This document shows positions 1 to 64,000 of a stretch of DNA of 64,000 nt, piece by piece (position 1 is the first letter of the stretch; each line of letters begins with the position of its first letter). The DNA comes from Basidiobolus meristosporus CBS 931.73. Lineage: Eukaryota; Basidiobolomycota; Basidiobolomycetes; Basidiobolales; Basidiobolaceae. The notes under the pieces are model-generated. The model searched no databases. It saw nothing but the letters and a program-made list of their open reading frames with translations, and was not told where the DNA came from. The stretch spans positions 1 to 64,000 of the forward strand of contig MCFE01000289.1 in the NCBI GenBank assembly GCA_002104905.1, written 5' to 3'. Made by a program: the position numbers and the translations under genes.

Positions 1-10
1 ATGCCACTGG

Positions 11-977
11 TTGCTCACCATTTGCCAGGCCAAAATCAGATACCTGGAGAATGCTGTTAAGGCCATGAAGACTACAATGGCCCACTATGCACAAAAGGTT
101 GACAGACTCACCATGCTGATGGAAAACTTTCTCAGCACTCAAAGCAACTCAAGCAACACACAACCAAGCCAACCCAATAAAGCTCCAGTTGCAAATGCAC
201 CTGTGCAAGTACTAGCAGACCCTTCTTCAAGCAGTATAACATCTATTGCTTCCCCTTCAGCTGTTGTGCAACCCCAGCCCCTCTCAGCTACTCCCCATTC
301 CTCTTCAGTGTCCAGCCCAAAGCCTACCTTTGCTGAAATAGCAAAGAGACATGCAAAGACTGGTACAAAGGAGGAGGTAGACAGAATGATTGCAGCTATG
401 AGGAAGTGTGTTGGAGCTAAGCCTCCCTATACCAGTACTCAGGCTGAGGCAAACCACAAGGTGTGTAGAGTATACCTCCGAGGTATCAGGAACCAGCCAA
501 TTAGGGAAGTCAAGTCTTTGCTCTTTGACCATAGATTTCAGTTGTCTAAGATTTGGAGTATTAACTTCATTGGCAAAAACACAGTGGAGTTCACATTATC
601 AGCTACATATGTGCACTCTTTTGTGTCTAAAGTAAAGATATTCACATTCTTGACTTTGACTTCCAAGGGTGAATCCTATCAAGCCCTTGGACCAGAATGC
701 TTCACCTAATGTTGCAGCACAAGTAAAGGCTGCATACACTAGGAGAATTAGTAATTCCTACTGCCTCTCAAGGAACCCCCTGTATAAGTCCTACTTGGCT
801 GACTTGGCCAAAGATTGTGGTATTGCCCTGGTATGTGAGGAGCCTGCAAGTAACATCTCTGCTACTAAATGTCCCCCTAACCCAGATGAGATAGTCATAG
901 AAGAGCCTATGCTAGGCATTGACACCTCTTCTGCCTCAGCTAGTACCTCCAAGTGTGCTCCCCAGAAATGCCAATGA
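11..977 (+). pseudogene. LINE element 1, ORF1-like (gag-like) region, frame-broken
   Basis: Two overlapping open frames (11-709 and 669-977) look like one former protein split by a frameshift near 669-700. The N-terminal third is Ser/Thr/Pro-rich. The middle carries FAEIAKRHA, then a conserved-looking block with KVCRVYLRGI and NQPIREVKSLL followed by SINFIGKNTVEF. This pattern is seen in ORF1 products of LINE-like elements in zygomycete-grade fungi (family recalled, not searched). The role would be RNA binding in the retrotransposition particle. Confidence 0.55.
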
Positions 978-1678
978 CTAATTGCTCTTCTATGAAAATT
1001 GGTTTCTGGAATTGCCAGGGTCTAAGTATTCACAAATGGACACAAGTATTGGACTTTATCAACAAGCCTTTTGATTTGATATTTCTTGCTGAAACCTGGT
1101 TTGTAGACCAGGCTTTACATACATCTCACCCCTCATATCTCACTACTTCTAAAAGAACCTACCCTAAACCTAAGACAGGCCATGAGAAGGCTGGCCTCCT
1201 CTGCTTAATATCACCAAACTTGAGACCTTATGTGTCAAAGGTTGTCTCCACAGATCATACTCTCTCTATCACTTTGCTCTCTACCACTATCATGGCTGTT
1301 TACTTTCCTCCAAGTATGACATGCACCACAGTGGCCTCATATCTACCACTTCAGGCTCCAGCCCTGCTACTTGGTGACATCAACACTCACTTTGGTAGCA
1401 ACTTTGGCTCCTCAAGAATTGGTCCAAAATCCAGAATTGACCTTTTTGAGAGCTTTACCTTGAAGCTAGGACTTGATCATCTTGTCCCTAACCCATCAGG
1501 AAACACACCAGACCATGCCTTTGTTAGGTATGACCACACTGCCCAATGGACCTGCTGCCATGATCTTGCCAAAAATCTCTCAGACCACCTCTTTATGATG
1601 GCTGAGCTCAGCTTCTTTGATGCCAAGCAACTCACTTTTCCAGTCCATCTTTCTGACTCTTCAAAGTTTTATCTATGA
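953..1678 (+). pseudogene. LINE element 1, APE-type endonuclease domain
   Basis: The frame shows the usual endonuclease/exonuclease/phosphatase motifs: FWNCQG at the start, AETWF, GDINTHFG and a final SDHLFM. These carry the Asn, Glu, Asp/Asn and Asp/His residues of the active site. In LINEs this domain nicks the target DNA to prime reverse transcription. The frame ends at 1678, while the next domain begins in another frame at 1617, so a frameshift separates it from the reverse transcriptase. Confidence 0.8.
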
Positions 1679-3976
1679 TGGAATAGATAAGCAAGTAACT
1701 CAGAGCCTCTTGAACTCTGCATATTCACAACATTCCACCTCTCTTCTCAGTGTGAAAGCACACCTTGCCTCTTTGTCCTCTGATATGCCTATCAGAAGAC
1801 TCTCTGCAGCTGTGGATGCTGCATTCACTATGTTCTACTCTCTTCTAATCTCAATATGTGAGACCTGCCTTGGGAGCTACTCTGTTCAGGCAGCTAAGTC
1901 CAGACCAAACAGAGGTGCTAGTAATGTGCTCAATCAGCTCAACAACACCTCTGCTGCCAGCAAAGCTTCATTACTTTTCAAGCAAGCTCTGAAGTTCTGT
2001 AATGTGGATACTGCCATAAGCTCAAGGGATCCAAGTGTCTCTGCTTTGGATGATGCCTCCCTTTATTTTCAAGAAGTCTTTGCTACCCCTGCTGTTGAAC
2101 TCCTGCTGCATGGTCATGCACCTGGTTTTGGCACTCCCTTTACAGACTCAATAGTTGAGACTGAGTGGTTCTCCACAAAGACTCTTCACAAGATAATCAG
2201 AAAATATCCTGCTTCAAAATCTTCAGGAATGGACCCATTACACATCAGGATTATTAAGGTCCTGGCATGCAACTCAAGCTTTCTAGATGATCTGAGATTC
2301 TTCTTTCAGAAATTTCTCATTCTGGGATGTACTCCCACCCAGTGGAACTTATCTCATATTCATCCAATTCCAAAGAAACTAGAGTCTTCTACAATTGATG
2401 GCTTTAGACCAGTGGCCTTGACCTGCATGCTCAGAAGATTATTTGAAGCATGCTTACTTAAATACATCAACTCTACAGATGTATCTAGATTTCACCCTTC
2501 ACAAGCAGGCTTCAGAAAAGGCTTTTCAACAGTAACCCATTCTGTTGTTTCCCATGATGGATTTTTCCTGGCTGAAGACTACAAGAGGCCTCACAGAGTC
2601 TTCATTGACCTAAAGCAAGCCTATGACAGAGTTATTGTACCAATACTCCTCAAAAAACTGGTAGTCTTGAAGGCCTCTGAGCAGCTCATCAGACTGGTAC
2701 ACTCCTTATTCACCTCACGCTACTCCACAGTGAGTGTCAATCAGGTAGTGTCATCTCCCTTTCAAAGGCATAGGGGCCTCTTCCAAGGCTCTCTGCTCTC
2801 CCCATTCCTATTCAATGTTTACATTGATGACTTGGCTGAGTCCTTGAATCAGACTGACTCACTCTCCCATATTCCCTCTGCCCTGCTGTTTGCAGATGAC
2901 ATAATGCTCCTTCCAAAGGATAGAGAACATGCCAATCACATGCTGGAATGTCTTAGTGTTTGGTGCCACAACAATGGTATGCAGGTGAATGTTGCAAAAT
3001 CTGCTTATGTTGGTCCCTCAGCACAATGGAGTCTTTGCTTAGATGGAGTAGCACTTCCTGCTCCCAGTTATTACAACTATCTAGGCCTACCTGTATGTAG
3101 CACTGGTGTTGATTGGCAACTTTATGTTGACAAATGTATATCAAAAGCTCTTGCACTACTGAGAACTTTGCAGGCAAAAGGTTCAAGATGGCCTAACCCT
3201 AACCCCTTGTTAGACTGCAATTATTCAAATCCTTCCTAAGATCTTGCTGGGAGTACTCTGCCCCAATGATGCACTTCACTCTCAGCCCTGATATCTTGCA
3301 CAGAATTGAACTAGTACAAAGGGAAAGCTTAGGCTGGGTAGTAAGTTCTTCTTTGTATCATACTAAACAGTACCATAGATTGATTCAAAGCTTGACTGGC
3401 ATTGAATCAGTATCTCAGAGATTTGAGACTTTAAGTATCAGGTTTGGCCAGCACTTTGCAAAGTCTAGCCCTGACAACCCATTGAGGGCTTTGGTAGATG
3501 CCATTGTAGGAAGAAGAATAGACACTGCTCCAAACTCTTTAATCAAAAAAGGAGTACATTGCCCAGCTGGCTACAAACAATATGTACTAGCCAACAGCAG
3601 TGCACCTCCTGGTGGACAGATTCCCCTTTGGGTTGCCATGCATCAAAGGAGACTTCAGAATATATCACAAGTTACTACATCAAGGGATAGAATTAGGCTT
3701 ATCAGAAAAGACAGTAGGCACACACATAGTGGTGCTGATGTGTCATTGTACCTGAAGAGCACCTTCTATTCCCTCCAGGCTATAAGATGGAGGATGAATA
3801 CCATATGTCTGGGCTCCAAGTGCCCAATCTGCAAGCAGCCCTTCTACTATACTCATGCTGAAAGATGCTTTGAATTCAAGGATACTGATGCACTCTTCCA
3901 GTTTCATACTCAGAGAGCTTTGGTCAGAAGATTAAATTGCATAATAGCTGCAATTAGACCTGAGCTTCTGCCTTGA
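1617..3976 (+). pseudogene. LINE element 1, reverse transcriptase and C-terminal segment, frame-broken
   Basis: The frame 1617-3239 carries RT motifs GFRPVALTCMLRRLFE, QAGFRKGFS, FIDLKQAYDRV, GLFQGSLLSPFLFNVYIDDL and the catalytic FADD box (LLFADDIMLL), all uninterrupted. Homology continues after 3200 in another frame (RLQLFKSFLRSCWEYSAP and onward to 3976, with a Cys/His finger). The break lies in or beside the telomere-like run at 3192-3206. The product would be the LINE polymerase; it is now split. Confidence 0.8.
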
Positions 3977-4189
3977 AATATCTGTACCACTAACACAAAT
4001 GATTACCAGCTACTATGAGATTACCTTAGCCCTTTCATGTTCAAACCACTTTGACATAATTTTCACACTCTGAACACTCCCAGCTATCCCTCTTGCTTAC
4101 ACAGGCTTCACATCAGCTAGTATTGGCTCCTTTAGCATGTATCTTCCATTACAATACTCATTATCCCAATAAAGCACTAGAACCCAAAC

Positions 4190-6788
4190 CGTAACCCTCC
4201 AGTTGCCAACTATCAGTCTGGTGCTCTGCTATCTGCCTCCAAGTCTCCCCCTTCAGGAAGTGCAAGTTATATGCCAGAAAGTTCAGCAATACCAGCAATC
4301 AATATCAACACCTGTTATCTTGCTTGGAGATCTCAACATTCCCCATCCTGAGAACAAGACTACTCTGACTGCAAGAATGAAGCCAAGGTCTACATTCCTA
4401 CTGAACTTCCTGAGAGAAAACCATCTGCTAGCACTAGGTGCTCAATCTGAGAAAAGATGTGTTGACTGGATCTGCCCTTCTGCTGCTGCCCTCTACTTTG
4501 TGAATGAAGTCAAGCAATTCTCTGGAGCTGAGCTAGGATTCTTGAGAGCCACTGACCAGCCAGCCTGGTCCCTTTCTATGCAACCAGTGGTGAAGAAGAA
4601 GCTGCCAAAACGTACTGTGCTCACCCACAAAGCTATCAAGAATCAGAAGAAAGACTTTCAGAACTACTTGAAGCTTGCCAGTTTGCTACTTTTGCTGCCA
4701 GATGATCTCAACTATGCCTGGCTCTTTGTAAAGCATCTGATTCTGCTCTCTGCCTCCCTCTCACTGCCATGCAAGACTACTGCTGTTACTTCAAGAAAAT
4801 GGGGATCCATTGTTTCAGCCCTGCAACAAAGCTACCTGAGTTTCCCTAACCCAAAAACAGAAACACTCCTCCTGACAGCCATACACCACTCCAAGGCAAT
4901 TCACTACACTCTGCATACTCAGCTCTGGGATCATATCATGAGTTCTTTGCCTCTGCAATCTTCCAACTCTATAACAAGAACAGTATCAAAACTCTACAGG
5001 GCAATGAGGCCCTCTTCCAGGAAGTTACCCTCAACAGAACAGCTGGCTAACATCTTCTTCTCTACAAAGCAGTACTCAACTCCTGGCTTTCATCCTGACT
5101 TCAAGACTCTGCCCATCCCACTTGCACTTGATCAAAGGAGAATCCATAATGTGCTCAAGAGGCTTCCCAACTCTACTGCTCCAGGTGTGGACACAATCTC
5201 CTATGAGCTTCTGAAGACTAGTACCAAGGCCATGTCTGCACTTCTGCTTCCACTGTTTCAGCAATGCTCAGCCCAGCTTTCTACTCCTGAGGAATGGTCC
5301 TTTGCAAATGTTCTGCCACTGCACAAGGGTAAAGGAAAGCACCTGGAGCCTAGCTCCTACAGGCCAATATCTCTGCTGCCCACCTGCATAAAGGTGTTTG
5401 AGCTTCTGCTTGCTCAGGAGCTCTACTCTGACTCCCTCAAGTTTCACCCTGCACAATTTGGCTTTGTTCCTGGCCTCTCCTTGGAATATGCAGTCATACT
5501 TAGCCAAGATCATTCTCTCCAGTGCAAGTATTCCTCTGTTCTGTTTGATATTACTAAGGCCTTTGATTCAGTTGACAGAAATCTGCTTTGGTCCAAGTTG
5601 CAAGGCTTCTCCAGTACCTCTCTCACCCTCCTTGTCAGGTCTCTGTTTCTGGATCCACAAGCAAGAATTCTGCACCCAAGTGAGCAATCAGTTGTGTTCT
5701 CAGTTCCTGATGGAGTGGTTCAAGGCTCTGTGCTTGGTCCTATACTATTTGCCATCTTCCTGAATGACTTCCCAAGACTCTCAGCTGACTGCCTGGTTAC
5801 TCTCTTTGCTGATGACATCAGAATATCCTCCTCCAATGTGCAACAAGACTCCCAGACCATCCACCAGTATCAGCAGAAGAATAATCTCCAGCTTTCTGTT
5901 GCAAAGACTGTACCTTTGGGCTCTCCCATCAATTTGGAGAACTTCACTCTACCTGCTCAGATTTCTGCTATATATCTTGGCTTTCCTTTCCTTCCTACTG
6001 GACTAGACTCTGGAGCACACCTGAAGAGGAGAATTATCCTGGCAAGACAGGAACTCCACAAGCTACTGACTGTTACTCCTCCTACAACTTCAGCTCCCAG
6101 CTGCCTCCTTCTACTCAAGCAGTTTGTCTTCCCTGTCCTGGAATTTGGCTTACCACTTCTCTCTCTTACTTCTAGAGACTGCACTAAGCTTGACAAGTTT
6201 GCAGTATGATGCAGTACCTCCTTGGTACCTCATTTGCCTGAATGCCCCTACAGACATGCTATTCTTGGTGCTTTTGGGTTTATGCCCTATAAGATCAGAC
6301 TTCTCTACCTTAGAACCAGATTATATCTCAGACTTCACCACTGCAACAACCCACTGATTAAGGCCTGGAAGAGAGCACACCACACTACACCTAGCTCCTG
6401 CTGGAGAACTATACTTGGAGATCCTGAAGTCAAGAAGTTTGCTCACTTTATTCTGTAGTCAGAAAAACCCAAGCTGGCCTACCTGAAGTACTTGACAGAC
6501 CTTTGGCAGCAATATCTGTAGCAGTACACTCCCTTCATGATGAATATCAATCCTTATCACATTCCCCTCATTAATGTTGTTCACAAGTCATTCTTACCTC
6601 TCTTGCTACCCCCCTTCCCACTGAACAGTGTCTTGAGCGCTGAAGAACTATCATCACTTCTTATTAACTTACCTACAAATTCCCCTCAGCTACACACTCT
6701 TGTATCAAAGCTACAACAGTAGTGCTGGCTTCTTTGTTTCAACTGAAATAATGATTTCACCTGTTGGTGACTGTCTCCCCCCTAACCC
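4190..6788 (+). mobile_element. Decayed LINE, element 2, 5'-truncated
   Basis: A second, divergent LINE follows element 1 on the same strand. It begins inside the endonuclease domain, so it is 5'-truncated as is common for LINEs. It keeps a long reverse-transcriptase frame (4203-6209) and a C-terminal continuation in another frame (6222-6458). It ends at CCCTAACCC (6780-6788), where copia sequence begins abruptly. Confidence 0.8.
4203..6458 (+). pseudogene. LINE element 2, endonuclease remnant and reverse transcriptase
   Basis: The frame 4203-6209 has only the last part of an endonuclease (ILLGDLNIPHPE, CVDWICPS) followed by reverse transcriptase. RT motifs are VLPLHKGKGKHLEPSSYRPI, AQFGFVPGLS, VLFDITKAFDSVDR, DGVVQGSVLGPILFAIFLND and LFADDIRI (FADD catalytic box). 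The sequence differs from element 1, so these are two LINE families rather than a duplication. A shift near 6209 moves the C-terminal part (PYKIRLLYLRTRLYLRLH...) into the frame 6222-6458. The first half of the endonuclease is absent, so the product cannot be autonomous. Confidence 0.8.
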
Positions 6789-7224
6789 ATATTTACCAAA
6801 CCATTAGCTAGAGACAAGCTTGAATATCTTAGGTCAAAATTAGGACTAGTCAGTATGAACACTTAGCTGAGTGGGAGTGTTATAAGAATTTGTATTTCCA
6901 CCTAGATATTCACCTAACTTAGTCACTTAGATCACTACCTTCATAACCTAGAGAATACTGACCAAATTCCTTGTTGGGATTTACTTAGAATATTTTCACC
7001 AAAATACCAGGTACCCAGAACATCAAAATTCTCAAAGTTGTCCAAACACCCCCAAACTTTGCACACATGTTCTTGGGACCTTCTGCAGCCCATTCTTTGT
7101 GTTTTTTATGCCAAGACTATGTAAATGTATAAATACTACTTTACATTCAATAAATCATCAAGTGAAACCACATAATCTACTTGTCCTCCCAATCACTTCC
7201 AATATCTCCAAGACTCTTACAACA
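6789..7224 (+). mobile_element. 3' end of a Ty1/copia element with its LTR
   Basis: Bases 6789-6865 encode the last residues of a copia polyprotein (KPLARDKLEYLRSKLGLVSMN), matching the 3' end of the complete element at 13024-13110 in inverted orientation. A purine tract (GAGTGGGAG) follows, then an LTR at 6878-7224 that starts TGTTATAAG and ends CTTACAACA. Element upstream sequence is missing, because it joins LINE sequence at 6788. Confidence 0.8.
6878..7224 (+). repeat. copia LTR (plus orientation)
   Basis: This is a 347 bp LTR related to the LTRs of the complete element at 12664-13012 and 17000-17349, but in opposite orientation and clearly diverged. It keeps the TG...CA ends and the GAGTGGGAG purine tract just upstream. 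Confidence 0.8.
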
Positions 7225-7350
7225 GTCCCATCAACCTGGAGAACTCCACTCTACCTGCTCAGATTTCTGCTATATATTTTGGCTGCCTTTCCTTCCTACT
7301 GGACTAGACTCTGGAGCACACCTGGAGAAGAGAAATATCCTGGCAAGACT
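7225..7350 (+). mobile_element. LINE fragment (duplicate of part of element 2)
   Basis: These bases closely match 5931-6054 in LINE element 2 (for example CTCTACCTGCTCAGATTTCT and GGACTAGACTCTGGAGCACA), with scattered differences. The fragment is wedged exactly between a plus-oriented copia LTR and a minus-oriented copia gag fragment, so it marks a composite junction. Confidence 0.75.
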
Positions 7351-8475
7351 TAGTTCCTTCTCCAACTGCATCAATTGTTCTATTGTCATCCATGAAAACC
7401 TTCTTATATGAAATTTCTTGATATTGGGCAAAAGTTCTTTTGGTGTGGAAAGTGTTGCAATGCTCCAGAGTCATTATACTATGTCTGCAAGTCCTTGTTT
7501 GTGGTTATATATAGTGTAGATATGAATAGTGTATCTTCACTTGTGGCAGCATTTTCCTATTAAGACTTAATTGGCTAATTATCTCACACATACTGAGTCA
7601 AGGCCCTGAAACTTGTCTGTCAGGCTATTCAGGATGGTTACTATCACATTCTCATCTGTAGTTGGTACATTCACAGATTTTATCTCATACACCAGCAGGG
7701 TAATTCTGTTGATTAGATTTTTCATTTCTTCTCCTGGCAGCATCTTTTTAGTCAAGAATTTTCATCTGAGATACATTTTCTTAGCAGCTGAACATGACTG
7801 GTAGGTGTCTTCTAATGCCTTCTAGGCACTCTTTGCCTGTTTTGCTCTTGAACATTGAATTAGCGATTTGTCTTTAATATCAAGGCAAATGCAGTAAAAG
7901 GCTCTTTGTTCTTTCTTCTGGTACTTTAAGGCTTCCTCTTCCTTGTTTTTAGCAGGGCATTCTTCTCTCATGACAATATCCCAAAGGCCTCTTTCTTGTA
8001 GCAGCTTCTTCATCTTTGCCCTCCACACTTGGTAGTTAGATCCATTCAACTTTTCAGCAGAGGGAAAAATTCCAGTAATAGCAGTAGTAGACATTGCAGA
8101 GAGTAACAGCCCAGGGCTCATAGCCTGCATTGAGAGTCTTGGAGATATTGGAAGTGATCTTGGAGGACAAGTAGATTATGTGGGTTTCACTTAATGATTT
8201 ATTGAATGTAAAAGTAGTATTTATATTTTTAGATATTCCTGGCACTGCAAGCATTTGGAATAGGCTAAGAAAGGCCCCAAGAACATGTGTGCAAAGTTTG
8301 GAGCAGATTGGACAACTTTGAGAATTTTCATGTTCTGGGTATCTGAAATTATGGTGAAAATATTCCATGTAAGTCCCTACAAGGAATTTGGTCAGTATTC
8401 CCTAGGATTGGAAGGTAGCAATCTAAGTGGCTAAGTTAGGTAAGTATTTTGGTGAAATTGCAAACTTTTACAACA
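7351..8475 (-). mobile_element. Truncated copia element: gag fragment and 5' LTR
   Basis: Bases 7351-8125 match the gag region of the complete copia element (16006-16999) with an internal deletion near 7580 and many substitutions. A readable gag piece lies at 7822-8125 (SAEKLNGSNYQVWRAKMKKLL). An LTR follows at 8126-8475. The pol region is missing, and the left end joins a LINE fragment at 7350. This is a dead copy. Confidence 0.8.
8126..8475 (-). repeat. copia LTR (minus orientation)
   Basis: This 350 bp LTR (TGCATTGAGAG...TTTTACAACA) is homologous to the LTRs at 12664 and 17000 and is diverged from them. It is the 5' LTR of the truncated element to its left. Confidence 0.8.
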
Positions 8476-8719
8476 AATACTGCACATTATCTAAACCAGA
8501 ACATTTGCTAAGAAAAAAATCAGCAAGGGCCAGCAAAATATCTTGATAATATCAGCTGAATCCCAAGTTTCTGAAACTGACAACACTTGATATTTCAAGT
8601 ACTAGCTGCTGGTCAGGCAAGCTGACATACTTTCCAAGAGGAGACTAGGCCAAACAGCATCCATGCCAAATTTGGTCATTATCTGCCTGCCACTTCCATC
8701 AGAAATTGCAGTTGAAAAT
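8476..8719. other. Unassigned spacer inside the repeat nest
   Basis: No gene is seen. Phrasing similar to that at 9069-9183 (such as GAATCCCAAGTTTCTGA versus GAATTCCAAGTTTGAGA) suggests decayed repeat sequence. Confidence 0.4.
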
Positions 8720-9068
8720 TGTTGTAATTATTAAGTTGTCACCTAAATATTCATGCTAACTTAGTCACATAGATCTTACTTGTTGATTAGTATTCTGTCC
8801 TGACCAAATTTCTTGTTGGGATTTACTTAGAATATTCTCACCAAATTATCAGGTACCCAGAGTATGATCTTTCTCAAAGTTGCTCAAAAACCCCCAAACT
8901 TTACACACATACTCTTGGGACCCTCCATAACAAACTCTACACATTTACTTGCTCTACTTTATCAAAAGTATAAGTACCATACTTTTGATCAATAAATCTA
9001 CAAGTAAATAACATGTAAATCCTCTAGTTCTCCACATCACTTCCAATACTCTGCAGTATATTGCAACA
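8720..9068 (+). repeat. Solo copia LTR with 5 bp target duplication
   Basis: A 349 bp LTR (TGTTGTAATT...ATTGCAACA) is flanked directly by AAAAT on both sides (8715-8719 and 9069-9073). There is no internal region. This is the footprint left by recombination between two LTRs. It belongs to the same subfamily as 9184-9533. Confidence 0.9.
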
Positions 9069-9183
9069 AAAATTTGAACAAAAAACACTGGCTGAATACC
9101 AGGAAAACATCATTAGAGTACCAGCAGAATATGGCTGAAAATCCAATGAATTCCAAGTTTGAGATTTCTCATAGGGAATTTAT

Positions 9184-9533
9184 TGTTGTAATTATTGAAT
9201 TGTCACCTAAATATTCATGCTAACTTAGTCACATAGATCTTATTCTGTGATTAGCATTCTGTCCTGACTAGATTTCTTGTCAGGATTTACTTAGAATATT
9301 TTCACCAAATTGTCAGGTACCCAGATTATTATTTTTCTCAAAGTCGTCCAAAAGACCCCAAACTTTGCACACATATTCTTGGGACCTTCCTTAACAAACT
9401 CTACACGTTTGTTTTCCTCTACTTTATCAAAAGTATAAATACCATACTTTTGATCAATAAATCTACAAGTGAATAACATGTAAATCTTCTAGTTCTCCAC
9501 ATCACTTCCAATACTGCTCAGAATATTGCAACA
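9184..9533 (+). repeat. 5' LTR of the non-autonomous element
   Basis: It starts TGTTGTAATT and ends ATTGCAACA. It is about 98% identical to the 3' LTR by eye. Confidence 0.9.
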
Positions 9534-11587
9534 GGTTATGAGCCCCAAGCTTGCTGTCCTCTTGGTGTCTACTATGCTTTGGATCCTTTTCTGCTAGTCT
9601 GGAGAAAGACTTTCCGCACTATTGCTCTGCTAAGGTTAAAGAAGACTACCGCTGCTAAAGGACTATGTTTATGAGGATATTGCTGTGGAGAAGAAGGCCT
9701 TGCCTTCAAAAGATGCCTTCAGTAACTATCCAAGTTAGTTATGAAGAAGAGTCAATCAAACTGGCATGTAATTGTGTCAAGAAATATAGTATGTTGGTGC
9801 TCTACCACTACTGAAGAAAATTGCGTAAATCCAGCAATTGAGGGTCCAGATCTACAATGAAATATACTGCAATATGTATTCATATGACCCCAATTGACTG
9901 TTAGACAAGCTCTTGGATAGGATATTATCCTGAATTGCAAAAAAAAATATATATAGATCATTATTAAATGATTGCCGGAGGAGGATTTTACCAAAAATCT
10001 GTTGCCACTCAAAATACAGCTGAGAATGCAAATACTGGAGCTGTTAGCCGCCATTCTGGACTATCTACTGATGGAAAAAGATCTCAGAAACAAGCTTCCT
10101 GAATTGTAAGGATACCAATGATATATAATACATATATATCCACCTGGAGTACGGATATGTACTACACAATCCATTAGAAGAATGCTATAATTGTATCAAG
10201 TGTTTTGATACTGAAACCAGTGTACCAGGAGCTAAATATGGAGCTGTTAGACGTGCTATCACTCTGTTTAAGTCTCAAAACAGTGGGAGAAAGTATTATA
10301 CAAATTTAGCAAAATCAACTCATGAAGATTCTACCGCCAGCCAAAGGAGTGAAGCATATAATTGCAAGCCTGATTGGAGTATACAACCAAGCAACAGTTG
10401 GTCAGTACACAGCTAAGAGCCACTCAGAAGATAACATAGTACTTTATACTTGTTATATATATATCACTTATTACAGTGGGAGAAAACACTTGGTGATATT
10501 TAACTTCTCTGGATCAGATCAGAAGAATTTTGATTGATCAAGTCACCGCCAAGTTCTGCAACTCAAAATACTGATATATTGGAGTCTGATACCAAAGTAT
10601 TGATGAAGCTAGCTATCAAATGCAGTTTATTTGATCAAATTTGGTCAACTCTATCAAAAGTTATGAATGATCTAAGTGGATGCCAATTTTGATTATTTCA
10701 CTCTCAAATAGTCAGATATTCTGGAACAATGATGTCATGGAGACTCTTGTGCTCAAAAACACCGTGGTCCCACCTGCAAGGAAGTCCAGAACCACCCCAC
10801 CAAAGGAATTATCCCTGGGTCATCAGCAGAAAAAGAAAAGAAGAAAAAATGGAAAATACTACTACCGCAAACTAGGGTACTTCCCAAATGGTGCCAAAAC
10901 TTATGTAGGCCATATTTGGACTATCTGGCAATGCAGATATGTTCTATGGAGCCTCTTGTACGAAGTTCTCAAGCTAGAAACCCCAGAAGAGCCTTGAAAC
11001 TTCAACAGGATCTGTTAGATATTGTAGTATATATTGGAACAGATTATTTAGTGCAGAAGTCTTGATGTCTGCTGTCTATGGAGCTGAAAGAAAAAGGTGC
11101 AAGGATCAACCAGATGGTTTTTATGGATTCTGAAGACACTGAGAAGATCAGTTAGCCTTGGAAACCGAGCTCGAGGTTGAAAATAACTTTCAGGAGAATA
11201 AGGATAATCAAAGCCCTTGTTAAGGAGAATCTCACTTCTGGAAAAGCGCCAATCTCTATTCTACAAGTATATTCTGATAAGACAAAAGCAGCTGTATCAA
11301 TCCAAATCAGTAGAAGCACTCTAAGAATAGCTACCAAACAACCCATGGTGTTGTCCAATACCAAACTGGGTAAATCAAGAAGCAAATGGACTTTGAATCT
11401 ACCGCATATGAAGTAATCAGTCCAAAGAAAGTTATTGCTATTTAAAGAAGACAAAGATGACCATTCTAGATCATATTTGTGGATCTGAATCACTAAACAG
11501 ACGTGGTTCAAGTGGGAGCAGGCCATCCCAGCTCAGAGTTGAGCAAAAACCTTCTTTTTTTGGCCATGTTATATGCGCCACAGTGCC

Positions 11588-11817
11588 AGGAAACAAGGAT
11601 AATCCAGATTAGGCGTAAATGACAAAACCTTAACTTGACCCAAAGTAGGTCACTATTTTTTACCTCATATGGCATCTATATGATGGAAGTAACTGTCCCT
11701 GAGCCTAATATGGACACACAGTGAAGTTGTCTAAATGGATTAGACTGTTGGCCGGAAATAAGGAAACTCCAGATCTGCCGTAAATGACAAAACCTTAACT
11801 TGACCAAAAGTGGGTCA
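11588..11817 (+). repeat. Internal direct repeat of about 65 bp within the non-autonomous element
   Basis: Two copies (11588-11652 and 11754-11817) share GTAAATGACAAAACCTTAAC plus flanking matches, about 166 bp apart. Function is unknown. Confidence 0.75.
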
Positions 11818-12150
11818 ATTTTGCTCAAACAAGAAGCATTGAATAGCCCAGAGGCTATATACTATTATTACAATCTGTCAATTAGACTCAGCTTATTATT
11901 CAAGCCCGTACAACTGATCAAAGTTGATGATAAGTATTATGATCAGATCATTCAGATTTTTAGGCATATTACTAAGTAGATATGCATACTGAATTCCAAG
12001 TTACTTGTTCTATTAAGTTGAACACAAATTCATACACCTTTGGATAATATATTAGTCCAGTATGCAAAACAGTTAAATCTTATACGCTTATTACAGATTG
12101 CACACTCACAATATGTATTTATTACTCATGAATATTTTGTTGAGTGGGAG

Positions 12151-12500
12151 TGTTGTAATTATTGAATTGTCACCTAAATATTCATGCTAACTTAGTCACA
12201 TAGATCTTATTCTGTGATTAGCATTCTGTCCTGACTAGATTTCTTGTCGGGATTTACTTAGAATATTTTCACCAAATTGTCAGGTACCCAGATTATTATT
12301 TTTCTCAAAGTCGTCTAAAAGACCCCAAACTTTGCACACATATTCTTGGGACCTTCCTTAACAAACTCTACAAATTTGTTTTCCTCTACTTTATCAAAAG
12401 TATAAATACCATACTTTTGATCAATATATCTACAAGTGAATAACATGTAAATCTTCTAGTTCTCCACATCACTTCCAATACTCCTCAGAATATTGCAACA
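12151..12500 (+). repeat. 3' LTR of the non-autonomous element
   Basis: It has the same ends as the 5' LTR, is preceded by the purine tract and followed by the TTTAT duplication. Confidence 0.9.
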
Positions 12501-12663
12501 TTTATTACTGCTTCTTTTATTGTCTTTGTGCAGAAGTCCATAAACTGGCAGAAGACTGATTTCAAAATAGTCCCTGATGATTCTGAGTCCTTTGATTCAC
12601 TACTGCTCAACAAGTTACCTGTTCCTGTTGCCATCCTGTCTTTCTTTGCTGCAATCAAGAGAC

Positions 12664-13012
12664 TGTTGTAAGAGTCTTGGAGATATTGGAAGTGATTGGG
12701 AGAACAAGTAGATTATGTGGTTTTCACTTAATGATTTATTGAATGTAAAAGTGGTATTTATACTTTTACCTGGTCTTGGCATTACAAACACGTAGAATAG
12801 GTTAAGGAAGGTCCCAAGAACATGTGTGCAAAGTTTGGGGCTGTTTGGACAACTTTGAGAATTTTCATGTTCTGGGTACCTGGTATTTTGGTGAAAATAT
12901 TCTAAGTAAATCCCGACAAGGAATTTGGTCAGTATTTTCTAGGATTTGAAGGTAATGATCTAAGTGACTAAGTTAGGTGAATATTTAGGTGGAAATACGA
13001 ATTTTTACAACA
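12664..13012 (-). repeat. 3' LTR of the complete copia element
   Basis: 349 bp with ends TGTTGT...ACAACA. It differs from the other LTR by a single T in a homopolymer. Confidence 0.95.
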
Positions 13013-13023
13013 CTCCCACTCAG

Positions 13024-16000
13024 CTAAATGTTCATACTGACTAGTCCTAATTTTGACCTAAGATATTCAAACTTGTCTCTAGCTAATGGTTTGGTAAATA
13101 TGTCTGCAATCATTTCATCTGTAGGACAGTAAACTAATCTAACTAAGTTACTCTCTATAGCTTCACGTATGAAATGATGTCTAATATCTATGTGCTTGGT
13201 TCTAGCATGAAAAGTTGGATTTCTACCTAATTGTATACATCCTTGATTATCTTGAAATAAAGTAATAGGCGTTTTTTGACATAGGCCTAAATCTGTAAAC
13301 AGCTTTCTTAACCACATTGCTTCTTTTGTAGCCTCACAGGCTGCCATATATTCTGCCTCTGTAGTAGAAAGTGCTACGGTTGGTTGCTTTCTTGAATTCC
13401 ATGAAATTGCTCCTTTACAGTAAAGAAAGGTGTATCCTGTGGTGGATCTTCTGTCTTCTAAATTTCGTCCCCAATCAGCATCAGAGTATCCCACAAGATC
13501 CTGTTCTGAATCCTTATAAGTGTATCTTAAGCAGATATCAGCAGTTCCTTTTAGGTATCTAAAAATCCGCTTAACTGCTGCAATATGATCAGATCCATAA
13601 TTCTGATTATGTTGGCTGACAACTCCCACTGAATATGAGATATCTGGACGTGTTCCAAGCATGATATACATCAGACTGCCGACCATAGATTGATAAGGAA
13701 AGTCAGGGCTTTCAGATGGCACCAAGCTCTCTTGATTTGGTTGAGTTTTGACCAAGTTAAGGTTTGTCTCCATTGGGGTAGCTGCCGGTTTACAGTCTTC
13801 CATTTTGTACTTCTTTAGTATGTCTTGAATATACTTGGATTGGCTTAGGGTAATAGTCTGGGTACTTCTGTCTATGGAGAACTTAATCCCTAAGTAGTAA
13901 CTGAGTTCTCCTAGATCGGACATCTTGAACTCCTTAGATAGGCTGGATTTAGTCTCTTCCAATGTTTCTAGGTTATTGGTGGCTATAATAAGATCATCCA
14001 CATATAGAGCTAATAGAACTGGATTTGGTCTATCTGGCTTATAGTATATACTATAGTCAGCATTACTCCTTTTGAAACTCAAAGATTCCAAATAAGAATC
14101 TATCTTGCAATTCCAGGCTCTCGGTGATTGTTTGAGACCATATAGTGACTTTTTAAGCTTGCAGACCAAATGGGGGTTATCTTGGTCAACAAACCCATCA
14201 GGCTGGTCCATATACACATCCTCATCAAGTTCTCCATTCAAAAATGCAGTTTTTACATCCATTTGATGAATAAAAAACTTATATTTGGCTGCAATAGCCA
14301 ATATTAATCTGATGGAATTAAACTTGGCTACCGGTGCAAAGGTCTCAGTATAGTCAAGTCCTTTTGTTTGAGAGTATCCTTTGGCTACAAGTCTTGCTTT
14401 GTATCTCTCAATTGTACCATCAGCCTTGTACTTTGTCTTGAAGACCCATCTGCATCCAATTGATTTTCGGTTGATTGGTAATTTGACTAAGTCCCAAGTT
14501 TGACTTTCCATCAGGGCCTGATATTCCTCAGTCATTGCAGATCTCCAAAACTTCGTCTGAGGGCTATTTAGGGCCTCTTTTACAGTCTGGGGTTCATCAA
14601 TATGGACTGAATAGGCATAGGCTAAGTTTGTACCCTCATTAATATAGTAATTTGGGCTATTTCTTGTCCGATTTGATCTCCGGGCATTTGATACTGGAAT
14701 GATCACTTCTGGGATATTCCTGGGCACTGATTCTGGCTGAACCACGGTTGTAGAGTCCTCTGGAGTGAAAAAATTTTCATTGTTTTGCTCTGATTCAATC
14801 CTGACAATTGGTGGACTTGAGATCAAATTTTCGTCATCATCTGATGTCATTTTTTGTGAAAATTTTGAATTTTCATCAAACAACACATCCCTGGACTTGA
14901 TCAGCTTCTTTGCTTCGGTATTGTAGAGTCTGTATGCCTTACTCTCATTGCAGTAGCCCAAAAATATGCATTTTACACTTTTTGGCTCAAATTTTGACTG
15001 ATTTCCGGCCAGTTTTTTGGCATATGCTGTACACCCAAATATTCTTAGATGTTCTGCACTTGGTCTGTGTCCATACCATGCTTCAAATGGAGTAGAATCA
15101 CGAAGTATTCTGTTATAACTCCTATTTTTAAGATATACAGCAGTGGCAACTGATTCCGCCCAAAAATCATAGGATAATTTTTGATCATGGATCATAGATC
15201 TTGCTATATCAATTATTGATCTGTTAGCTCGTTCTGCTACTCCATTTTGCTGTGGGGAGTATGGTACAGTAGTCTCTTGCTTTATCCCATGAATTTTGCA
15301 GAAGTGGATGAAGAGTTTTGAGGTATATTCTCCACCATTGTCAGAGCGTATTTTCTTGATTTTTTCACCAGTTTCTCTCTCCACCATGGCTTTAAACTCC
15401 CTTAGCTTAGACAGAGCTTCTTCCTTTCTCTCCATGAAGTAGACCCATGTGTATCTTGTATAATCATCAATAAAAGTGATTAAATACTTCATCCCGCCTA
15501 AGGATAAATTTTGCATAGGTCCACACAGATCTGAGTGAATTAGATCTAATTTTTTCTTAGTTTTGATTAACCCAGAGCTCTTGAACGGTTGTCTGGCTTG
15601 TTTCCCATATATGCAGGCTTCACAGTGCTCCAAATTAGCTGGGGGATCAATTTTCACTCCAGAAATTAGCTGATCTTTGATCATTTTACGCAAATAATCA
15701 AAATTGATGTGTCCAAATCTCCTGTGCCAAAGCATTGGTGTTTCTTCATTTAAGTTACTTATATTGGCTTCCAGATATGATGGAATATAAGTCAACTTGT
15801 ATAGGTTCTGATCTCTGATGCCTGAAGCAATATGAGCACCATTTTGATCAGTGATCCTGCATCCAGAATTGTCAAAACTGAAACTGAGTCCTTCTGCTGT
15901 GGCCTTGCTTACAGAGAGTAGGTTCTTGGCTATTTCTGGTACATAGAGTACTTCTTTAAAGGTCAGTGTATGGCTTCCTTCACTGCTTCTAAGGTTTACT

Positions 16001-16995
16001 TGGATAGTTCCTTCTCCCACTGCATCAAGTGTTCTATCGTCACCCATGAAAACCTTCTTAATTGGGATTTCTTGATATTGGGTAAAAAGTTCTTTTTGGT
16101 GTGTAAAGTGTTGAGAAGCTCCAGAGTCAATATACCACGTCTGAGAATCCTTGTTTGTGGTCATATTTAGTGCAGATATGAATAGTCTATCTTCAGTTGT
16201 TGCAGCATTTCCATATTCAGGCTTCTTTTGCTGATAATCTCTCTTTTTGAAACACCGGTCTGATGTGTGTCCTTTCCTTTTGCAGTAGTTGCAAAATAGG
16301 TTGCTGTTGCCTTTGTAGGGTCTTGGGTACCTCCTTTGTTGGTTATCATTGCTTATTAAAGCATTTTCTTCTTCCTTCTTATTGGCGCTTGATTTTCTTA
16401 ATTCTTCATCCAGGAGCCTTCCGTATACGTAATTTAAGGTCAAATCTTCAGTTCTGGACTCTAGGGCTGATACAAGGCCCTGAAACTCGTCTGTCAGGCT
16501 ATTCAGGATGGTAACTATCACATCCTCATCAGTAGTTGGTACGCCCACAGATTCCATCTCATCTACCAGCAGGGTAATTCTGTTAATTAGATTTTTCATT
16601 TCTTCTCCTGGCAGCATCTTTGTAGTAAAGAATTTTCTTCTCAGATACATTTTCTTGGCAGCTGAACATGACTGGTAGGTGTCTTCTAATGCTTTCCAGG
16701 CATTTTTTGCCGTTTTTGCTCTTGAGCATTGAATTAGCAATTTGTCCTTGACATTAAGGCAAATGCAGTTAAAGGCACTTTGTTCTTTCTTCTGGTACTT
16801 TAAGGCTTCCTCTCCCACGTTTTTAGGAGGGCATTCTTCTCCCATGACAATATCCCAAAGGCCTCTTTCTTGCAGCAGCATCTTCATCTTCACCTTCCAC
16901 ACTTGGTAGTTAGATCCATCCAACTTTTCAGCAGAGGGAAAAATTCCAGTAATAGCAGTAGTAGACATTGCAGAGAGTGACAGCTCGGGGCTCAT
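13024..16995 (-). CDS. copia Gag-Pol polyprotein, intact
   Basis: The frame encodes 1,323 residues from the ATG at 16995, which lies inside the primer-binding site. The open frame extends further into the LTR, but that part lies upstream of the expected primer site. Order of domains: UBN2-type Gag (DGSNYQVWKVKM onward), CCHC knuckle (CNYCKRKGHTSDRC), aspartic protease (WYIDSGASQHF), integrase with HHCC finger (WHRRFGH...CEACIYGK) and D,D,E core (HSDLCGPM, RSDNGGEY, QNGVAERANR), reverse transcriptase (YVDDLIIAT) and RNase H (GYSDADW, TTEAEYMA). It makes and integrates cDNA copies of the element. The single Gag-Pol frame without frameshift is normal for copia elements. No disabling change is visible, so it may be active. 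Confidence 0.95.
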   Translation of the reverse strand: MSPELSLSAMSTTAITGIFPSAEKLDGSNYQVWKVKMKMLLQERGLWDIVMGEECPPKNVGEEALKYQKKEQSAFNCICLNVKDKLLIQCSRAKTAKNAWKALEDTYQSCSAAKKMYLRRKFFTTKMLPGEEMKNLINRITLLVDEMESVGVPTTDEDVIVTILNSLTDEFQGLVSALESRTEDLTLNYVYGRLLDEELRKSSANKKEEENALISNDNQQRRYPRPYKGNSNLFCNYCKRKGHTSDRCFKKRDYQQKKPEYGNAATTEDRLFISALNMTTNKDSQTWYIDSGASQHFTHQKELFTQYQEIPIKKVFMGDDRTLDAVGEGTIQVNLRSSEGSHTLTFKEVLYVPEIAKNLLSVSKATAEGLSFSFDNSGCRITDQNGAHIASGIRDQNLYKLTYIPSYLEANISNLNEETPMLWHRRFGHINFDYLRKMIKDQLISGVKIDPPANLEHCEACIYGKQARQPFKSSGLIKTKKKLDLIHSDLCGPMQNLSLGGMKYLITFIDDYTRYTWVYFMERKEEALSKLREFKAMVERETGEKIKKIRSDNGGEYTSKLFIHFCKIHGIKQETTVPYSPQQNGVAERANRSIIDIARSMIHDQKLSYDFWAESVATAVYLKNRSYNRILRDSTPFEAWYGHRPSAEHLRIFGCTAYAKKLAGNQSKFEPKSVKCIFLGYCNESKAYRLYNTEAKKLIKSRDVLFDENSKFSQKMTSDDDENLISSPPIVRIESEQNNENFFTPEDSTTVVQPESVPRNIPEVIIPVSNARRSNRTRNSPNYYINEGTNLAYAYSVHIDEPQTVKEALNSPQTKFWRSAMTEEYQALMESQTWDLVKLPINRKSIGCRWVFKTKYKADGTIERYKARLVAKGYSQTKGLDYTETFAPVAKFNSIRLILAIAAKYKFFIHQMDVKTAFLNGELDEDVYMDQPDGFVDQDNPHLVCKLKKSLYGLKQSPRAWNCKIDSYLESLSFKRSNADYSIYYKPDRPNPVLLALYVDDLIIATNNLETLEETKSSLSKEFKMSDLGELSYYLGIKFSIDRSTQTITLSQSKYIQDILKKYKMEDCKPAATPMETNLNLVKTQPNQESLVPSESPDFPYQSMVGSLMYIMLGTRPDISYSVGVVSQHNQNYGSDHIAAVKRIFRYLKGTADICLRYTYKDSEQDLVGYSDADWGRNLEDRRSTTGYTFLYCKGAISWNSRKQPTVALSTTEAEYMAACEATKEAMWLRKLFTDLGLCQKTPITLFQDNQGCIQLGRNPTFHARTKHIDIRHHFIREAIESNLVRLVYCPTDEMIADIFTKPLARDKFEYLRSKLGLVSMNI

Positions 16996-16999
16996 AACC
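16982..16999 (-). other. Primer-binding site (half-tRNA iMet type)
   Basis: Read on the minus strand the bases are GGTTATGAGCCCCGAGCT, with no gap after the LTR. GGTTATGAGCCC is complementary to the anticodon stem-loop of eukaryotic initiator tRNA-Met (GGGCTCATAACC). This matches the half-tRNA priming known from Drosophila copia rather than 3'-end priming. Confidence 0.75.
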
Positions 17000-17349
17000 T
17001 GTTGTAAGAGTCTTGGAGATATTGGAAGTGATTGGGAGAACAAGTAGATTATGTGGTTTTCACTTAATGATTTATTGAATGTAAAAGTGGTATTTATACT
17101 TTTACCTGGTCTTGGCATTACAAACACGTAGAATAGGTTAAGGAAGGTCCCAAGAACATGTGTGCAAAGTTTGGGGCTGTTTGGACAACTTTGAGAATTT
17201 TCATGTTCTGGGTACCTGGTATTTTGGTGAAAATATTCTAAGTAAATCCCGACAAGGAATTTGGTCAGTATTTTCTAGGATTTGAAGGTAATGATCTAAG
17301 TGACTAAGTTAGGTGAATATTTAGGTGGAAATACGAATTTTTTACAACA
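17000..17349 (-). repeat. 5' LTR of the complete copia element
   Basis: 350 bp with ends TGTTGT...ACAACA. It should carry the element's promoter for minus-strand transcription. Confidence 0.95.
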
Positions 17350-17489
17350 GAGAGGTTCTAGACCTCTTAATTGGCTTCTTTATTTGTACTTAGATTAGTT
17401 CTTGCCTCAAATAAAGATTTCACCAACTTGGTGACTTTCCCTCCCCTAATGCCTCTTTCATACTCATTGTCAAGTTCATTTCGCTCATA

Positions 17490-17560
17490 TTGGCGTATGG
17501 GACTCTAACCCATAATCCCCGGGTCTGATGCCTTATCCATTAGGCCAATGCCCCTCTTTT
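17490..17560 (-). pseudogene. Degenerate tRNA-Arg-like sequence
   Basis: The minus strand reads TGGCCTAATGGATAAGGC, a typical Arg-tRNA D-arm with A box. It is followed by a shortened anticodon region and a T-arm (ATGGG, loop TTAGAGT, CCCAT), where TTCGAGT would be normal. The acceptor strands do not pair well, and the anticodon arm seems to lack about eight bases. I read it as a broken tRNA gene. The anticodon cannot be stated safely. Confidence 0.6.
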
Positions 17561-18024
17561 GCTTGTTATGATTTACATCATAGCTGGTCATTCCCCACCA
17601 CAAGACTACCGAACGGCCAATACTGTAACAATACCCTATGTAAGATTCATGAATGTTTGATGGATTAAGGGCAAGGATAGCCCACATAAACGTTCTCTTT
17701 GAAATGCCTAACATAGCAAGGCTTTCCAAACTTAGGTACTACATTAAAAGATCAGCGGCTTTTGGCAAACTAAACGTACGCTGAATTCAAAAACCCCGCC
17801 TTCCCATCACCAATTACTATCTGATAAGAAAATCAACTTCATATCATGGAACGGCATCCGCAACCTTTGTGTAATCGATGGTAGCTCTTCACACAAGTCT
17901 AGACTCACAGCCTTCAAAGGTCATCTTCTGTTATCTCCTCGACAAGTATTCCCGCAAATCGTTTGTCGTCAAAATTGATTTTACGCACTGGCTGGTATAG
18001 TATCCCTAATCATGTCAACTGTCT

Positions 18025-18290
18025 TCGACTTGCTAATGGCAATAGTCTGGGTTGCAGTGTTTTTCTTGCTTACTAGTATAACTTGCTCCAAGACTCTTAC
18101 TCCCGGCTGACACTCTACTTGGCAGGAATGTATGAAAGAGGAAAGGTATGATATATAGTGAGCTTCTATTCATCCGGCTTTTCCCAGTCCAAATTTTCAT
18201 TTTTTGGGTACCTGATATTCCAAGTAATCTCAACAATGAGCAAAGTTCATAAGCTATGATCTGAGTGACTAAGTCTTGTAATAAACAAAC
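18025..18290 (-). repeat. Decayed copia LTR remnant
   Basis: Short blocks resemble the copia LTR in order: CCAAGACTCTTAC, AAATTTTCATTTTTTGGGTACCTGATATT, and GATCTGAGTGACTAAGT. Much of it is lost. Confidence 0.5.
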
Positions 18291-19080
18291 AAGCGGCAGT
18301 TCGGGGTAAACATCTTCAAGTACCCGTCAATCGACAGCCCTAGACAGCAGCACCAACAAGTCGGGCGCACATTAAAAAAGCAATTCACTGAAAGACTATA
18401 TTGGGCGGCTAGAAGCAAGGTAACTGCCATCGGGGATGATCACTCCATTCTAGAAGCAAATGATTTCCCAAACGTATCCTATGTCATAGCTTAATTTCCG
18501 GAAATATTTGGAGCAATCTCCAGGCCACTTGGCTACCTCGGCCAAACTTCACTCCTCCTAGCTACTTGGTACTTTGCTACTTTGGTCAATCAGCACTCCC
18601 CCAGCTACTTAGTATAATCTCTAGGACGAATGAGGCAAGAATATAGGGGGCGCTCAAGAACAGCGCCACTTAAACACCTATAATCCCTCACCACCCATCC
18701 CTTACCGTCAATAAGCCACCCGTTGTCGAACCTAGAATGTGAGATTACAAGAACAGATGTTATTGGTGATTTAGGTAACCAGCAAATCAAACTGGTAGAC
18801 AGCCTGGCTAGCAGCCTGGTAAACGCCCTGGTTATTTGTTTTTGCCCTGATAACAACCAAAACGGGATTTAGCCTACGTAATATACCATGTGGCTTTTTC
18901 TGAGAATATCAATGGAGTAATCTCTGGATTATCCTAAATGAAGTTAGCATGGACATAGCACGTTAGCGGAGTTTCATTATTATAGTCGGAGAACAAATTC
19001 TTTGGATAAACAGGGCAGGCTCGACCCAGCCTAACCCTATCCCTAGCCTTCGAAAGTACAAGGTACAATTAGACTGCTGA

Positions 19081-19088
19081 ATATAAAT
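19081..19088 (+). promoter_or_regulatory. TATA box of the hexosaminidase gene
   Basis: ATATAAAT lies about 70 bp before the start codon at 19153. Confidence 0.6.
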
Positions 19089-19152
19089 ACTCTGGGCAAA
19101 GTCACTCAATCTCAAGCAAATCCTCTTCTCCTAGCCGAAAACATCAGCCTCA

Positions 19153-20835
19153 ATGGTCGCTATTAAGCTCCTGACCGGTCTCTCTCTATTCGCAGCCTCT
19201 ACCATGGCGTGGGTTTGGCCTTTACCTCAGAAAATGGAGGTTGGCCATGATATCCTTCGCCTTGATGATCGATTCTGGATTCATTACAATGCACCTTATG
19301 AAACCCATGACATTATTCGTAGAGCCATCACTCGCTATAAGAAGCTGATCTTCATCAAGGGTGTATTTGGGGACCAACTCGATACTGTAAGTCAAACGGT
19401 ATTCCCTGAGGTTAAAACTTCGGTTCCAGAGCTGCCTCCTCAACCAATGGGCTGGTATCCAAGCATGAACAGACTTGTCATCAACGTCGAGGACTCTAGC
19501 CTACGTCTCCAAATGGACACCGATGAATCCTATACCCTTGAAGTACCTACCGAGGGCGACTCTGTAATCACGGCCAAAACTGTTTATGGCGCTCTTCGCG
19601 GACTAGAATCCTTCTCCCAACTTGTCAAATGGCATAGCTCCACTGACGAATTCCGTATTCCCTTGGCACCCGTCAGCATTTCCGATCATCCCAAGTACTC
19701 TCATCGTGGGGTTCTCATCGATACATCGCGTAATTACTTGTCTCCAAAGACCATCAAGAGAACCTTGGATGCCATGTCGTACAATAAGCTGAACGTGCTC
19801 CATTGGCATATGATTGATTCTCACAGTTTCCCACTGAAGTCAAATGTCTATCCTGAACTAGCCAAGGCTGCATATAATGACAAGTGGGTATATGATGAAT
19901 ACACAGTTCGTGACATTGTCAGATACGCCAAGGATCGCGGAATCAGAGTCATGCCCGAGTTCGATATTCCTGGCCATTCTTACTCTTGGGGCATTGCCAT
20001 GCCTGAGATCGTTTCATGCATGAACAGACAACCCGACTGGGCTGACTTCGCTGCTGAGCCACCTAGTGGTCAACTTAATCTCATTAACCCCAAGACTTTG
20101 GATGTGGTACGCAACCTTCTGAAAGATACCACGAAGTGGTTCGAAGAGGAATTGTTCCATATTGGTGGTGATGAAGTTAACATGAAGTGTTGGGAAACTT
20201 CCCCAGGATATCCCGAGTATCTCAAGAAACACAACACCACCTTGGACGCACTCTTTGCTGATTTCATTCACAAGGATCACAGCTATGTTAGAGAAAACAA
20301 CAAGGTTCCTGTCACCTGGCAAGGCGCACTCCTTACCCAGAACGTCACCATGAAAGACGATGTTATCGTTCAAACATGGCTCGGTAACTCGGCTACCGTA
20401 GCTGCTGTCCGTCTAGGCCATCGTGTGATTGCATCCAACTACGAACACGCCTATTTGGATTGTGGACATGGTGCCTGGATTGCTTCTAGCCTGGGTAATT
20501 CCTGGTGCGACCCTTACAAGTCATGGCAAGTGATTTACTCATACGACATGACTGCCAACATGACTGAAGCCGAAGCCAAGCTAGTTATCGGTAGTGAGAC
20601 CGCCATGTGGGGAGAACAAGTTGACTCTATCAACTTTGACGCCCGTGTCTGGCCTCGTGCTGCTTCCTCAGCCGAAGTTCTTTGGAGTGGAAATACCCTT
20701 GCCAATGGAACCATGAGACCTACTGCTGATGTCTCGCCAAGAATCAACGAGATGCGTGCTCGTCTAGTTGACCGTGGTATTGGTGCTGATGCTCTTCAAC
20801 CTCTTTGGTGCCAGCGTTTCCCTGGCATGTGTTAA
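19153..20835 (+). CDS. Secreted beta-N-acetylhexosaminidase, GH20
   Basis: This intronless gene encodes 560 residues. A signal peptide is clear (hydrophobic residues 5-18, then AWVWPLPQ). The GH20 N-terminal domain follows, then the TIM barrel beginning near RGVLIDTSRN. The catalytic pair is in HIGGDEVNMKCW (Asp340-Glu341), where Asp assists the substrate acetamido group and Glu is the acid. Other family marks are DIPGHSYSWG and GSETAMWGEQVD. It removes terminal GlcNAc/GalNAc, most likely from chitin oligomers and glycoproteins during wall turnover or feeding. Length is normal for the family (about 530-600). A TATA box and upstream spacing support the chosen ATG. I see no break. Confidence 0.97.
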   Translation: MVAIKLLTGLSLFAASTMAWVWPLPQKMEVGHDILRLDDRFWIHYNAPYETHDIIRRAITRYKKLIFIKGVFGDQLDTVSQTVFPEVKTSVPELPPQPMGWYPSMNRLVINVEDSSLRLQMDTDESYTLEVPTEGDSVITAKTVYGALRGLESFSQLVKWHSSTDEFRIPLAPVSISDHPKYSHRGVLIDTSRNYLSPKTIKRTLDAMSYNKLNVLHWHMIDSHSFPLKSNVYPELAKAAYNDKWVYDEYTVRDIVRYAKDRGIRVMPEFDIPGHSYSWGIAMPEIVSCMNRQPDWADFAAEPPSGQLNLINPKTLDVVRNLLKDTTKWFEEELFHIGGDEVNMKCWETSPGYPEYLKKHNTTLDALFADFIHKDHSYVRENNKVPVTWQGALLTQNVTMKDDVIVQTWLGNSATVAAVRLGHRVIASNYEHAYLDCGHGAWIASSLGNSWCDPYKSWQVIYSYDMTANMTEAEAKLVIGSETAMWGEQVDSINFDARVWPRAASSAEVLWSGNTLANGTMRPTADVSPRINEMRARLVDRGIGADALQPLWCQRFPGMC

Positions 20836-21552
20836 AACCCTTTTTCTTGTTTATAAGTTGGATAGAAATATTAGTTAGAAATCATATGTTTGAAATGTAT
20901 TAAATTTGGAAGGCTCAACTAGAGTTTTTAGAAATTCTAGCTAAATAAACCCAGCGCCTGTGTCACTGTTGTATGCAAAATCTAGGCAAGTCTCGCTGGA
21001 GTTGATCGGCCCAAATATGATTTATATATCCGATCGGTCTCTATTTACAAAGTCCTCCACTAGCTTTAGGGTAGAGTGCATATCAGCGACTAAAATAACC
21101 TACATTAGGGATTTCTATTAGCATACAATGAATGCTTATGGATACCTCAACTCCAGCATCGATCACCCCGTAATTCACTATTTTTCCAGTTGGTGATCTT
21201 GGAAACACTAATGTCTGACGATCGTTCTGGTAAGGTGTCTCCTTCCACTGACACGCTCACATTTATTTGGCCCCTACTGGCTAAATTAAGCATCTGTCCT
21301 TACTGGCTCCCATCACCCCACCTCTACTCCACTTTCGCGCTTGTATAGTAAACATCAAATGTGTACTTGAACCAAAAGCCTGCCCCTGCTGATGTCTCCA
21401 GTAACAGATTAATTAGGTTTCAACTAGGGAACAAGCTCCTGCATTATTTAGTGGGAAGCTTCCCCAGGGGCGCGTGGTAAGATCCCATAAATGCTGGCAT
21501 CTTGTCGCCGAAAAACCCTCACAACCAGTACTCTTAACTTGCAAGTATCAAC
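20836..21552. other. Intergenic region
   Basis: It holds the hexosaminidase 3' end (AATAAA near 20944) and the kinase promoter (CATAAAT near 21486). No gene is seen. Confidence 0.6.
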
Positions 21553-23237
21553 ATGGCTTTTGAAACCATCACTCGACATGTGGATGAATCTTTAACCAAC
21601 GAGAATTGGTTCACTCTCAACAAATTGATCAAAGCAGATCTCATCGCACTGTGCCAGGAAAGAGGTATTCCCCTATTTGCTCAGTTCATTCCCGCAAAAT
21701 GTATCTCATTCGTTCGAAGACTTATTGACCGAGGGTTCAAAAGAGTCCTTGATATTATCACTGATGGAATGGGTATATATAAATGTGTAGTAGCACTGAA
21801 ATCCCCGACAAATCCTAACTGCTTCATACAGAAACTTGGGGTTAAGCCCAGCCCCGCCCCCACCACTCCGCGACTGTATAACATTGACACCAACTCCAGC
21901 TCCGACCAGAAAGACCTCACCTCAGTCTACAATGCTATTTTACTTGAAGATGGCTCGTGGGATTCTATAGGAGAGATACCATTTGAGAAGTTGAAATACG
22001 GGAAGAAGCTTGGCACTGGCGGGTTCAAGGACTGTTTTTCGGGAACATATAACAACGTAAGCACAGATGATAAGACTGTGATTCCCCATCCTAATAGACA
22101 TTGGTTGAATTTCTTTAGGACCCAGTTGCTATTGGAGAATTGAGAATTTCTACTGATTTCAGCCCTGAAGACTTGGCTGATATCAAACATGAGATTAGTG
22201 TTTTGAAGTAAGAATAGCATTTTTTATGGGGATTTTATCGACCTGCGACTTACATTATAATCCAGACAACTACGACATGAGAACTGTGGTCAGATTTATA
22301 GGCGTGTGTACAGACGTAAAGCATTTGTGTATTATCACAGAATTGTGTGAAAATGGAGACTTGTTTGACTTCATGAGAAAATCCAAGAAGCCTCTCTTCA
22401 GTCAACAGGTAGGGATGATTTCGGGATTCCTTTCTTATGGATAAGTGAACTGACGATAATAGTTGATGTATATGCATGATATTGCTTTTGGAGTGACGTA
22501 CCTTCACACTCGGCGCCCCAGTATCATACATCGAGTAAGTGATAATTCATGAATAGGTACAGAATATCGACTAACCTGTCTTGTAGGATTTGAAATCCAT
22601 GAATATCTTGGTACGCATATCGGCACACAAACTTTGGTGCGCAGTTCTTTAACAAGTCTATTGTAGGTCAGTGCCGACTACAGAGCTAAAATCAATGATT
22701 TTGGGTTGGCACGTATACGACCTCGCTTAAACACTACTGTGCATACTCAGTGTGGCACTCCAAATTGGCAAGGTATGTAAAATGCAGATGATCGTGTGAA
22801 GGAATAGCAAGATTGACACTTCCCATCGTTGTGTAGCACCAGAATTTTGGACAGCAAACCCGAGTTACACCGAGAAGGTACCTGGAATCCATGTAGATAC
22901 TATAGGATAATCTAACCTGTGTCTACACTAGGTTGATGTTTATGCTTGTGGCCTGATCTTTTGGGAAATTCTCCAGTGGGGAGAAGAGCCATATCCATAT
23001 CATGATCTCACAGAACACCAATTGTACATTCAGGGTATAGTAGGTCGACCCTATCCTCGGAAACAATCACTAATGTTTTCTGCAGTTAGAGACAAGGGCC
23101 TTCGGCCATCTCTAACAAAGTTGAAGAAATACCCCCAGCCGTTGTTAGATCTAATTCAACAGATGTGGTCTCACGAACCGGCACAGAGGCCTTCGATGAG
23201 CCATGTTCTAGAGTCATTACAGGAGTATTTGTCCTAG
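21553..23237 (+). CDS. Tyrosine-kinase-like protein kinase with relocated lysine; one frame break
   Basis: Exons: 21553-22056, 22119-22207, 22266-22408, 22463-22534, 22587-22610, 22667-22772, 22837-22877, 22932-23034, 23086-23237. An N-terminal region of about 140 residues includes a SAP-like stretch (KADLIALCQERGIP). The kinase domain has glycine loop GTGGFKDCF, HRDLKSMNIL, DFGLAR, GTPNWQAPEF and DVYACGLIFWEIL, typical of TKL kinases. The usual VAIK lysine is Gly174 (VAIGEL), while Lys159 occupies the third-glycine position of the loop, as in WNK kinases. An extra T at 22285 in exon 3 shifts the frame between RHEN and VVRFIGVC; removing it restores the expected motif. So the gene is either a fresh pseudogene or carries a sequence error. 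Substrate is unknown. Confidence 0.88.
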
Positions 23238-23445
23238 GTCTACGATTTCAGTTGAACTGGATTGCTTTCACATTTACATTCACATATAGCGATAAATACA
23301 TAGATGGATACGGTTAATTGGAAAATCAAAAGCACATTATTATTTATTTCATTAGTTGATAAGGATGGTATGATACAAATCTATGATATATATATATTCA
23401 AAGAGGATCAGATAGTTCATCTTGATATGGTAGGTACAATGGTGG
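23238..23445. other. Convergent 3' spacer
   Basis: Short 3' region between the kinase and the minus-strand gene. AT-rich, no gene seen. Confidence 0.5.
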
Positions 23446-23847
23446 TCAACGACAGACCAGAGAAAATGAATCGTGATTGGATTCAGTAGAATGCTTGGAG
23501 GCTGGATATAAACAAAGCTTGTAGTGCGAGCTAGCATTCATCAAGAGTGTATCGATATTAGGATAGGTACGGCCTCTGATGGAGGAGATGCTTCGAAAGT
23601 GTTTCTGAACTTGCTCCTCGTTCGCCAGGCCCTCTGGAACACTTAAATGTGAAACGGTGAATCCTTCTTGTGATACCTCTATGGTGACTTCGGAGCCTTC
23701 CATGACGCATAGTTTAAAGATGCACCAGGGGGTAGCGCCATCGACTGCATAGTTCATAACCAACACCTCTAAGGTTTCCTCTTGAATCCCAAATCGGATG
23801 GAGCGTAGCAAGCCAACCAAATCCTCAGGAGCTCTCCCAGATTTCAT
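23446..23847 (-). CDS. Small protein of unknown function
   Basis: A single exon gives 133 residues beginning MKSGRAPEDLVGLLRSIRFG. I do not recognise it firmly. The middle (EVTIEVSQEGFTVSHLS) and the end (YPNIDTLLMNASSHY) distantly recall the small GSKIP fold, but this is a weak impression. No signal peptide or membrane segment is seen. A TATA element (TATATAA on the minus strand, 23926-23932) stands about 80 bp upstream of the ATG, supporting a real gene. It converges with the kinase gene. Confidence 0.6.
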   Translation of the reverse strand: MKSGRAPEDLVGLLRSIRFGIQEETLEVLVMNYAVDGATPWCIFKLCVMEGSEVTIEVSQEGFTVSHLSVPEGLANEEQVQKHFRSISSIRGRTYPNIDTLLMNASSHYKLCLYPASKHSTESNHDSFSLVCR

Positions 23848-24400
23848 TGAAGTGATGGTGACAATATAGATAATTGTTGTGTTGTGTTGTGTTGTGTGGT
23901 CTAGTATTCGTGAGCAAGTGGCTTCTTATATAGCACCGGCATGCACTGAGTCACTCGTATTGGCCAATTACCAGGTATCGGTTCGCTCAAAATGGAACTC
24001 CATGCGGGATTACTGAAAATTCCAAATGAACCTAGAGTTCGAAAGTACCATCACTATGGCAGCCATTGACCATTCTAAATGGAAAGATGAATTAGGAATT
24101 AATCCCAGTTCATCCAACATCTCCCGATAAACCTATCATCACTCAGAGGAATCCTATTTTCCCCACATATCCCCAGTCTAGACTATGCAACAAGGCCATG
24201 TTTCATCATGTTGCATAACATAATCTAAGCCTAAACTGTTCGGAATCCCCTCGTACAGTACTACGGCATACTCGATCTGACCATCACACCCCAACGTACC
24301 ACAGAGCAAAATCAGTTTTAAGGTATATTGGATGACAATGTTATTGATTTGGACGTTTGAAAAAAATGAAAGAACAGTCCAACTCTACTCAAAAGAAACG
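23848..24400. other. Intergenic region
   Basis: It holds the promoter of the small minus-strand gene on the left and the 3' region of the P5B ATPase on the right. No gene is seen. Confidence 0.5.
23872..23899. repeat. GTGTT microsatellite in the leader of the small gene
   Basis: About five copies of GTGTT lie just before the ATG on the minus strand, probably in the 5' UTR. Confidence 0.7.
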
Positions 24401-27400
24401 CTACGATTCCTTCATCTCCTCCTCCACTCTCTTGTAGATCTTCTTGGGAGTCTTGGCAAGTCGTTTGTAGGAAGCTCCCTTGCGCAATCGCCACGCATGT
24501 TGAATCCACTGAACCAAGTGGGGGAAGAGATGCTTTTCGGCCAAAATACATAGCAAGAAATTCACTGATGCAATAAATAAGAGGTTGATTCGGTAGGTGA
24601 AGGGCAAATTAATCAACTCAAGAATGTCCGCTATCAACTTGTTTGGATATAAAACAATATACACAGAGAAAAAGAGCAATCCGAAGATGGTAATCACAAA
24701 AGGTCCTAAACAGAGGGCAACAATGTAAGCCTCGCGATGGAATCATAACTCGAAAGAGGGAAACCACTTACGGTTGCTAAACATAGATCGGCGGTAGGGT
24801 GGCCCAACGTTGAATACAATCGCAGTCAGGATGTATTGGAAACAGGAGATCAAGAACAGACTTGTGTTTTCATAGTTTGATATGTTCTTCTCTGACGGCA
24901 TCTCAGTAGGAGGAATATACCTATTGAAAAGAGTTACTTAACATGACGCTGAATGCAGTGACCTGGTGATGACTGACCATGGCTTGGTTTGAACCAAATT
25001 GTATACACTCGTTTGAACCAAGGCGTGAATAACGATATGCCCGATAAGTGAGGTGACCACTTTCTTGGATACCAAGTTGGCAGTAGGACGCTTGCGATGA
25101 ATCTTGGGATAAGCCTCGGTCCTGGCCATGAAGACGGCGATCGGCAGAATAACGAACAGATCTATGAACAGGAATTGGAAATCTCCTAATGTGGAATCGA
25201 ATCCGTAGAGCAGGCCAACACTAGTGAACTGGATTAAACTGTATAACGCCATGTACTTGAAACAGCCAAAACTAGTTACAAGGGCCGCTCTTCCCTCTCT
25301 GATCACTTGTAAAACACATGTGATATCCGTTGACCGACTGGTGAAAGGCGCTGCCACGGACGCTTCGGCTTCCGAAAGGGAGAGCCCGACGTCAGCTGCT
25401 TTCAGCGCACCACAGTCATTCGCGCCATCCCCACAGAACCCAACACAATAATTGATATCTTGCAGCTTTTCGACCAACTCCTGCTTCTCGTCCGGGGACA
25501 TTCTGGCATAGATTTGGCCTTTGATAAGCATACGCTGGAAGGTTTCCGGTGGAGCATAATCCACCATCCAGCGAAACACGTCACCAGTTATAGCCAATGC
25601 GTAGTTTTCACCCAGCGAGGACACATACGGCGCTGAGTCGGAAAAGCTTCGGTGCTCAATCGGTTTGAGTGTCACTGCGTCCAGAAGATGGTGTCGGCGA
25701 TCCACATTTTCCCATGTGATGATGGAACGAGGCGTGCTAGAGGAACCTTGAGTAAAACGGGGGACGTAAACCTCTGCCTCGGGGTGGACCAGCCCGCACT
25801 CCTTGGACACGCTGATCGCGGTCAAAACATTGTCGCCGGTACACATGATTTGACGAATGGAGGCATTGGCAAGTGTGCTAATCACTGACGCGGTAGTAGG
25901 CTTCAACTTGTTCTCAAAGATAATAAACCCAATAAACTGCAGCTCCGATTCAACCTGCTCACGTTTGATCTTCTGCGCCTTAAGCCAGTTCAAAGAGGAG
26001 AGTGATTTCGCAGCACAGGCAATCACACGGTACCCGTGATGAGTGTATTGCTCAAGGACATCGTGGTAGTCTTGAGGCAACGACTCGGGCTTACAGATAT
26101 CGATCATCACCTCAGGCGCCCCTTTCACAAAAACCTCCATTGAAGAACTGCCAAGACGCTTGACTATCACACTCATACGGCGCAGGGAGGAAACAAACTC
26201 GAAGCAACGGATGACGCCCAGCTCAAGGAAACCGCCCGCAGCCTCATTGCTGTTGCCGGTTAACATCGCATCCAAATCGAACCCTTTGCCGCCGGGTGGT
26301 CGAACGACTGTAGGAACCAAGCCAGTAGCAGCGCCAGATTTCATCTTCTTGGAGGGCAATCTAAGAGGCGCAGGCGTTCCGCCCTCTTCCAATATCCATT
26401 GAGTAAACTCAAACATCTTCAAATCAAGAGGATCGCCCATCAGCTCTCCATCGATGAGCTTGAGGGAGTGGCAAGTGGTCATCGCGTGCAAAATGGGCAT
26501 ATCACTGTGGCTGCTGTTGGAAGCCTCCAAACTATCCATGCTCTTGTACAAATCCGAAAACTGTATCGTTTGATGATCGACTAGTTGGACACCAAGCACA
26601 TCCAAGCCGTCTTCGGTCAAGGTTCCCGTCTTATCAAAGCACATCGCATTGATTTTACCGCAAACGTTCACTCTGGTGGGGCTGATACAGAAAATCCCAC
26701 ATTTGCGCAGTCTGGAGATCGCAAACGTAGTTCCCACTGACATTGTAGCGGGCAATGCCGGCGGGACAACAATCGTGATAAGGTCAAGCGCGCGAACGAG
26801 AATCTTCTCCCAAGGAACCTGCGTTCGCGAGTCAGTACACACATTGGTGAACACCAAGAACATGGATGCACTTACCCCTAACTTGATGAAGTTTACAACG
26901 CTGATCATGAATCCAACCACCGCTAAATACAAGCAAGTCAGCCTCTGTAGAGAACACCGACAACAATGAACTCGTTACCAATGCATCCTAGCACGCCGAT
27001 GAATCGGAAGGAATCCCGGTAAAAGGCAAATTTATTGGGCTTTGGGAAGAGCATGGAGCGAACGAGTGCACCCTTCGTGGTGTTAAACCCAGTTCTGACC
27101 ACCAAACCAATAGCCTTGCCTGACACACTGGATTCGTCTTCATTTGCATTGGCGCTCTGCATCCCTGGTCTCACACGTATAATCCTAGTCCCAGAAAACA
27201 AGAAGTGCTTGGCAAGGTTCGGGTGGATGTTGGACACCGATAAGTCCATATCAACCAGCGCAGCATTCACCACCGGGATTTTGGAGACCGGGATACTTTC
27301 CCCTAGTACAACAGCGTACAATTAGCCTCTAGGATTACCAGTGAACACAATCACAGCCACGTACCTGTGAGCATGCTTTCGTTTACTATACAATCTCCGC

Positions 27401-29146
27401 TTAGCAGTAGCCCGTCACAGGGGAAATTTGCGAAATATTCGGTGTTGATGTCAAATACATCCCCGGGAACTAGATCATCAGAGGAAACCGTTTTCCCTGC
27501 GCATTCCCAGAGAGGTTAGTTGTGGTGGATGTTGCGAGAGTTAGTAGAGTATACTCACAGTTCCCGCCTCTATAGACTTTGACATCGCATATGAATCGGG
27601 ACATTTCGCTCATTCTATGTGTGTTCTGTTGATGATGGTAAGTATCTCCAAGACTGGGGCGTGTGAAAGGAAAATTACCCTGCGAGTTTCCACCAAGGTT
27701 GTGATGATTGAGGAGGCGGAGATGACAAAGATACACACGGCATAGTAGTAGTAATCGTCGAGCATCCACAAGGTTATACTGAAGATTTGGAACACATAGA
27801 AAGGATGCAAAACCTAATATGGCGGTAAGCATCCGGACAACGTGAGCTGCCATGCTGAGCACATACCTCATCGGTCAAGAGTTGAGCGATGCTTTTCTCC
27901 TTGATTTGGATCAAGTTGTCGCCGAAAACTAGCTTACGCTCGTTCAACACGTCTCGCGTCAACCCACTTCTGCATTTGACAGGATTTGCCCACGAACTAT
28001 CCTTCCAATGACTAGAAACACCCCAGCTTAGTAAAGATTTAGAGAAGATTTGGCCGTGCTCTGTACCTGTTCTGAACGAACTTCTTCAAAAGGGGATGGA
28101 ATATGAAACGGATGTATTTGTACTCGAAATAGTTCAGTTGTGGCAGACTCTTCTCGGCGACCTGGAGCAGACATGTTAGGGGCGAGGTGGGTAGGATCAT
28201 CCAGATATGCGATGGAGCGTTACCTCGGGACTACATATGAACACACTGCCGAGAGTGCCGCCATAATACCTGCGATATATTTTCTCTATGTTGATGTCGC
28301 CCCATTCGTTCTGCCGTGAAATTTGGGTTAGAGCCTGGCTTTTCCACCTGACCGTGAATCACGCGCACAAACCTCAACTACCAGCCACTCCGCTGAATCA
28401 AGAGCGCAGGTTTCTGCCGTTAAGTAGATCCAGAGACGAGGAATCCAGCGACCCACGAGAGCAATCACTCCCAAAGAAAGAATGCATAGACCGTAGTAAA
28501 CATAGCACCAAAGCTTGAGCGATCGATACCCGATCAAAACAAACCGCACATCCTCTTCCTCCAGGTAAATCTCTTGTTCATGAGGAAGGCGCAAGACACT
28601 TTCTGGGTAAGAGGCCCTACTTCCACCCCTAGACTCGACTGGAAGAGAAACTGGCTGAATGGTGCTGCGGACCTCCACGGAAGAGGTTTCGGAGAGATCG
28701 TCAGAGAGCTCCTCCTCCGAGTCAGAGGAGTCTTCATTCCGACGGTCCCCCTCCTCGTCACTGTCCGCGTTGTCTCCTCCCCGTCGATGGAAGCTTGAGG
28801 AAAAGCTCAGTGGCAAGGTAGGCTCGGCTTTCCCGGCCAGTAGGGAGAAAGAGTTTGTCGTGCGAGTGATGGAGGGGGAAGGGGAAGGGGACAGGCTGGA
28901 AACCTTTGAGCTCATAAGGGGGGTGTGTGAATTTCTACGGCCTCGTGGTCTTGAGGCGTAGATTTCGATCGGGGTCATGAGACTTAAAGAGGAGCCCTGC
29001 AGCTCAGGGCCATTGTCATGGCGGGATTTTCTGTGAGAATTGATTGGGATCCCACCCTCTTCAAAGTCCTGAGAGCGTCCTTCCTGATATGAATCGTTCA
29101 GCCGCTGGTACTCAAGGTCCCGCTCAGAAGCGTTCGGTGTTCCCAT
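24401..29146 (-). CDS. YPK9: P5B-type transporting ATPase (Ypk9/ATP13A2 family)
   Basis: Twelve exons on the minus strand: 28373-29146, 28224-28310, 28067-28161, 27867-28011, 27679-27813, 27559-27625, 27365-27496, 26979-27302, 26876-26922, 24978-26818, 24772-24920, 24401-24705. All phases join, giving 1,366 residues. A long Ser-rich acidic N-terminus is followed by the P5 domain ([26 protein letters not shown]). [12 protein letters not shown] marks class P5B (P5A has PPELP). The phosphorylated Asp664 is in DKTGTLTE; the hinge is [16 protein letters not shown]. The C-terminus has the final membrane helices. Known members sit in vacuole or late-endosome membranes, export polyamines to the cytosol and protect against metals. 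The ATG at 29146 is the first in frame. Nothing is missing. Confidence 0.95.
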
Positions 29147-29611
29147 GACATTAACCAACAATTAAGTAGTGCTCACGCAAAATATACTTGCTACAAAAGG
29201 GAAATGTATTCGCAAGGTGGATTTCTATCTGGCAAGCGTGGCTATCAACTCCAAGGAGAGTTATCAAGAATGGAACCCAAAATTCAACGATTTTATGAAA
29301 CTGACGCATCACCATAACTGGACCTTGAGTCAAAAAGGAAATAAAACTCAAATGGATCAAATAGATCGAATTCATGAAGTTCTCTATGCCAAATTAGTGG
29401 GATGACATATGGACGATGCCCAAAATGCGAGCTTGCCGATGGCGTCATTCTTAGGTCAACGCCCTACTTGTGTGCATAGTCTCTGTTTCAGTCTTTAAAC
29501 AAACTTTATTCGGAAAGTGCTCATTCCACAGCAATGGTTGCTTGAATCAAAAGTAAAGAGAGAATGGGAGAAACACCATGTATTGACAGCGAATGAAAGT
29601 GAATGAAGAAA
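29147..29611. other. Intergenic: P5B promoter and RPS16 3' region
   Basis: No gene is supported. A plus-strand open frame here has no ATG and no recognisable product. Confidence 0.5.
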
Positions 29612-30093
29612 TTAACGGTAGGATTTCTGGTATCTGGCACGAGCACCAGGTCCTCCGAACTTCTTGGGCTCACAGCGTCTAGGATCGGCGACAAGGAGGG
29701 TTCTGTCGTAGGCGACGAGCTTCTCCTTGATTTCCTTCTTGGATGCCTCATCAACGAACTTTTGATAATAAGCGACGATGGCCTTGGCGATAGCTTGACG
29801 GATGGCATAGATTTGGGAAGTGTGACCACCACCACGAACGCGGACGCGGATATCGACGTTGGCGAACTTGTCCTCACCGAGGATGAGGATGGGCTCGTAG
29901 ACCTTGAATTTGAGGATTTCGGGCTCGACAAGCTCGATGGGGGAACCGTTGATACGGATCATACCCTTTCCGCTCTTGCAGAAGGCAACGGCGGTGGCGG
30001 TTTTCTAGAACCAGGTTGTTAGTTGGATGGGTGGTATGGTTGACTGTCAACCAGGATGATTACCTTGCGACCAAAGGTTTGTACAGCTTCCAT
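29612..30093 (-). CDS. RPS16: 40S ribosomal protein S16 (uS9)
   Basis: Two exons: 30064-30093 ([10 protein letters not shown]) and 29612-30004, with a 59 bp intron; 140 residues. The C-terminus is the invariant [10 protein letters not shown], which reaches the P site of the ribosome. [11 protein letters not shown] and [18 protein letters not shown] are diagnostic. It belongs to the small ribosomal subunit. The promoter on the right carries telomere-like boxes (30119-30127 and 30286-30296), a motif class used by ribosomal-protein gene regulators such as Tbf1 in other fungi; that link is inference. Confidence 0.98.
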
Positions 30094-30965
30094 GATTCAA
30101 GGCTACACGGGGGAATGTGGGTTAGGGCGAGTGGTGAGGACGCGGGAAGGCGATGGATGGATACCTTATCAAAAAACTTTGGCTGACCGAGTTTAGAAGA
30201 GAAGGAGGGAACTCTAGACGAGCGAGTCTTTTGTGAGTCTCTCTGCGCAAATCAGCATTAAGAAAAAATTTCCTTCCATCTACGCTTAGGGTTAGGTTTG
30301 TTTTTTGCTTTAACTGGGTTTAAGTCGGGATTTAATTCATGCTTGCTAATCAAGATGCAGCCCTCATTTTAATCACGTAGTTAAAGCGAATCAGTTTGAG
30401 TGGTTGAGCGGTTTCAACGGTACAGACAGTAGGGCAACGGCTGGGCATTGGCCTGATTCGGTAGGAAATGAAGTATAGCGACCATTTCTGCCCTGCTCCG
30501 AGCAAGCTGCCCAGATGTCCTACCGTCACCATTATCAAGTTAAGATGAGAGGAATTGGAGTTGGGATTCGCTGCAAGGATCAACAGGTCCGACCAATCAC
30601 TTCACCTCAATATCCAGTACTTGAAGGCATACTGAATGGCCAAACAACTCAATGTCACGCCCATTGCCCAGATCCGCACTAAGGAAAAGAATCGAAGTGC
30701 TAGGAAGAGGCGCAGAAAGTTCCATTCCGATCATATCTTGTATTTAGCACCCCTTGACAGACAATTCGATACTTCATGTAACAACCAGTGTTGATGTTGG
30801 GGTTTTGAATCTTCTGTTAAAATGGATTCATTTCGAGTCGAACGAGGGATGGGATGGAATACAGAGGAGAGACATTGACCAAAAGGTAACATAGACACAT
30901 ATTAAAAGCAACGAAGACTTGGTAGAAAAGCACATGTGGTAGGGGGTGATGTAAGTGAACAATAT
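30094..30965. other. Intergenic: RPS16 promoter and CCT6 3' region
   Basis: Apart from the telomere-like boxes I see no gene or RNA in this stretch. Confidence 0.5.
30286..30296 (+). promoter_or_regulatory. Telomere-like box upstream of RPS16
   Basis: TTAGGGTTAGG lies about 190 bp upstream of the RPS16 start. A second copy, GGGTTAGGG, is at 30119-30127, close to the start codon. They could be binding sites for a telomere-repeat factor acting on ribosomal genes. Confidence 0.5.
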
Positions 30966-33127
30966 CTAGTTAGGGCCAACGTTTTCTGATTTCAAGGATG
31001 ATCTACCGGCACGCATCATCTCGTCAACAAGGAGCAAGTTGCTGGCGATAACGGAGCTACGATTCGAAGAGGCTTGGTGAGATTGAGGCTGAATTGTACA
31101 TTGGCGAATGGGACTTACCATGAGTGAAGTTGGTGACGAAGAACGCGGTAGTTATCCCAGATGCCTTCAGTAACGGGGTCAAGAGCATCACCAGGTCTTA
31201 AGGTCAATGCCCACCACGTGGCCATCGGCGTGCTCATCTTGCAACATGACCATGACATCTTGGGGATCGAATCCTCCGTTGCGAGCAAGAGTTTTGGGAA
31301 TGATCAGGAGGGAGTCGGCAAAGGCCTGGACGCCCATCTTGGCTCTTCCCTTGACAGTATCCTTGAACTTCATCAAGTGGGAGCTAAGGGCAACTTGGAA
31401 GGCACCAGCGCCAGGAATGACACTGTTGTCTTCGATGGCGTTCTTGACAGCACGAAGTCCGTCACGAACGGCATCATTGATTTGAGCAATGCTGTGCTGA
31501 TTGGGACCTACGAGTTACAACGGCCTTGTTAGAGATTTGGGGCAAGCAAGTGAGGTCGAACGAGACATACCCTTGATAAGAACGGTAACAGACTTGGGGT
31601 CCTTGACCTCTTCAACGAAGGTGTATTTCTCTTCACCCAAGGTGTGCTCGTAGATCAAACCAGCATAGCCGAGGATATCGGGGGTGAGTCCGTCAACAGA
31701 GTTGGTAGCAGTACCGCCACAGATAAGTTGAAGTCTAAATGGGTGTTTGAGTACGTCGTGGCGAGAAAGGGGCGCATGGTCGCAGGGACTTTACCTCTCC
31801 ATGTTACGTCTCTTGGCTCTGCGAAGGGCCATGATGCCATTCTTGGCGAGAACATCGAGGGAAAGGGGATCGATACCCTTTTGGTTGATGATCACAAAGC
31901 CCTTCTTGTTGCCCTCGCAAACGGTGTTCTTCAACTCGACGATCTTCTTCAGCTTCTCATCGACGAACTTGCGCTCCGACTCGACAAGCTTCTCGCGTTG
32001 TTCGGCAGAGTTGTAGAAGAAACCGGAGTTGATCTCACTATCAAATATAGGCACCCGGTTAGAATTTGGGGATGGGAATGCTCAAGTATGCTGGTTCCTA
32101 CGTCTTCTCGTATTCCAAGGAAACATTCAAAATCAAGATGTGGGCGTCCTCGACTCTCTTGGGCATATCAGGGTGTCTGGCTCCGTGATCAAGTACGAGA
32201 CCGCGAACCAGCTGACTGTCATTCTCAATACGATGTTGCATCTTCATGATTTCGACCATATGCAAGTCAATGGGTTGGTCATCTCTGTGGATGGCCATGA
32301 CAGCATCGACAACGGCCTCGGTAAGAGTGTCGGCAACGTTCTGTTGGAGCTTGGTTCTGAGGGAGGTTCTAGCAACAGAGACGAGGAGCTCTCTGTCAAT
32401 TTGAGGCTTGTACTTGAACTCATCCAAGAACTGGGTGAATTGAGCCATGGGTTAGGGCCTGGGTGTCGGGAGTGGCAGGGTAAAACCAAAGTGCGTACCT
32501 TCAAGGCTTCTTTCTTGGCAAGTTCGAAACCATCGGTGATGACACGGGGATGGAGGCCTTCGGAGATGTATCTTTCAGCCTGTTTCAAAAGCTCACCGAC
32601 AAGGAGAACAACGGAGGTGGTACCGTCGCCAGCAATATCATCTTGAGCAGTAGCAGCACGAGCAATCATGACAGCAGTGGGGTTTTGAATTTGCTACGAC
32701 CTAAGTTAGAGGGGCACAGGTGTTGTGTGTGAAGTTGGACCATGTAAATACCATTTCGCTCAAAAGGACCTTGCCATCTTTGGTCAGCTTGATGTTGCCG
32801 GAGCCATCAACCAGCCTGCAAGGAAGACGCATCGGGCGGTTAGTTGTTTGTCTGAGGAGCATGGGGTGCGATGTAGAAGATAGGTCGATATAGATGCGAT
32901 GGGCTTACATTTTGATGGTGCCCTTGGGACCAAGGTTAGACTTCAAAACATCTTGAAGGCCCATGGCACCGGTGATGTTGATTTGAAGAGCCTGTCCTCT
33001 TCTGAGGACCTCAGATTGGGGATTGATTAGTTCGATAGCAGAAGCCCTAGTGATGAAGCCGATTAGTATTACGAAATATCGGGGGAGATGGCCTCTAGCT
33101 AATCGGCAGGTTTGTTGAAACTCACAT
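30966..33127 (-). CDS. CCT6: Chaperonin CCT/TRiC subunit zeta; one frame break
   Basis: Nine coding exons on the minus strand: 33126-33127, 32909-33046, 32752-32815, 32499-32693, 32102-32430, 31795-32037, 31571-31734, 31119-31507, 30966-31056. The ATG appears split: AT closes the first exon and G opens the second ([10 protein letters not shown]). With one correction the protein is 537 residues, as in the family. Marks: [64 protein letters not shown]. It is one of eight subunits of the cytosolic ring that folds actin and tubulin. An extra base at 31193 (plus-strand A) breaks the frame inside GIDLKT/GDALDP. CCT6 is essential, so a sequence error or a second good copy is likely. Confidence 0.95.
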
Positions 33128-33527
33128 ATTAATGTATCACTGTGTACTGTAGAGCTAGACAATAAAAACACAAGTAAGGGAACAATAGCTCGCAGTGTAC
33201 GTATTGTCTGGGAAGCCGAAGAGACACAAAGGCACCGCCTTAGAGAAAATTTGAGTTTTTTTTTCTCAACCCCCTTGGGATTCTCGGATTCTTGGTAGAA
33301 TATGATGGAAACAAATCAATCATATGTCATTGCCGAGGAGTATTGGAGTATTTGTTTTTCTTGTTTATTTCCTTCGAAAACAATTAGATTTTCCTGCGCT
33401 CGATACGGATCCGGCGGCCACGGGTTAGGGCCGAATTGTGACCGTCCTTATGATGGAAATTTTTTGACTATCCTGGCAGTTTCCTTCATTTGAGGCTGTG
33501 CGGTTTGTCACAGCGTATTGTTCCCTC
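33128..33527. promoter_or_regulatory. Shared divergent promoter of CCT6 and the PPR gene
   Basis: Four hundred bases separate the two divergent starts. A GGGTTAGGG box is at 33422-33430, and a T-rich tract is near 33255. No other gene is seen. Confidence 0.5.
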
Positions 33528-35183
33528 ATGTCGCTACCCTTCTTGAGAATTTGTCGAGTCCAATTTTGCTCACGCTCACGGCTCCTCCTCCACGGTACGA
33601 GCAAGTCGAGAAGCCTTAGTGTTACTGGTAAATGCCTGCACAAAGCCAAACCACTGCCACCCGCTACCCAAAATGGGCTTAAGAATGAGAGCGCCGCCGC
33701 CGCCACCGCCACAGCACCAGATCTCGAGGCCTTGCAGGCGTACGTGCGAGGCCTGAATGTTGAATCGCAAAGCAAAGTCGACCCAGCCCTGTACCAGGCT
33801 GCTGCACCACTGGCCAACCGCTCCTCGGCAACCAGAGCTGCTCAATCCAGAAAGACCAAGAGAGCCACCGAATTCAGCGCACTAGAGCAAGGCCTCTCCA
33901 AAAGAGATGCCGAGAAGGTGTGGGAGGCGTTCAATTCGATGATTAGCTCTCCCCTGGAGTACAAACTTACCGCCAAACACTATGGACGCATGATACAGAT
34001 CTTCTCACGCGACCCCAAGACCGCCTCCGCCCGCTGCAACGAGGTGCTCAACAGCATGGCCAGGGTCGGGGTGAAATTCACTTCCACCCGGGACTACAAC
34101 TCGTTGATTACATGGCACTCACGCTCGGGGAATTTCGATCAAGCGAAGGCGATTCTCGCCGAGATGGGGATGAACGGCGTTTCGCCCGACGTTCACACTT
34201 ACAACATCATCATGAATGCTGTCGGGAGAGAGAGCCCGGAGAGCGCGTTTCAGGTGTACCAACGGATGATCAAGCAAGACATACTTCCTGATCTGGTCAC
34301 ATACAACACGCTTCTGAAAGTATGCAAGCAAAAGGGGGACATCGAGCTGCTCACCAAGGTGTACAACATCCTGCTGGAGGACGAAGGGGTCGAGCCCGAT
34401 GTAGTCACATACAGCATCCTTATCGACGCTCACTCCAAGAGACGCAACCTAGGAACGGCGCAAACCATCTACCGCGAGATGCTCGCCAACGGGGTTGCCC
34501 CAGACCTGGTGACGTTCAACAATCTGCTCGACGGCTTCGCGAAGTCGCTGGATGTGGACCAAGCGATGGCCCTGTACAAAGAGATGCTAGATCTCGACAT
34601 CAAACCCAACGTCATCACCTTTTCCATTCTGATCAACATGAGGGCGAAGTTCGGCCAGATGGAGGAGGCGATGAAGATGTACTCCGAGATGATGCAGCAG
34701 GAGCTCACCCCGAACGTATTCACCTACACCACGCTGATCGACGGCTTTGTCAAAACCAACGACATCGAGAAGGCGGCCGCCATCTACCAGGAGATGCTTG
34801 ATGCGAACATCTCCCCCAACGTTGTGACCTACAGCACTTTGATCCACGCCTACTCCAAAAGCGGCCTTGTGAGCCAGGCAATGGATCTGTTCCAGGACAT
34901 GCTGACCAACCGGGTCTATCCAGACGCGGTGACCTACAACACATTGATAGACGCCCACATGAAGACATCCAACCTGGAGTCGGCCCAGCGGATGTACAAG
35001 GACATGCTATCGCTCAACGTGGCCCCGGACGTGGTGACCTACAGCATCATGATCAAAGGCTACGTCAAGGCCGAGCAGCTGGACCTGGCCAAAGCGTTGG
35101 TCGAGCAGATGAAGAAATCCAGCATCGAGCCCAACCCTGACCTCCAGAAGTTCCTCAAGTGCCACGGGCTGAGCGACGGTTAG
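33528..35183 (+). CDS. Pentatricopeptide repeat (PPR) protein, probably mitochondrial
   Basis: A single exon encodes 551 residues from the ATG at 33528; the open frame extends upstream but has no earlier ATG. The N-terminus (MSLPFLRICRVQFCSRSR) is basic and lacks acids, as in a mitochondrial presequence. From about residue 190 there are ten near-perfect 35-residue P-class PPR motifs of the type VVTYSxLIDAxxK...GVxPD, running to the C-terminus. PPR proteins bind organelle RNA, one base per repeat, for processing, stability or translation. No extra catalytic domain is seen. The regularity is unusual for fungi, where repeats are mostly degenerate. G+C content is higher than in neighbouring genes. 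Confidence 0.92.
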   Translation: MSLPFLRICRVQFCSRSRLLLHGTSKSRSLSVTGKCLHKAKPLPPATQNGLKNESAAAATATAPDLEALQAYVRGLNVESQSKVDPALYQAAAPLANRSSATRAAQSRKTKRATEFSALEQGLSKRDAEKVWEAFNSMISSPLEYKLTAKHYGRMIQIFSRDPKTASARCNEVLNSMARVGVKFTSTRDYNSLITWHSRSGNFDQAKAILAEMGMNGVSPDVHTYNIIMNAVGRESPESAFQVYQRMIKQDILPDLVTYNTLLKVCKQKGDIELLTKVYNILLEDEGVEPDVVTYSILIDAHSKRRNLGTAQTIYREMLANGVAPDLVTFNNLLDGFAKSLDVDQAMALYKEMLDLDIKPNVITFSILINMRAKFGQMEEAMKMYSEMMQQELTPNVFTYTTLIDGFVKTNDIEKAAAIYQEMLDANISPNVVTYSTLIHAYSKSGLVSQAMDLFQDMLTNRVYPDAVTYNTLIDAHMKTSNLESAQRMYKDMLSLNVAPDVVTYSIMIKGYVKAEQLDLAKALVEQMKKSSIEPNPDLQKFLKCHGLSDG

Positions 35184-35536
35184 GCGGCCCCCGTTGCCCA
35201 GGACTTTGCTTCCCATCGGTTGAGCCTTGGGATCCCATCTATCTATTACACACACACACACTTCAGATCGGTTGCATGGCATTGACCACCATTGAGGTGT
35301 AATACATAGCTCCTAATTAGATCATCCATCGTCACAATCCACATCAGTAAACATCTCAGAATTGCTCTTCTTTATTGGTGGTGGTCTGTATAGGCGTGGT
35401 GGGTGTTGTCGGGTGTCGGCGTCGGGTGTTTGCTGATGTTACATCAATAGGATTGCGAGGAGTAGGTTAAGGTTACCACTGGTGCGGGTGGAGGGGCTGG
35501 GGTTAGGGTTAGGGTTAGGTGTATGCATGTAGCATC
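35184..35536. other. Convergent 3' spacer with telomere-like tract
   Basis: It holds an ACACACAC run near 35250 and the telomere-like run at 35499-35519. No gene is seen. Confidence 0.6.
35499..35519 (+). repeat. Interstitial telomere-like repeat
   Basis: Three copies of GGGTTA in tandem lie just past the stop codon of VTI1 on its 3' side, between two convergent genes. Confidence 0.8.
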
Positions 35537-36711
35537 TTATGCCAGCTTCATATAAATTAAAAGGAGAAAGATCGCCAGAAGGGTAAGGAGCATTCCGTAG
35601 TTGATTAGTTTGTTGGTGAACATTCTGAGGGAGAGGGAGGAGAGAGAACATCAGTAGCGGTCTCCCGTCTGCCATCAACAATAGAAATCTACCTTCTTGC
35701 CATTTCTTTCAGTGTCATATCTGCTCGATCTAAATGAACCTCACCTTCCATAAGCTGCCAAAGGGGTGAGCGGTGGGGTTGAGATGTTCGATGAGGACTG
35801 TGTGCTTACCACGTCACCGGTGCGCAAGAGTTGTTCCCGCTGTCCATGAAGCCCCGAGAGTGTGCTCATCCCTAAGGCCTCTGAGAATATCGTGAATCTC
35901 CAGACATGTAGTACTAGACGTGACGGCCCCTCTCTTTACCTGTCTCCAATGCCAAACGGTGGCTGTTGTGTAGACGACGCGAGGACTCCTCCAAGCGATC
36001 CATGCCAGCCAACAATCTACTTCTCTGGTTCGCGTCGACATCGTCTATATCGACGGCCGACTGATAATCAGTCGTCGAGTCTTGGCCCTCCGAACTTTCG
36101 CAAACACGTTGCTGACCATACGGGGCGAGGATTAGCTATGGGTGAATGATGAAACGGAGTCGGAAGGCAACTCACAAGGTCCCTCTTTAGCGTTTGCAGG
36201 TCGTTTCGGTAACTTCGCAGTCTCAGTTCCACTCGGCCTCGTTTGGTTTGTGGGACCAGACTAATCTCGCTTTGCATGTCTTCCAGCTTCGAGCCGGTTC
36301 CAGGGGATAACAGGTTAGAGTTGGTTCAGTAGCTGAGCTACTCTAGCTCTCGCAATTGCCACCACTACAAGCACGTACCAGAGCCTCTGCCGCCGAAAGT
36401 TCGCGGTTCGCCTCTCTTATTTTCTCTCTTCGTTTCTCTACAAAGTCAAACGGTTCAGTGGTTGTTGGCCAAACCCGGGGGTGCCACGCGTGTAGAGCAA
36501 CGAAACGACTCTAACCTCCTCGTAGCCCAGGGATTTCCGAATGAATGTATCTTGTCAAGGGTACAGACAGCGCAGAATACTCCCGGTCATAGTTGACCAT
36601 CACCCGCGACGAGGAGAAGGGAGGGGAGTGAAAGGAAGCATTGGAGGTGGAGCCCAAAGCAGATTCAGCAAGCTCGCTGGTTTCCGAGCCTGAGAGGTAC
36701 GAATAAGACAT
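35537..36711 (-). CDS. VTI1: v-SNARE Vti1 (Qb-SNARE)
   Basis: Seven exons on the minus strand: 36516-36711, 36379-36437, 36176-36286, 35940-36111, 35810-35871, 35693-35754, 35537-35624; 249 residues. The N-terminal three-helix region shows LEDMQSEISLVPQTKR and RSYRNDLQTLKRDL. The SNARE helix includes HGQREQLL, whose Gln is the central-layer residue, and DMTLKEMARRMFTNK just before a C-terminal membrane anchor (YGMLLTLLAIFLLLIYM). Vti1 pairs with several t-SNAREs in Golgi, endosome and vacuole fusion. The Ser-rich N-terminus is about 30 residues longer than in yeast. One intron (35872-35939) needs its second possible acceptor to give the proper helix. Confidence 0.9.
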
Positions 36712-37250
36712 TGGTGGAGAGTACCCGTCGATATGGGGACTTGATGGTGTAATACACAGAGGCCTTTAGAGTGCCTACACTCCCTTGGCGGAATACAACA
36801 CAAAAGGCAGAATGGGAGGGGCGGATGAGTGCGCAACGTACGATCAGTATAGCGAAGGACAAGTGGTACAGCTGTTGTTCTTCCTGCACACTTGAAACTC
36901 TAGCAAGTATAGGATTCTACAGCCAAACAATCAGGAGAAGGGAAATTATTTCAAGGTTCGTGGTGTGTAAAATAGGAGGCCAGCTACAATACCACCAACG
37001 GAGATCCGTATGTCATTGCGGAATCACCATCACCATCACCAAGAACGAGTCAGATTGGATGGGCGATTCAGTTGTATATTACATATTTATCAAACTATTC
37101 AATAGCCCACGTGAAGGAAGTCACAAATCAGCACCTGAAACCTCCAGTGGCCATATCCAATGTGCTGGGGAATTTCGAGGGGCAAGGTAGATGGTTTATT
37201 GAATCGGTCCTGTTGACAGGATAATGCATACAATGTGAAGGTGGGCAATC
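36712..37250. other. Intergenic: VTI1 promoter and COA8 3' region
   Basis: A CACCATCACCATCACC run lies near 37025. A plus-strand open frame (36771-37190) has no ATG-supported product and no domain, so I treat it as chance. Confidence 0.5.
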
Positions 37251-38044
37251 TCAGGCATAGCTCTTCTTGAAGTACGGTATCACCTGACTGCTTTTACCCC
37301 GCAGCAGCGCCTTGAGTCCAGGAAGAAGCATCCTGAAGTTCTCTTTGATCCAGGTCTTGTTGTAGTCGAGGTGACGACCATACGCTTCGTTCAAAAAACT
37401 CTTGTAGAACATGGACAGATCCTCGGCGGATACCGTACCTTTCTCCTTCTTGACTGGTGGTGTTGCGATAAATAGATGGGGTTCTCTTTGTCAGCCATTG
37501 TTTGTCATGGGGGAAACCTCGTGAACGTACTTTTAGCTATGTATTCCTCTTTTTCCTTCAGGAACTTGTAGTTGTTGTTCGACCAGAAATCCTGGTGCAG
37601 CTTGTTAACCCGCTCATTCCACTGTCTCCATTCTTTGTCCTAAACTGGGTGTGAGTGGGGAGCTACGAAAAAAATCGACTCATCTAAGCAATTACTTCTG
37701 CACTCTCGTTGGGAGGGATGTAGTATCTGACGGGACGAATGTTGGACAGTGGATCTGGATTGCCAATCAGGTTCTTCTCGGGTAACTCGGCGACGATTTT
37801 CCCTGTGTTATGGTGAGTGAGGGGTAAGGAAAGGCTCGACACCACGTGTGAGGGAGGAGGTTTCTCTTACTTGCGGCAACAACCGAGGTTGCGTGGAGGC
37901 TCCTACGCTGACTTTGAACCCATGATGCTCTGGCTGTCGCTCTGGACAGATTCTAGAGAGAACGGGTGAATACGAAGCGACTTTCAACCAGAGAAACGGG
38001 CCTGAAGGACTTACTCGCTGACAAGTTGAGCGTACAACCGACAT
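37251..38044 (-). CDS. COA8: Cytochrome c oxidase assembly factor 8 (COA8/APOPT1 family)
   Basis: Five exons on the minus strand: 38015-38044, 37871-37952, 37696-37802, 37531-37639, 37251-37453; 176 residues. The N-terminus is basic and Ser/Arg-rich (mitochondrial presequence). The family core follows: IGNPDPLSNIRPVRYYIPPN, then WNERVNKLHQDFWSNNNYKF, LKEKEEYI and DLSMFYKSFLNE with YNKTWIKENF. COA8 is a mitochondrial protein that protects cytochrome c oxidase assembly from oxidative damage. All phases join. It diverges from the DHHC gene across 343 bp. Confidence 0.88.
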
Positions 38045-38387
38045 TTTGAAAGTTTCAAGAGATTGGGAAGTTTTCATGGCACCGTATCAACAATTATACC
38101 AAAAACCCTTCCCGAAGAAATCCGAAGATTTTCGTCGGATCAATTGGCGTGAATTGGGGATTGTGGATACATTGCTGGTGATGCGGATGAAAATTTCGAA
38201 CTGTCACTATTTGGATGGGTGCTGGTGGACCTTGGTAGAGGATTCGTGGCTACCCAATATGTCTAAATAAATATCTGGTATGAAAGGTTAAATTTGACTA
38301 ATTCGGACTCTGCTCGATGATGGCTATTCTGGTCATTTATAACCCTCAAGTGACAAGCTATCCTTTAATAGATTTCACTTCCTAGCC
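38045..38387. promoter_or_regulatory. Shared divergent promoter of COA8 and the DHHC gene
   Basis: It lies between two divergent start codons. I see no gene and no clear TATA box. Confidence 0.4.
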
Positions 38388-39827
38388 ATGGCGGTAAGTG
38401 TTAGTTGCATGCTCTCAACCTGAACATTCCCCTAAGCAATTTTTGGTGACCAGCCACTTGAATGGGCACTTCTGATTCTGATCACTTTCTTCTCCTTTGT
38501 GTTCGTGCTGCTCATGGGGCCTTCTAGGCGCTTTCGGTTAGTAAAGAGATGGTTCGTTTGTTTTCAGGCATCCTCAACCCAACTTCGCTTTTGTTTCGTT
38601 GCTACAGCGACGGGCCCATCGGTAAACTCTATCGGTTCCTGACCCACGACGCCTCTGTTACGTTCCGGTACAACCTATCAGAGATAAGAATCCGCTTAGA
38701 CACAATCAACTGATATCCCTTTCGAATCCTTAGTACGCACGCAAGACGGCTTCTCGGAACCGGGAATTACGAATATCTAGCCAGGATATATGATTGGGTA
38801 TTGTTTGGAAGAAACCCTTTGGCTCAGGTAACTTGTCTAGGCTCCCTCCCAGATAAGGTTCACTCCGAGTGCTTACCGTATTCTTGCAGACGCTGTACTT
38901 GACCCTGCTGACTATTGGAGTGGTGATTTTCTTGATGTACGGTTGGCCAGAGGTGCCAGGGCCTTACGTTCATTGGTTCAATGTGTAAGTGACTTGTGGC
39001 TCGCGTTTTCATGATGTCGTTTGTCGCTAACCTGCTGCAGCTATACCATACCACCGACGATTCTCTTCACGTACGCAGCGTTTGCCAGAGCATGCTTCAG
39101 TGACCCAGGAGTCATCGATGAGACGAATGTTCAGAAAGCCTGCGAAGTATACGACTACGATCATCTGATCTTTCATCCCAAGGACTGCGCGACTTGCAAG
39201 ATCCAGAAGCCAGCACGATCCAAGCATTGTTCCCTCTGTGGGTCCTGTATCGCAAAGCATGACCACCACTGCATCTGGGTGAATAACTGCGTCGGCCAGA
39301 AGAACCACAAATACTTTCTGTTGTTTCTTTTTGCGACCATATTCATCGCGTTCTACGCCACCGTGGTGATCGTGCTGATATTTCTCGGTAAGATCCACGA
39401 ACAAGGTCTCCACAATTTCCATTACACCAACCAGGCGGGGCGGACGTACAAGGTCCCGATGTACAAAGTGTTCATATACATGCTGCACAAGAATGTTTTG
39501 CTCGGTTCGCTGGCCATTCTCGCCGTCCTGACCGGAATGATCGTTCTGTTCTTCACATTAGGCCACGTTCTGACCATCCTGAACGGGATCACCACCAACG
39601 AGGGCCTCAAGTGGGAGGATATCGACGGACTCATCAGACAAGGCCGGCTGATCCGAAACAAGCCTAAAGACGATCCACTTGCACGCCAAGCCATCATCGT
39701 CGACAAAGTGGACCCGACCAATGCCGATCAGTCGGATCCGGTGCAGAGCCTCGAGGAGTTGGAGAACATCTACGACAGAGGGGTTTGGGGGAATCTGATG
39801 GACTTGCTATTTCCACAGCCCATATAG
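38388..39827 (+). CDS. DHHC palmitoyltransferase, SWF1/ZDHHC4-like
   Basis: Six exons: 38388-38393, 38454-38536, 38608-38667, 38734-38827, 38890-38984, 39041-39827; 374 residues. The first coding exon is just ATGGCG. Two N-terminal membrane helices precede the Cys-rich domain [19 protein letters not shown], then [16 protein letters not shown] with the catalytic Cys, followed by two more helices. The DPG motif (FSDPGVI) lies just before the zinc domain. It attaches palmitate to cysteines of membrane proteins. Closest by pattern to Swf1/ZDHHC4, whose yeast member palmitoylates SNAREs at the ER; that assignment is inference. No break is seen. Confidence 0.93.
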
Positions 39828-40147
39828 AATCTTTCTGTTCGGTTGGGATTTATTGCGGGTTTTTGAGGGCCAAAGTATTTAGACTAATCTACGCACGCAT
39901 CGTTGTATATGTGTTTTTGTGAGTAAACGTATTGAACGCACTTGGAGACCTCTATTTTTATAATTACTACAAGGAATGGCTGTGTACAATCGAGGTTCCA
40001 CCGAGATGTTTATGGTTTGTCAAGGGAGCGCCCGCTTGCCCTCAGGTAGCCGGGGGTCCAGGCTCGGGGCTGGTTGTATGCTGCTTGTCGTAGGGCGGCT
40101 CTACGGCTGGTCTATTGGATTCCAAGTAAATTAGTAATAGGAGATGA

Positions 40148-41411
40148 TAGTCAGTCACCGAGACCACTTGCCTCCGAATCTACATGGCCTCCGGCCTCAG
40201 CCGAGGGAGTTTTCTCCTGAAGAGTCCTGCCACTTAGTCTCGTCAACTTTTCGGCCTGGTATTTCTTGACCTGTTGCCCGATCTCTGATATCAAGTCTTC
40301 CTTCACTGTGGTCAGAGGCGAGATCTTCCAATCGTCTACGCCGAGAGTATCTCGGTAGAAATTGGCCGAGGCCTTATGTGCAGTATCGGTGTTGATGATT
40401 TTCCGCTTCAGCTCCGCATACCGGCTTGCGATGGCGTTGAGACTGTTTTTGAAGCCCAGTTCACTGATACCTCCCTGGCAAGCCGGTGCCTTTAATGACT
40501 GGAATGTCGCGATACGGATACATCAAATGCTTACCAGAGAATTCGTGAGGATCTCCTTCTCAAAATGGGCCAAACGTTGACTGGTGCTGTTGGGGGGGCG
40601 TGGTTAGTCCCATCTTGAGTGCAAGAATGGCGCGCATGTGCCGCTACCTTTCGTTCTCCACGTGCTCATCTCCCGGGTTTCGGGATTGGCTTTCTAGCCA
40701 AGCTACGAATATAAAGGCTCCGTCCTCTCTGAGCCGGTGAAATATATAGACTGCGTCGTTAAGCTCTAAATCTCCACAGTGCTTGTACAATCCCCAAAGC
40801 CTTTTCCACGTTTCTTCAAACCAAAAGGGCAGTTAGTTTTTTCTAGCTGGTTTCGCAGCTGCGCTTCAATGTGTGAGGGTACCAACCAAGTGTCACCCGA
40901 ATCCCGACTTTCGGAAACGTTTCTGGTTGAGTATAATACAACAGATAGAGCGCGTAGAGAGTGCCCAGTTTGATCTCCAGCGCCTTGTGATCATCGAAGT
41001 AATCTAAAGGAGGAAGGGATTAGCTCTGCGTTCCAGGGGGTTGTTTTCCTATCGAACCGGCATCGCTAGCAGATCGACAGCCGTTCTGGAGTTCGGTACC
41101 TAGGACCAGGTGATATAGCGCATTCATAAACAGCTCTCGGGCGTTTTTCTCTGTACAGCCGAAATGGATCAACGAGAAGTCCAGCTCGCCCCAAGTTTCG
41201 GAAAACGCTTCAAAGGACGGGTTCTGCTTCTGAGTGATGGTGGGCAGGGGTCAGCAAAGCGGGTGATGAGCATCGGGAACTCGGTTGTGGTGAAGGCGCT
41301 TACTTTTTGATACGTTAGAAGCAACACCCGGATATCTTGCTCCAATGCTTTTTTGTAAATGCCAGTGGAACCTAAAGGTATGTAATCTACGGCTTCCTCA
41401 GCATTGGCCAT
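40148..41411 (-). CDS. snRNA-activating protein complex subunit 1-like (SNAPC1)
   Basis: Exons on the minus strand: 41304-41411, 41100-41229 (or 41223), 40887-41003, 40648-40813, 40535-40586, then 40148-40474; about 300 residues. The SNAPC1 (SNAP43) signature is NPSFEAFSETWGELDFS, MNALYHLVLG, then KLGTLYALYLLYYTQP and KVGIRVT, followed by WKRLWGLYKHC. The complex binds the proximal element of snRNA promoters for Pol II and Pol III. Read straight through, the last exon stops at 40148. Alternatively a GC-AG intron (GAG|GCAAGT, 40112-40171) leads to a further open exon 40010-40111 with 33 residues. The family name is inferred from motif pattern. Confidence 0.78.
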
Positions 41412-41532
41412 TCTATAACTATAGACAACCCTATTTTCAGGTGGAAAGGTGGGCGAAAAGAAAAACTACGGTCACAATTCAAGGCGATTTATTGCGATCT
41501 ATTTCATTAGGAAAATCTGGTCAGGAGAGATT

Positions 41533-42984
41533 TCAATACTTGAGGGGGATTGGATCCAATCTACCCAGGAATGTGTTGTGTAAATATCGGATATTCTCAC
41601 TAAAGGTGGATTTGTTGGTCCCTACAAAGTACTGCCCATTCGCAGCCACCATGGATTCCACCATTGGCACCAGGAATCTCCCAATACTCGTTCCATCAAG
41701 AGAGTTATATTCTCTTTGAAGCGTCGTAAGCTCCGTTTGAAAATCCTCGGCAAAAAATGTACACGGGAAAGTACGGAATAGCGAAGTCAGGTTTGGATTG
41801 TGCAGTGGATCCGGTGAATCTGTAGACAAGTAGACGATGGGATATTCTGCAGGCTGGCCATGTTGAAGCTTGATGCACTGCGAAAGCGAAGGCCGTGTGG
41901 CATGAGTGGCGTAGGTTTGCGAGTAATGTTTGTTTCCCAGAGTCATCATTCTCAGCAGGTTCTCCACCATACTTTCCACGTTTTCCAACGCATTTGATAT
42001 AAAGATACTACCTTTAATACGAGCATGAACCGAGTAGTAGTTTCCGAGACCTCCCAACTTTCTAATAATTTCGTTGGACGCATTAATGACACTCCGATGT
42101 GAGTAAATTAGCTTGCTTCGAATGAAGCTTTGATGCTGTAAGGCCTCCCCGGTCCTTGCAGTAACCCGATGGGTTCCAAAGACCGAACCTAGAAAAAGTA
42201 TCCGGGCCGATAGAGTGCTAAGCTCCGAGACCTTCATGGTTTTGTTGAAGCGACTTTCTGATTCTTTCCTCTCTACGTCAATGTACTGTATCTCATCTTT
42301 CCAGATGTCTTTAATGTAGTAAATCCCCTCGAGGGATCCGTTATTGAAGCGGCTCAGCGCTTCAGGCTCCATGGTTTGTCGTTCATGAAGACGCAGGAAG
42401 TCTTGAAATACGGTCAAGTTATAAATATTGTTCCACGGAAGCATGGTCCAAGAGTCGTATTCATCGCACATTGCGCTTGACACCCGGGAGCAATAGTATA
42501 ATTCCGCCTTATCTCTCTTACGAAGCAGGTCATATAACGTGTCAAATGGATACCACTTCAGCGGGTCGCCCAGGTACAGCGGGGGTAGGATTAAAGACCG
42601 GTTAAGATGTTTAGCTAGCAGTAAAGCATTTTCAAGCTCGATTCGCTGATTATGAAAGCCGCTATGAGGAAGATAGGTCAGGAACCTCTCTTCGGGCAAG
42701 ATTCTGAGCGGCACTAGAACCGAGCAAGTAAATAACATTTCCCTACAGGTTTTATTTCGTTGAGGCTTACCTAAGCTATGAGTGCTTGTGTATATGCGGG
42801 TGAACGCCGTAATGGTGCTTTGAGCACGATACAGTAACCAGATAAAAGCACAAAACAAGACAGATACAAGGGTTTTACTGAGGTGACCCATACAGTAACC
42901 TCGGTAGGTCCGGTTTGGCCTATGTTCAAGCACTCTATGGGTTTTAGAGGTCGTGGAACCAAATTGATAGCTACGTGACTGCAT
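41533..42984 (-). CDS. O-fucosyltransferase-like type II membrane protein
   Basis: The open frame gives 483 residues. An N-terminal cytosolic tail is followed by one membrane anchor (SVLFCAFIWLLYRA) and a lumenal domain beginning RFLTYLPHSGFHNQ, with LENALLLAKHLNRSLILPP. This start is typical of GDP-fucose protein O-fucosyltransferase-like proteins of fungi. A later HARIKG and YLSTDSPD support the fold (nucleotide-sugar-binding Arg and acidic motif). The donor and acceptor are not proven. Bases 42714-42770 form a perfect-looking 57 bp GT-AG intron that is a multiple of three, in the stem region, so the mature protein may be 464 residues. Confidence 0.68.
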   Translation of the reverse strand: MQSRSYQFGSTTSKTHRVLEHRPNRTYRGYCMGHLSKTLVSVLFCAFIWLLYRAQSTITAFTRIYTSTHSLGKPQRNKTCREMLFTCSVLVPLRILPEERFLTYLPHSGFHNQRIELENALLLAKHLNRSLILPPLYLGDPLKWYPFDTLYDLLRKRDKAELYYCSRVSSAMCDEYDSWTMLPWNNIYNLTVFQDFLRLHERQTMEPEALSRFNNGSLEGIYYIKDIWKDEIQYIDVERKESESRFNKTMKVSELSTLSARILFLGSVFGTHRVTARTGEALQHQSFIRSKLIYSHRSVINASNEIIRKLGGLGNYYSVHARIKGSIFISNALENVESMVENLLRMMTLGNKHYSQTYATHATRPSLSQCIKLQHGQPAEYPIVYLSTDSPDPLHNPNLTSLFRTFPCTFFAEDFQTELTTLQREYNSLDGTSIGRFLVPMVESMVAANGQYFVGTNKSTFSENIRYLHNTFLGRLDPIPLKY

Positions 42985-43444
42985 CTATCAGGGGCGAAAA
43001 ATGTTGGCAAGGTAGGGAATATTTCACAAGCGAAGGAGGCCTAAAGAAAAGGTGCCTCCAAAGTACCAAGATGCATATAAATAGCTGGTTAAGAAAGGCG
43101 TTGAGATTCAGTCTGGAAGCAAAGCCATTCTAAGTACGGTCCCTGGTTTTGCTACTTATGATTCAGACAATCCCCCTAATAGAGTAGCAGCCGGTTTTAA
43201 CTCTTGCCTAAATGCATATAAATATATCTATATGGAATGCACCTGCATTGTTGGCAGGGTAGGTAGACAATGTTATAGATTGTATCTTGAAAGCTACCAC
43301 TGCTATATAACGCGCCTATTCCAATCTCTTTATAGGGTTAGGGTCAGGGTTAGTGATTGATCATGATAAATATAACCGCACGTGGATCATTGTCTAACTG
43401 ACCAGGTGGCTTGGAATCCAAGAGCGGGCCAAGGTATCTTTGCT
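42985..43444. promoter_or_regulatory. Divergent promoter region with TATA and telomere-like box
   Basis: On the plus strand TATATAA lies at 43304-43310 and GGGTTAGGG at 43335-43343, both upstream of the rhomboid ATG. No other gene is seen. Confidence 0.5.
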
Positions 43445-44231
43445 ATGTTCCAGCGAAAGTGTATAGTTTTTCCTGGAACTCTTCTGCTAGCAATCGGCTG
43501 CTGCACAGCCTTTCTGTTGACTGAAAGTGAGATTCTTGATGCTCCGAAATTACTAAGTTACGATCCAGGCCTGATCGTTAAAGGTCAAGGTAAAGATGAA
43601 CGATAAGGGAAACTCAACGGACACACTAATGCACGAGAACCTATTTTCTGATAGTATACCGCTTCCTTAGCTATCCAATAGCGCACGATAATCTGTCACA
43701 TCTACTGGTAAATCTGGCAGTCTTCACACCGCTAGGAATTTATTACGAAAGATACCTAGATAGCCCAGGAACTTTCCTTTATACCATATTTGCTATATTT
43801 ACGTTCGTCCCGGCGTTCTTATGCTTCCTAGGCTCCTTCCTGCTGGTCGATTTGAACGAAATGAGTCTGGCTGGATGCAGTGGCTGGTGTTTTATACTAA
43901 GTACTTGGATGGTGAAAAGACATCAGTACAAAAGGTCTTCTGCATTCTAGGGTGGATACTTGAAAGCAACCGCTTTACTAATGACTATTATCTATATAGG
44001 TTCCTGTGGCTATTTCCAATCCTGCTGCTTCTATTCTATGCCGCTGTATGCCCAGACTCCACCTTTGCTGGACACGCAGCTTGTGTTGTTTTCGGCTACT
44101 TGTGTAAGTTGTCTTGTGATGCCCTGACTGATAAGTAGCATCACCTAATTGATTGTGTAGTCTCACACGGAGCCTTCAACTATCTTATACCAATCCGTGT
44201 TTCTCAGGCCAGCGAGTATTCGACGTTTTAA
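43445..44231 (+). CDS. Rhomboid intramembrane serine protease (RBD2-like)
   Basis: Four exons: 43445-43589, 43655-43900, 43951-44103, 44161-44231; 204 residues. The third junction uses a short 50 bp intron, and this choice is what joins the two rhomboid halves in frame. Features: N-terminal helix, then FLSYPIAHDNLSHLLVNLAV (rhomboid first loop and second helix), ER within GIYYERYL, the nucleophile in GCSGW (Ser124) and the general base in FAGHAACVVFGY (His172). Rhomboids cut membrane proteins within their helices; Rbd2 in yeasts acts in the Golgi. The open frame extends upstream of 43445, but no earlier ATG exists in it. Confidence 0.8.
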
Positions 44232-45074
44232 GGGTCAATTCAATAATTGATCAAGTGCTGACGAAGAATCAGATTAGCTTTGTGTCAACCCTACTTGGAA
44301 GCCAATGGTAGATCATCTGCGATAAAATAATCATCCTTCGATGTACCGGAACATATCTAGTGGCGTGCATCTGTAGTAAGGGATACTAAGCTTTGCTCAG
44401 AGTAAAGCAGGCGCCACAGATGTTCGGTGGCGCCTTCATCAATCCAAAGCCATTCCGTGATATCTACGGAGGCGTTATATTATCAACATCCAGATAGTAA
44501 ACAGAACCACTTGTAGCACACAAATCTTAATCGTCAATGGCACTTTCTGATTGTATACAGGCTCAACCGCACATAGATAATCTATGATTCATCGCGCTAA
44601 GCAGAGCCCAATGTTGTATAGCCTGTTAGTGTCCTCCCTACTTCAGCTGGTCCATAATAGATGATCAGTCACCCGATGAAGATATTCCCAATTATAGTAA
44701 CCATCATTAAGAGCTACCGGAAATTATTGGTAGACTTTACCAAGAGCCTTTAATCGAAGTTCGAGCACCTCCGACCTTGTTCTCTATGATCAATCTACTG
44801 ATGGCTAAGCGTGCGAAATGAGATTGCCTTGGCTTTATCTTTCCCGAAAACCAACAGGAATCAGGTGGTCTCGTGAGCCCTAAAGATTGTTACGTCGTGG
44901 ACTTACTACGAACATTACACAATCGGAATAACTGCACGCGCTATTTTACAAACTGAGTCAAATATGAGCAGCGTATGACCTTTTCCCAACACCCCGTCCC
45001 GTATAAAAGCAATGTGATTCGGTTCGTCCTCAGCATTCACCCGTCCGCCTTCGTAGGGTTACAATCTCAATCAA
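44232..45074. other. Intergenic region upstream of alanine aminotransferase
   Basis: No gene is seen. A TATA box is at its right end (45002-45008). Confidence 0.55.
45002..45008 (+). promoter_or_regulatory. TATA box of alanine aminotransferase
   Basis: TATAAAA lies about 70 bp before the ATG at 45075. Confidence 0.65.
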
Positions 45075-46797
45075 ATGACTGTTCGTCTCTTTACCCGTAT
45101 TAACTCACTCAGCACCTTCCGCTCCCAAGCCCGTAAATTGGCTTTGACCCCCTCTAGCCTTCGTTACCAAGGATTCAGAGCCCTATCTGCTGTTCCCGAA
45201 GGTAGATGTGAGCGATGAAAATTTTAATCCTATCCATTTATTAACATGATTGTAACGATTCTAGTCGCCGAGTCCTCCACCAGCAGCAAAGTTCTTACCC
45301 TCGAGAACCTTAACCCCAGAGTGAAAAGTGTAGAATATGCCGTTCGTGGTGAAATTGCCATTTTGGCCGACACCCTTAAGAATGTAAGTTCTCTATCCTT
45401 GGTGACTGATACCTAGGTTGGCTACTTATGTTCTTCTCCACCAGAAACTGGCCCAAGGTGCTCAATTGCCATTCAAGGAGATTACCAACATTAACATCGG
45501 TAATCCTCAGCAATTGAAGCAAAAGCCCATTACCTTCTTCCGCCAAGTCGCCTCACTGGTAGAAAACCCCGAACTTCTATCTGACGAAAACAGAGAGAAG
45601 GTTGAGGCTCTTTACCCCAAGGACACTATTGAGCGTGCCAAAAAATTGGTTGCCAGTGCTGGTGGCAGTGTCGGTTCCTACAGCCACTCCATGGGAATCC
45701 CATACATCCGTGAGCAGGTTGCCAAGTTCATCGAGAGGCGTGATGGTTTCTCCTCCGATCCCGATTCCATCTTCCTTACTGCCGGTGCTTCTCCAGCAGT
45801 TCAATTGGTTTTGCAATGCATGATTGACAAGCCAGAGGTTGGAGTTTTGATCCCAATTCCCCAATACCCTCTCTACACTGCCTCCCTTGCCTTGTTCAAT
45901 GGACAGCCAGTTCCTTACTACTTGGATGAGGAGAATGCCTGGGGAATGAACATTGCTGACTTGAAGAAGTCCGTGGATGAGGCCAGACGTAATGGTACCG
46001 ACGTTCGTGCACTTGTCATCATCAACCCTGGAAACCCCACCGGACAATGCTTAACTGAGGAGAATATGCGCGATGTCATAGATTTCTGCCAACGTGAAAG
46101 ACTTGTTCTCTGCGCCGATGAGGTCTACCAAACTAATATCTACGTCCCCGAAGAAAGACCTTTCCACTCATTTAAGAAGGTTCTCAAGAGCATGGGATCA
46201 AGCTACGAGAATGTTGAGCTCTTCTCGTTCCACTCCATTTCCAAGGGTATGATCGGAGAATGTGGTAGACGTGGTGGATATGTCGAGTGCACCGGAATTG
46301 ACCCCAAGGTTATCGACCAGATGTACAAGATCTCTTCTATCTCTCTTTGCCCCAATGTTCAAGGCCAGGTTATGATGGAGCTGATGGTCAACCCTCCTCA
46401 ACCTGGGGAGCCTTCATACGAACTATACAAGAATGAAATGGACGACATTTACACCTCCTTGATCAGAAGAAGCACCAAATTGGCCTCTGCCTTCAATGGC
46501 TTGGAGGGCGTTACCTGCAACAAAGCTGAAGGAGCTATGTACCTCTTCCCTCAAATCCGTCTCCCCGCCAAGGCCATCGAGGCCGCCAAAGCTGCTGGTA
46601 AACAGCCCGATGCCTTCTACAGCTTGGAGATGTTGAAGGAGACCGGTGTTTGCGTCGTCCCTGGATCCGGCTTTGGCCAGCAAGAAGGCACCTGGCATTT
46701 CCGTGCCACCTTCCTTCCACCTGAGCACACCTTCGATGAGTTCATCAACCTTCTTGAGAACTTCCACAAGAAGTTCATGTCTACCTACAGAGATTAA
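45075..46797 (+). CDS. ALT1: Alanine aminotransferase, probably mitochondrial
   Basis: Three exons: 45075-45207, 45265-45383, 45445-46797; about 534 residues. The first donor could also be six bases earlier (after 45201), in the same phase. The N-terminus (MTVRLFTRINSLSTFRSQAR) is a classic mitochondrial presequence. The fold-type I aminotransferase core shows INIGNPQQ, FLTAGASPAVQ, INPGNPTGQCL, CADEVYQ and the PLP-lysine region SISKGMIGECGRRGG. It interconverts alanine plus 2-oxoglutarate and pyruvate plus glutamate. Length and motifs are complete. Confidence 0.96.
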
Positions 46798-47094
46798 GCA
46801 TGGATCATTCTAGATTAACGCCATCAATCTTACTCAGGTAACATCAACACTGTCACATTCACACCTCTAGCATTTCACCCCGTATTCCCTACTGTATACA
46901 ATACCTACATACGGAATAAATACGATATTCCTTCGCCTTTCCAGCATTTGTTTATGAGCAATTTATTAAGCAAAGTCTAGTTTCAATCTCCCAAGAGCTA
47001 TATGTATATGTACATAGATCATATATTACGCTTTGGTATGCCGCAGAATTTTAGGATTCAAGTCTAAAACCCGTAACTGAGAGGGCCGTGGTGA

Positions 47095-47815
47095 TTAATA
47101 AAGACGTTGAGGTTTGCCCATGGAGCTCTTGATGTAAAGAGACTTGACGTTTTGCCAGTTCTTCTTCAGGAGGGAAACCAAGAAGTTGACTGACAACATG
47201 ATGTTACCGAGAAGTTGGTCCTCAGTCATTTGGACATGGCCGACCGCGACACCGAGGCAAAGAACCTTCTTAAGCTGGAACTTGATGGTGGAGCGAAGTT
47301 CGTTGGCCTTGTCGGACAAATTGTCGTTGTGGGAAACGGGGGTGGGGAATTTACCGGCCTTGTGGAGACCAGGGCCCAGAAGACGAGGGATTTGCTTAAT
47401 CAAAGCTTCAGAAGCAAGGAAAGCATCGAACTTCTTGGCGAGCTTCTTGATAAGCTTCTTGTTCTTGTTCAACTTCTTCAAATCCTCGACGGACATAGAT
47501 TCCAAACCTTGCTCCTTGGCTTGATCGCAGTGATGAGCATCACCAAGAACACAGACCGACATCTTGGGGCGGGGGACATTGGGAAGCTTGATGGTACCAG
47601 AGAAACGTTTGTCACGTTGGGGATCGTAGTTCTTGAGACCGATCTGGAGCTCGACGGTTTCGGTGAACTTACGGGTCTTCTCTTGGGATTCAGCCAAGAC
47701 AATGCGGACGCTCTCTCTCACGGCAGCGACGGAGACTTTGCTACTGTAGTATCGGGCGCATGTTAATGATGATTGATGGATGAACGCGCACCTAATCGAT
47801 ATCTGCGTACCTCAT
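47095..47815 (-). CDS. RPL10A: 60S ribosomal protein L10A (uL1)
   Basis: Two exons on the minus strand: 47811-47815 (just ATGAG) and 47095-47743, with a 67 bp intron; 217 residues, the exact family length. Marks: [50 protein letters not shown] and the end [10 protein letters not shown]. It forms the L1 stalk that handles exit of deacylated tRNA. The tiny first exon is conserved in type with other genes here. It diverges from RPC11 across 223 bp. Confidence 0.97.
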
Positions 47816-48038
47816 GTTGTTTGTTGATTTGTCGAAACAAAAAAGGAGGCCGGCACACACTTATGCAAGGCAAATATTTAACCCTGCTGCCAATACACCA
47901 AGATAAACAATTTGTTTAAGAGCAGGGCAACGGCGCCCATAATTTGATTAACATAGTCGAAAAAAAAGAAAAAAACCCTTCCCTTGGGTTACAAGACCAC
48001 GCTGTACGTAGACTCTCCCCAGGACTCCCTAGAGCAAC
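47816..48038. promoter_or_regulatory. Shared divergent promoter of RPL10A and RPC11
   Basis: It lies between the start codons of a ribosomal protein gene and a Pol III subunit gene. A TAACCCT half-box is near 47880. Confidence 0.45.
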
Positions 48039-48488
48039 ATGTTATTCTGTCCGTCGTGTTCGAACCTTCTGCTCATCTCCAACGACACCGGTTCGAACCA
48101 CTTTTACTGCCAAACATGTCCCTACATGTTTCCCGTGACCAGGACGGTGGGTGGTTTTGTCCAGCATTCCGGCGACATCGGCTCGAGATACTGATCTTTT
48201 CCTCTTCCAGCATGCCACCAGGAACGTGTTGAAGCGTAAGGAGGTCGATGATGTCCTCGGTGGAGAAAAAGCCTGGGCCAATGTGGATTCCATCGAAAGT
48301 ATGTCTTGTCCTAGTTGCCTGTTACCATTGGTTGCTTTGCTAAATCCCCTCGTGTAGCTTCTTGTCCAAAGTGTGAACATCCTCGCGCGTACTTCTTGCA
48401 GATCCAAATCCGTTCGGCCGATGAACCCATGTCCACGTTCTACAAGTGCTGTAACCATGAGTGCCAACACCAGTGGAAGGAGAAATAA
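48039..48488 (+). CDS. RPC11: RNA polymerase III subunit C11
   Basis: Three exons: 48039-48146, 48211-48298, 48358-48488; 108 residues, matching the family. The N-terminal zinc ribbon is MLFCPSCSNLLL...CQTCPY. The linker has KRKEVDDVLGGEKAW. The C-terminal TFIIS-like ribbon has CPKCEHPRAYFLQIQ, RSADEPMSTFYKCC and ends HQWKEK. The acidic hairpin (RSADEP) stimulates RNA cleavage by Pol III. C11 is needed for termination and reinitiation on tRNA and 5S genes. Confidence 0.96.
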
Positions 48489-48939
48489 TTCGCCAGCATC
48501 CGAGGGGCATCTACCACTAGAGAGACTAGGGCTTGGTGCATCCTCAGATAACTTAATGACTAAATCATGTTGCGATTTATTAAATGGAATGTACAGTAAT
48601 AAACATATGCACCAATGCAGGGCTGTGCCATTGAAGGATGGTCAGGAATGGCAACCATTCCAACTTGTTTGCACAAAGGAAGTCCTACCAGATTTGAGAG
48701 TTCTTATCTGCCATGCAATTTCCTACTTATTGGCTTCCAGGGTACGTGATCGATTTGGGATGGGAATGGGATGGGAATGGGATTTGGCTAATTGAAAATT
48801 CATGGCTTCCTGTTTGGGCAAACAATCTCCATTAACCTTAACTCACACCGTCCCAGCCCAAGAATAGTGTTTATCCTTGCGCTAGGCTCTTCGTTTGTTT
48901 CCGTCCCTACTCGAGGCTTGCATCCATCCGAGCTTTTCT
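48489..48939. other. Intergenic between RPC11 and the MYND/presenilin locus
   Basis: No gene is supported. A GGGATGGGAATG repeat occurs near 48755. Confidence 0.5.
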
Positions 48940-49341
48940 ATGAATTCCGCAAGTGGAGTGCAGGCTGGTACTGCGTCTAGCAGTACCGATAGTGATAATG
49001 GTTGGGGCGATGTTTATTCATTCAACTGCCACATTCTCCACCCAGATAATATGAGCTAACCTGAACATTTTACTTCTTACTATTCAAGAGTTCTCAAGGT
49101 GCCATGTTTGTTCCAAGCCCGCCTTATTCATGTGCAGCGCATGCGGCTCTTCTGTTCAGTACTGTTCGGAAGGGTGCCAAAAAGAAGACTGGCCACAGCA
49201 CATCCAGACTTGCAGGAGGATAGCTGAGACAAATCGAGACAGCGGTAGAATTCGCTTTACCCATTCCTCTGCACTCGAGAAACTATACTCATCGCTGCCT
49301 TTATTTCACACCAAGCAGATGCTTCAGATATTAGCCAGGTA
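48940..49341 (+). CDS. MYND zinc-finger coding exons directly before presenilin
   Basis: A short first exon from ATG 48940 (MNSASGVQAG...) splices to an exon starting at 49088 or 49090. The donor is uncertain; several GT sites between 48960 and 49013 fit. The second exon encodes a complete MYND finger: CHVCSKPALFMCSACGSS, then VQYCSEGCQKEDWPQHIQTC. MYND fingers bind proline-rich partners. In the straight frame the protein ends LQILAR at a stop (49339-49341, or TGA across the next splice). An alternative intron (49245-49318, GTAGAA...AAGCAG) would put the finger in frame with presenilin. Which form is real cannot be decided here. Confidence 0.7.
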
Positions 49342-49396
49342 GGCCAGCTCAGCGCTCGCGTTGCTATTCTCTTGCTTACAATTCCCTTCGACGTAG

Positions 49397-51391
49397 ATGA
49401 CTTACGGCGACAGTCGACATAGCCAAGTTCCTTTCAACCAGAGCCCGCCTGTCGAGGATTCGCCGGAAGAGCAAAAAAGCGAACTTCAGTTCTACACGGC
49501 GCAAATTTACCAGATCATTAAACCTGTGCTCTGCTGCATCATACTCTCCATAGTGTGGGTCAAGATTTCGATGTCGGGGAGTGACTACCGGTCAGTATAC
49601 CCTAAGCGCTGCTAGACACACTAGGTTTAACGGCTTTCTTGTCGCAGACCGGCCCCATCTGGCTATGCAGTATACAACGAATCCGGAACCGGCTCCAGCT
49701 CCGATCGATTCGTGGGCTCTCTGTTGAACGCCTTGATCATCATTGGCCAGGTGGTAGTATCCACGTTCATCATTGTGTGTCTATTCAAGTTTGGATATAT
49801 CAAGGTAAATGCGGGGTGGCTTTGTGACTGTTTGTCTCCGTCTGATGAGCCTTCCCACTGTAGATATTGATCGGATTTTTCATTCTGGTTGTAACCACGC
49901 TACTGGGATTCATGGGATACTTGCTCGCATTGTAGGACCTACTGAGACGAGGCATATCGTTCCAACTGATGTTGATTTGGCCATTGTAGGAATCTCTTGC
50001 AGGTGTTCAATTTCGGCTTGGATTACATCACCCTTGTGTTTTGTCTCTACAACTTTGCCGCCGTCGGGCTGGTGGTGATATTCTGGAAAGGGCCGTTGCT
50101 GCTTCAGCAGATCTACCTGACCATCATGTCCTCGCTAATGGTAAGTGTGTGGGTGACTGCCCGTGGCGCTTTTGGCTGCTGACGATTCTCCCGATAGGCT
50201 TTCTCTCTGACTGGGCTTCAAGAGTGGACAACCTGGATGCTACTTGGGCTTCTGGCTATATGGGGTATGTCTTTCTTTTAATTGCATCTTGACGTATGCG
50301 CTGTGACGAATTCAATAGACCTTATTGCCGTACTTTGTCCATACGGCCCCCTGCGCATGCTTGTCGAGTCATCGAGAGAGCAGCAGAGAGATGTTCCGGC
50401 TTTACTCTATTCAGGCAAGTGACACTCCGCATCTCCAAAGTCGCCCGCCTCTGATCATCAGGCTAACCCATTCTTAGTGGGAAGCATCGTTTGGCTGATG
50501 GCAACAAATCTATCTGGATACGAACCGGTGCGCACCGGTAGCGACGAGTCTGGCGGCGGGCCATCCGAGTTGGAGTATTCACAATCCTCAGCCTCCCCCA
50601 ACCTTCGGAATTTGCATCCCAATTCCCTTTCTGCTGCGTCGTCCGCCCACCGTCCGTTTGATCAAGCCTCGGCTGCAAAGCTAGAGAACCCCTTCTTGGA
50701 AAGCACCGACTATCATCCCGATAGGCGAGAGATCAGCAGCGCCTCCACCAGCTCCACCAGCACTATCCTCGTCAGGCAATCCTCACTGATGCCTCGGGAA
50801 GAAGAGGTTCCTATGCAACCTCGGAGCGATTCTGAAAGCAACCTACTCTCCGTCTCTGGTGCAGCAACTACCCCCACTGGGAATCGGCAAGAACCCCCGG
50901 AGCCTGAAAACGGGGAAGATGGAGGTGAAGTGTTCTCCCATACGCACTTCCTTTCGAAAGCAAAGCTAACCCTTAACGGGACCATATGCAGATGAGCGAA
51001 GCGGGTTGAAGCTTGGCCTAGGGGACTTCGTGTTCTACAGCGTGCTGATAGCCAGAGCATGTGCGTAGGTTCAAGGAATTTATTGACAAGGACGATGTCT
51101 AAATCGTATTGCATTCTTCTGCAGCAATGTCCGATTGGATAACCACCATTTCGTGCTTGGTGGCCGTCATGACGGTTAGTACCTTGTTTAAAGTGGTCCG
51201 AGTGATAACTAACCTCCGATCATGGGCATTTCAAGGGATTGAACGCCACCATCTTTTTGCTGGCCATCGCGAGGAAGGCACTACCGGCGCTCCCGATCTC
51301 CATTGCCTTCGGAATACTGTTCTATTTTGTGTCCAGCATCATGCTTGTCCCATATGTCCAAGCACTTTCCATAGTTCAAATCATGATATAG
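49397..51391 (+). CDS. Presenilin, catalytic subunit of gamma-secretase
   Basis: Ten exons from 49397: 49397-49590, 49648-49804, 49864-49931, 49990-50140, 50198-50264, 50319-50414, 50478-50924, 50992-51060, 51125-51174, 51236-51391; 484 residues. Presenilin marks: [29 protein letters not shown], the first catalytic Asp213 in [20 protein letters not shown], a long hydrophilic Ser/Pro-rich loop (about 245-395), [15 protein letters not shown] with Asp405, and PALP (450-453) near the end. It cleaves membrane proteins within the bilayer with nicastrin, Aph-1 and Pen-2. The first motif is WD where most have YD. One intron (50415-50477) is GC-AG. The ATG is the first triplet after a good splice acceptor, so coding may continue upstream into the MYND exon. 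Confidence 0.95.
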
Positions 51392-52208
51392 CTGGAAGTC
51401 TGGCTGCTTCCCCACCCCACCCCACCACAACTTCCATCTCCACCTCAACCCAGCAGTAATACTCCATAGATAGCTGGCCAAATTATTTCCAACCCGTAAT
51501 AAGCTATAATACAACCACTGCACTGATCCACCCTCACTCTACAGTTGTTTCTGCTTTTGACACGGGAGTCTCGCATCGCTGGTCACAGGTGAAATTAGAT
51601 TGTGTCCAGAATTCGAGCCCTATTGAAACCGAGGGGTGAGGGGTGCTTTATTGGTGGGTGTTGCCTTTCTCTAGGATGCTGGCCCATTCGTATATTGTGC
51701 ATCGCGGTTCCAGATCTGCTGTTCAGATGTCCTTATCCATCATGACGCTAACCAAACTGTAGTCAGCATCTGTTCATAGACGAGCCTGTATTGACCAAAA
51801 ATAGATAATTTCGGTGGTCATCTCTACATGAAACCTCATTTATTAATGGACGCGCTGAAAGCTTGGTCAATGTACTTTATATCGCCCACTAAGATGCGTA
51901 TCGAATACTGGTGGATCGATTGGACGCCTTCTCGCCATCATGGTTCAGCCACTGCCATCCACATTCCCATCGTTAACTTCGTCTCTCCGCCAACAGATCC
52001 AAACAATCGATCCTCACCAAAGGATTATCGGATAGATTATTTGCATAATTGAGGCGATCAATATGCCTGGATCTCGAAAAATATCCATTGTGCCCTTCTC
52101 TGTTTCAGATCGGATGGTGTGAGGCGGTTAGAAATCCCTTCAGACCGATGGTTCGTCTCCACATCAACTGCCACCCCACTTTGCTCCACACCTTATAACC
52201 CTTGACTC
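51392..52208. other. Intergenic region
   Basis: It holds the presenilin 3' region with a CCCCACCCCACCCCACC run near 51410. No gene is seen. Confidence 0.5.
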
Positions 52209-52632
52209 ATGGGAAATTCCTACCAAAAAAGAATCGCCGAGCTTGAGCGCCTAGAAAGAGAGAGCAAGGAGAAGGAGAAGCGTCGTGTCGAGTCACCTCC
52301 CCTCGACTTGCAAGAGCTTGATCTGACCACCCATTTCATGGAGCACTTCTCGGAATCCGAGTCGAACTTGCATTACGAAGAGCCGACCGAACGCATGCTT
52401 CGCCGCTTCCAGCAAGCTATAGAAAATCGGCACTTCCATCAACAACTACTGATCTCTCAAGCTGTGCTTCGTAGCCGCATCCGACACAGACTGGAGGTAA
52501 GTGGGGTATGGTCGAACCATGCAGCTTGACCCCCGACTGAGCAGGGTTTCCCGCATACTCTAGACCTCTGAGAATAACTTGAGCGAAAGGCGAGCCCGTT
52601 ATCCTGGGGACGCCGACATGGAGGAAGTCTGA
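52209..52632 (+). CDS. Small charged protein of unknown function
   Basis: Two exons, 52209-52496 and 52564-52632, joined by a 67 bp intron with good GTAAGT and CTCTAG ends; 118 residues. The protein starts MGNSYQKRIAELERLERESK, is rich in Glu, Arg and Lys and looks helical, probably coiled coil at the N-terminus. Gly at position 2 could permit N-myristoylation, but the usual Ser/Thr at position 6 is Gln. I recognise no family. It may be a lineage-specific gene. Confidence 0.55.
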
Positions 52633-53394
52633 TGCTGGTCCCCAGCTCCGACAGGGAAAACCTAGTTGGCGTGGCGTTCGCATCCATCCAGAGAACGGCG
52701 CTCCCGTATCCAAACGTTTCTTGTCCGCCCGCAACCTTGGTATTTCATGCTAAAGACCATATCTATCTAGGAAGTGTTACCCCTCCCCTCCCCTCCCCTC
52801 ACTTATTACCCTGTATTATTTGTATATTGATTCATACCTAAGCATGTTTTTTTGCTGAGCATTCCTATAAAATGACTTCACCACACTTCAACACATCTTG
52901 GCTGTTTCGTATGGATCATGTGGGCCGATTCCATTCTGTATTCCACCACGGTGTATATGAGGATGTCTCCATCCACAACCCCGGAACCGTAGAGTTCGGA
53001 GTGGCATATTCCGGATCTTTTCCTGTTTGAGGGAATTTCTCACGCTTGTCTAAATTTAGCCGTCAAACCTCGCATTTCAGATCCACCCCACAAACTAAGT
53101 GGTCGAGTGAATTACCCAGTGGAGCTGTTGTTCGCACCCACCGCGCACACTCGCCCCCGATTGACTGGTTCCCAAGAAGACTCTACCCACCTTAGCCAGG
53201 GTGAGACACGATCGTGGATATGGCAGTGGGGTAATTACCCGGGTCAGGCAGAGCGGGTGGGTGTAACCTAGCCTTTAAAAGTTAATTCACTTTTTTGTAC
53301 GCAGCGTGAAACATGCGGTTGATTCGGTGCTGCTCGGCCACCGCTATAAATCCCGCTCCACCGCATGCGACCACCTCATATCACTCATTCTGCC
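52633..53394. other. Intergenic region with the AVT-type transporter promoter
   Basis: A CCCCTCCCCTCCCCTCCCCTC microsatellite-like tract is at about 52780-52800, and a TATA box is at the right end. No gene is seen. Confidence 0.55.
53344..53350 (+). promoter_or_regulatory. TATA box of the AVT-type transporter
   Basis: CTATAAA lies about 50 bp before ATG 53395. An earlier in-frame ATG at 53365 is only about 15 bp from the TATA box, so it is probably not transcribed; this decides the start. Confidence 0.6.
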
Positions 53395-54756
53395 ATGGCG
53401 GATGCTTTCAGCGAGAAGGACGGTTTCAAGCCCACGATGAAGGGCGAAGGACAGGGGGTGGGCGTCGAGGTCTTCGAAGACATCGAAGGAACCACTTCTG
53501 CGAAGAAGGCGTTCCTGCTGTTGATCAAGGCCTTCGTTGGTACCGGGATCCTCTTCCTGCCCAAGGCCTTTTCCAACGGTGGCTTGATCTTCTCGATGAT
53601 CGTGCTCTCGGTGGTGGCAACCATCACGGCGGTGGCCATGCTGCTTCTGGTCAAGGTGCGACTTCAAGTCCCCGGGAACTTCGAGGACATCGGAGGGAAG
53701 CTCTACGGTAAACCAATGAAAATCGTCGTCATGACCTCGATCACCATATCCCAGGTAAATCTCTTCCGCCAACCTGTCTCCTCACGTCCCCCACCCCACC
53801 CTAACCTCTCCATCCATTAGATGGGCTTCTGCTGTGCTTATTTCATCTTTGTGGCCCAGAATCTATACGACCTCACCCACTCGTTGTCGAACTGTAGCGT
53901 AGACATCCCGGTGATCTATTTCATCCTGCTCCAGCTGGTGGTGTACATGCCCTTCTCCCTGGCCCGAAAGATCAAGGCGTTCTCTTACACCGCTTTGCTG
54001 GCGGATGTTTTCATCCTGATCGGCATCGTCTACATCCTCTACAGGGACATTGACAAGCTGACCACCGTGGGCACCGGGGACATCCAGCTCTTCAACAGCA
54101 AGGATTACCCGCTGTTCATCGGGACCGCTTTGTTTAGCTACGAGGGAATCGGCTTGGTGCTGCCCGTTGTCAACTCCATGAAGGAGCCCAGACGGTTCCC
54201 CGCCGTCCTGGCATGTGTCATCGTGTGTGCCACGGTGGTGTTCGTCGCGGTGGGTGCCATCTCCTACGCCGCCTTTGGCAACGTGACCGAGACGATCATT
54301 CTGATGAACATGCCAGTGGGTCACTCGATGACCATCACCGTACAATTCCTGTACGTATTCGCCATCATCCTGACCCTTCCGCTGATGCTGTTCCCGGCCA
54401 TCGATATCCTTGAGCAGGGCCTGTTCCGTAAGAGATCAGGCAGAGCCTCGACCATGGTGAAGTGGCAGAAGAACCTCTTCCGTATCCTCCTCTGCCTGGC
54501 GCTGGCCATGATTGCCTGGGGCGGCGCCTCGAACCTGGACAACTTCGTCGCCTTGATCGGCGGCTTTGGGTGTATCCCCTTGCTCTTCATCTACCCAGCC
54601 ATGTTCCACTACAAGGCGGTGGCGACCAAGCGTGTGTACAGGATCTGCAATGGGTTGATGATCGTCTTTGGCTTCGCCGTCATGGTATTCGTCACCTACA
54701 TCAGTATCCGAAGCTGGTCCACCGCCGAGGTGGTCAACCATTGTACAGCTCATTAG
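53395..54756 (+). CDS. Vacuolar amino-acid transporter, AVT3/SLC36 type (AAAP family)
   Basis: Two exons, 53395-53754 and 53821-54756, with a 66 bp intron; 431 residues. After a short hydrophilic N-terminus, 11 membrane helices follow. The first contains the family mark KAFVGTGILFLPKAFSNGG. Others are LFSYEGIGLVLPVVNSM and AISYAAFGNVTETIILMNMP. Members related to yeast Avt3/Avt4 and animal SLC36 export neutral amino acids from vacuole or lysosome in proton-coupled fashion. The substrate here is inferred. G+C is high relative to neighbours and codon use is strongly C-ending, suggesting strong expression. Confidence 0.9.
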
Positions 54757-55590
54757 CATTACTCAGTGATTGCCATTCAATGATCCCCCTTCCCAATCTA
54801 CCCCATCTGCCCTTTCCCGGGCCACGAATGGATTTCCCTGAGGCCGATTTGGGGTTGGGGTCGATAGCCAACGTTGCGGTATTCCCCCCCCCTCCCCGTG
54901 ACACGTCGCACCTTGATCCGTTAATTTGCTCTGTTGAATACGTTACACTGGCACATCTTTATTCCCCAAATTGGCCCCTACACCATATATACCAATAAAT
55001 GGCTGATCCCAACCACAGCAACCTTTGACTGACACCTCGTTCCTTAGCGGGTCGTCCTCCCTTCCACTCTAGGGTGGGGGGTTTGCGGAGGGGGTGTTCC
55101 ATCGATCGCAACTGTCAAACTTCCGGCCCATTCATTGCTGATCCACCTGATTCGTAGGCCCAACGCTTCACAGAGTGCCATCGCTTGCCTCGTCCCTGGC
55201 CAATCATACGCGGCTCGGCTTGTTTATACGCCGTAGGCTTATTGGTGGTGGATCGTGTGGAACTCTCGCGCATGCCTACCTTTGGAAGGAACTGGCTTGG
55301 CGCGCATCAAAATAATCGGCCAACCCTCATCGCTTCCACCCTTCATCAGACGTGGTCGATTCGGAGGAGTTTCGGACATGTCGAGTGCCACTGGTGGACT
55401 TGGTGGGTGTTTCATCGTGGGAGTGGGGGCGGGGCTGGCAATGCTCTTGCTGAACCAAATCGCCTGGACGAATGGTTGTGTCAAGCCTTGACTTTATCAC
55501 CTGCCAAATCGGTAAGGGGTTGTTGGTATGACTGGAGAAAATTCCGGTCAAGTGTGGAGTGGCTTTGGTGGTGGTAACCTTGACAATAGT
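54757..55590. other. Transition from gene block to repeats
   Basis: It has the transporter 3' region (CCCCCCCCTCCCC near 54888). Open frames near 55185-55577 include a hydrophobic stretch but no supported gene. Confidence 0.5.
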
Positions 55591-58500
55591 GATGCAGTCA
55601 ATGGTTGGTGTCCAACTGGTCTCTCTGTGGGTCTCTTCACCCTTGGATCCTGAAATGATTTGGTTGAGGGAGCTCTCATTTGTGTGTGCATATTACCATT
55701 CCAAAATTCCACTGTGGGCATCTTAATAAACCCTGGACTTCTTGATGTTGTTGCTCTGCCCACCTGTGGGATCTCCACTCTGTCTACAATGGAGGATGCG
55801 GAGACTGTGGTAGTAGAAGTACCTTTCTCTGTAAGCTCATCAACCTCACTGGAGCATGGTACCACTGGCTGCCCTTCAATCTCTTGTGAAAATAGCTGTT
55901 GTCTTGTTGGTAATTCTTCTTGGCTGTTCTAGGAATTGCACTGTTCTTGGTTGACAGTGCTGATTATCAAATACTTCAGCTTTTGTCTCACACTTCTCTG
56001 TCTCCAACTTAGCCAGACTTTCCTTTCTTTCCCTTATCACTGCCAGGACCTCACCTGCCACTGAATACTTGTTGTATTGTGTTATGTATTTTCCTGATGA
56101 ATGCTGCAATGGTGCTTCTATCTCTGATTGCTCTTCTCCAGCTGGCACTCTTCCAACCACCTGACATTTCACTGCCACTTGTTAAGAGCTCCCAATCTTA
56201 CATGAGATGGGCCTTAGAGGAAGCTACAGGTTTTTTGCCATGGTAACCTAGTCTTTTTGCCATTTGTAGTAGCAATTATTCTTGGAATATCTTCTTAGCA
56301 TACCAATGATGGCCCAAAATCACCTTGCTTGTTTGAAAGCAGGATACTACTTATGAAACAGATCAAGCACATACTGATTGGCCTTTGGCTCTACATAGTG
56401 CCAAGGAGAACTGTCCTTTAAATAACTGTGTGCAGAGCTCACACAGCCTCCTGAGTATCAGCCCAATTATAATCATTGCACTTGACTGTATCTTAGATCA
56501 TCAGTGTCCATTGACTTTTAGGCACTAGTATATATATTGTAGTCTCTCCCTCTCATACTGGAATAGGTATTTCTATGGGCATTATCTTTAGGCACTGGTG
56601 ATGTGCTTCAAAGACTGTACCATCCCTATGAAGAATAATTGCAATGATCCTGTCAAAAGGCCATCACAATGCTTAATTTCCACAACTAAGAGGTCCTTAT
56701 GAAAAAAATAATTGTGATGATCCCATCAAAAGCCCTTTACAAAATTTAAATTCTGTAACTAATAGGCATTGATGCCATCAGGGCACTGTGAAAAAAACTT
56801 TTGAAAAAAAGTTGCACCTCAGATTTCCTGAAAAACTTGATCAAATTCTTCATCACAACAATACATAAGTGGCTTTTGATTGTTTCTCTGCCATTCCTCT
56901 CACTTTCCAGTCCTGGATACTGAGTCATCTTTTATGCTTGTGTACAAGGATTGGCTATTCCCTCTTTCTCCTACTCCTTAATTACAAGCTCAACCTGTCC
57001 TCATACTTTTCATACACATAATTGGTATATTTCCTTTGGATATTCAGACATAACTCAATAGTAGATTGTACTAACCCATACAAGTCCTTATACCCAACAC
57101 TAAGATTAATTCAGCCTCATACTCAATAAGTAACTCCATTAAATTCCACCATTCAATAATACTGCTGGCCAAATGTTCTTTGCCCATGACTTAGCAGGAG
57201 CCCTGTGACTTTATGTCATTGATAACTTTTTGAGTTCTTGATGTTATTACTTTGTCTGTCAGTGGGATCTCCACTCTGTTAACAATGGAGGATGTGGAGG
57301 CTGCCATAGACAAATTGCCTTTCTCTGCAAACTCATCTAACTCACTGGAGTGTAGCTCAACTGGTCACGCTTCCAACTCTTGTGAGAACTGCTGTTTTCT
57401 TGTTGATAGTTCTTCTTGGCCACAATGGGATTCAGTCTGTTCCAGGCTTAGAGCATTGATTGGCAAGAACTGCAGCTTTTCTTATGTTTCCCTGTCTCTG
57501 GCTTAGGTAGACTTTTCCCCTCTGACTATTCCTTTATCACTGCCAGGTCTTTCACTGCTACTTTCTCTAAGTGCTTCTTGTATTGAACTATATTTCTCCT
57601 TGATAAATGCTGCTCTGTTGCATCTGTCTTGGCCTGCTTGTCCCTTGCTGGCACTCTGTGGGCAGCCTAATGCTTCTTTTCTGCTTGTTTCAAGCTCTCA
57701 GCCCATACTGTCATAGGCTCTTGAGGTAGCTGCTTCTTTTTATCACTGCTAGGTTCTTAACTGCTACTTTGACTGAGTGCTACTTGAGTAGAATCACAAT
57801 TTTTCCTTGGTGAATGTTGCTCTGGTGCATCTGTGTCTGCATGCTTTCCCTTATTTGGGCTCTTCTGGTTACCCAATGACCCTTTGACACTTGTTTGGAG
57901 CTTTTGGCCATGCTGTAATGGGCTCTAGTGGAAGCCGCTGGTTTTTAGCCATAGATCCCTTGTTCTTCCACCTTTGTTAGTTTCTGCTATTCTTGAGATA
58001 CCTTCTTAGCACACCAGTCCTGGCCCAAAATCCATTTGCTTGTTTGAGTCCAGGATTATGCTCATGGCAAGACTAAAGCACATTCTGCTAGGCCTTGAGG
58101 TCCTGATAGTTGCATGGTATGCTGGCCTTAAGTTGTTGGCATGCTAGACTTCTAATGGCCTCTTGAATATTAGCCCACTCCCTATGAGAAATTATTGTAA
58201 TGATCCCATCAAAAGGCCATCACAATGCTAAAGTCTCAAGACAAAGTGGTACTGATCCCTTCAGGACACCATCTAAAGACCATTGAAAAATAACTGCACC
58301 CCAGATCTCACAAAACACTTAGTCAAAATTCTTTGTCACAACAATGTATCAGTGGTTTTTGATTGGTTCCCTGCCAATTTGCTCACTTTTTGATCCCAGA
58401 CACTCTATCACCTCCTACATTTGTGCACATTAATTGACTATTACCTTGTTTTCACACTCCTTACTTCCTGACTCAACTGTTTCTCTTACTTTTCATACAT

Positions 58501-59043
58501 ACAAATTGATTTACTTCAGTTGAAGCTCAGTTGTACTTCAATTGCCAATTGTATTGACCTATACAAGTCCCTATACCCTACACTAACATTGAGCCCAACC
58601 CCACACTCAACAAGTAACGCCATTAAAATCCACCACTCAATAAGTATTTCTGCTGTAATGCTCTGGTTCCACAACTTTGGTGGGAACTAAATGGCTTTAT
58701 GCCACTGTTCATTCACTGGTTCCTGCATGTCCTGTTCTTCAGCTAGCCCTGCAAGGTCTAGCACCTCATCTGCCAGTTTTTGTAATAAATCCTTGCAATA
58801 TTTCAGTGAGTTTTCTTGAGCACTGCTCTTGAAGAAGTGCTGCAACCTCTTGGTGTGCCTATTGATATTCCAAAACTCCACTGAAGGCATTGTAATAGTC
58901 TTTTGAGCTCTTGACATTGTAGCCTTGTCTTTCAGTGAGATCCCCACTCTGTCAACAAAGGAGGATGCAGAGGCTGTGATAGAAGAATTGCCTTTTTCTG
59001 CAAACTCATCTACCTTGCTGGAGTGTAGCTCAACTGGCTGCGC

Positions 59044-60114
59044 TGTGGTGGTGTATAGGTCCAAGGGAGAGATACGTCCAACACTTCTCAAGTGTTTTGT
59101 GTGTGGGGTGTTCACTGGGTGCGATAACCTCTGGCAAAAGCTTGCTAGGAATACTTGGGTTCTGTCTCTAATCTAATGTGAAGGGGAATAAAGCCACAAG
59201 CTTGTCAAGGGAAAACTATTGAGCTACAATCCCCAACTTAGTTGGCGTCTTAACAAAAGTATGTGCTGGGTTCAGCATCCTTTGAGATGACAATGTACTA
59301 AAACTTCAAAAGTCAAAACAACTGTAAACTCCACCAGCAGGGACTTGATAAGAATACAGCTTTGGTCAATAGTTACAAAGACAGAAAAGTATCTTTGCCT
59401 GTACAAGAACAAACTTGGGAAAGAATCAAATATAATAAAAGATACCTACTCTGAGTATTCCTCACAAGTAGTGCCTCCAAGGTCAGTTGGCTGTCAGCGC
59501 GGTTTCCTGGGAGTGTCCTGTGGTCTAGGGTTGGAAGTTCAGGTAGCAGCAGGTAGCAGTGATCACACTAATCAACAAGTTGGTATATTGATAAAAGGGA
59601 TGATGATTTATTGTTGAGGGATAGCCTCCCTTATATACTTTTCTCACTGGCTAAGTGATTACTAATCATGGTGTTCCAGAAGGTTCCGGAGATCAATAGA
59701 AATCTTAATGACATCAGAATGACCTAAGAATGTTCTAAGTAGGTGCCAGAAGGTTCTAAGAGGCACAGCACATCCAACCAATCAGGAATCAGTATTCTGA
59801 AACCTGTGTAACATGGGGATACCATATATGGTATGGAAATGGTAGGGATGGTGACACGGGCTGATCATGTGTCACGGGTACTGGCGCGGGTACTTGCCTA
59901 ATATAGAAGTACTTATAGCTAGTAATCTTACATAAAGTGAGGGGTAACTTATGTAATAAGGTATGCAGGTGTGATAGTCAACCGGCTTATGGGATAGTAC
60001 TGATTGGGTAAGACAAATGGGATAAAACCAAAATAAGTGTAGTAGAGATATAGGGAAGTAGAAAATAAGGGAATGAGCACATCTGTCAGTGGGTGTCACT
60101 GTCACCCCACTACA
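59044..60114 (-). mobile_element. Solo-LTR-like insertion of about 1.07 kb
   Basis: It starts TGTGGTGGTG and ends CACCCCACTACA, interrupting the third gag-like copy (sequence resumes ACTCCCAACTCTTGTGAG). Flanks GCGC and GCAC suggest a degraded target duplication. On the minus strand a TATA-like TATATAAG and AATAAATCATC resemble LTR promoter and poly(A) signals. A related copy begins near 63449. Confidence 0.6.
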
Positions 60115-60484
60115 GCACTCCCAACTCTTGTGAGAACAGCTGTTTTCTTGTTGGTAATTCTTCTTGGCTATGATGGGATTCAGTCTGTTCCAGGCTTGCG
60201 GCATTAATTGGCAAGAACTACAGTTTTTTTTGAATGCCTCCCTGTCTCAGGCTTGGGTAGACATTTTTCCCTTTACCTTTTCCTTTATCACTGCCAGGTC
60301 TTTCACTGCTACTTTGTCTGAGTGCTTCTTGTATTGAACTATGTTTTCTCCTTGATAAATTCTGCTCTGACACATCTGTTTTGGCCTGCTTGTCCCTTAC
60401 TGGCTCTCTTCCGGCAACCTGACATTTCTTTTCTTCTTATTTTGAGCTCTCAACCATAGTTATGACAGACTCCTGTAAAAGCTG

Positions 60485-61655
60485 CTAGTTTTTATCACTG
60501 CCAGGTCCTTCACTGCTACTTTGATTGGGTGCTTCTTGAGTGGTACTATGCTTTTTCCTTGATAAATGCTGTGCTGGTGCATCTGTGTCTGCCTGCTTGT
60601 CCCTAATTGGCACTCTTCCAGCTACATGACATCTTTTTGATGCTTGTCTGGAGCTTTTGGCCCTGCTTGTAATGGGCTCTAGTTGAAGCTGCTGGCTTTT
60701 AGCCATGGAACCCTTGTTCTTCCACCTTTCATAGTTTCTGCTATTCTTAAGATTCTTTCTTAGCATACCAATGCTGGCCCAAAATCCATTTGCCTGTTTG
60801 AATCCAGGAAAATGCTCATGGAACAAGTCAAGTGCATTCTGCTTGGCCTTGAGTTCCTGATGGTCACATGGTATACTGGCCTTAAGGTGATGACATGCTA
60901 AACCTCTCATAGCTTCTTGAATATTAGCCCACTCTTCATTACTGCACTCAATGGCTTCACAGATCTTCAATGTCTTTTGATTTTTAGGCTTTGGTATAAA
61001 CACCACATTGTCTCCTTCCCACACTGTGATAGGTTTTTCTGTGGGCTTTATCTTTGGGCACTGTTGTTGTGCTTCAAAGACTGCATGGCTTTCCTCTGCT
61101 GTTACATTTGGGAAATGGCTCAATTCATAGCTGTGACATTAAGCTACTTGAGTTCCTTCTTTCCAGCAAAGATACTGCTTTCTCTACCTGGGATATTGAT
61201 TGCTCTATAACTTTTATCTGCTCATCCTGTTGCTGGACTATTTCCTGGTTTCTCTGGGCCATTGCATCTATCCTATTTGCCACTGCACCTAATTGCTTCA
61301 TTAATGCTTAAGTGTGAGCTGACAACATACTTGCTAATATGGGTGGTGGTGATGTTATGACAGGCACTTGATGGTCTTCAATTGAGGGTACTGCATTTGC
61401 TACATTCTCATCTGCCAGAGCATAACAGTCAGCTTGTGGCTCTGCAGAGATTTTCAATTGCCTACTTGACTGAGAGCCTGAGGAGTACGCATTATTATCT
61501 TCAATGGGCACCCTGTCCACAGGGCCTTTTTTGGATGTAGCCCTGCTTATTGCACTGAATATCAAAGCAAGCTGTTGTCCAACTGTTCTTCTGTTGCCAT
61601 CAGCAGTGGGGTTTGGTTGGAAACCAGATGACTTTGCTTTATTTTTTGGTGGCAT
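60485..61655 (-). pseudogene. Gag-like protein of a retroelement, frame-broken
   Basis: Frame 61308-61655 begins MPPKNKAKSSGFQPNP. Its downstream region encodes a coiled-coil-like stretch (QRNQEIVQQQDEQIKV) after a stop. Frame 60485-61123 continues with IECSNEEWANIQEAMRGLAC, NALDLFHEHFPGFKQANG and a basic Ser-rich tail. The layout, a disordered start, coiled coil, compact core and basic tail, is like a capsid/gag protein. I find no protease, RT or integrase nearby. The exact superfamily is unknown. Confidence 0.5.
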
Positions 61656-62029
61656 ATATATGAAAGTGAGTCAAACTAAAGGGGAGATAGTGTTGCATAT
61701 ACATGTGTATGTGGTGCCACAACTTTATTTATAATGCTTACTATGGCAGGTCATCATTAAATCTTACATTCAAGTAGGTGCAATGTCTCAAACACAAGAC
61801 TGTCTTAAGTTCACATGAGTGTTGACCAAAAAGTGATATAATAGCATTACATTGTTAAAGGTCAAGCTGTTTAACACATAGACAAGACTACTTTGACTTA
61901 ATGCCATAAGAGAAGAGAAAAAAGACCATGTGGCTATTGTAGCAAGCCACTCAGCCATGAAGCACACAAACAGTATAGGAAGTATTACAAGGATCATGGC
62001 CAGTGTTTTGCCACACAATTCATATTTGG
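61656..62029. other. Unassigned repeat-region spacer
   Basis: No gene is seen between the gag-like pseudogene and the transposase fragment. Confidence 0.4.
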
Positions 62030-62826
62030 CCATTCATTGGTCACTACTGTACCAACATTATCTTGCCAGCCAGTTGATACTTCTATATCAGCACCTGGCC
62101 GTCTTTGTCACCATGTGCAAACTGAGTCAGGTGAGTTTGTGATGCCATTAGGCTCACCCCAGCCTTCTGATTATGGCACACAGAGTTATATCACTAAAGT
62201 AGCAGTCTCCATGATGGACTGTGAGCCTATCTTCCCTAACAACAGTACTCTGCATGAGCCTGCAAAATCCCATTATGCAATGAGTCAACACCTGTGGAAA
62301 AAAATGCTGAGGATACTCAATGGAGTCAAGTGAGCCCGGTATTTCACCTATTGGTGAATGATATGATGACATGACTGAAGAAGTGGTGTGTTTCCACTGA
62401 TATTAGTAATGGGGGCTTTGAGGATTTACTACTACTGCTTGCCAAAATCATCCCTGGATGCAACCTATTATGTACATGGTATAAATGGACAATCATCATG
62501 CAACTGGCAACATATGACCCAGAGACCATCTTGCTACCAGCATGTGTCAATAGTTGTATGATATTCACATTGGAAAATGCCACCATTGCAAGGTATCCAA
62601 CCTGTCAGGAATCCACCACCATTGGCAAAAACATTGCTTGCACTCCAGATATATTGCAGTAATACCAAGTCTAAAGAAGCTCATGCTGTCCAACAAATAT
62701 TGTGAAGCTATAAAGTACCACACTCAGTATCAATCAAGCACAAACATATCCAATACATTTGATAGTGAACATTACAAACAGCTAAGGAGCAAGGGCTACT
62801 TTGAAGATATGTACAACATGTTATGA
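62030..62826 (+). pseudogene. Plavaka/CACTA-type transposase fragment
   Basis: The open frame at 62554-62826 includes CHHCKVSNLSGIHHHW, then YIAVIPSLKKLMLSNKYCEA and FDSEHYKQLRSKGYF. This pattern, a zinc ribbon followed by an IPLIPRLK-like motif and HYxxLxxKGxF, is found at the N-terminal part of Plavaka-type fungal DNA transposases (family recalled, not searched). Sequence before 62554 is broken by stops and the catalytic part is missing. It is a dead fragment. Confidence 0.5.
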
Positions 62827-62839
62827 ATAGACACAAGGC

Positions 62840-63440
62840 AGGAGGAAAAGCTAGGCATGGCAGGAAAGGACTTAGGTGTGGATCATCAAGGCAAGGCAGG
62901 ATTCAAGGCAAGGCTGTTTATTCAAGACCTGTGTTTATCAGACTGAGGAATACTTAAGGGGGGATAGGACTATATATACTTTTTGGCTATACTGATGCCG
63001 AGAGATATTAGCTAATACTAATGAGGTTGTGGGGTGAGGCACAGCAATGGTGCTGGGGATAATGACATAGATGACACGGCACTGAGACAGGATGGGGAAA
63101 TGGATTGGGTCACCTGATCATGTGACTAAGTCATGTGACCTGGTATTTCCATATATGGTACTGGACTATGAAAAATATGATGGAAAGCTTCCATGGAATG
63201 TTCCATTGTGCAACAATGGTTTGGAATGGTCAGGAACTTTCCGGAAGGTGGTAGAAGGTTCCAGAAGGAATCTCTTAGAAATTGAGCTAGGAAGCTGAAA
63301 CTTGGCATGGGTGTTCATGGTTGTCATGTGATCATGACACAACATGCCTTTGCCTTGGCACTTGATGGATTCTCCAATAACAAGTACACCACCAGCAAAT
63401 CCTGCTGGCCGCTGATTCTAATCAACCTGAATCTGCTGCC
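62840..63440. repeat. Decayed LTR-like repeat
   Basis: It holds a short repeated AAGGCAAGGC motif near 62890-62920, a TATATATACTT element near 62971 and a CATATATGG motif near 63151 also present near 59825 in the LTR-like insertion. It is probably a diverged LTR of the same broad family. Confidence 0.4.
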
Positions 63441-63448
63441 TATCTTAA

Positions 63449-64000
63449 GGTATAATGGTGTAGAGGTACTCCTGGGAGAAGCTACACAACTCAAGGTGTG
63501 TGAGATGTCTGATGGGTGCAATAACCTTTGCGTCCAAACTGCTGGTGTCTTTGTCAATATGTCACTACAGTAAAAGCTCCTACTTCTCTAGCTTCCTAGG
63601 GGCTCCAAGTGTCTCCAAAGGCCTCTGTGTATCTTGTGCACTACCCTGAAAAGCTCCTTGATAGCAGGTCTGAGATGTACTGTTGAAGGTAGCTGCAGTG
63701 ATCAACTGCTAATCAATAAGGGAGAAGTGTTACTGATAGAAGGGATGATTTATTGATGAGGGATTGCCTTGCCTTAAATACTTCTCCTGATTGCCAAGTG
63801 ATTACTGATGACAAGGTTCTAAAAGATTCCAGGCATCAGTGGAATTCTTGATGACATCACTGTGAGCTAAGAATATTCCAAGAATGTCCTGGAAGGTTCT
63901 AAAAGGCACAGCACATCCAACCAATCAGGGATCAGTAGTCTGAAACCTGTGCAACATAGAGATAAGACTTGTTCCGCTGGATAGTGCCCCATTGAGCCAT
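63449..64000 (-). repeat. Second copy of the 59044 LTR-like repeat, cut by the window end
   Basis: Blocks match in order, for example GGGTGCAATAACCTTTG versus GGGTGCGATAACCTCTG, GGGATGATTTATTGATGAGGGAT, and GGCACAGCACATCCAACCAA. The right end lies outside the window. Confidence 0.65.

Follow-up and report, generated by a model that had tools for sequence, protein, structure and literature searches.

A single gene of Basidiobolus meristosporus CBS 931.73 almost certainly encodes one polypeptide in which a MYND zinc finger is fused to a presenilin, as judged from its spliced reading frame and from its homologues. This architecture is real and widely conserved among early-branching fungi, and it is apparently undescribed in the literature. 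The sequence-only reading from which the analysis started had called it new, which does not hold for the proteins themselves, as many public fungal proteins have it, but apparently does for their description in the open literature searched. Indeed, MYND-presenilins are already in public databases, where Pfam labels show both domains. Among the matches listed in the open-access literature, to which most subscription papers do not belong, the text available contained no description of a MYND-presenilin. Likewise, no paper uniting presenilin, MYND and fungi was found in the available text of the open-access literature searched, PMC10406608 included.

The window, i.e., the whole stretch of 64,000 nucleotides that was analysed, is part of contig C523 in the 89.0-Mb assembly of this strain. 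The gene was modelled by hand as 13 exons on the forward strand (48940-51391; Table 1) coding for a protein of 563 aa, in which the MYND finger (residues 25-62) is followed by a flexible linker and a complete presenilin. The splice sites were set by homology and reading frame, and alternative exon choices across the presenilin part were enumerated before the model was fixed. The product differs from the NCBI protein P0001 of B. meristosporus at one of 563 residues (D100E, with D in the window). Introns range from 54 to 88 nt, 11 of the 12 having a GT donor and one a GC donor (GCAAGT), located at window position 50415 where exon 9 closes, so that the presenilin gene contains a GC-AG intron. This donor had been overlooked in the sequence-only reading, as had the intron 49001-49088 that links exon 1 to the MYND exon and includes a branch-like site CTAAC at 49056-49060. 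For this first junction, exon 1 ends at 49000 and 49011 were translated in combination with exon 2 starts at 49089, 49091 and 49099. Joining 49011 to 49091 would preserve the frame as well (...NGWGDFSRCHVC), but this choice was rejected since P0001 reads ...NEFSRCHVC.

Table 1. Exons and introns of the modelled MYND-presenilin gene, in window positions.
Feature	Position	Strand	Basis
Exon 1: ATG start codon and serine-rich N terminus (aa 1-20)	48940..49000	+	model identical to P0001 here
Intron 1, 88 nt, GTTGGG...CAAG	49001..49088	+	spliced model compared with P0001
Exon 2: whole MYND zinc finger (aa 25-62) and first part of linker	49089..49244	+	Pfam PF01753
Intron 2, 74 nt, GTAGAA...GCAG	49245..49318	+	spliced model
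Exon 3, 20 nt: linker	49319..49338	+	spliced model
Intron 3, 58 nt, GTAGGC...GTAG	49339..49396	+	spliced model
Exon 4: remaining linker (Met80 onward) and transmembrane helix 1	49397..49590	+	spliced model
Exons 5, 6, 7: transmembrane part	49648-49804, 49864-49931, 49990-50140	+	Pfam PF01080 covers exons 5-9
Exons 8, 9: transmembrane part	50198-50264, 50319-50414	+	Pfam PF01080 covers exons 5-9
Exon 10: mainly large disordered loop	50478..50924	+	spliced model
Exons 11-13: GLGDF (D484), PAL (529-531), stop codon	50992-51060, 51125-51174, 51236-51391	+	spliced model

A second contig, C850, is 99.4% identical to this region across 9.0 kb and is most simply taken as its other allele, both alleles being present in the assembly as separate contigs. 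Codon 100 contains window position 49459, a site that differs between the alleles, and the E found at residue 100 of P0001 fits the C850 allele. From 48940 to 49416, the window and C850 show zero differences, so that introns 1 to 3 and the reading frame across them are shared by both alleles. Upstream of the gene, at window position 48762, the alleles differ by 5 bases, C850 carrying an extra GGAAT.

The MYND exon, proposed at about 49090-49244, is present at 49089-49244, with Pfam zf-MYND scoring 41.6 bits on the genomic DNA (49100-49213; cut-off 22.7). The intron proposed at 49339-49396 ends immediately 5' of an ATG at 49397, the putative presenilin start, from which two arrangements had been derived. 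In the straight MYND frame, the sequence indeed reads ...ILAR before a TGA overlapping that ATG, and when intron 2 is spliced out as well, finger and presenilin do share one frame. The 563-aa model matching P0001 uses both introns and thus joins the two domains at the proposed junctions. Intron 2 has a length of 3n+2 and is free of in-frame stops; were it retained, translation would therefore run to the TGA overlapping ATG 49397 and give a protein of 103 aa with the MYND alone.

For the search for MYND and presenilin in one protein among relatives, suggested in the sequence-only reading, the homologue set consisted of the best 120 of 620 proteins passing the threshold; it is biased toward MYND-bearing proteins, because a MYND was part of the query and the set stops at the top 120. 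Precomputed Pfam labels show PF01753 and PF01080 together in 82 of these best 120 of 620 homologues, and a profile based on 56 members of the set detected a MYND in 88 of the best 120 of 620, a count that is partly circular since the profile was made from alignment A1, i.e., 56 of the 88 MYND-bearing rows picked for spread.

With intron 2 retained, the frame stays open as far as the overlapping TGA, which would suit two proteins translated from one mRNA through the TGA/ATG overlap at 49397, or else two separate genes. This arrangement is extremely improbable given what the homologues show at the presumed start codon, which corresponds to Met80 of the fusion. Of the 56 aligned MYND-presenilins, 2 have Met at the Met80 position, 35 have some other residue and 19 are gapped there, and thus no conserved independent presenilin start codon was found among them. 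At least one Met does occur between the finger and the first helix in 37 of the 56 homologues, as two-protein translation would need, but 19 have none. These include B. ranarum (P0002), which lacks any Met in that interval and whose joined protein has Ile in place of the Met, the linker therefore being part of the coding sequence; the claim of a pair overlapping by 4 bases thus fails. Moreover, the joined arrangement recurs across much of the fungal tree. An intermediate reading, in which the gene would chiefly make the fusion and also, by retention of intron 2, a soluble MYND-only decoy competing for the same partner, is quite improbable; the length and stop-free frame of intron 2 are in its favour, but 24 codons would by estimate be stop-free anyway with a chance of about 1 in 3. 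A fusion polypeptide made from one gene is thus the reading retained hereafter.

The finger itself appears intact. In P0001, Pfam PF01753 scores 36.4 bits (E 5.5e-9, cut-off 22.7), and all eight C4-C2HC zinc ligands are present (C25, C28, C36, C39, C46, C50, H58, and C62). Ligands C36, C39, C46, C50, and H58 are found in 56 of 56 homologues, C28 in 54 (2 gaps) and C25 in 52 (2 gaps, 2 Ala), while at position 62 Cys (51 homologues) is replaced by His in 3 and once each by Pro and Ser. Y45, Q51, and W55 are invariant in the 56 aligned MYND-presenilins. A MYND fold is recovered by structure comparison, yet the structure matches are weak, the best MYND match in Foldseek having an E value of 0.71. 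That 32 of the best 120 of 620 presenilin homologues show no MYND might suggest a decaying passenger without function. This is highly improbable, since the zinc ligands and groove residues are nearly invariant in the 56 proteins and mean pairwise identity, which is 0.57 and 0.68 for the two membrane parts, reaches 0.51 in the MYND versus 0.15 before it and 0.19 in the linker. Similarly, B. meristosporus and B. ranarum share 30 of 38 residues in the MYND versus 23 of 47 in the linker.

The closest solved MYND domains by sequence are those of DEAF-1 and CBFA2T1/ETO. According to PMC4742278, Y540, Q546, and W550 of BS69 touch the PxLxP peptide, and this set of Tyr, Gln, and Trp is described there as strictly conserved across BS69, ETO, and DEAF-1 and as important in all three. 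The DEAF-1 equivalents are Gln529 and Trp533, and ligand specificities vary among MYND domains (PMC3555993). The fingers of DEAF-1, ETO/CBFA2T1, and BS69/ZMYND11 share with that of Basidiobolus the zinc ligand pattern, the fold and the groove Tyr, Gln, and Trp, but all three proteins are transcription regulators, whereas the Basidiobolus finger is tethered to a membrane protease. The spacing of Y45/Q51/W55 equals that of Y540/Q546/W550 in BS69/ZMYND11, a groove match that is only suggestive of binding or of a given motif, since these Tyr, Gln, and Trp residues are frequent in MYND domains at large and specificities differ.

The presenilin part is complete, as PF01080 matches P0001 over its full length (401.4 bits, profile positions 2-408 of 408), and the presenilin membrane fold is found. 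The catalytic motifs are present, namely W291-D292, encoded within exons 5-9 (49648..50414), GLGDF with D484, and PAL at 529-531. Human PSEN1 has YD where the Basidiobolus protein has WD at the first catalytic Asp, and it is devoid of the N-terminal MYND finger and linker carried by the latter. The motif is given as Y/WD in PMC2770060. APH-1, PEN-2, and nicastrin are all encoded in the genome, each with two exon matches above the Pfam cut-off. Gamma-secretase was long believed to be missing from fungi (PMC10406608). Membership of the protein in a gamma-secretase, with predicted assembly and proteolysis, is very probable on these genomic grounds, and the fusion is likely to be the catalytic subunit of this complex with an intact, functional finger.

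MYND-presenilins among the best 120 of 620 homologues come from Basidiobolus, Mucorales and Umbelopsis, Mortierella relatives, Calcarisporiella, and Syncephalis. They also occur in Glomeromycotina (Rhizophagus, Gigaspora, Paraglomus, and Acaulospora), in Blastocladiomycota (Allomyces, Catenaria, Blastocladiella, and Sorochytrium), in many chytrids and in the aphelid Amoeboaphelidium protococcarum, lineages being read from source names and higher groups assigned by the authors. The domain order of the Basidiobolus protein recurs in those of Mucor, Mortierella, Rhizophagus, Syncephalis, Allomyces, chytrids, and A. protococcarum. The MYND-less 32 of the best 120 of 620 comprise one nematode tandem presenilin and 31 others. 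Of these 31, 19 have the helix-1 motif at or before residue 85, a short N terminus that may reflect truncated gene models, and 12 have a longer N terminus, including Gonapodya, Bifiguratus, and Amoeboaphelidium occidentale. A search with the aphelid N-terminal region (8 candidates) returned nothing beyond the query itself.

A tree of the presenilin core was built from 47 rows, i.e., 45 proteins from the 120 and two copies from the nematode protein P0023, of which 36 bear a MYND label and 11 do not; a further alignment (A3) comprised 52 rows, four of them without MYND. The tree largely tracks the established fungal groups, most of its branches carrying MYND, and requires 7 changes of the MYND label, at least 6 of them imposed by branches with good support. 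Gonapodya and Hyaloraphidium, neither of which shows a MYND, branch first beside the nematode rows, but the separating fork is weak (80/54), so that the tree is compatible with ancestral absence or with later loss of the finger. The Hyaloraphidium model begins 18 residues before the helix motif and is uninformative on MYND, and other MYND-less tree rows may be truncated models too. Thus, the tree fits an old fusion followed by losses or incomplete models, and would also allow a basal absence as in Gonapodya. The distribution suggests that the two domains were joined early in fungi, in an event that aphelids perhaps share.

Several records in this set deserve separate mention. One of the two Amoeboaphelidium presenilins P0063 and P0071 has a MYND and the other does not, and they are possibly paralogues, or one is an incomplete model. 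Besides MYND and presenilin, P0109 and P0116 of Batrachochytrium salamandrivorans carry repeat-type Pfam labels (e.g., PF00514 and PF13646), and P0045 of Rhizophagus irregularis is additionally labelled PF06094; all three may be merged gene models. The source record of the MYND-presenilin P0006 of Mucor velutinosus gives it the name mitochondrial ribosomal protein S27, which is probably wrong.

In the mechanism proposed here, the MYND-presenilin would act as the catalytic subunit of gamma-secretase together with APH-1, PEN-2, and nicastrin. Its finger would be located on a flexible tether at the cytosolic face of the protease, because the N terminus of human presenilin faces the cytosol. There it could bind a short proline-rich motif of the PxLxP/PPPLI type in a cytosolic partner, and the chances that the finger docks such a peptide are put at about even. 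The partner, whether substrate, adaptor or transcription co-regulator, could thereby be kept where the cut intracellular fragment emerges. In animals, this kind of finger binds SMRT/NCoR-type co-regulators, and one could imagine a Notch-like signalling principle kept by early fungi in a different way, in which a co-regulator bound by the finger waits on gamma-secretase and is passed to, or released with, the cut fragment, but this extension is improbable. To our knowledge, no substrate of a fungal gamma-secretase has been reported. The finger hints at a docking site without counterpart in human presenilin and, as part of the catalytic subunit in numerous lineages that retain gamma-secretase, it could offer a handle on the fungal pathway through its binders. 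The fusion would be a natural instance of a gamma-secretase with a built-in adaptor.

The ligand might also lie within the protein itself. The MYND would then be a built-in regulator without outside partners, stabilising, sorting or autoinhibiting the protease, perhaps through presenilin's own tail, a reading that is conceivable though rather unlikely. Across MYND-presenilins, 34 to 172 residues separate the last MYND ligand from the conserved Pro of the first helix (P122), and the linker motifs vary by group. A possible own ligand is PRLTP or PQLTP, a PxLxP motif directly preceding the first membrane helix in 27 of the best 120 of 620 proteins, all from the Mortierella group by name (residue 185 of P0016 and equivalents). 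In the A1 linkers, P.L.P occurs in 6 of 56 against a shuffle mean of 0.74 (maximum 5 over 1000 shuffles). A second pattern, P.[LM]T[EP]E, picked after viewing the sequences, occurs in 10 of 56 against 0.02 (maximum 2). These cases are not independent, however, since the Mortierella group supplies 5 of the 6 linkers with the first pattern and 7 of the 10 with the second, and chytrids the remainder. At least one of three proline patterns is found anywhere in 44 of the best 120 of 620 proteins, so such motifs are not rare. The Basidiobolus linker contains no PxLxP-type motif. Furthermore, the AlphaFold2 model of the Mortierella polycephala protein (mean pLDDT 63.5, helix block 68) gives no sign of docking of segment 185-189, which runs into the membrane helix starting at 189 after a mostly disordered linker, although contacts could not be read from it. 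Docking of an outside partner thus remains the favoured of these two readings.

Another linker motif, resembling RGNxAQ[IV]IN and often followed by basic residues, was detected by scanning the best 120 of 620 proteins in 15 rows (P0037, P0040, P0053, P0055, P0061, P0064, P0067, P0084, P0087, P0089, P0093, P0096, P0098, P0106, and P0119) and is additionally visible in P0045, P0080, and P0086. The scan matches belong to chytrids, Glomeromycotina, Umbelopsis, Calcarisporiella, and Syncephalis, and the Basidiobolus linker does not contain the motif.

Upstream of the MYND-presenilin gene, the window carries a gene of the ribosomal protein L1 family on the reverse strand (47095-47811) and, on the forward strand (48041-48489), a gene for a pair of zinc ribbons of the RPB9 and TFIIS types, which we take to resemble the RNA polymerase III subunit C11.
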